29,913 bases of DNA from a virus, in the IMG/VR virus record IMGVR_UViG_3300046484_000031, positions 1 to 29,913 of that record; one strand, written 5' to 3'. Both the position numbers and the translations under genes were made by a program. Below, piece after piece: positions 1 through 29,913 of this stretch; the stretch's first letter is position 1; each line of letters opens with the position of its first letter. Under the pieces are notes generated by a model. The model was not told the DNA's origin, ran no database searches, and was given only the letters and a program-made list of their open reading frames with translations.

Positions 1-60
1 GTTGGTATCAACTGCCGGCGCCGAACCGTGGCGCTGAGACGCGCGAGCGCCGACGCATGA
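1..60 (+). CDS. C-terminal end of a truncated upstream gene
   Basis: Frame 1 is open from the first base of the window to a TGA at 58-60, giving 19 basic residues (six Arg). The TGA overlaps the ATG of the next gene at 57 in an ATGA arrangement, the same coupling seen between many genes here, which is the main reason to call it real. Nothing about function can be said from so short a tail. An alternative is that the frame is open by chance in GC-rich DNA. Confidence 0.4.
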   Translation, partial: VGINCRRRTVALRRASADA

Positions 61-230
61 CATCGCGGTGTGAACTGTGCGGCGGACTCGCTGAGCGTCG
101 CTGCCAGGGCTTTAAACCAGATGGCACGAAATGCGGGGTCGAGCTTTGCGGCGTCTGTGCTGATCCGAGTCCGTCAGGCGTCGCTTTTTGCCCGTCGCAC
201 GCACCCAGCGGTCAGGCGGTGGCCCAATGA
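57..230 (+). CDS. small Cys-rich zinc-binding protein (57 aa)
   Basis: The protein has seven Cys and one His spaced like two zinc sites: C5/C8, C16, C26, C31/C34 and C45/H48 (motifs CELC, CGVC, CPSH). Small proteins of this kind are common in early phage operons and usually bind nucleic acid or a protein partner, but no specific family is recognised. The ATG at 57 overlaps the previous stop, and the TGA at 228-230 overlaps the next ATG at 227, so the gene sits in a coupled chain. The call rests on the cysteine pattern plus overlaps on both sides; the function is inference. Confidence 0.6.
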   Translation: MTSRCELCGGLAERRCQGFKPDGTKCGVELCGVCADPSPSGVAFCPSHAPSGQAVAQ

Positions 231-511
231 ACGGCGAGAGACTTTACGCCTACGACAAGATCGACACCGGGCACCTCGTGGCCGCGCAGGATGACTGCTC
301 GCGCAACATAACCACCCACTGCGGACACCCAATATTCACGCCATCTAAGCCACCGGTACCGCACCATCCCGACGTCGATTCGTTCTGCGCAGGTTGCAAG
401 GATTACGAGGACAAACATCCAATTTTTACAGCTTCGGGCCTAAAAAGACCCGATAGTTTCACGTGTGACCCAAACCCCAAGGACGAGAATTCCCATGAAG
501 CTAAGCTCTAA
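227..511 (+). CDS. hypothetical Cys/His-rich protein (94 aa)
   Basis: The ORF starts at an ATG overlapping the previous stop (ATGA) and ends 17 bases inside the next gene, which starts at 495. Residues C24, H31, C32, H34, H46, H47, C54, C57 and H64 could form one or two zinc sites (CAGC at 54-57). The C-terminal 25 residues are polar and probably disordered. An ATG at 188 in the same frame gives a longer product but would run far into the preceding gene, so 227 is preferred. No family is recognised; with its neighbour it makes a pair of small putative metal-binding proteins. Confidence 0.5.
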   Translation: MNGERLYAYDKIDTGHLVAAQDDCSRNITTHCGHPIFTPSKPPVPHHPDVDSFCAGCKDYEDKHPIFTASGLKRPDSFTCDPNPKDENSHEAKL

Positions 512-1028
512 GTTCACCGGCGACATCGTCGGCGTCACGATCAAGCGCAACAAGAGCCAGGACGGCCGCGACGCGTTCGTCGATTTCGACATCGGCATCG
601 ACCAAGCAGTGGCCAAGGAAAAATGGGGCGACGATTTCGCGTCGCTGGCTTTCTCGACGATGCGAGTCATTGCGCCCGACCCGGATGGTGACGACGAGGA
701 AGAAGGCAACCACATCGGCTTCCTGGTCGACAGCGTCAAGCCGAACAAGAAATTCGTGTTCGAGCGCCACCAAGTCGAACTCGAGGAAGAGCGCTTCGAG
801 TGCCAGCCTGAGTTGCTCGTCATTCACATGGTCGACGGCGCCGCGCGGGTCAACGCACGTCTTCGGCTGCCAATCGACGTCGGCCAAACGAAGCTGCTCT
901 CGCGCCTTTGCGAGAAGGTTGGCAAGACCGTCAACGTCACGTTCAACCCCAAGCAGGCAGGATTCGAGTTCGCGAAGGCCAAGCCCGAAGCTTTGCAGTC
1001 GGGTATCGCGGCGGTGGCGGCGAGATGA
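495..1028 (+). CDS. conserved-looking phage protein of unknown function (177 aa)
   Basis: A soluble protein with no signal peptide or membrane segment. It has a very acidic stretch at residues 62-70 (PDPDGDDEEE) and alternating hydrophobic/charged segments that suggest a beta-rich fold. The ATG at 495 is chosen because AAGGACGAG lies just upstream with suitable spacing; an in-frame ATG at 465 lies within the previous gene and lacks a comparable site. The TGA overlaps the start of the RuvC-like gene (ATGA), so it is probably expressed together with the nuclease and may serve recombination or replication. That role is inferred from position only. Confidence 0.7.
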   Translation: MKLSSKFTGDIVGVTIKRNKSQDGRDAFVDFDIGIDQAVAKEKWGDDFASLAFSTMRVIAPDPDGDDEEEGNHIGFLVDSVKPNKKFVFERHQVELEEERFECQPELLVIHMVDGAARVNARLRLPIDVGQTKLLSRLCEKVGKTVNVTFNPKQAGFEFAKAKPEALQSGIAAVAAR

Positions 1029-1603
1029 CTCTCGTCGTCGGCATCGACCCTGGCATCAACGGCGGCGTCGCGGTGCTGCGCGGAGATGCCGCAGTCGTCT
1101 GGTCGATGCCGACGGTGGTGCGCCTGATCGGCGGCAAGCACAAGCGCCGCGTCGACGCAGCGGCGCTGACGAAGCTTTGCCGCGATCACGTCGCCGCATA
1201 TCTCTCGTGCTCTTGCATCGCCTTCGTCGAACGGGCGCAGGCAAGCCCGCAGATGGGGGTTTCTAGCGCGTTCGGGTACGGGGAGGGCTTCGGCATCCTG
1301 GTCGGCGTCCTCGCGGCTCTCAACGTCACCGTGCGCTTTGTGACGGCCACGCAGTGGAAGCGCCCGATGGGGCTCGTCATCGCAGGCAGCCGCGAGCTCG
1401 GGCGCAACGATGCGCGCGACAAGTCCCCGGCACTGGACCTCGCGCGGCGCCTGTACCCGAAGCTTGCGGCCGAGCTGGCGCGCGAGAAGGACGACGGGCG
1501 GGCGGAGGCGCTGCTCATCGCGCACTACGGTTGCGAGGTGCTCGACGAGGAAGAAGCCGAAAAGGTCGGGCCGCTGTTTGCCGCCCAAGGAAGACGACGA
1601 TGA
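1025..1603 (+). CDS. RuvC-like Holliday junction endonuclease
   Basis: The protein (192 aa) begins with the RNase H-fold signature VVGIDPGINGG, placing a metal-binding Asp at residue 8. A second acidic residue is E69 in AFVERAQ, and the C-terminal motif KDDGRAEALLIAHY supplies D156/D157 with the Ala-Glu-Ala helix typical of phage RuvC relatives. The segment PQMGVSSAFGYGEGFG matches the loop that follows the second acidic residue in this family. In phages such enzymes resolve branched DNA before packaging. The start at 1025 overlaps the upstream stop (ATGA) and places the first motif at the N-terminus; an in-frame ATG at 908 would run deep into the previous gene. The stop overlaps the methyltransferase start at 1600. 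Confidence 0.88.
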   Translation: MTLVVGIDPGINGGVAVLRGDAAVVWSMPTVVRLIGGKHKRRVDAAALTKLCRDHVAAYLSCSCIAFVERAQASPQMGVSSAFGYGEGFGILVGVLAALNVTVRFVTATQWKRPMGLVIAGSRELGRNDARDKSPALDLARRLYPKLAAELAREKDDGRAEALLIAHYGCEVLDEEEAEKVGPLFAAQGRRR

Positions 1604-2547
1604 CAGAACTCTCTCTCGTTCTTGGCACCGGCGACAAGCTGCAGCTCGAGCTCGAGCGCGTGCGCGATATCCTGCAGCGTTGCCAGCATCTCGACGAAGC
1701 CAAGGAGATCCGAGACAAGACGGCAGCCGTCGCGATCTACCTGCGCAAGCGTGACGCCAGTGTCGAAATCCAGAACTACGCGCTCGAGCAAGTGCTTTGG
1801 GCAGAGCGGCGCATGGGGCAGCTACTTGATGAGCAACTTGCCGAGAAGGGCAGGCCAACTGCTGGAAAATGTACTTCTGACGGACATTTATTTTTAGATG
1901 AACTCGGGATCTCGAGAAACGAGTCATCAAGGGCGCAGAAAATGGCCGGGATACCGGAGGCTACGTTCACGAAGCGACTCGAGCGTGCGAAGACCGACGC
2001 CCGGCGCCTTACGGTCAACATCGCCCTCGGGGTCAAGACCAAGTCAGAGTCGCCAAGCATCCAAGACCGACGCACCCCGCGGTGGCTCTTCGATGCCCTG
2101 AACGAGCGCTTCGGCCCATTCAAGCTCGACGCGTTCGCATCGGGCGTAAACCACCTCTGCGACGAGTACTATACGCGTGAGGACAATGCCTGCCGCCAAG
2201 CGTGGGTTGATGTCACCTTCGCCAACCCCGATTTTGCCGAGATGGAGGATCCGCTCCGTCATGCCGTGGCAGAAGCCGCGCGTGGCGTTCGCTCGGTAAT
2301 TCTCGGGCCCGTGGGCTGCTCGCAGGAGTGGTACCACAAGCTCTCAATCCAGGGCACGATCTACGTGCCCGACAAGCGCATCAGCTACGACTTGCCCGAC
2401 GGCTCGGCGACGACATCCAACGCCGACCGTGACACCATCGTCATGGCCTTCGGACGCGAGCATGTAAACCCGCGGTGGAAGCGCGGCGTGTTCCGAGTCC
2501 GGACGCTCTACCTCGTGTACCCGAAGAAACAGCGAGGCGCCGCGTAA
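1600..2547 (+). CDS. phage Dam-type adenine methyltransferase with regulatory N-terminus
   Basis: The protein has 315 aa. Residues 1-80 carry the charged helical segment (EAKEIRDKTAAVAIYLRKR, then WAERRMGQLL) found at the N-terminus of many phage regulators and methylases. Residues 97-130 (LGISRNESSRAQKMAGIP) resemble a ParB/KorB-type helix-turn-helix. Residues 159-285 match the phage DNA N6-adenine methyltransferase family (TPRWLFDALNERFG, LDAFA, EYYTREDNA). The catalytic motif expected to read (D/N)PP(Y/F) reads NPDF at 209-212, so activity may be altered. Probable role: adenine methylation of phage DNA for protection or regulation. It overlaps the RuvC-like gene (ATGA) and shares one base with the next start (TAATG). 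Confidence 0.82.
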   Translation: MTELSLVLGTGDKLQLELERVRDILQRCQHLDEAKEIRDKTAAVAIYLRKRDASVEIQNYALEQVLWAERRMGQLLDEQLAEKGRPTAGKCTSDGHLFLDELGISRNESSRAQKMAGIPEATFTKRLERAKTDARRLTVNIALGVKTKSESPSIQDRRTPRWLFDALNERFGPFKLDAFASGVNHLCDEYYTREDNACRQAWVDVTFANPDFAEMEDPLRHAVAEAARGVRSVILGPVGCSQEWYHKLSIQGTIYVPDKRISYDLPDGSATTSNADRDTIVMAFGREHVNPRWKRGVFRVRTLYLVYPKKQRGAA

Positions 2548-2900
2548 TGGCCCAATGCAGTAATTCCAGCGTTGCTTGCGCCTGCTGCAACAGGCCGGTG
2601 CTTATGGTGCAGAATTTTGTTTTGCGCATTCCGGGAGCAGTCCCAATAGTCCTTTGCTGGTCGTGCATTCGCGACATGGCGGTGAGGCTGATCGAGTTGG
2701 TGCGGGCGGAGAAGCGAGAATCTCAGCCCACAATGGGGATCGACGAGCGCGCGGCCAACGTGCGGGCCCTGGCGATTGCGACAGAGGTTGACCGCAGAGT
2801 TGCATCCTACAAAGCCATCACGGAAGACGACCGTCTTGCGATCATCGCGATCGGGGACGCGGCAGCTAAGAGAGTACTAGACAACAAGGGCCCCGCATGA
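2547..2900 (+). CDS. small zinc-ribbon-like protein (117 aa)
   Basis: The N-terminal 40 residues carry CACC (C11-C14) and CWSC (C37-C40), two CxxC knuckles about 25 residues apart, as in a zinc ribbon. The rest is charged and helical (roughly residues 45-115). The start ATG at 2547 shares its A with the TAA of the methyltransferase gene and the stop overlaps the next ATG (ATGA). The ribbon suggests binding to nucleic acid or a partner protein, but no named family is recognised. A longer in-frame start at 2475 lies inside the methyltransferase and is not preferred. Confidence 0.62.
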   Translation: MAQCSNSSVACACCNRPVLMVQNFVLRIPGAVPIVLCWSCIRDMAVRLIELVRAEKRESQPTMGIDERAANVRALAIATEVDRRVASYKAITEDDRLAIIAIGDAAAKRVLDNKGPA

Positions 2901-3352
2901 AGTGGCGCAGGAGGAAGAGGATGAGCGAAGAAGAGAAGCAGCAAGCAGCGGCAGCCTCCGTCGATCCGGGGCATCAACTAACCAAGGACATCGCCGAGCA
3001 CCGGAAAGAGGCTGAGGACCACCTGGCCTCCGCCGCGCTGCTCGACAAGGCAGAGGCGACGATCGCGAAGTCGGCCGCGCCACCGTCCATGACGACCCCT
3101 GTCGACCCGCGCTCGTTGCCTCCTCCCGAATGGTTCGATCGGCTTGTGGGACGTATGTTCTTTCTGTACCCCGACGCTCGTCCTCAGCCTCAAACCGTGC
3201 CCTCGTGGTGGCTGCACCTCGCCCTGTACCCGCAACATGTATTGGCCCACGCGTTCTCGGTGGCTCCGCAAAACGTGCCAGCGAACGTCGTGCCAAGCGC
3301 TGAGCTCGTGCGTCGGTTGGCTGAAGCCATCGCGAAGCAAGGCGCTGCGTAG
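2897..3352 (+). CDS. hypothetical protein (151 aa)
   Basis: It has a very basic start (MKWRRRKR), a charged helical region to about residue 60, a Pro-rich linker, and a Trp/Tyr-rich block at about 75-115 (FFLYPDARPQPQTVP, WWLHLALYP). No family is recognised. It is coupled to the zinc-ribbon gene by an ATGA overlap and is the last gene before the 113-base AT-richer gap preceding the packaging genes. A later in-frame ATG at 2921 (MSEEEKQQ) is an alternative start giving a less basic N-terminus. Confidence 0.55.
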   Translation: MKWRRRKRMSEEEKQQAAAASVDPGHQLTKDIAEHRKEAEDHLASAALLDKAEATIAKSAAPPSMTTPVDPRSLPPPEWFDRLVGRMFFLYPDARPQPQTVPSWWLHLALYPQHVLAHAFSVAPQNVPANVVPSAELVRRLAEAIAKQGAA

Positions 3353-3465
3353 ATGGACAGGCCACCCCGTCAAAATTACCCAGCCAGGTGCCTAGGTTAG
3401 GTGCCAGCTCGATTCGCAAATTTATATGCAAAAACGGCCATTTATCGAGTAATGCGAGGTAGTGT
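3353..3465 (+). promoter_or_regulatory. AT-richer intergenic gap before the packaging genes
   Basis: One of the few non-coding gaps in the forward genes. Bases 3421-3440 are only 7/20 G+C, far below the surroundings. AGGTGCC occurs at 3386-3392 and again at 3399-3405, 13 bases apart. No convincing -35/-10 pair or terminator hairpin was found. The position, upstream of the small-terminase candidate, would suit a late promoter or a packaging recognition site; this is inference. Confidence 0.35.
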
Positions 3466-3786
3466 ATGTCGGTGAAGAAGGGAGACAAGAGAGGCAAGTA
3501 CGAGCCGCGATCGCGTCCATGTGGAACGTCGGATGAAAAATGGACAGCCGAAGATCTCAAGCACTGTGCGGATCTTGTCGCCGATAGCCCTCTTGCGAGC
3601 GAAGTTGCCAAGGCAGCAGCGGCGCGCAGGGCGACGGAGCTCGCTCGCCAGTGCCGTGAGCTCGATGGCAGGGTGCGGACGACCGACGAAGAGAAGGCGC
3701 TCGTCGCATCGAGCTCGCAGTATCGCCGATGGCTCGAGGTGCTCCAGGTTGCGCAGCGGACGCGCGAAGACGAAACGGATCTGTAG
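3466..3786 (+). CDS. candidate terminase small subunit (106 aa)
   Basis: A short, highly charged helical protein lying three bases upstream of the large terminase, the usual place for the DNA-recognition subunit of the packaging motor. The N-terminus is basic (MSVKKGDKRGKYEPRSR), the middle is Ala/Glu/Arg-rich helix, and the C-terminus is acidic. No clear helix-turn-helix is visible, so the assignment is by position only. The ATG at 3466 follows GCGAGGT. An alternative small-subunit candidate is the winged-helix protein at 5601. It could also be an unrelated accessory protein. Confidence 0.5.
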   Translation: MSVKKGDKRGKYEPRSRPCGTSDEKWTAEDLKHCADLVADSPLASEVAKAAAARRATELARQCRELDGRVRTTDEEKALVASSSQYRRWLEVLQVAQRTREDETDL

Positions 3787-3789
3787 CAG

Positions 3790-5592
3790 GTGCCAACCCT
3801 CGCCGACAAGATCGCATTCGCGGCGAAGCACCTCAAGACGAAAGAGGGCGTGTGCTGGTCGCTCAAGGGTCGCGAGTGGGTTCGCGACGAATTCTGGTTG
3901 CCGGCTGACGGGTGGAAGCTATGGCGGCGCGACGGCGCCGACCATTGCAAGGACTGCCTCGAGCACGCGGGCGAGATAATCGAGCACCCGTCCGACAATC
4001 CCACGCACGGATGCTCATGCGGCGGACTCACGGCCGAGCCGATACTCGTAACGATTCTCAACCTCGATCGCGGCGACGGCAAGACCTTCAACCTCATGGC
4101 CTATTCGCTCGCGACGTTGTTTAAATCGCGCAACAAGAGCATCGCCGCGCTGTGGGCGTCCGAAGACCAAGGGTCGCAGATCTTCCGCGAGACCTGGCAG
4201 GCGGCAATTGAGCAGGCGCCAGCCCTCCGCAAGCGCTGCGACATCCACGGCACGCCGCCGCAGATCTGGGATCCCAAGACGCGGTGCCGAATGGAAGTGT
4301 TGACGGCGAGCCACAGCAGCGTCACCGGCCGGCGCCGAACCCACATCCTCATCGACGAGGCGCGCGACATCGACGCACGCACGGTGATTGCTCTCCTTCC
4401 GAGCATCAACGCGATGCACGGATACGAGTGCCCAGCTGGACACGTGCAGCTCACGCCCGAGGAGCTCGAGGCGATGGCCGGGAACATCCCCGAGAAGTGC
4501 TCGGTGTGCGGTGAGCGTCTCGGCGAATGGTGGCCGCGTATCATCATGGCGAGCGCCGCCGGCATCCTCGACGGCACGGAGAAAGATTGGCTCTACGAGC
4601 TCGTCGAGGAGCTCGAAGCGCACCCGCACCCTAACTACCACCTATTCACGAGCCAGAAATGGGGGCGTCCTCTAAACCCACGCAAGAGTGCGAAGGTGAC
4701 TGGCGCCCTCGAGAGCGTCTTTGGTATCCTGCCGAGCACGCGGCACTACATGGCCGCCGAGTCTGGCAACCAGTGGACGCGGAAGGGCGAAGACGTGGCG
4801 AGCATAGCGAGCGTCAAGCGTGTCATGGATGCGAGCCTACACAACGAGGAGGGCTCGTCACGCCCTTGCGTTGGTTTCTTGGACACGAGCACGAGCGTCG
4901 AAAAGACGTCGCTCGTCATTCTCGCCGAGGAGGAGGACAGCGAACAGCCGTGGCAGAAGGTCTACCTCAGCTATCTTGAGTTCTGGTGGCCGGGCCACGG
5001 TCGCTGTATGAGCACGGCCAAGATCCCAGACCAAGACGTGCGGCGAGCCGTCGAAACAATCCTTCCCCTCTACACGGGGCTCGTTGATTTTCAGGTCGAC
5101 CTCAAGGCATCGGTGGCGAACGACAAGTCCGACTACCTATGGCCCACGATCATGCTCCGCGAACTGCGCAAGGGCGCCGGTGCTTGGCGGGGCAAGCTAC
5201 GCGGATGGAGCCAGGACGGTGACGCGTCGGATGTCGGGTGGGATCTTTTCCTGGGTCGTCTCGACGCGGCGAACGGGCAGACCATTCGCCTGCAATACAG
5301 CGCCGAGATCCTCGACGAGTTCAAAGGATTGATGCGCAGGACGCCAAAGTTCGGCGATCGCAAGGCCGTTGTCACCGACCGCAACCGCAGGACAATGCAC
5401 AAGGACATCACGCAGTCGATTGCCTGTTGCTGCTGGCTCATCGCCAAGCAACAGATGCGGGCCCGGGCGGGGACGTCGATTGCCGAGCGTTTGCGGCGCA
5501 CATCGACAGCAAAGGCCGCCACCGAGAGAGAAGCCAGACCACCGCGCGAGGCGTCGGCCGTGTTTGGTCGCCTCGGCGAAAACAGTTGGTAA
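3790..5592 (+). CDS. terminase large subunit (packaging ATPase/nuclease)
   Basis: The protein (600 aa) drives DNA into the prohead and cuts concatemers. Its ATPase domain has a P-loop NLDRGDGKT at about 91-99 and a Walker B strand with catalytic acid ILIDEA at about 186-191. The C-terminal nuclease starts near VGFLDTSTS (first metal-binding Asp) and continues with the VDLKASVANDKSDY segment. Unusual are two Cys clusters: CKDC with CSC at residues 53-77 just before the P-loop, and a C/H plus CSVC pair at about 214-248, both able to bind zinc. The start is GTG at 3790, three bases after the previous stop. The next gene begins eight bases after its TAA. Confidence 0.88.
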   Translation: MPTLADKIAFAAKHLKTKEGVCWSLKGREWVRDEFWLPADGWKLWRRDGADHCKDCLEHAGEIIEHPSDNPTHGCSCGGLTAEPILVTILNLDRGDGKTFNLMAYSLATLFKSRNKSIAALWASEDQGSQIFRETWQAAIEQAPALRKRCDIHGTPPQIWDPKTRCRMEVLTASHSSVTGRRRTHILIDEARDIDARTVIALLPSINAMHGYECPAGHVQLTPEELEAMAGNIPEKCSVCGERLGEWWPRIIMASAAGILDGTEKDWLYELVEELEAHPHPNYHLFTSQKWGRPLNPRKSAKVTGALESVFGILPSTRHYMAAESGNQWTRKGEDVASIASVKRVMDASLHNEEGSSRPCVGFLDTSTSVEKTSLVILAEEEDSEQPWQKVYLSYLEFWWPGHGRCMSTAKIPDQDVRRAVETILPLYTGLVDFQVDLKASVANDKSDYLWPTIMLRELRKGAGAWRGKLRGWSQDGDASDVGWDLFLGRLDAANGQTIRLQYSAEILDEFKGLMRRTPKFGDRKAVVTDRNRRTMHKDITQSIACCCWLIAKQQMRARAGTSIAERLRRTSTAKAATEREARPPREASAVFGRLGENSW

Positions 5593-5600
5593 GGGCAAGG

Positions 5601-5816
5601 ATGTCGCCACGACTACACGATGGTGAGCTGAGGGCCAGGCGGGCCGCAAAGATACTGGGCGTCAAGCTCGAGACCATGTATCGCTGGTGCCGCGAGGGCA
5701 GAATTGCAGCGCGCACGGACCCTACCGGCCATTACTTCGTTGCCCGCTGCCTTGTTGACCAGATACTCAGCGACCCTAGGTCGTGGCGAGAGAAGATACG
5801 CGCCACCGTCGAATAA
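5601..5816 (+). CDS. small winged-helix/excisionase-like DNA-binding protein (71 aa)
   Basis: The sequence reads as a MerR/excisionase-type winged helix: helix-turn-helix at residues 11-33 (RRAAKILGVKLETMYRWC, then REGRI) and a wing (ARTDPTGHYFV) before a last helix. The ATG at 5601 follows GGGCAAGG and lies eight bases after the terminase stop. Between terminase and portal such a protein could be a DNA-recognition partner of the terminase, since lambda gpNu1 also begins with an excisionase-like winged helix, or a transcription regulator. The fold call is from sequence pattern; the role is inference. No integrase is visible, which argues against a true excisionase. Confidence 0.72.
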   Translation: MSPRLHDGELRARRAAKILGVKLETMYRWCREGRIAARTDPTGHYFVARCLVDQILSDPRSWREKIRATVE

Positions 5817-5878
5817 GTTATGATTGTTTCCATGGTTGTCTTTACTCTCTAACGAATCGTGCGTGACAACAATGGCTG

Positions 5879-7399
5879 ATGGATCTCCGTTCGGCGTTGT
5901 TGTCCTTGGTGAGTGTCAATCTCGTGGGGCCGGCGGCCCTGGCCCCACAGATTGGCATGCAGACAGCGATGGCCGCCGCCTCCGAGGCGCGGGCTGCTCG
6001 AGCCGATCGCTCTGAGACGCGAAGCAAGAGGATCAGCGGCTCCGGGACCCGCATCACCGCGGGATTCATCCAAGAGCTAGACCAGAACGCCGATCTGCGT
6101 GGGAACAAATGGTACGGTCGCCCCGGTCAACCAGGCATCGCTCAAAAAATGATGAAGGATCTACACGTCCGGCAGTCGATGGCCGATGTGTACGAGCCGC
6201 TGCTTGCAGGGACGTGGCGATTCAGGCCCGCGAGTTCGAGCGCTATTGACCGCGAGATCGCCGACTTCATGACATGGTGCCTCGTCGATTCCCTCCTTTG
6301 GCACGAGGCCGCCAAGCGCACCATCCTCGATTATGGCCAGAACGGCTTTGCGCTTGCCGAGCTCACCGACGATATTCGCCCAATCCCGGTCGATAGGTTC
6401 CCTCTGCACCCTGGCGGGGGCTCCGGCATAGTTCCCACCGGGATACACCAGATCCCCGGCAACACCGTATACCGGTGGTTGCAGTCGCAGACTTCGACAT
6501 CGCAGATCGATGGCATTGTGCAGCAGATCTATGGGTCTGACGCCGAGCAAGTTGGGTTCCCGACCATTCCAGCGGATCGGATAATTCGTTGGACGTGGGA
6601 TCAGGATGGCGCCAACTTTGAGGGATTCCCAATTCTGCGCAGCGCCTACGCGCCATGGAAGATGAAGATCGCTTTTCAGACCCTCTCGGCGATGAAGCAC
6701 GAGCGCTGCGCGCTCCCAGTGCCCGTGGCGATTGCCTCGGATAACGCTGCCGACGATGATGTCGACGCCGTAGAGAAAATCTTGGAGGAGATGCGAGCGA
6801 ACGCCCGCGGCTATCTCGTACTCGATAACGGCTGGAGTTTCAAGTGGGAAGGGGCTACCGCTCACGACGGTAGCAATATCGAGGCGGCGATAAGTCAATG
6901 CAACCAGGACATCGCCTTCAACGTCTCGGCTGCCTTTATGCTCCTCGGCCTGACCGGCAAGAGCGGCTCCTACGCCCTCGGGTCGACCCAGCAAGGCAAG
7001 TACCACCTTGCCGAGCTCGCGCACGCGCGGTTCATCTCGGCTGGATGGAACCTGGGCTATGATGGCTGGTCTCCCGTCGAGCGATACGTGCGGCTCAACT
7101 ATGGAGACGCCGTTAGCATTCCCACGATCATGGTGCGCAACCTGCCCACCGCCAACTGGGCCGACCGTATCCCACTGATGATCAACGCGGCAAACGTCGG
7201 GCTCGTTCGCCGCGACGGGCGCACCGAGAACGCCATCCGCGAGGCCCTCGAGTTCGACGACTTCGATCCCGATACCGAGATACCGGCGCGCGCGCCCACC
7301 GCGCTACTGCCGTCTCGAGAGCAGCGTAATCAAGAGCACGCCGCTCCCAACGAGACAATGCCGATGGACGAGAACCAAGGCGAGGAGCAAGCCGCATGA
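5879..7399 (+). CDS. portal protein, Mu gp29-like (DUF935)
   Basis: The 506-residue protein matches the DUF935/Mu gp29 portal family in length and pattern: an early KMMKDLHVRQSMADVYEPLL segment, a central region with DGANFEGFPILRSAY, and AFNVSAAFMLLGLTGKSGSYA, STQQGKYHLAELAHARF and WSPVERYVRLNYG further on. Portals form the 12-subunit ring for DNA entry and tail joining. The start is uncertain: ATG 5879 is the first in-frame start after a stop at 5864-5866, but no ribosome binding site precedes it and the first 30 residues are oddly hydrophobic. In-frame ATGs at 5957 and 5969 are alternatives. The stop overlaps the protease start (ATGA at 7396). Confidence 0.87.
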   Translation: MDLRSALLSLVSVNLVGPAALAPQIGMQTAMAAASEARAARADRSETRSKRISGSGTRITAGFIQELDQNADLRGNKWYGRPGQPGIAQKMMKDLHVRQSMADVYEPLLAGTWRFRPASSSAIDREIADFMTWCLVDSLLWHEAAKRTILDYGQNGFALAELTDDIRPIPVDRFPLHPGGGSGIVPTGIHQIPGNTVYRWLQSQTSTSQIDGIVQQIYGSDAEQVGFPTIPADRIIRWTWDQDGANFEGFPILRSAYAPWKMKIAFQTLSAMKHERCALPVPVAIASDNAADDDVDAVEKILEEMRANARGYLVLDNGWSFKWEGATAHDGSNIEAAISQCNQDIAFNVSAAFMLLGLTGKSGSYALGSTQQGKYHLAELAHARFISAGWNLGYDGWSPVERYVRLNYGDAVSIPTIMVRNLPTANWADRIPLMINAANVGLVRRDGRTENAIREALEFDDFDPDTEIPARAPTALLPSREQRNQEHAAPNETMPMDENQGEEQAA

Positions 7400-9759
7400 A
7401 TGCGCGAGCCGTTATCAGCTACCTGACATCGCGGCAGTGGGCCATGGACCCGGCGCACCTCCAATCCCTCGCCGAGTCCATCTCTCTGGCGCTCGAGAAA
7501 ATACCGCCGGATACGCTCAAGGCTGCCCAAGACGTGGCGGCCTCGAGGCCGAAAGCAGGGGCAGCGTCGAACGCTGGCGCATTGCCCTACGACCTGCGAG
7601 ATGGCGTCGCCCATATCCGCGTGTCCGGCGTCATCCTCAAAGAAGTTCCCTGCATTTTCGATCTGCTCGGCATGCCGGCGACGAGCACGCTTGGCGTACA
7701 GCGCGCCCTTGGTGCTGCCGTCGAAGATGAGGCGGTCAAGTCGATATCGCTCGACATCGACTCCCCCGGTGGCTCGCTGGCTGGTGTCCAAGAGCTGGCC
7801 GATGACGTGGCTGCGGCCGCAAGCCTCAAGCCCACCGTTGCGCACGCGAGCGACCTCATTGCGTCAGCCGCCTACTGGATCGGCTCGCAGGCATCGAAGC
7901 TCACCGCCAACGAGTCGGCAATGGTCGGCTCGATCGGCGTCTACTCGGTGATCGAGGACGCGAGCGCCGCGGACGCCGCCGCCGGGGTCAAGGTCCATGT
8001 CCTGCGTAGCTCTCCCCTCAAGGGTGCCGGAGCCGGCGATGGCCTAACCACTGCGCAGCTCGCCGACCAGCAGCGGATCGTCGACGAGGCAGCGGTGATG
8101 TTTACCGCCGCCGTGGCCCGCGGCCGGCGCATGTCGATGGAAGACGCGCAAAAGGTATCTACCGGGCAACTCTGGTTCGCCGCGGAGGCGCTGCAGCGCG
8201 GTCTTATCGACAGCATTTCGAGCTCATCGAGCGCCCACGCCGCCATGGCAGCGGTCGGGGCGCCGCAACTAACACAGGAAATCGCGCCGAGCGTCGGCGC
8301 TCTACAGGAGAAAATCATGGCAGATCTCAAGAATCCCACCACCCAGGCCGACGCCGAGAGCGTCGACAAGCTCAAGGCCGATCTCGCGGCGGCGAATGCT
8401 CGCGGAGCGGCCCTCGAGGCCAACGCGAAAGCTCTCGAGGATCAGCGCAAGGAAGCGCTGCTCACGCAATATCGCGATCGCATCGCCCCTGCGGCGCTCG
8501 CCGGGTTCCAGCAGGCCGCCGCGTCCATGAACGCCGAAGGCCTCGATCAGTGGCTCAAGAATTTGCCGCCAATCACGCGCGCCGAACGGGCCACCGCGAA
8601 CAGCGTGATCCCCACCGCGATCATCGAGCGCGCGCAAGCGACCATTGAAGAGCGGTCGCTCGCCAAGGTGTTCGGGCAGAGCCCCGAACGGTGCCGCGAC
8701 ATGCAGGCGATTGGCGACAACGTCGATCACGTCGAGTATGAGAAGACGCCTACCGCCGATGGCAAGATCGTGATGGAGCCCGTGGCGGTCCTCAAGGATG
8801 GCAGCCGCGCGACCCGCAAGGAACTCCGTGGACGGCTCGGTCTGACGGGCGCTGTCGCGGCGATCTTGTTCGCCGTGTCCATGGCGTTCAGCGGTCCCGC
8901 TCATGCCGGCGCCCTCTCGGCGGCACGCGCGACCCAATCGAAGGCCCCCGGGATCAAGTGGTACAAGATGAAGGCCTCGACCACGATTTACGCTGGTGGC
9001 CTGGTGATGATCGACACCAACGGCGTTGCGTTGCCCGCGGCGGCAAGCGCCAGCAATCACGGCGTCATGGGTGTAGCAACCGAGACCAAGACATCGGCGG
9101 CGAGCGGCACCACCAAGATCAACGTTGCCGAGGGATACTTCCTATTCGACGCGACGAGCATTGCTCAAACAGCCGTTGGTTCGGTGATGTATGCCTCCGA
9201 CGATCACACCTTTGACGAGACGCAAGGCGCCAATGAGCCGGTGGCCGGAATCCTTGTCGAATGCGTCGGAGCGACCTCCGGATGGCTCTATATTTCTCCT
9301 ACCATCCAGGCACGCGCTTTTTACGCGACGACCGACCCGCTCACGCTTACCGGGGATCTGACGCTCGACGGTGGCGCCAATGCTCTCACCTTCGGGGCGG
9401 CTTCGAGCTCAATCCTTACCACCGACAATAGCGCTACCGGATTGCTGATGGGATCTACCGGGCACCTGAACACCGTAACCCTCGATACGCGAGATGGGGC
9501 CGAAGGTGTGATCGTCAATGGGTACGAGAGCGTAAGCGGCCTGTTCACCGCCACTGGCGGGGTGACCAGTCCGTCGACCAACGCCCTTGAGCTAACGTCT
9601 GCCACCAGCATGGGGTGGACGCTCGTCTCAGGAGCCAACACGGCGTGTAACACCACGTGCACGCATGCCTGCGTCTTCGGGCAGGACACCGCCACCTATG
9701 CTCTCGTCGCCTGCACCGACGCCACCGCCGACATCTGCCTTTGCGCGGGCGCCAACTAA
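7396..9759 (+). CDS. capsid protease-scaffold-decoration fusion protein
   Basis: The 787-residue product contains several parts. Residues 60-280 are an S49/SppA-type serine protease: DSPGGSLAG strand-turn, nucleophile S157 in ASAAYW and general-base K209 in SSPLKG, 52 residues apart. Residues 308-400 are an Ala/Glu/Lys-rich helix typical of phage scaffold. Residues 481-506 form a hydrophobic, signal-peptide-like segment ending SGPAHAGA. Residues 516-640 resemble the Mu-type head decoration family (YKMKASTTIYAGGLVMI). The last 150 residues are Thr/Ser/Gly-rich, beta-type, and end in a seven-Cys cluster. It should mature the prohead and supply scaffold and perhaps decoration. It overlaps the portal stop (ATGA), and the major capsid gene follows 47 bases later. 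The fusion of decoration to protease is unusual. Confidence 0.85.
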   Translation: MNARAVISYLTSRQWAMDPAHLQSLAESISLALEKIPPDTLKAAQDVAASRPKAGAASNAGALPYDLRDGVAHIRVSGVILKEVPCIFDLLGMPATSTLGVQRALGAAVEDEAVKSISLDIDSPGGSLAGVQELADDVAAAASLKPTVAHASDLIASAAYWIGSQASKLTANESAMVGSIGVYSVIEDASAADAAAGVKVHVLRSSPLKGAGAGDGLTTAQLADQQRIVDEAAVMFTAAVARGRRMSMEDAQKVSTGQLWFAAEALQRGLIDSISSSSSAHAAMAAVGAPQLTQEIAPSVGALQEKIMADLKNPTTQADAESVDKLKADLAAANARGAALEANAKALEDQRKEALLTQYRDRIAPAALAGFQQAAASMNAEGLDQWLKNLPPITRAERATANSVIPTAIIERAQATIEERSLAKVFGQSPERCRDMQAIGDNVDHVEYEKTPTADGKIVMEPVAVLKDGSRATRKELRGRLGLTGAVAAILFAVSMAFSGPAHAGALSAARATQSKAPGIKWYKMKASTTIYAGGLVMIDTNGVALPAAASASNHGVMGVATETKTSAASGTTKINVAEGYFLFDATSIAQTAVGSVMYASDDHTFDETQGANEPVAGILVECVGATSGWLYISPTIQARAFYATTDPLTLTGDLTLDGGANALTFGAASSSILTTDNSATGLLMGSTGHLNTVTLDTRDGAEGVIVNGYESVSGLFTATGGVTSPSTNALELTSATSMGWTLVSGANTACNTTCTHACVFGQDTATYALVACTDATADICLCAGAN
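8317..9759 (+). CDS. nested in-frame scaffold (plus decoration) product
   Basis: Inside the protease gene, an in-frame ATG at 8317 (residue 308 of the long product) follows AGGAG at 8306-8310 with a six-base spacer, a better ribosome binding site than those of many genes here. Translation from it would give MADLKNPTT and a 480-residue protein starting exactly at the scaffold-like helix and sharing the C-terminus. This mirrors lambda gene C, in which Nu3 scaffold starts inside the protease gene. The site is seen in the sequence; its use is inference from the lambda arrangement. Confidence 0.6.
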   Translation: MADLKNPTTQADAESVDKLKADLAAANARGAALEANAKALEDQRKEALLTQYRDRIAPAALAGFQQAAASMNAEGLDQWLKNLPPITRAERATANSVIPTAIIERAQATIEERSLAKVFGQSPERCRDMQAIGDNVDHVEYEKTPTADGKIVMEPVAVLKDGSRATRKELRGRLGLTGAVAAILFAVSMAFSGPAHAGALSAARATQSKAPGIKWYKMKASTTIYAGGLVMIDTNGVALPAAASASNHGVMGVATETKTSAASGTTKINVAEGYFLFDATSIAQTAVGSVMYASDDHTFDETQGANEPVAGILVECVGATSGWLYISPTIQARAFYATTDPLTLTGDLTLDGGANALTFGAASSSILTTDNSATGLLMGSTGHLNTVTLDTRDGAEGVIVNGYESVSGLFTATGGVTSPSTNALELTSATSMGWTLVSGANTACNTTCTHACVFGQDTATYALVACTDATADICLCAGAN

Positions 9760-9806
9760 TCACCAAAGAGAATACTTGAGGCCATAGGCCCGAGGAGAAA
9801 AGTGTC

Positions 9807-10781
9807 ATGGGAACCCCAGTTTTTGCACCGCAGATGCTCCGCAAAGATGTGCGTGGCGAGTTCATCGAAGCCTTGATGGCGCCGCGCGAGCCACTTCTTT
9901 TCGAGCGCATCGCGACGACGATGCAGAGCGTCAGTGACCGAGAAAACTACGCGTGGCTGTCGGAAGTCTACGAGATGGAGGAGTTCGTAGACAGCATGCC
10001 GATCCAGCCGCTCACCGACTCGGTTGGATTGACGCCTGAGACCGGCGCCGACGAACCCGGCTACGAGGTCAAGAACAAGACCTATGCCGGGGCGTTGGTA
10101 TTCAAGCGCGACGATCTCGCCGACGAAAAGGTCGGCGGCTATCAGCAGCGCATTCGCGACTCTGCGGTTCGCGCCCTGCGCAAGCCCGATGCTTTGCTTG
10201 TCGCCAAGCTCATCGCTGGAACAACCGACACTTGCTATCTCAGGGCGGGGGCAACGGGCGAGGCGTTCTTTTCGGCGACGCATGCGGCCCGCGGCAAGCA
10301 AACCACTACCTGGAGCAACCTGCTCACCGGTACCGGGACGTCTATCGCACAATGCATCACGGACATCGCCAGCGCTCTAGCGGCCCTGTATACGATCACC
10401 GACGAGGCCGGCGTGCCGATGAATCGAGAGTATGGGCGAAGCATTTTCGTTCTTCATCCGGCCGCTCTCGAAGTGCAGATGCGTACCGCGGTACTCGCGG
10501 CCATGGTGTCGCAAACGAGCAACGTCGGTTTCGCCCCGCTTATCGAACTCATTCGAGAGCCCCTGCTCGATCTCGATAGCGTGAACGACTACTACGTCGG
10601 CATCTTAGATGCTCCGGTGCGCGGGCTCATCTGGCAGGACCGCGAAGGCGTGCGCCTCGAGCAGATTGGCGAGGGTTCGGAGATGTGGACGAACCTGCGC
10701 CAAGTCGAGTATGCGGTCACCCGCCGCGGGGCTCCCGCGTTCGGTCGTCCACAGCGCTTGATCAAGATCAACAATACCTAG
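9807..10781 (+). CDS. major capsid protein, Mu gpT-like
   Basis: A soluble 324-residue protein, close to the size of Mu gpT, in the canonical place after the protease/scaffold. It has an N-terminal helical arm, a central GYEVKNKTYAGALVFKRDD segment matching the gpT family, and a C-terminal strand-rich region (YYVGILDAPVRGLIWQDRE, then RQVEYAVTRRGAPAFG). It forms the HK97-fold shell. A strong GAGGAGA site precedes the ATG at 9807, fitting a highly expressed structural protein. A GC-rich hairpin follows the stop by 14 bases. Confidence 0.87.
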   Translation: MGTPVFAPQMLRKDVRGEFIEALMAPREPLLFERIATTMQSVSDRENYAWLSEVYEMEEFVDSMPIQPLTDSVGLTPETGADEPGYEVKNKTYAGALVFKRDDLADEKVGGYQQRIRDSAVRALRKPDALLVAKLIAGTTDTCYLRAGATGEAFFSATHAARGKQTTTWSNLLTGTGTSIAQCITDIASALAALYTITDEAGVPMNREYGRSIFVLHPAALEVQMRTAVLAAMVSQTSNVGFAPLIELIREPLLDLDSVNDYYVGILDAPVRGLIWQDREGVRLEQIGEGSEMWTNLRQVEYAVTRRGAPAFGRPQRLIKINNT

Positions 10782-10795
10782 TCTCTGTTGCAGGG

Positions 10796-10818
10796 GGCTG
10801 CCGGTTTAGCCGGCGGCC
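10796..10818 (+). other. GC-rich hairpin after the major capsid gene
   Basis: Arms 10796-10804 and 10810-10818 pair over nine base pairs (one G-U) around the five-base loop TTTAG. No T-run follows, so it is not a standard intrinsic terminator. It may protect the capsid mRNA 3' end or attenuate read-through. Confidence 0.5.
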
Positions 10819-10840
10819 TCGCTTCGCATCGAGGTGCCAG

Positions 10841-11182
10841 ATGTTCTTCGTTCGCTCCAGGTCCCGGGCGCTCAAATTGCGCGACCCAGAGACAGGAAAA
10901 ATGCTGGATATCGGCCCTCGCCAATGGGTGCCGTTCGATACGTTGCCACGGGGAACCACCGAGCGTGGAGATTGTGACGTAGAGGTTCGCCCGGTCAAGA
11001 CGCAAGAAGACCTCGCGGCCATCGAAGCCGAGAACAAGATAGCCACTGACGACGACTCGCATAGATCTGCTGAGCGAGCCGCGCGCACCAGCAAGGCGCC
11101 GGCAGACGCTGCCCCTGGGGCCGTTGACCAGGAGCCTCATCCCGATACCGAGCAGGCCCGCAAGCGCAAGGGGCATCGCTGA
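10841..11182 (+). CDS. hypothetical head-completion region protein (113 aa)
   Basis: The N-terminal half (KLRDPETGKMLDIGPRQW, then VPFDTLPRGTTE) looks like the small beta-type proteins found after the capsid gene in many phages; residues 55-113 are charged, Ala/Pro-rich and probably disordered with a basic end. The ATG at 10841 follows GAGGTG. It lies between the major capsid protein and a connector-like protein, suggesting a head-tail joining or minor head role. An in-frame ATG at 10685 lies inside the capsid gene and is rejected. The family is not recognised with certainty. Confidence 0.55.
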   Translation: MFFVRSRSRALKLRDPETGKMLDIGPRQWVPFDTLPRGTTERGDCDVEVRPVKTQEDLAAIEAENKIATDDDSHRSAERAARTSKAPADAAPGAVDQEPHPDTEQARKRKGHR

Positions 11183-11185
11183 CCC

Positions 11186-11638
11186 ATGGCCTACGCGGTC
11201 CTCAACGACGTTCAGGCGCGCATACCGGCGCGCACGCTCTCGGCTACCAGCAAGCCGTCTGCGACGAATGTTGAGGACTGGATCGCCGAGGCCGATGCGA
11301 TGCTCTGCGGGTCGCTCGCAGCCGGCGATATCCCGCTGCCAGATGCAGGCACGGCTGGCGCTACGATCATGCGCGCGTGGGAGTGTGACTATGCCGAAGG
11401 TCGGGCACGCATGGCCTACGCTTCGGCCGGCGGCGACGGTTCGAACAACGACGGCAAAGACTTGGTTGAGTCGTTCAAGACGTTGACCGTCAACATTCGC
11501 CGCCACCCGTCCGATTACGGGGCGATGCTCGCGGGGGGCGACGCTCCAGAAGGATCGACCAAGTGCCGCGGCTCGAACGCCGATACCTCCGCAGACGACT
11601 ACATCGCTCCCGAGTTTGAGCGCGGCGAGGTCTGGTGA
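11186..11638 (+). CDS. head-tail connector protein, Mu gp36/DUF1320-like
   Basis: The 150-residue protein has the layout of the connector family: a start with Y and a short helix (AYAVLNDVQARIPA), a helix bearing IAEADAMLCGSLAAGDIPLP that matches the AEA-x-I-DGYL / PLP pattern, then a helix with an Asp/Tyr-rich face (WECDYAEGRARMAYAS). Such proteins sit below the portal and prepare it for tail attachment. It starts three bases after the preceding gene and its TGA overlaps the next ATG (TGATG). The assignment combines pattern and position; exact family is uncertain. Confidence 0.6.
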   Translation: MAYAVLNDVQARIPARTLSATSKPSATNVEDWIAEADAMLCGSLAAGDIPLPDAGTAGATIMRAWECDYAEGRARMAYASAGGDGSNNDGKDLVESFKTLTVNIRRHPSDYGAMLAGGDAPEGSTKCRGSNADTSADDYIAPEFERGEVW

Positions 11639-12138
11639 TGGCGCGCATCAACGTTCGCATAGGCATCACTCCTTCGATTGACAAGCTGTCCGAGCTCTTT
11701 GAAAAGGGGCTCGCCGAGGCCGCCGATTGGATGCCTCTGTGGCCGCTTGTCGTCGAGAGGCTCATCGAGGGCATCAAGGGGGTCATCGAGAGCCGCGGCG
11801 CCGATCTGTCAGGTACCGTTACCTATGGCCACGTTTGGCAGGCTGCCGACCCGCGTTACTTGCGTCGCAAGGCGCGCGAGGGCCACGGAGCCGTCGACCT
11901 GCTCTACTTCGGGAAACTTCTGGCGCAGGTGACAACGACTGCCGGTATCAAGCGGGTTACGCCTCGGCAGCTCGTCTTCGGAACGCGCGGGCTCAAGTAC
12001 GCGACGTTCATCAACTTTGTGAAACGCCCATTCCTCGGAATGTCTGAGTCGATGACTGCGGAAGTGCAGGGGCTCATGGTCAACTACCTGTCGCAGGTGG
12101 CAAACCGGGCTTGCCGAGCTGCCGGGGGGGCGCGCTGA
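11638..12138 (+). CDS. virion morphogenesis protein, Mu gpG/HK97 gp10-like
   Basis: A 166-residue basic protein with a long N-terminal helix (about residues 15-50, LSELFEKGLAEAADWMP) and a core with LLYFGKLLAQVTTTAGIK, TPRQLVFGTRGLKYATFINF and a PFLGMS segment, a pattern typical of gpG/tail-completion proteins. It likely acts at the head-tail junction. The ATG at 11638 overlaps the previous stop (TGATG); a GTG three bases upstream is an alternative. The stop overlaps the next start in the same way. Confidence 0.6.
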   Translation: MARINVRIGITPSIDKLSELFEKGLAEAADWMPLWPLVVERLIEGIKGVIESRGADLSGTVTYGHVWQAADPRYLRRKAREGHGAVDLLYFGKLLAQVTTTAGIKRVTPRQLVFGTRGLKYATFINFVKRPFLGMSESMTAEVQGLMVNYLSQVANRACRAAGGAR

Positions 12139-12608
12139 TGGCCGGCCAGAGGCTCATAGACGCCGCGGTAACGGGGCTTGCCAGCATGGTCGCTAGCAAC
12201 TTCGCGACGTACGCGCGGGCCCTCGAGACGCAGCAGGGGCTCGCGGTCAATACCCTCCCCGACCTCGTTGCAGTCGTAGCCGCCAACAACCCTGACGATG
12301 TGCGCTCTCCGCTCGTCGAGGTATTCGACGCCGCCGCCCGCTGCGTGAACAACCGAACCAACGAGTGGGAGCTGACGTGCACCATCGCTTTGTCGTTTGC
12401 AGGCGACGCGGACACCGTTGCCAACGAGCTCATGATGCGCCGGTACACCACGGTGATGATCGATACGCTACGCCATGACGTGACGTTGGGTGGCGCGGTA
12501 ACGGCGATGTCGTTGCGTGATTACTCGTCCGACGTTTTGCGTGGCGGAAAGAGCGCTACGCGCTACGTCTTTGCCTTCGGCGTCGTCTGCGACGTCAAGG
12601 ACACGTGA
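12138..12608 (+). CDS. probable tail terminator/head-tail joining protein (156 aa)
   Basis: A mixed alpha/beta protein with an N-terminal helix, then SPLVEVFDAA, a strand pair NEWELTCTIALSF, a helix ANELMMRRYTTVMIDTLR, and a final strand set ending RYVFAFGVVCDVKDT. This helix-strand-strand-helix-strand layout and the place between a gpG-like protein and the tail tube fit tail terminators (HK97 gp10/gpU type), which cap the tail tube. The ATG at 12138 shares its A with the previous TGA. Family membership is inference from layout. Confidence 0.55.
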   Translation: MAGQRLIDAAVTGLASMVASNFATYARALETQQGLAVNTLPDLVAVVAANNPDDVRSPLVEVFDAAARCVNNRTNEWELTCTIALSFAGDADTVANELMMRRYTTVMIDTLRHDVTLGGAVTAMSLRDYSSDVLRGGKSATRYVFAFGVVCDVKDT

Positions 12609-12616
12609 GGTAAGCC

Positions 12617-12793
12617 ATGCCCAGGGTGATGATGCTTAAGACGGTCGAACAACAGATCGAGGGTGGTGGCAAGATCACTTACCCCGCGGGTCATCTGCAC
12701 TTGGTTGGCGACGAGCTCGCCGACCAGTGGTGCAACTCCGAGCCCCCGATAGCAGTCCGCGAAGACGATCAACCCGAGGTGGCCAATGGCTAG
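12617..12793 (+). CDS. small hypothetical protein (58 aa)
   Basis: The frame from ATG 12617 to TAG 12791-12793 encodes 58 residues: a basic strand-like start (MPRVMMLKTVEQQIEGG), then KITYPAGHLHLVGDELADQW and an acidic tail. This resembles the short beta proteins found in head-tail regions that carry a YPAG-H/V-DELA-W pattern. GAGG of the overlapping upstream stop precedes it. The next gene starts eight bases before its end, so the two are probably coupled. Function is unknown. Confidence 0.65.
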   Translation: MPRVMMLKTVEQQIEGGGKITYPAGHLHLVGDELADQWCNSEPPIAVREDDQPEVANG

Positions 12794-13145
12794 GTCGAAC
12801 ATCGCGCTGCAATCGGTGGGATCATTCGGTGGCGCGCTCGCTGACACGGCCTTCGGTGCCGCTGACACACTCGGAAGCTACATCGCCAACAACGGCAATG
12901 TCATCGTCCAGGTAAAGAACGCCTCGGGAAGCCCGATCAACGTCACCATTGCCAGTGTCCCTGACTCGGATGGACGCACGCGCGGCACCGGCGACGTCAC
13001 GGCGGTGGCAGACGGAAAGACCGCGACGTTCGGCCCGTTCCGCCCGGACTTGTTCAACCAGTCGGGAGCAGATTTGGGCCGCATATATATTGACTATAGC
13101 GCTGTCGGCAGCGTCACGGTCGCGGCCATCCAGCTTAACCCATAG
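12786..13145 (+). CDS. decoration-like structural protein, copy 1
   Basis: A 119-residue all-beta protein with repeated NGNVIVQVKNASG, VTIASVPDSDGRTRG, VADGKTATFGPFRPDLFNQ and VTVAAIQL blocks. Small Ig/beta-sandwich virion proteins of many phages share the KNASG, VADG, GPFRP-LFNQ pattern. The next gene (13154) is a clear paralogue. Location upstream of the tail tube suggests a head or tail decoration protein. GAGGTGG precedes the ATG at 12786, which overlaps the previous gene by eight bases. The fold is inferred from strand pattern; binding partner is unknown. Confidence 0.68.
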   Translation: MARSNIALQSVGSFGGALADTAFGAADTLGSYIANNGNVIVQVKNASGSPINVTIASVPDSDGRTRGTGDVTAVADGKTATFGPFRPDLFNQSGADLGRIYIDYSAVGSVTVAAIQLNP

Positions 13146-13153
13146 AGGACACC

Positions 13154-13519
13154 ATGGCAGCTAGAGACGCAATTACCCCCCAGTCAGTGGCCGCCAATGG
13201 CGGAACGCTGGCCGCCGTTACCTTCGGCGCGGTCGTGCAGGCCAACGGCAGCTACTTCCTTAATGACGGATCCGTGGTCTTGCTCGCAAAGAACGCCTCG
13301 GGTGGCGCCGCGCGCACCGTCACCGTGACAAGCGTCGCCAATCGAAACAACCGAACCAGCACCATCACGCGCACGGTGGCCGATGGTGCCATCGCCTTGA
13401 TTGGTCCGCTTCGTCCTGAGCTCTACAATCAGGTTGGAGTGGGCGATCTCGGCAAAGTGTTCGTGGACTATGACAGCGACGGCGGTCTAACCATTGCGGC
13501 GATCTCGCTGCATCTCTAG
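13154..13519 (+). CDS. decoration-like structural protein, copy 2
   Basis: A 121-residue beta-rich protein, paralogous to the one just upstream. Shared features in order are: a polar N-terminus with GG and TFGA, N-DGSVVLLAKNASGG against N-GNVIVQVKNASG, VTSVANRNNRT, a VADG turn, IGPLRPELYNQ against FGPFRPDLFNQ, DLGKVFVDYDSDGGLTIAAI against DLGRIYIDYSAVGSVTVAAI. The pair most likely arose by tandem duplication and may form mixed oligomers on the capsid or tail. GAGG precedes the ATG. Confidence 0.68.
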   Translation: MAARDAITPQSVAANGGTLAAVTFGAVVQANGSYFLNDGSVVLLAKNASGGAARTVTVTSVANRNNRTSTITRTVADGAIALIGPLRPELYNQVGVGDLGKVFVDYDSDGGLTIAAISLHL

Positions 13520-13530
13520 GAGAAAGTATC

Positions 13531-13947
13531 ATGGCTGAACTACCAGCAAGAAACGCCAAGCTCTACGCCAGCGCCGCGGGCTCTACCTACACCGAGGTCA
13601 CCGGCGTAAAGGAAGCCGGGGTCGATGGCTCTCGCGATGCCGAAGACGTTACCGATCATGACTCCGGGTTGTTCAAGGAGTACGTCGCCGGACGCGCCAG
13701 CAGCAAGATGTCATACTCTGGCAACTACAACGAGGCAGACGCCGGTCAAGCCATAGTGCGAACTGCTTACTATGCAGGGTCCACATGCTACTTCAAGTTT
13801 CGCGCCGCTGTTGGCAGCGGCATCAAAGAGACCTACTGCAACGGAATTGTTACGTCGTTCAAGGTGTCTGCCGGTAACGAGGGTGTCATTCCTTTGACGT
13901 TCGACGTCCAGCTCACCGGCACCCCGACCGACAGCGCGCAGTCGTAG
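13531..13947 (+). CDS. major tail tube protein
   Basis: The 138-residue protein begins MAELPARNAKLYASAAGSTY and has a tail-tube-like sequence: a loop VKEAGVDGSRDAEDVTDHDS, then GRASSKMSYSGNY, a helix EADAGQAIVRTAY and strands ending VIPLTFDVQLTGTPT. This matches the TP901-1/HK97 tail tube family in size and order. It forms the stacked hexameric rings of a non-contractile tail. Position, just before the frameshifted chaperones and the tape measure, strongly supports this. AGGAG precedes the ATG. Confidence 0.78.
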   Translation: MAELPARNAKLYASAAGSTYTEVTGVKEAGVDGSRDAEDVTDHDSGLFKEYVAGRASSKMSYSGNYNEADAGQAIVRTAYYAGSTCYFKFRAAVGSGIKETYCNGIVTSFKVSAGNEGVIPLTFDVQLTGTPTDSAQS

Positions 13948-13957
13948 GAGTATTTGG

Positions 13958-14380
13958 ATGGTGTTCATCAATCCGAATCGTGGCGAGTCCGAGCTAGAGA
14001 TCGGCGGCAAAGAGCGCAAGCTCGTGATTGACTTCAACGTTCTCGCCCAGATTGAGCAGGCGACGGGCGTATCGTTTCTATACGACCCCGACGACGAGAA
14101 GAAGCGCGAGGACATGGACCGGCGATCATCGACGATCGACTTTGTACTCAAGGCGGTGGCCGCATCGCTGAGCAATGAGAAGCGATCCGTCAATCCCAAT
14201 ACTGTCGGTCTATGGTTCTCGGCTGAGCCAGACAAGATTGCAGCGGCTACGAAGTCCCTTAAGGAAGCGTTGCATAGATTCTTTGCGGCCCTGTCGGCCA
14301 GCAAAAAAAAAGACACGGGCGAGGAAGAGACGAGCAAGACGACAGCCGGCGAGGATGGCACCTCGGGTGGACCGAGCTAA
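13958..14380 (+). CDS. tail assembly chaperone, short form (G-like)
   Basis: A 140-residue protein starting with a strand pair (SELEIGGKERKLVIDFNVLAQ) and the helix IEQATGVSFL, then a helical core (FVLKAVAASLSNEKRSVNP, LWFSAEPDK, LKEALHRFFAAL) as in phage tail assembly chaperones, which coat the tape measure during assembly. The C-terminal 20 residues after KKK (DTGEEETSKTTAGEDGTSGG) are low-complexity, as expected for the unshifted form. Nine A's at 14303-14311 provide a -1 slip site leading into the open frame ending at 14682. AGGAG precedes the start. It is not essential that only this form be made; see the extended product. Confidence 0.8.
   Translation: MVFINPNRGESELEIGGKERKLVIDFNVLAQIEQATGVSFLYDPDDEKKREDMDRRSSTIDFVLKAVAASLSNEKRSVNPNTVGLWFSAEPDKIAAATKSLKEALHRFFAALSASKKKDTGEEETSKTTAGEDGTSGGPS
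14303..14311 (+). other. -1 ribosomal frameshift slip site (nine A's)
   Basis: The zero frame reads AGC AAA AAA AAA GAC, so tandem AAA codons form A-AAA-AAA, one of the best -1 slip sequences. The -1 frame has no stop from before this point to 14680-14682. A 5-bp stem (14350-14354 with 14361-14365) lies downstream but is weak and distant. Confidence 0.75.
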
Positions 14381-14682
14381 TCCGCCTCGCTGCACGGCTC
14401 GGCATCGAGCCTAAGAGGTTTTGGCATGGGCTCACTTATGGCGAACTGCGGGCCTTTGCTGAGGGGAGAGCCGAAGCCGATCGCGAGTCGATGCGCATGC
14501 TGGCCGTTCACGCCTCGTGGGTCATCGCTCCGCATCTCGCGCGTGGTGAGAGGGTCACACCCTCCCGCTTGCTCGGAGAGGAGATCGACGCACGCGATCT
14601 CACGCCCGATGAATTCGACGAACGCGTTCGCGAAATGCGTGACGACGAAAGTACCGACGAAGACAACGACGACGAGGGTTAG
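14311..14682 (+). CDS. tail assembly chaperone, frameshifted extension (T of GT)
   Basis: After a -1 slip at the nine A's, translation continues in this frame to a TAG at 14680-14682, adding 123 residues to the first 118 of the chaperone for a 241-residue product. The extension has WTELIRLAARLGIEPKRFW and HGLTYGELRAFAEG, the helix-turn-helix pattern of the second chaperone in many siphoviruses, and ends with an acidic run (MRDDESTDEDNDDEG). It lacks a strong start of its own: the first ATG (14491) would lose the conserved part. The minor GT form recruits tail tube protein to the tape measure. The tape measure gene starts two bases after the TAG. Confidence 0.78.
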   Translation, partial: RHGRGRDEQDDSRRGWHLGWTELIRLAARLGIEPKRFWHGLTYGELRAFAEGRAEADRESMRMLAVHASWVIAPHLARGERVTPSRLLGEEIDARDLTPDEFDERVREMRDDESTDEDNDDEG

Positions 14683-14684
14683 CC

Positions 14685-16718
14685 ATGGGCGCTAGCGCCA
14701 ATACCGATGTGGAGCTTCGTCTCTCGGCCGTGACCGAGAATTTCAAGACAGAGATGCGTGATTCTGCCCGCGAGCTGAGGACCTGGGACAAGGGTATCAA
14801 CGAAGTCTCGGGATCGATGGTCGACTTCACCAGGATCAGCGGCAGCATCGGCGAGATATTCGAGGGAGTCCGCAAGGGAAACTATGGCGAGATGTTCATA
14901 GGGATTGGCGGTTCTGTAAAAGAGCTGGCCATGGGCGTCCCCGCCATGGCCGCGGGCTTCCGCACGGCTATCGGCATGATGGAGGGTATCGCACCGCTTG
15001 CGATTCAAATTGCGGGCGCTGCCCTTCCCATTGCCGCTCTGGCAGCCGCCGTCTACATGGGAGTCGAGGCATGGAAGTCATACAAAGAGGCGCAGCAGGC
15101 AGTCGTCAACATGGGCAAGTCGCTTGATGAGACGCTCAAGCCCGTCGCCGAAAATCTTGAGTCCACGCGCAAGCGCGTGCGGGATCTCACCGACGAACTC
15201 GCCGTGCTTGGTGACTCTCCGGCGTCACAAAAAATAATCAAAGCCAATGCGGAGTACGCAAGGGCGTCTCAAGCGTACTTCGGAAACATGAATCTCTATG
15301 ATGAGCAGCTCGGTCGGGTGGCTGAAGCAGAGGGCGAAAATCTCAGCCTGGAGCTGAATTCGCTCAAATTTCTCGAGGACAAAATCAAACTCGAACGCGA
15401 GCAAATGGCCGCGTCGCGCGACGAAGTCGACGTGTTGGAAAAAATGGCCAAGGCTCAGCGCAATCTCGAAGCGGCCCAGAAGTGGCGCGAGCACGTCAAG
15501 ACGTTCGGCGACTGGGCGGGCGTCGGACAAGTCCCGATGCGTGTGGAGACCAACCAGGGAATTGACACGTCCGTGCACAATGAAGTGCAGCGGGCTCTCG
15601 CCGAGCTCAACACCGGAGCGACGGACAGGATAAACGCGTCCTTGAAACGCATCGATGAGGCCGCACGCGAGGCCGCGGAAGACTATGTGTCTTCGTTGGG
15701 TCACGCTCAGACGGCGTTCGACGACGTTCTCGACGGCGCCTACAACCTCGCGGCAAGCACCTTTGGCCCACAGCTTGTGAGCGATGTTGTCGACTTCACA
15801 TCGAAGATCGGCGATGCCATGAGCGGGGCCATAGCTGGCGTCGCTGGCGATATGGCTTCCGCCATGGGCGACATGGGCAAGCTGCTGAAAAATACGGCTC
15901 AGGGATTTTCGCAGGGAGGTTTCATCGGCGGCATCGTAGGCTTTGTGTCCACCATCGCGATGAGCTCAAACGCGTTCAAGGAACAGACTGCGTACCTCAA
16001 TGTCATCTTCACGAAGATAGTAGGTGCTTTCGAGCCGCTTTTCGCCGCCGCTGGACCCGTTATCGAGACGGTTGGTGAGCTCGTGTCGATCTTGTCGAAC
16101 GTGTTCGGTGTCGCTCTGCGAGGGTTCGGCACAGTCGCCAAGTGGACGGGTCAGATTATCGCTACGGTCGGCTACGGTATTGGCACCGTGTTCAAGCTCC
16201 TCGCCCAGGCGTGGAACGGGATAGTATCGGCCATTCAGTGGGTCCTGCGCGAGCTCAGCAACATACCGTTTCTGGGTTCCCTGTCGGACTGGGCCGATAA
16301 GATGGACTCGTGGAAGGCCGACATTGACGGGATTGATGATGCTCTCGACGGCATGCACGAGGCAATGAAAGGTAACAACACGGCGATCAACGACGCCGCC
16401 GACGCAAACAACAGCCTAGCGCAGGCCGCGCAAAGCGCCGCGGAGCAGCTCACCAACATCCCGCAAGGGTACAAAGTGGCGCTGACTAGGTTCAACGCGA
16501 TCGGCGTTAGTGGCAACCAATCATTGGCGCAAGGATCCGGCGGCGCCTACTCGAGCAACAGCGTCACGATCCAACAACTGACGGTCGTCAGTAGCGACCC
16601 GGCGAAGATGCTCGACGGGATACAGAAGGAAGCCGCTCGCCGCAATCTCGTGAGAACCGGGACGCGCCTTGCATCAATGGGAACGCCATACTCGACTGTT
16701 CCGGTAGGGGCTCGCTGA
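14685..16718 (+). CDS. tail tape measure protein
   Basis: At 677 residues this is the longest tail-body gene and lies directly after the chaperones, as is usual. The N-terminus has polar helices, followed by hydrophobic segments (about residues 100-125 ALPIAALAAAVYMGVEAW; FIGGIVGFVSTIAM near 405-420; VIETVGELVSILSNVFGVAL near 455-475) and long charged helices between them (residues 135-310). Near the end is a helix rich in Asn and Ala, then a short strand region. By the usual ~0.15 nm per residue ruler it predicts a tail around 100 nm. The start ATG at 14685 follows GAGGG. It probably also helps the DNA cross the membrane. Confidence 0.82.
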   Translation: MGASANTDVELRLSAVTENFKTEMRDSARELRTWDKGINEVSGSMVDFTRISGSIGEIFEGVRKGNYGEMFIGIGGSVKELAMGVPAMAAGFRTAIGMMEGIAPLAIQIAGAALPIAALAAAVYMGVEAWKSYKEAQQAVVNMGKSLDETLKPVAENLESTRKRVRDLTDELAVLGDSPASQKIIKANAEYARASQAYFGNMNLYDEQLGRVAEAEGENLSLELNSLKFLEDKIKLEREQMAASRDEVDVLEKMAKAQRNLEAAQKWREHVKTFGDWAGVGQVPMRVETNQGIDTSVHNEVQRALAELNTGATDRINASLKRIDEAAREAAEDYVSSLGHAQTAFDDVLDGAYNLAASTFGPQLVSDVVDFTSKIGDAMSGAIAGVAGDMASAMGDMGKLLKNTAQGFSQGGFIGGIVGFVSTIAMSSNAFKEQTAYLNVIFTKIVGAFEPLFAAAGPVIETVGELVSILSNVFGVALRGFGTVAKWTGQIIATVGYGIGTVFKLLAQAWNGIVSAIQWVLRELSNIPFLGSLSDWADKMDSWKADIDGIDDALDGMHEAMKGNNTAINDAADANNSLAQAAQSAAEQLTNIPQGYKVALTRFNAIGVSGNQSLAQGSGGAYSSNSVTIQQLTVVSSDPAKMLDGIQKEAARRNLVRTGTRLASMGTPYSTVPVGAR

Positions 16719-17713
16719 TGTCCTATCTCGTTGTCGATGGCATCGCGATCCGCGTCGCTGCGGCCACGCCCTCGCTTGGCTACGACAACATTGGCACTCC
16801 GTCGCGCTCCATCAACGGAAGCTATTTGCCTTCGCTGCGGGCCCAGAAGCGCAAGTGGACCTGCAAGACGCCCCCGCTCTCGGACGCTGACGCGCGTGCC
16901 CTCGAAGCATGGCTTGCTCGGGTTGTGCGGCCCGACCTCACTACGAGTCCCTATGCGACGACCTCTGGCTACCTTCCCGTCTCGACTGCGGGCATCAACC
17001 AAGACGCCGCAGGGGCGCCTACCGGCGAGGCTGCACAGCACCTAAACTACTCGCCGACGTCGGGCGAAATAGTCCTCACCTCCGCTACCTCTAATCCGTT
17101 CTTCGGTTACACTGACGCGTGGTCTTTCTCGGTTTGGCTCAAGGGCGGGGTGACCGCATCTCACACGAGCAAAATACTTGGCCTCGCCGGGTCGTGCCTC
17201 ACCGTGACGCCCTCCGGCATCGTGACATGGACGGCGCCGAGCCTATCAGGCGTCGACCTGTCCGACAATGCGTGGCACCACGTGGCGATCGCCGTGTATC
17301 TCGATAGTGCCAATCTCGGGCACTACTCGCTATTCTGCGACGGCGCGCTGGCGGCGAGTGGCACCGCGAGCACCGGCACCACTTCTTGGCAATCACTCCA
17401 GGCAGCGACCGTCGTGCAGCTGTTTTCGTGGGACGTCACGCACACGACCAACACCAACACCTACCCTGGCCTTGTGTACCAGCCTCTCTTTGTGGGCGAT
17501 GCCGTGACCGCCGCGCAGGCGCTCGCGCTCTACAACGCGCGTGCAGGGGTTGTGCTCGGAGCGTGGCCAAGGCGCCGCGTGACCGGGGCGATGGTCGGTG
17601 GGCGCGTGCTGACATGCGATGCCGAGCTCACGGGAGCCGATCCAGTCGATTTCTATGCTTCGGGCGCAATGCAAAAAGGCCGCGCCGTGAGTTTCAACTT
17701 GATCGAGAGTTAG
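16718..17713 (+). CDS. distal tail-like protein with inserted LamG/concanavalin domain
   Basis: The 331-residue protein has an N-terminal part (MSYLVVDGIAIRVAAATPS, KRKWTCKTPPLSDADARALEAW) and C-terminal part (TGAMVGGRVLTCDAELT, GRAVSFNLIES) that look like a distal tail protein, and between them, at about residues 105-280, a LamG/concanavalin-A-like domain (DAWSFSVWLKGG, LSDNAWHHVAIAVYL, HYSLFCDGALAASG, FVGDAVTAAQALALYN). LamG-type domains bind glycans, so the tail tip probably contacts a surface carbohydrate. The start overlaps the tape measure stop (TGATG), and the hub/fibre gene starts 11 bases after the TAG. Confidence 0.75.
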   Translation: MSYLVVDGIAIRVAAATPSLGYDNIGTPSRSINGSYLPSLRAQKRKWTCKTPPLSDADARALEAWLARVVRPDLTTSPYATTSGYLPVSTAGINQDAAGAPTGEAAQHLNYSPTSGEIVLTSATSNPFFGYTDAWSFSVWLKGGVTASHTSKILGLAGSCLTVTPSGIVTWTAPSLSGVDLSDNAWHHVAIAVYLDSANLGHYSLFCDGALAASGTASTGTTSWQSLQAATVVQLFSWDVTHTTNTNTYPGLVYQPLFVGDAVTAAQALALYNARAGVVLGAWPRRRVTGAMVGGRVLTCDAELTGADPVDFYASGAMQKGRAVSFNLIES

Positions 17714-17724
17714 GGGTATGGCCG

Positions 17725-20700
17725 ATGCGAACTCCGTCCACTCAAGATGCCGTCCTACTACCAGCCGATACCTACGCGACGCACGCACGACTTTGGGTTG
17801 AGCAACCAGGCGCGGTAGACGCCGGCATCGGCGCCGGGTGGGTTTGCCTGTCGGACTACCCCGGGCTCGGCGACCTCACGATCTCAATCACCAGGGGTGA
17901 GACGGTCGACGACCCGTGCGCCTCGCTACAGGCCACACTCTGTCGCGACTTCGGCAACTACTCGCTGTCGCCCGAGGCGTTGCGTTCGCCGCTCAATCTC
18001 GTGGGTGGATCGTTCGTCCCGCTCATCAAGGGCGGGCGCGGGATACGTCTCTATGTGGCAATCAGCCCGAGCGGCGCGGCGCCCAATACGGACGCCTGGC
18101 ACCTCAAGTTCGACGGACATATTGATACGCTCGATCTCGCGAACGGTGACTCGACGATAGGTCTACAGGCGCGCGACCTCGGCGGTAGGCTGCAAGCTAC
18201 GCAGATCGAGGCCTCGCGCGTGTACGGCAGTGATGCCGGCGTCGCCGTCGAAGCCGTCATCCAAAGTATCCTCGACGATAACAACACTGGCGTGACGCTC
18301 GTCGTACCCGCGAGCCCGGGTTGGGACCTGCACAAGTACCAGCAGGACAAGACCAACGTTATGGACGCCATCCGGGCGCTCGCCAGCCAGATCGGGTGGG
18401 AACTGCGCTATCGGTGGAATGCAGTAGCATCGCGCTTCGACCTCACGCTATGGGACATCGATCGAGCCAAGACGACGGCAGATGACACCATCACGCCCGC
18501 GCAGGTACGAGCCTGGAAGTCAGCCAATGAGGACGTGACGACGATCCGCAACGTGGTTACGGTCGTCTACAAGGTCGACACCACGACTGGCGAGCGCTCG
18601 AGCTACACGGCCACCGACTCAACAAGCATCGCCGACAACGGGCGAATGGCGTGCGAGGTGGTCGAGGACGCAAGCTCGCAGATCGACGACGAAGCGACCG
18701 CCGGCCGGATGGCGACCGCGATTCTGGCCGACCTGAAAGACACGCTCATCGCAGGCTCAGCCGACACGATCCCGCGCCCCCATGCCGAGCTGGGCGACCT
18801 CCTCACGTTCACCGCCGACAACACGCCGCTACCGCGCTGGTCCGATATCGACCAGACCTTGGCCGTGGTGGGCGTGCAAGACGACTTTACGGTAGAGGTC
18901 AGCAGCACGACTCTATCGCTGCGCGGCAAGCCCTCGGGTGGCTTCGAGCGATGGCTGCAGCTCGAGGCGCGCAAGGGCATTGGCTCCAATCGCGCTCTTG
19001 TGGCAGTCGATGGCGCGAGCGGCGAGAGCTCGGGCGCCACGCTCGGCGGTATCACGATCGTCTATGACGAACCCACGACCGTCAACTGGGTCTACAGCGA
19101 GCTCTATCTCTCGACCGTGTCCGGCTTTACCCCCGACGCCTCGACGTTCTACACACGAGGCCGGACTACCACGTTCACGATCGGGGGCCTGATCCCCGGG
19201 ACCACATACTACGCCAAAGTCGTGGTAGTCGATAGCGCCGGCAACCGATCGACGGCGTCGACGCAGGCGGTTGTCGCGGCGGCCCTGGTAGGCCCGGCGC
19301 ACGTCGATCACGGCGATGTGAGCAAGCTATCGATCCCGAACGGGTCTTTCTCGGTCACGAGCCCGCCCGCGGTCGTCGGCACAAACCCACCCGATAGCTG
19401 GACGCCCTGTTACGCCCGATCCACGGCGATAGGTGGGGGTGTGAACGCCTGGGTGCCCACGGATTACCCTGCCGTGTGGGGCAATGGCGCTGCACTCGAT
19501 ACGAGCGCGAACCGGACGGGCGGCGCCGCTTTGATACTCTCCCCTACTACTCTGTGGTCAAGTCCTGTGACCAGGTACGGTGTGAGGTCTCCGCTCGTGC
19601 CTTGCTCGATACTTGCAAGCCAATACATCCGGCTCGTGCTCAAGATGGTGACGGGAGGAGGCGCTCCGGGCTTCCTATATGTCCAGATGTTCTACTACGA
19701 CCGCAACAAAAATTTCGTTGGCCCGGTCCTTACGGCCGACGATTATGTGCGGGTGCCCGCAACCCCCGACACGGATTGGCGCACGGCTTTTGCCGATGCC
19801 GTGGGGGCGCCGCCGAACGCCGCGTGGGTGAGCGTCGGTCTGATGCTCTCGACTGCCGATAGCGGCACGCTCGAGATCGACCAGGTCGAGGGCGTCGACC
19901 CCGCGGCACTTGCGGCGAGTACCAGTGTACGCACCAAGCAATTGCTCGCGAGTAGCACGCTCAACGCCGCGCTTACCACGGACATGCTCAACGTCACGAC
20001 CGACGATCCCGCGGCCCCCGCATTTCAAGTCACGGCAAGCGGCGTCACGGGCATCCACAAGCAACTGTACGTCGACAACGGCGGGTCGTTTGCCGCACCA
20101 ACCGCCGACCCCGTGGCGAAGTTCGAGGCTTTTGGGTCAGCTATCCAGCTCGAGCCCAACACCGCGGGCGGCACGCAGTTTGATATCGACTCGCTCGGCG
20201 AGGGCGATCTGTGCTTGGTGCCCAACAAAAACTTTGGGATCGACGGGCACAGGCGCAACGTGATCCTTGGACCATCTAATCCGCTTGCCGGACAGGCCGT
20301 GATCCCCTCGGTAGCGGCGGGCAAAGCACTCAAGCTTGACACTGGGCACGAGGTTATAGGCTTTGACGCGCTTTCGGCACCGTCTGGCACAGGGTGGGTG
20401 CACGTTACAGATGGCGCGGTTGACGGTGCGGCTTCGACGCCAACCTACGCTGACGTCGGAGCCGCCGCTGCATCGCACACGCAAGCCGTCAGCACGATCA
20501 GCGACGCTACGACGGTCGGCCAGAGCCTAGTCAAGCTCACCAACCCGAGCGCGGTGACGTTCCCGCGCATCAACGCCGACAACACGGTCACCGCCCGCTC
20601 GGCCGCGCAATTCGCGGGGGACATTGGGTCTCTGAGCAACCCCATGGATGGTCTTGGCCAGTTTATATACGGCGCCGTTACCACAGGGGCACCAACAAAG

Positions 20701-22035
20701 CTCGCAGCACCGAGTGTTGATGGTTTTTACGTCCTGAGCGAGACGGTGATTGCGTCTACTCCGGTAGCACCCGCGTGGACCAATCTTGTGGCCAGTGCCA
20801 CGCCAGGCGCCGATACGTTCGTCATAAGTGGAGGCTCAGGAAAGATCGACACGGGTTGGATTGATACGAGCACTGTAGGAGGAGCAAGCAAGATCCCGCA
20901 ATACGATACGACCGGAGCTCTATTGATCACAGATACAGCCGGCGCATCGCAGAGCGACCTCGTGATCCAATCCACGACTAACTCGGCACGCATCGAATTG
21001 CAGCATTATGGCATTGGCAATCCGGCGTTCACGCAGCGTTTCGGTGGTGGCACTCCCGCATCACCGACAGCCACCCTCACTGGAGCTACCGTTCTCGTGC
21101 TCCAGGGGTCGGGGTGGGATAACGCAGGTACTCCAGCCAAGACGTCTCCCACAGTGCGCTTCGGAGGAGTAGCCAAAGAAGACTACACGACGACGGCGCA
21201 AGGTACCAAGGCAGTGATCGAGACCACCGCCACCGGAGCCACCGGAGCGGCACGAGCCGTGCGTTGCACCATCGATGAGCAGGGCGTCAAGCCCGCTGGC
21301 CTGGCAGCCTCACGCGCGGCCGTCATCGACGCGAACGGTGCGATTGCAAGCGGGACATCAGCACTGGGTACGGCGGCTTATGCAGCCACAGGCGATTTCG
21401 ATCCGGCTGGTGCGGCTAGCGCAGCAACTGGCGTAGCAGCCGGATCTACATTAAGCGGCACTGCTATTACAAGTAGCAACAAAGCTGTTGATGTTCTGGG
21501 TCTAAGCGCAGCTGGCGGCGTCACCTATGCTGGTCTAGTTCCGCGTCTAGTCCCTGTAGGTGGGTTTGTGCCTGGCTACCTTGATATGTCGATGGGTGGT
21601 GTTGCTGGATCCTTGGCCACGTTAGATGCAAACACTTTAGTAAAGCAGTATTCGGCCTGGGCAGCGCCGCTTGCTGCAACACCAGGTGCCAACGTCACGT
21701 TGACCACAGCTGGTACAATCTACGACGTAATAACTTTGGGGGCGCTAGCAGCTACCGGTGATTATCTATTGAGCGCGGCCGTGCTTGTAGGCAATGCTTC
21801 TGGCACGTCATACATAAAAATGGAAGTGTTAGCTGGCGCTACCGTGATAGCATCGGCACAATGTGACCCCACCTCATTGACCACGCTTTCCGTTGCGAGT
21901 GTTCCGGTTACGATAGCGGCTGGGACGGTTGTTAAGATGAAATGTATTGCCGGCGTCAATGGTGGCACCGCCTACAAGAGCAACCCGAGTATGGGTGGTG
22001 CATGTTCGTGGCTTGTATTGCAGCGGATCAAATGA
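17725..22035 (+). CDS. tail hub/fibre protein with fibronectin-III and fibre domains
   Basis: The real start is ATG 17725 after AGGGGT; upstream open frame lies in the previous gene. The 1436-residue product begins with a tail-hub/gp27-like region (about residues 1-430: YGSDAGVAVEAVIQSILDD, VMDAIRALASQIGWELRY, IRNVVTVVYKV). A fibronectin type III domain follows (about 450-520: IPGTTYYAKVVVVDSAGN), then a carbohydrate-binding-like beta sandwich (about 555-725), Ala/Gly/Thr-rich fibre (about 730-1230) with tail-fibre repeats (GTAAYAATGDFDPAGAASAA) and a C-terminal beta head. It likely closes the tail tube and carries the receptor-binding tip. The last 600 bases are much lower in G+C than the rest. 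Confidence 0.78.
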   Translation: MRTPSTQDAVLLPADTYATHARLWVEQPGAVDAGIGAGWVCLSDYPGLGDLTISITRGETVDDPCASLQATLCRDFGNYSLSPEALRSPLNLVGGSFVPLIKGGRGIRLYVAISPSGAAPNTDAWHLKFDGHIDTLDLANGDSTIGLQARDLGGRLQATQIEASRVYGSDAGVAVEAVIQSILDDNNTGVTLVVPASPGWDLHKYQQDKTNVMDAIRALASQIGWELRYRWNAVASRFDLTLWDIDRAKTTADDTITPAQVRAWKSANEDVTTIRNVVTVVYKVDTTTGERSSYTATDSTSIADNGRMACEVVEDASSQIDDEATAGRMATAILADLKDTLIAGSADTIPRPHAELGDLLTFTADNTPLPRWSDIDQTLAVVGVQDDFTVEVSSTTLSLRGKPSGGFERWLQLEARKGIGSNRALVAVDGASGESSGATLGGITIVYDEPTTVNWVYSELYLSTVSGFTPDASTFYTRGRTTTFTIGGLIPGTTYYAKVVVVDSAGNRSTASTQAVVAAALVGPAHVDHGDVSKLSIPNGSFSVTSPPAVVGTNPPDSWTPCYARSTAIGGGVNAWVPTDYPAVWGNGAALDTSANRTGGAALILSPTTLWSSPVTRYGVRSPLVPCSILASQYIRLVLKMVTGGGAPGFLYVQMFYYDRNKNFVGPVLTADDYVRVPATPDTDWRTAFADAVGAPPNAAWVSVGLMLSTADSGTLEIDQVEGVDPAALAASTSVRTKQLLASSTLNAALTTDMLNVTTDDPAAPAFQVTASGVTGIHKQLYVDNGGSFAAPTADPVAKFEAFGSAIQLEPNTAGGTQFDIDSLGEGDLCLVPNKNFGIDGHRRNVILGPSNPLAGQAVIPSVAAGKALKLDTGHEVIGFDALSAPSGTGWVHVTDGAVDGAASTPTYADVGAAAASHTQAVSTISDATTVGQSLVKLTNPSAVTFPRINADNTVTARSAAQFAGDIGSLSNPMDGLGQFIYGAVTTGAPTKLAAPSVDGFYVLSETVIASTPVAPAWTNLVASATPGADTFVISGGSGKIDTGWIDTSTVGGASKIPQYDTTGALLITDTAGASQSDLVIQSTTNSARIELQHYGIGNPAFTQRFGGGTPASPTATLTGATVLVLQGSGWDNAGTPAKTSPTVRFGGVAKEDYTTTAQGTKAVIETTATGATGAARAVRCTIDEQGVKPAGLAASRAAVIDANGAIASGTSALGTAAYAATGDFDPAGAASAATGVAAGSTLSGTAITSSNKAVDVLGLSAAGGVTYAGLVPRLVPVGGFVPGYLDMSMGGVAGSLATLDANTLVKQYSAWAAPLAATPGANVTLTTAGTIYDVITLGALAATGDYLLSAAVLVGNASGTSYIKMEVLAGATVIASAQCDPTSLTTLSVASVPVTIAAGTVVKMKCIAGVNGGTAYKSNPSMGGACSWLVLQRIK

Positions 22036-22081
22036 CGATAGACGCTGAAGTAGAGCACCGACTCACACTAGGGGCCGCAAC

Positions 22082-22498
22082 GTGACAACTATTGGGACGT
22101 CCATAGCGAGAGTCATCCAAGGGCAGGAGGCGTCTATCATCCCTCTGGCTGGGACCACCCTGCAGATGCTTGAGCACGGCGGTGTTGTTGCCGCCTTAGT
22201 TCTCTTCGCCATCATCGAGGGTTTCGTTATCTGGGTGTACGACAAGCGGCTAAGGCTATCGACGGAAAGCGCCCTCGCCATCCAGGAGAATAGCTTTAAA
22301 CAGATGATGGTCATCGACGCACGCAGCAGCGAGCAAAAGTCGGAACTAATCAACAGCCTCAAGGCCAACACGGATGTCATCAAGTCGGTGCTCGATACGC
22401 TGCATAGTAACAGCGACACGCTGAGGAGCAACACGGAGGCGGTACGTACTTTGTCCGAGAAGGTGGCGGTTCTGTCGGACCGAACGGCCCGTGAATGA
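22082..22498 (+). CDS. membrane-anchored coiled-coil protein (138 aa)
   Basis: One transmembrane helix at about residues 33-53 (HGGVVAALVLFAIIEGFVIW) is followed by a charged end and a coiled coil with Leu/Asn heptad-like repeats (SLKANTDVIKSVLDTL, LHSNSDTLRSNTEAV, LSEKVAVLSD). This is the shape of holin-associated or hemolysin-XhlA-like phage proteins. The start is GTG at 22082 after AGGGG, 46 bases downstream of the fibre gene. The stop overlaps the next start (ATGA). Role in lysis is inferred from topology and position. Confidence 0.62.
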   Translation: MTTIGTSIARVIQGQEASIIPLAGTTLQMLEHGGVVAALVLFAIIEGFVIWVYDKRLRLSTESALAIQENSFKQMMVIDARSSEQKSELINSLKANTDVIKSVLDTLHSNSDTLRSNTEAVRTLSEKVAVLSDRTARE

Positions 22499-22836
22499 AC
22501 CCCTGGCGACGGAAGCGATCGAAGATGCATCGAACTAGGCTGGGCGACCTGCTGGTCGAGGAGGGGGCAGACCAAGCCCTGGTTGACGCCGCAATGTCCG
22601 AATACTACGGGCGAGTTGCAGGCAAGAGCGGAGAGCACTGCCTGGCTCGCAATGCATGCACAGCGGGGCAGCTCAATAGAGCATTGGCGAGACAGGCCAA
22701 GGAGCGAGAGGACTTCGACGAGGCGGGTAAGTACATCGCGACCAACCTCTCGGATACGCACAAAGAAGCCCTGGAACATCTCGACCAGGCGCGGACGTTG
22801 ATTGCGCAGATGATTGCGCAAAAGGGAGGCGGGTGA
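22495..22836 (+). CDS. small helical protein resembling an MshEN/GspE N-terminal domain (113 aa)
   Basis: After a basic start, residues 15-37 read RLGDLLVEEGADQALVDAAM and residues 45-68 read SGEHCLARNACTAGQLNRAL then ARQ. The two halves follow the (R)LG-x2-L-V-x2-G ... L-x2-AL-x2-Q repeat of MshEN domains of type II secretion/pilus ATPases, which bind cyclic di-GMP; the second copy lacks the RL pair, and the first lacks the final Gln. The rest is a charged helix. It is coupled to both neighbours (ATGA at 22495; TGATG at 22836). The similarity is by eye, so it could instead be an unrelated helical protein; an in-frame ATG at 22525 is an alternative start. Confidence 0.5.
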   Translation: MNPWRRKRSKMHRTRLGDLLVEEGADQALVDAAMSEYYGRVAGKSGEHCLARNACTAGQLNRALARQAKEREDFDEAGKYIATNLSDTHKEALEHLDQARTLIAQMIAQKGGG

Positions 22837-23150
22837 TGAGCGGCAAGAGCAACGGGCAGCAGGACAAGCTAAAGGTGGCGGGGAGGTGCCTGGACTGCTT
22901 CCTGCCCGCCGAAGTCGAAGAGCTGCGTGGTAGGGTTGACCGCATCGAGCGTGAGGGCATCGAGGAAATCCGCGGTCGCACAGAGAGGCTCGCGCGAGAC
23001 CGTGACGCCAACGCGGCGATCATGCAGTCGATGGTCGACCGTTTTGAACTCCTCTCGGCAGCATTCGCCGGCCATCTGAAGGAACTTGGAGAAGTCGTAG
23101 GGCGGATCGGCACACGCAAGCCGAAGACCAACCCTATGGAAAAGCTATGA
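22836..23150 (+). CDS. hypothetical coiled-coil protein (104 aa)
   Basis: A charged, largely helical protein with CLDCF near residue 19-23 and a long helix rich in Glu/Arg (VEELRGRVDRIEREGIEEIR, then GRTERLARD). It has no membrane segment. The ATG at 22836 overlaps the previous stop; a GTG three bases earlier is possible. Its TGA overlaps the start of the endolysin gene (ATGA at 23147). Within a run of lysis genes it may be an accessory or regulator, but no function is recognised. Confidence 0.6.
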   Translation: MSGKSNGQQDKLKVAGRCLDCFLPAEVEELRGRVDRIEREGIEEIRGRTERLARDRDANAAIMQSMVDRFELLSAAFAGHLKELGEVVGRIGTRKPKTNPMEKL

Positions 23151-23758
23151 GCATCACCGCCGCCCATCTCATCGAAATCATGCCCAATATCCCGCGCTCC
23201 TGCGCTGCGGACTACGCGGCGTTGCTCTCCAAGGCCATGCTCGCCGGAGGCATCACGACGATCCTGCGCGCCGCGGCGTTTCTGGGGCAGCTGGCGGAGG
23301 AGAGCGGGGACCTTCGACATCTTCGCGAAATCGCGGATGGGTCGGAGTATGAGGGGCGCAAGGATCTCGGCAACATTCATCCCGGAGACGGCAAGCGCTA
23401 CCCTGGGCGCGGTGGTATTCAGCGCACGGGCTACGACAACTACCTGCGCTTTCAGCAGGCGACGGGTGTCCCGGTCATCGAGCACCCCGAGATGCTCGAG
23501 CAACCCGAGAACGCCTTCCGCTCCGACGTGCTGTACTGGACGGACCACGGGCTCAACGCCTATGCCGACAATCTCGACTACATGGGGCTTTCAAAGATCG
23601 TCAATCTCGGCACTCCGCACACCGATCGTACGCCCAACGGGTGGATAATGCGCGAGTCCAAGACGTACCTAGCGCTGGGCGTGCTCTCGCGCGGGGTGAC
23701 CATCATCACCGCCGACGTTACGGACGGCGTGCCCGACAGCTTGCGGAGGCCAGCATGA
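23147..23758 (+). CDS. endolysin, GH19 chitinase-like lysozyme
   Basis: The 203-residue enzyme matches the GH19 family used by phages to cut peptidoglycan. Key motifs are AEESGDLRHLREIA (acidic residues E51/E52 and E61), YEGRKDLGNIHPGDGKRYPG and RGGIQRTGYDNY, a signature of GH19 endolysins (Y-x-GRG-x-IQ-TG-x-NY). There is no signal peptide, so release needs a holin. The flanking membrane proteins at 22082, 23755 and 24821 supply candidates. Both ends overlap neighbours in ATGA fashion. Confidence 0.88.
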   Translation: MSITAAHLIEIMPNIPRSCAADYAALLSKAMLAGGITTILRAAAFLGQLAEESGDLRHLREIADGSEYEGRKDLGNIHPGDGKRYPGRGGIQRTGYDNYLRFQQATGVPVIEHPEMLEQPENAFRSDVLYWTDHGLNAYADNLDYMGLSKIVNLGTPHTDRTPNGWIMRESKTYLALGVLSRGVTIITADVTDGVPDSLRRPA

Positions 23759-24081
23759 GACATCTCTCGAGGTGGCGCACCATCATCGCGGGCCTGGCAC
23801 TGGCCGTGCTCTTGCTCGTCGGGTTCTGGATTGGCTCCAATGCCGCAGATTCGAAGATCGCGATCGTCTCGGGAATGTTCGGCTCGTTCGCCACGGCCGT
23901 CATGGGTATCGCTATCGCCCTATGCGGCAAGAGCCTGGGCGAGCACCTAGGCAACGGCAGCGGGGTCGGCGGAGCAATGGCCGCCCTGTTCACCCGGGCG
24001 AAGCCTGGGGACCCGCCGCAAACGACGGTAACCCAATCGACTGAGTCATCGACGGTATCGACCACCACGGGCACCCCATGA
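23755..24081 (+). CDS. holin-like protein with two membrane helices (108 aa)
   Basis: It has a short basic N-terminus (MRHLSRWR), a hydrophobic helix at about 9-30 (IIAGLALAVLLLVGFWIG) and a second at about 37-57 (AIVSGMFGSFATAVMGIAIA), followed by a soluble Gly/Thr/Ser-rich tail. This two-helix layout immediately downstream of the endolysin fits a holin, the pore former that times lysis. Overlaps at both ends (ATGA at 23755 and 24078) support operon membership. Its family cannot be named by eye. Confidence 0.65.
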   Translation: MRHLSRWRTIIAGLALAVLLLVGFWIGSNAADSKIAIVSGMFGSFATAVMGIAIALCGKSLGEHLGNGSGVGGAMAALFTRAKPGDPPQTTVTQSTESSTVSTTTGTP

Positions 24082-24824
24082 CCTCACGCCTGCTCCCCTG
24101 GGCCATCATCGCGGCCATGGGCTTCTGCGGTTTCTGGCTCGTGCACCGTGCATGGGACGCAGAGAGCAAGGCGGACGGTCTCGCCGAGCGACAGCGCTTG
24201 ACTGACGCCGGGCAGATCGCCGCGCTCGATCGGACGGCCAAGGACATGCAAAAGGACAAGGACGCTCTCACCAAGGCCATGGGGGCCAACCTCTCCACAG
24301 CGCTGGACGCCGCGCTCAAGGCCGCTCCCGGGGCCAAGGTGACGCGTACGATGCACGCCTCAACAGGACAGGTGCCCATCGACCCCGACGCGCTACGGGG
24401 GCTCTGTGCCTCTCAGCAGCCCGATTCGACGCCAAGTGCGCTGCAGAGCGAGACGCCGGAGCCGATGACCGGGGAGATCATCGTCGGAACCATCGACCTC
24501 GAGGCCGCCAAGGGCACGGGCGTTGTAGTTGGGTCCGCCGAGTGCTGGCGCGCTACCCCGGAGCCACGGCTCAAGCTGTTCGACGGAAAGTTCGAGGCTC
24601 GACTCACGCAGGTCACGCAGCTCACGCCGCCGCCCGTGCAGTCGCTGAGCTTGGGAATTGGTCCCGCCGCGTTCGTCGACCGCGAAGGCGCGGTATTCGG
24701 ACTGGCTCTCGGAGCGCCGCCGCTGCGCGTCTGGTCGCTGCAGATTGACGCCGTGCTCGCCGCTGGCATCGGTGGGGGGCGCTGGCAGGGCATGGCTACG
24801 GCCGTGGGAAGGGTGTGGCAATGA
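24078..24824 (+). CDS. membrane-anchored protein, possible inner-membrane spanin (248 aa)
   Basis: An N-terminal membrane helix (residues 5-24, LLPWAIIAAMGFCGFWLVHR) is followed by a charged coiled coil (about 26-80), then a soluble region with a beta-type C-terminus (LSLGIGPAAFVDREGAVFGL). An N-terminal anchor plus periplasmic coiled coil beside endolysin and holin is the usual layout of an i-spanin, which disrupts the outer membrane. It is longer than typical Rz, and no overlapping Rz1 lipoprotein frame was found, so the call is tentative. ATGA overlaps join it to both neighbours. Confidence 0.5.
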   Translation: MTSRLLPWAIIAAMGFCGFWLVHRAWDAESKADGLAERQRLTDAGQIAALDRTAKDMQKDKDALTKAMGANLSTALDAALKAAPGAKVTRTMHASTGQVPIDPDALRGLCASQQPDSTPSALQSETPEPMTGEIIVGTIDLEAAKGTGVVVGSAECWRATPEPRLKLFDGKFEARLTQVTQLTPPPVQSLSLGIGPAAFVDREGAVFGLALGAPPLRVWSLQIDAVLAAGIGGGRWQGMATAVGRVWQ

Positions 24825-25162
24825 GTCCCGCAATGCTGACCACGTCCATCGTCGCAGCAGTAGTTACCGCGGTTCTCGTCGGTATCGACATCGTATGGGC
24901 GTCAAATCACGTAGTGGGCGACACCCTAAGCGAGGTGATTCGCTACTGGGCTGGGCGCTTCCCCTTGGTGGCTTTCGCCTGGGGAGGACTGGGGGGCCAT
25001 TTCTTCCACGGCGATTGGTGGGCGTTCCAACGCACCCCGGGGATCGCGATCTTGCTCTGGTGCGCCGCGCTCACCGAGGGCCTGTCGCTGTCGATATCGC
25101 TTCCCATGTACGTCTACTTCGTGTTCGGCGCCGTCGTCTGGGCGTTCTGCTGGCCTGTTTGA
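24821..25162 (+). CDS. small multi-spanning membrane protein, holin candidate (113 aa)
   Basis: Hydrophobic segments lie at about residues 8-27 (TSIVAAVVTAVLVGIDIVWA), 46-62, 73-92 and 93-112, so three or four membrane spans are likely. The ATG at 24821 overlaps the previous stop (ATGA); a GTG six bases upstream is in frame but less likely. It is the last forward-strand gene, and its final 49 bases overlap the minus-strand gene at 25114. A second holin or an antiholin are the obvious options; the choice is not decided by sequence. Confidence 0.6.
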   Translation: MSPAMLTTSIVAAVVTAVLVGIDIVWASNHVVGDTLSEVIRYWAGRFPLVAFAWGGLGGHFFHGDWWAFQRTPGIAILLWCAALTEGLSLSISLPMYVYFVFGAVVWAFCWPV

Positions 25163-25656
25163 GGCATGCTCGCCGGCCTGACGCCGAACTTTCGCAGCGT
25201 CTCGTCTCGGTTGGTCGAAATCTCCATCGGCACGCCGAACACGCGCAGGGTCACGGTCCCCGCGTGCGCGGCAGCGCGGACCTCGTAGGGCGTCTGCGGT
25301 CCGACGATGCACACGATGGCGCCGACACATCCCTCTCGGAGCGACTTGACTCCCCACTCCAGGAGCATCTTGAGCGCCTCGAAGTCGCAGCCTGCGCCCT
25401 TCGTGAAATCGTGGATGTACACGTACTTCTTCCCGCACCAGCGCTGGCGCATCGCGTCGTCGACGTCCTCGCAGATGTGCTTCGCCCAGGGCACGGTGCC
25501 CCGCTGGCCCTCGACCGTCTCGTCGAGCATCCCCGGGGGGTCGAGTATCCACGCTCGAACCTCGGGATAGACGATGTGCGGAGCGACGTCGGCAAAGGGC
25601 TCTTTCGGAGCGACAGGGTTGGACGGACGGCGAAATAGGCGGTCGAGTATTTTCAT
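25114..25656 (-). CDS. hypothetical protein, possible STAS-like fold (180 aa)
   Basis: The ATG at 25656 (MKILDRLFRR) is the best start; an upstream TTG is in frame but weak. The middle (KKYVYIHDFTKGAGCDFEAL, KMLLEWGVKSL, GAIVCIVGPQTPYEVRAA) alternates strand-helix-strand-helix like STAS/SpoIIAA-type proteins, and the end is a polar tail. This fold idea is only by eye and no residue match to a known family is claimed. It lies 73 bases downstream of the metalloprotease gene, probably in the same transcript, and converges on the forward membrane gene with a 49-base overlap. Confidence 0.5.
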   Translation of the reverse strand: MKILDRLFRRPSNPVAPKEPFADVAPHIVYPEVRAWILDPPGMLDETVEGQRGTVPWAKHICEDVDDAMRQRWCGKKYVYIHDFTKGAGCDFEALKMLLEWGVKSLREGCVGAIVCIVGPQTPYEVRAAAHAGTVTLRVFGVPMEISTNRDETLRKFGVRPASMPQTGQQNAQTTAPNTK

Positions 25657-25729
25657 TGACGCAACATGCCATGGATCGGGGCGGCGGTCGACGTCAGACC
25701 ACCCACTCGAAGGCAAGGGTGTGGATCTC

Positions 25730-26290
25730 CTACCTGTCGTTGGTTGTCGCCTGGAATCGCTGCGTCGCCACCATCACATCATCTCGCGTGATCACGTCGC
25801 CGTTGTACATCACATCGCCAGGCCAGGTCGATTCGGCCAAGCCAAGCGCATGACCAAGCTCGTGGGCAGTCTCACGCGCAAGAACCTGAGGATCGAGCTC
25901 AGGACCCACCTCGATGTGGGCGTGTGCAATGCAGCCGTCCTCGGTGAGCGCCAGCTTGGTTCCCCAGTCGCCACCATGGCGCGAGATCTCGACATTGCCA
26001 TCAGGCGTCGCCGACGGCGCGAACAGATCTTGCGGATGCTTCTGAGCTTCTGGCGGCGATGCCCTGTTGGCCGATACCATGCCCGCCTCGTAGCTGGCGA
26101 CCGCGGCATTCCACACCGAGGCAGATTCTCGGAATGCTTCGATCTCGCTCGACGCCAGACCCTCGCCGAATACGTAGGTCACTGCCTGACGCTGGCACCA
26201 GCGAGCATCATCGATGCCGCGCACCGTCTCGCGGCCCTGGAGGTGGGCGCAGCCTGTGGTAAGCGCGCAAAGGATGATGATGGTCTTCAT
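25730..26290 (-). CDS. metzincin-type zinc metalloprotease, probable lipoprotein
   Basis: The 186-residue protein begins with a short signal MKTIIILCALTTGC with a lipobox-like TTGC, so Cys14 may be lipidated. The catalytic core is HELGHALGLAE (H143, E144, H147), the HExxHxxGxx(H/D) zinc site of metzincins, with Glu153 in place of the usual His/Asp, followed eight residues later by a Met-turn DVMY (M161). The length is close to a minimal matrixin-like catalytic domain. It overlaps the HTH gene (ATGA at 26290). An exported peptidase might act at the host envelope during infection or lysis; substrate is unknown. Confidence 0.75.
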   Translation of the reverse strand: MKTIIILCALTTGCAHLQGRETVRGIDDARWCQRQAVTYVFGEGLASSEIEAFRESASVWNAAVASYEAGMVSANRASPPEAQKHPQDLFAPSATPDGNVEISRHGGDWGTKLALTEDGCIAHAHIEVGPELDPQVLARETAHELGHALGLAESTWPGDVMYNGDVITRDDVMVATQRFQATTNDR

Positions 26291-26517
26291 TTGGTCTCTG
26301 TCTTCCTCGGCCTACCTACCGGCCGCTTGTACTTGCGTTGCAGATCGTCCAGCCCGTGCGCCCGGATCATCGCCCGGAGCCCGGTGTCTCGCACGCCAAG
26401 GTCACGAGCTGTGGCCATGACGTTCCAGGCGTTGCGCTCGAGCGCGCCTCGGAGCAGCCGCTTCTCGGCGGCCTGGTGGCGGGCTCGTAGCTTGGCGATC
26501 GTGACGTGGGCGCTCAT
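26287..26517 (-). CDS. Fis-type HTH protein with C-terminal AT-hook (76 aa)
   Basis: The protein has a charged N-terminal helix, then a Fis/HTH_8-type helix-turn-helix (GALERNAWNVMATARDLGVR, then DTGLRAMIRAHGL) at about residues 24-56, and ends in KRPVGRPRKTETK, which contains the AT-hook core GRP flanked by basic residues. Fis-like HTH domains bind the DNA major groove and AT-hooks the minor groove of AT-rich DNA, so a small DNA-binding regulator is likely. The ATG at 26517 overlaps the previous stop and its stop overlaps the metalloprotease start (both ATGA). Confidence 0.75.
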   Translation of the reverse strand: MSAHVTIAKLRARHQAAEKRLLRGALERNAWNVMATARDLGVRDTGLRAMIRAHGLDDLQRKYKRPVGRPRKTETK

Positions 26518-26735
26518 GGGTAGCTGACTCCATTTTTCTTCTCCTCGACTACCACCCGCGCCCCTTCGGTCATGCTCTTGCCATTGCTCGATACTAGGGC
26601 AACGTGATCGTTGATCTCGCTCTGTGCGCGCCCCGCAATCTCCGCCGCCAGCACCCGGTAGCATACGCTGGCCCACAGGTACCGCGCACCCGATGCGGAC
26701 ACGATGACGATATCTATTGATGTGCAATTGCGCAT
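26514..26735 (-). CDS. hypothetical protein (73 aa)
   Basis: A strong Shine-Dalgarno (AGGAGAGGAG) lies just before the ATG at 26735, marking it as the first gene of the HTH/metalloprotease cluster. The protein contains a strand-like start (SIDIVIVSASGARYLWASVC), a helix (YRVLAAEIAGRAQSEINDH) and a final basic strand. It has no membrane segment or known motif. Its stop overlaps the next ATG (ATGA). No function is recognised. Confidence 0.65.
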   Translation of the reverse strand: MRNCTSIDIVIVSASGARYLWASVCYRVLAAEIAGRAQSEINDHVALVSSNGKSMTEGARVVVEEKKNGVSYP

Positions 26736-26802
26736 CTTGATCGCTCCTCTCCTAATCGCCTCACGGATGGCCGCTCCCCACGGCGCACCGTCAAACGACT
26801 AG

Positions 26803-27786
26803 CTACTCCTTGATGAGTTTCACGATCCGATCACCGATGAAATCGGCAAACAACGCTATCCCTGCCTCGAACTTCTCGCCGGGCTCGCCGAACTCATTGT
26901 CCTCGTGCTCGCAGTTTTTGCAATGAGTGCCATTGCCGAGCCACCCGAGCTTTGCATCTGGTGCCACTTTGCGCGCCTCATCGAGAGCGCTAAGCGCCTC
27001 TTCGGTCGCGTCGCGGGTCGTTTCCTCGTAGCCGCAGACGAGGTCTAGGTACTCCCACCCCGGACGCTCGGCCGCGATCCGCTCATTCTTGTAGGTCTCG
27101 TTTAGCCCCAAGCCCTCGGCCGCGAGACGCTTGATCCTCTGGCTGCCGTGCTCGGCAATCCATGCCGCTCGCTCTGCGTCGTATGCTGCCTTGCGCGCCT
27201 TGTCCGCGGCTGCCTCCGACGCCTTCCGCTCGGCCACCGCCCGCTCTGTGTCCGCGAGCGCCTGTTCGTACTTTGATCGTAAAGGCTCGTCGAGTAGGTT
27301 GTGAGATATGTCCTCGCCCCACGGACGACTTGCTCGCTGCGATAGGCGCTGATCGATGTCGCTGGCTACGTAGGTATCAGCGTATTCCGCGGCCTCTTTG
27401 CGCTGCTTTTCTCGCTTTTCGGCCACCCATGCCGACTCCTGGGCCGCGCACAAGACGAGTGCTCGACACGCCAGTTCCGTCGCGGTGTCAGTGGCCGACA
27501 CTGGGATCACAGCGGCGTGGCCGTAGGACGATGTTGGGTCGTACTCTCGCTCCAGCCCGCAGAAGTGGATCACCTGGGCGCCATCCCTGTCGCTGGCCTT
27601 CCACCCGGCCGCCACCAGCGCCCGAAATTCTGCCTCGCTGATCTCGCCGTTGATCTTGGCGTCGGCGCTATCGTCGAGACGCTCCGCGAGCCCATGTGCT
27701 CGTCGATACTCCAGAGCAGGTATGCCCGACTCGGGGCAGCCATCGATACGGATACGGACACTGATTTGCGCATGAAAAAGACCCAT
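26803..27786 (-). CDS. hypothetical coiled-coil protein (327 aa)
   Basis: The N-terminal ~110 residues look globular (MGLFHAQISVRIRIDG, EAEFRALVAAGWKASDRDGA). A charged helical/coiled-coil region spans about 115-225 (SAWVAEKREKQRKEAAEYAD, DTERAVAERKASEAAADKAR). A C-terminal domain carries CKNCEHED (a CxxC) and ends IALFADFIGDRIVKLIKE. It starts at ATG 27786 after AAGGAG, preceded by a leader of three hairpins. No family is recognised; an early phage function, perhaps in host takeover or DNA metabolism, is possible by position only. Confidence 0.68.
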   Translation of the reverse strand: MGLFHAQISVRIRIDGCPESGIPALEYRRAHGLAERLDDSADAKINGEISEAEFRALVAAGWKASDRDGAQVIHFCGLEREYDPTSSYGHAAVIPVSATDTATELACRALVLCAAQESAWVAEKREKQRKEAAEYADTYVASDIDQRLSQRASRPWGEDISHNLLDEPLRSKYEQALADTERAVAERKASEAAADKARKAAYDAERAAWIAEHGSQRIKRLAAEGLGLNETYKNERIAAERPGWEYLDLVCGYEETTRDATEEALSALDEARKVAPDAKLGWLGNGTHCKNCEHEDNEFGEPGEKFEAGIALFADFIGDRIVKLIKE

Positions 27787-27798
27787 GACTTTCTCCTT

Positions 27799-27885
27799 GC
27801 CCGGGCTTCTGCCGGGCGGATTTGCGGCCAGTGGTTGGCTCCGCGACCTCGGCCTGGTGCCGAGGTTTCGCCCACGCCCGTGGGC
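27799..27885 (-). promoter_or_regulatory. three-hairpin leader upstream of the 327-aa gene
   Basis: Three inverted repeats lie in series before the ribosome binding site: 27870-27885 (6-bp GCCCAC stem, 4-base loop), 27846-27866 (7-bp ACCTCGG stem, 7-base loop) and 27799-27817 (6-bp GCCCGG stem, 7-base loop with GGCAGAAGCC at its core). None is followed by a T-run. The last ends one or two bases before AAGGAG, so it could control translation. Confidence 0.5.
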
Positions 27886-27896
27886 TCGTCAGGCGG

Positions 27897-28193
27897 CTAG
27901 CGGTACGCGGCGATCGTCAGCGCGTAATCGGGGGCCGTGGCGCGAGCCAGCCAATCGGCACCGACCTCGATCGCCAGAGTGCTATATCGGTACACCATGT
28001 TGCTCCATCCGTGCTTGGCGTATGCGCTGGGGTGATGGATGCGCGTTCCGCCCTTGGTCTCATAGTGATAGCTCTCGCCCGTGTAGCGCGGGGCGCTGTC
28101 ACCGGCCACGACCTCAACAGGTCGGTTGCTGCGATCGCATACGGTCTGGCGTACGAGGTGATTTGGGTTGCGGTAGGTGGTGGTGCTCTTCAT
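27897..28193 (-). CDS. hypothetical small protein (98 aa)
   Basis: The protein starts MKSTTTYRNPNHLVRQTVCD and contains aromatic/charged stretches (YHYETKGGTRIHHPSAYAKH, GWSNMVYRYSTLAIEVGADW). Short proteins with this kind of start are common in early phage operons. ATG 28193 follows GGAG with a six-base spacer and is preferred. An in-frame ATG at 28247 would add 18 residues in coding-like codons without a clear ribosome binding site, so it remains possible. A GC-rich hairpin sits at 28224-28245. Function is unknown. Confidence 0.6.
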   Translation of the reverse strand: MKSTTTYRNPNHLVRQTVCDRSNRPVEVVAGDSAPRYTGESYHYETKGGTRIHHPSAYAKHGWSNMVYRYSTLAIEVGADWLARATAPDYALTIAAYR

Positions 28194-28253
28194 GTTCTTC
28201 TCCGTGGCCTTCTGGCCGTTGGTGCCGGTGGCTTCTGCCTCCGGCATGAGCCG

Positions 28254-28376
28254 CTATCTGCTGCTCATGATCATAGTGTGCCATCGCGGTCCGTCGGACG
28301 CCAGAAAATAACACCAGTCAAGTGCTGATTTAATTCCACGCACGTACATGAAAAGGTGTTCAGGTTGAGGGATCAT
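28254..28376 (-). CDS. possible very small protein (40 aa)
   Basis: The frame from ATG 28376 to TAG 28254-28256 overlaps the end of the methyltransferase gene by 17 bases and its stop lies six bases before an alternative start of the next gene. The product (MIPQPEHLFMYVRGIKSAL, then DWCYFLASDGP) has a plausible amino-acid mix, but only a weak ribosome binding site is visible. Local G+C is lower than in the flanking genes. It may also be non-coding leader. Confidence 0.35.
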   Translation of the reverse strand: MIPQPEHLFMYVRGIKSALDWCYFLASDGPRWHTMIMSSR

Positions 28377-29703
28377 GCAGACGATCTCGCCACCTCGCGA
28401 TGCTTCGGCCCACCGCTTCGTCCATCGGTGGCGGCATGGCTTGACCGATCTGCGACCAACGCGCACGCTTCGTTTTTCCGCAGAAAACCCAGTCTGGGGG
28501 GAAGCCCTGCAGGATGGCCGCGGCGCGCTCGCTCAGCACAACCGCGTTGGGGTTGCCGCGCTGACTCTCACCGTCACGGCCATTGCGGCCCGTCGGCGCT
28601 AGCTGTGGGCCCGAGCACACCACTGTGCTGGTCGTATCCCACGGCCACTCGAGAGCGGTTTGGAACTCGGCTTGGGCCGTCACAGTCCGCGCCGGCGCAT
28701 CGACGGGTTGCGGTGCTCGATTTGGGTCAGGCAGGCGGTCGACAAACTCAACGACGCTTGCCCTCTTGCCCGCACGCCTCCCTTCGGTCGTGATTGTCCA
28801 AGCCGGTTCGTCAATCTTGGACGTCGGATGGCCATGCATTGGGGCTATTGCAAGTAGACGCCCGTCGTCTTGCTTTGTCGTGATGACCCGAGATACTTCG
28901 TCGGCTCCGGCGACACGTCGGTCGCCTCGAGTCATCAGCACCGCGCCACCGTTTGTCGGCATCGAGGACGGCACCACTTGCCCAGGTTCATTCTCGAGCG
29001 AGCACGGGTGGCCAGCATGGCCCCTGCGGTCGGTGACACGCACTGGACGCCCTAGCTCCTCGATCGGCAAGTGATCGAGCGCGTCCCGACATGTAACCCA
29101 GGTCTTGAGCCCGCACCCAGGCAGGACGGGAGGCTTGCAGTGCGTCGGGTGCGGCCACTCAATGCAGGGCGTGCCGATTTTATGCCCAAACCAGAAGGGT
29201 CTGACGCGCTTCTGCGGCACCCCGAAACTGGCGGCGTTTAGCCTCTGGAAGTCGACGCAATAGCTGCACCTCGAGGCCATGCCTCCGATTACTGGTTGCA
29301 CCGTCTCTGCCCAGTTCTTGGAGTCGTCTAACCCGGGCACGTTGGCAATGAGCCAGGCTTGCGGCCGCAACAACTCGATGAGCTCGACCGTGACGCCGAG
29401 CATGTCGCGCTCATCCTCTTGGCCCTTGCGGCTCCCCGCTCGCGACCAGGGCGTGCACGGCGGATCGGCGACGAATAGGTCGACCGGGCCTGGTGACCAG
29501 CCGGCGCGCACCATGCGCAGCAAGTCGCGTACGTCCATTTGCATGGGACGATGACCAAGGTTGCGCTCGTAGCTGTCGCAGGCGTCCGTGTCGGCGTCGA
29601 AGCCTAGCGCTATCGCCTCGCCGAGCGACCATGCCACGCCTGTCTCGATTGCATGCTGCATTTCGCGCGTTATCGCGCCCGAGGTAATGTCGATCTCAGC
29701 CAC
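28360..29703 (-). CDS. C5-cytosine DNA methyltransferase (Dcm-like) with altered motifs
   Basis: The 447-residue protein keeps the catalytic loop ADPPCTPWS (C83), motif VIII VPQKRVRPFWFG (Q164, R166, R168), a target-recognition region of about 190-350 with three motif-IX-like copies (VSRVITTK, EPAWTITTE, APARTVTAQ) and motif X GQAMPPPMDEAV. Two sites depart from consensus: motif VI reads ANV at 120-122 instead of ENV, and the N-terminus (GVAWSLGEAIALGFDAD) lacks the FxGxG of motif I. It may be an inactive or specialised enzyme. The start is GTG at 29703 after GAGGTG, overlapping the previous gene by eight bases. Confidence 0.82.
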   Translation of the reverse strand: MAEIDITSGAITREMQHAIETGVAWSLGEAIALGFDADTDACDSYERNLGHRPMQMDVRDLLRMVRAGWSPGPVDLFVADPPCTPWSRAGSRKGQEDERDMLGVTVELIELLRPQAWLIANVPGLDDSKNWAETVQPVIGGMASRCSYCVDFQRLNAASFGVPQKRVRPFWFGHKIGTPCIEWPHPTHCKPPVLPGCGLKTWVTCRDALDHLPIEELGRPVRVTDRRGHAGHPCSLENEPGQVVPSSMPTNGGAVLMTRGDRRVAGADEVSRVITTKQDDGRLLAIAPMHGHPTSKIDEPAWTITTEGRRAGKRASVVEFVDRLPDPNRAPQPVDAPARTVTAQAEFQTALEWPWDTTSTVVCSGPQLAPTGRNGRDGESQRGNPNAVVLSERAAAILQGFPPDWVFCGKTKRARWSQIGQAMPPPMDEAVGRSIARWRDRLHDPST

Positions 29704-29854
29704 GCTTCACCTCGCCGTCCTTAACTTGCTTCTCCTCGCGTCGCTCCCGCTCGATCGCCTTGGCCATTGCGTTCGCAGCTTTCTCGACGCGTCCCTTGCG
29801 TTGGTGGTTCTGGTACCGGGATTTAGCCCGCTTCGGGAAGAGCGACTTATTCAC
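29696..29854 (-). CDS. small basic protein (52 aa)
   Basis: GTG at 29854 overlaps the TGA of the upstream frame (GTGA), giving a highly basic protein that starts MNKSLFPKRAKSRYQNHQRK and continues in a charged helix (ANAMAKAIERERREEK). Nucleic-acid binding is plausible. The frame is open further upstream to the window edge, so a longer form cannot be excluded; a TTG at 29896 is possible. It ends eight bases inside the methyltransferase gene. Confidence 0.5.
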   Translation of the reverse strand: MNKSLFPKRAKSRYQNHQRKGRVEKAANAMAKAIERERREEKQVKDGEVKRG

Positions 29855-29913
29855 GGCTTTGCCTTCGGTTTGCGGTGCTGCGCGGACTGCGGGCAAGTTG
29901 CGAAATGAGAAGT
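29851..29913 (-). CDS. C-terminal end of a gene cut by the window edge
   Basis: Twenty codons run in from the edge to a TGA at 29851-29853, ending in a polar basic tail (FATCPQSAQHRKPKAKP). The stop overlaps the GTG at 29854, the same coupling seen elsewhere. Function cannot be assessed. Confidence 0.4.
   Translation of the reverse strand, partial: TSHFATCPQSAQHRKPKAKP

Follow-up and report, generated by a model that had tools for sequence, protein, structure and literature searches.

In phage lambda the scaffold (Nu3) is produced from an internal start within the protease gene C, and decoration proteins sit on the capsid exterior. The lambda genes C/Nu3, D and E follow one another in the order protease, decoration protein and major capsid protein, an order shared by Pseudomonas phage ZRG1 and Achromobacter phage phiAxp-2, and in all three the decoration gene is separate. 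The Mu-like phages RS1, Mushu, Mx4, Klebsiella ST405-OXA48phi1.1 and PaMx73 also have a separate decoration-type gene between the protease-scaffold and capsid genes, and their protease, where annotated, is of the Mu I type and not S49. An internal scaffold start has been described in PaMx73 (PMC4378225). Scaffolds act inside the prohead, and lambda gpD binds matured capsids only (PMC3185693). Fusions among protease, scaffold and capsid subunit have already been described in small actinobacteriophages (PMC7302621; PMC5513430); in Microbacterium cluster EE and others the third head protein fused to protease and scaffold is an HK97 capsid subunit (PMC7302621). We found no description of a decoration-protein fusion in the open-access papers that were searched.

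Here we analyze a viral DNA of 29,913 nucleotides (IMG/VR record IMGVR_UViG_3300046484_000031, positions 1 to 29,913; the whole stretch is called the window) in which the order protease, decoration, major capsid protein is the same as in lambda, whereas the decoration sequence lies in the same frame as the protease, behind an extra junction and a hydrophobic segment. The gene is most likely a lineage-specific fusion of three adjacent head genes (S49 protease, scaffold and decoration/head fibre) of a siphovirus-like phage.

Organization of the fused head gene

The fused gene is a single, uninterrupted ATG-to-stop frame of 787 codons (80.6 kDa), and its own start has a strong ribosome-binding site, with an anti-SD pairing of -8.1 kcal/mol (Table 1). 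It sits between the portal gene, whose end it overlaps, and the gene for the major capsid protein; since the latter is separate, the fusion is not one of protease, scaffold and capsid. The frame, the domain matches and the predicted fold of the decoration module confirm an earlier note on this DNA, which had placed three modules in one 787-codon gene. The head module as a whole (5879-10781) is a mosaic in which a Mu-like portal and a gpT-like capsid protein flank a lambda-type S49 protease, and other gpT phages have a Mu I protease at the position of the S49 protease in the window.

Table 1. Coordinates in the window of the fused head gene, its parts and its neighbors (L001, the second contig with the fusion).
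Feature	Residues	Position	Strand	Evidence or remark
Mu-like portal protein (context)		5879..7399	+	Pfam Portal_Mu, E 1e-26
Fused head gene		7396..9759	+	S49 protease, scaffold, junction, decoration, Thr/Gly-rich tail; L001 6001-8772 is built alike
Peptidase S49 core	142-285	7819..8250	+	Pfam PF01343, E 6e-27; PHROG 53, E 2e-57; dyad conservation
Shine-Dalgarno AGGAG, internal start		8306..8310	+	6 bases upstream of ATG; strongest in-gene anti-SD pairing
Scaffold region, putative nested start Met308	308-435	8317..8700	+	Position, internal start, long helix in low-confidence model
Junction segment	436-480	8701..8835	+	Predicted beta hairpin 443-466, pLDDT 83-86; pN/pS 0.22
Hydrophobic signal-peptide-like segment, ends Ala-His-Ala; predicted processing region	481-504	8836..8907	+	Kyte-Doolittle
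Decoration/cement domain	505-640	8908..9315	+	PHROG 1731; tblastn; fold match; only decoration homologue in window
Variable Thr/Gly-rich tail	641-787	9316..9756	+	pN/pS 0.57-0.76; six Cys in last 37 residues
Mu gpT-like major capsid protein, separate gene (context)		9807..10781	+	Pfam PF10124, E 2e-20; L001 counterpart 84% identical

The fusion is conserved in an independent contig

The same architecture is found in one 923-codon frame (923 aa) of an independent viral contig, IMGVR_UViG_3300049561_000014 from IMG/VR (L001), with 67% protein identity to the window. Synonymous sites are near saturation between the two, and pN/pS is 0.22 across the junction (residues 436-480) and 0.34 across the hydrophobic segment. 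The fusion is thus real and conserved: its presence in L001, together with purifying selection on the junction frame, excludes an assembly error for practical purposes, and excludes also the missed stop or indel (between about 8500 and 8950) that the earlier note had named as a refuting observation. Although the window is a virus-collection record without a second read set, it is very improbable that an assembly or sequencing error joined two genes, given an independent contig at this distance in which both the frame and the hydrophobic character are preserved. The window and L001 are the two known examples of the fusion; scans of viral sequences with the fused protein, the capsid protein and the junction gave L001 as the only close relative, and genome contigs gave none. 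An overlapping second gene in the junction was rejected, since synonymous sites change freely there (pS 0.66-0.81).

To place the fusion among its relatives, we surveyed the best 80 of at least 600 IMG/VR S49 matches as phage loci, together with about 50 free-standing decoration genes, and within this set protease and decoration share a frame in the window and L001 only. The approximately 50 free decoration homologues are separate genes of 131-271 aa, one 99-aa fragment aside. Decoration genes are separate in the S49 phages compared as well as in the Mu-like relatives, in agreement with the contrast that the earlier note had drawn with Mu-like and lambda-like phages. Some free decoration proteins (254-268 aa) carry additional C-terminal domains; their genes, at L084 5800-6606, L091 2090-2857 and L030 2840-3604, lie downstream of S49 protease genes. 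In two loci from uncultured phages that are only distantly related to the window (L070 3992-6580 and L081 4001-6355), an S49 protease and an HK97-type capsid protein occupy one frame (PF01343 and PF05065). As in the window, the protease is fused to the following head protein, but in these loci that protein is the capsid protein, and a decoration domain was not found.

Protease and scaffold modules

The N-terminal part of the fused protein matches PHROG 53, the head maturation protease. Among 46 aligned sequences, nearly all of them S49 homologues, Ser157 (codon 7864-7866) is invariant and Lys209 (codon 8020-8022) nearly so, bearing out the catalytic dyad assigned in the earlier note. With the profile match, the conserved dyad and portal and capsid genes as neighbors, the gene has the features of an S49 head maturation protease, and proteolysis of head proteins is predicted for its product.

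The scaffold is the least certain module by sequence. Its assignment is based on position, on the internal start and on a long helix (residues 320-377) predicted in a model with pLDDT below 50, and a profile search with residues 308-435 gave no significant match. The scaffold-like helix noted previously stands as a prediction, at the expected position and with its own start, but at low model confidence and without a profile match. Structure prediction of the full-length protein from two sequences was unusable (pLDDT 31.6).

The internal start, Met308 (ATG 8317), has the best anti-SD pairing of the in-frame starts inside the window gene (-7.4 kcal/mol), a value comparable to that of the gene's own start, and its equivalent in L001 (-9.1 kcal/mol) is likewise the best internal start. 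Both phages consequently have an in-frame internal start with a ribosome-binding site at the border of protease and scaffold, the same nested arrangement as in lambda C/Nu3 and Mu-like PaMx73, except that in the window the nested product would continue into and through the decoration domain (480 aa, 49.3 kDa). This 480-residue scaffold-decoration product is probably made in addition to the full-length protein, so that the single product envisaged earlier probably becomes two. No clear signal came from RNA folding around this start (z -1.6).

Decoration domain and variable tail

Residues 506-625 match PHROG 1731, a virion structural protein (E 1e-16), and Pfam Phage_cement_2 is matched with an E value of 0.1 by the window itself and of 1.3e-4 by the best of 7 aligned family members. 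By tblastn, the family occurs as small separate genes in Mushu, in Myxococcus phage Mx4, in a Klebsiella phage and in the two Rhodovulum phages RS1 and vB_RhkS_P1, each placed between a gene at the protease position and the capsid gene. A structure model of the domain was built from 27 aligned sequences, with residues 506-635 modelled at pLDDT of about 87-97. Its top match among solved structures was the HFTV1 decoration protein (Z 10.4, rmsd 3.4, 117 aligned; Foldseek, VIA-align 2), followed by the decoration proteins of FCWL1, T1, XM1 and Pam3; lambda gpD and the base of the phi29 head fibre ranked lower. Of all the evidence for a genuine decoration or head-fibre base domain in the third module, this structural agreement with solved decoration proteins is the strongest, although a sequence search of the PDB with the decoration profile, unlike the fold search, gave no match. 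Profile and predicted fold together uphold the decoration-like domain of the earlier note, but the domain comprises residues 505-640 and not 516-640. As a decoration/head-fibre base domain, residues 505-640 are predicted from sequence and model to bind the capsid exterior. A search for a second decoration gene elsewhere in the window found none.

The C-terminal 147 residues evolve fast between the window and L001. Profile searches with the tail (residues 641-787) gave no match, nor did it have a confident predicted fold, so the additional Thr/Gly-rich region that had been proposed is present, and its beta fold is putative. The tail of L001 is alternative and longer, containing the Thr/Gly module twice, and its end weakly matches the tail of the free decoration protein in L091 (E 6e-4). 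Six Cys fall at positions 751-783 in the window and six in the last 112 residues of L001, which would fit disulphides formed outside the cell. We consider the tail likely to be a variable, exposed head-fibre extension. The phi29 head fibre gp8.5 similarly has a base domain that resembles the decoration domain of the window (Foldseek 6qyy; Z 5.3) and an exposed C-terminal extension, but gp8.5 is a separate gene, and its extension may be unrelated to the tail of the window protein.

Junction and hydrophobic segment

Profile searches with the junction segment gave no matches. Residues 433-449 (CRDMQAIGDNVDHVEYE) are 17 consecutive identical residues in the window and L001; they lie within a conserved stretch at 8692-8835 for which relatives beyond these two phages were not found.

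The hydrophobic segment that follows was overlooked in the earlier note, and is the most telling feature for a polyprotein. Residues 481-499 have a Kyte-Doolittle value of 1.98 in the window and 2.06 in L001, the highest among 51 S49 tails, and basic residues lie before the hydrophobic core, with Ala-His-Ala (window) or Ala-Tyr-Ala (L001) after it. The segment ends exactly where free decoration homologues begin: these start with MAALTSARDT, which aligns with GALSAARAT in the window and ALTAARAT in L001, directly past Ala-x-Ala. The Ala-x-Ala motif by itself is weak evidence of cleavage; in these Ala-rich proteins it follows 9 of 17 internal hydrophobic segments, and 4 of the segments are copies of the fused gene.

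A processed capsid precursor as a possible mode of action

Cellular SppA relatives of S49 proteases act on signal peptides. Since a scaffold works inside the shell and a decoration protein outside, a chain that joins the two should need cutting. In addition, residues 430-540 contain no conserved start with good SD pairing in either phage, indicating that free decoration protein is not easily made by re-initiation. A programmed frameshift at the junction was also rejected, since the window gene lacks a slippery heptamer and the single one of L001 is at residue 896.

From these features we infer two products, a cleavage with its agent and site, and a place in the virion for the part that is released. 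The ATG at 7396 would give the full-length product in small amounts and the internal ATG at 8317 the shorter scaffold-decoration product in larger amounts, both carrying the decoration domain behind the hydrophobic segment. During assembly, the protease-scaffold part would enter the prohead interior, and the S49 protease, which belongs to the SppA family of signal-peptide peptidases, would cut in or just after the hydrophobic segment, at about residue 504. The cut would yield a decoration/head-fibre protein whose N-terminus is almost that of its free relatives; this protein may then stabilize the exterior of the shell and bear the variable exposed tail. We put the chance of a processed capsid precursor of this form, with two products, a cut near residue 504 and release of the decoration protein, at about even. 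A more tentative proposal is a self-processing head polyprotein, in which the SppA-family protease itself cuts the internal signal-peptide-like segment to free the decoration/head-fibre protein and the nested start sets the ratio of enzyme to structural protein.

It is unlikely that the fusion works uncut, with scaffold and decoration staying joined (e.g., where one vertex carries a small number of copies) and the hydrophobic segment serving as a buried linker. Such an arrangement would place a scaffold that belongs inside the shell on the same chain as a decoration domain that belongs outside, and would leave an intact protease dyad and, as an odd linker, a 24-residue stretch of transmembrane-like hydrophobicity. 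Nevertheless, head proteins tolerate fusion, as seen in the protease-capsid fusions of L070, L081 and the actinobacteriophages (PMC7302621), and cleavage of the fused protein is deduced rather than directly observed.

Less likely again is a role of the hydrophobic segment as a membrane anchor or internal signal peptide, with the protease-scaffold part in the cytoplasm and either a prohead held at the inner membrane during assembly, as T4 does, or export of the C-terminal half to the periplasm, where host signal peptidase would cut it. The positive residues before the core, the Ala-x-Ala after it and the six Cys near the C-terminus, all present in both phages, would be consistent with this role, and T4 head assembly requires a membrane scaffold protein; however, membrane association of the prohead has not been demonstrated outside T4 (PMC3185693). 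Moreover, the decoration domain must get to capsids in the cytoplasm, and a signal peptide is present in none of the aligned free homologues.

The least likely of these three modes of action is that free decoration protein arises from an internal start or a frameshift that escaped detection around residues 484-525, with the fused form as a minor read-through product. In L001, residue 484 is a TTG codon whose SD pairing is weak (-4.2 kcal/mol), but the window has CTG at that position and hence no start, and the best pairing that the window offers within residues 430-540 is -4.9, as compared with -7.4 for Met308. The frame is conserved through the junction, and every upstream ribosome, meeting no stop, makes the fusion.

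Other features of the window

Two adjacent small tail genes (12786-13145 and 13154-13519) look like a tandem duplication, each matching both L001 copies, with cross matches at 43-45% identity. A very long frame of up to 1549 codons (17386-22035) follows the tape-measure region, and a PHROG search with 17710-22035 gave no match. A DNA methyltransferase gene lies close to each end of the record, at 1354-2547 (+) and 28360-29703 (-), the two being on opposite strands.

Implications

The fused gene extends the known head-gene fusions of protease, scaffold and capsid subunit to a decoration protein. When scaffold and decoration are joined in one gene, synthesis, cutting and assembly have to follow a specific order, and the decoration protein would be provided at a fixed ratio to the scaffold. 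Finally, the fusion would open the cleavage specificity of phage S49 proteases, about which little is known, to testing: its linker points to a signal-peptide-like substrate similar to that of the cellular SppA enzymes.
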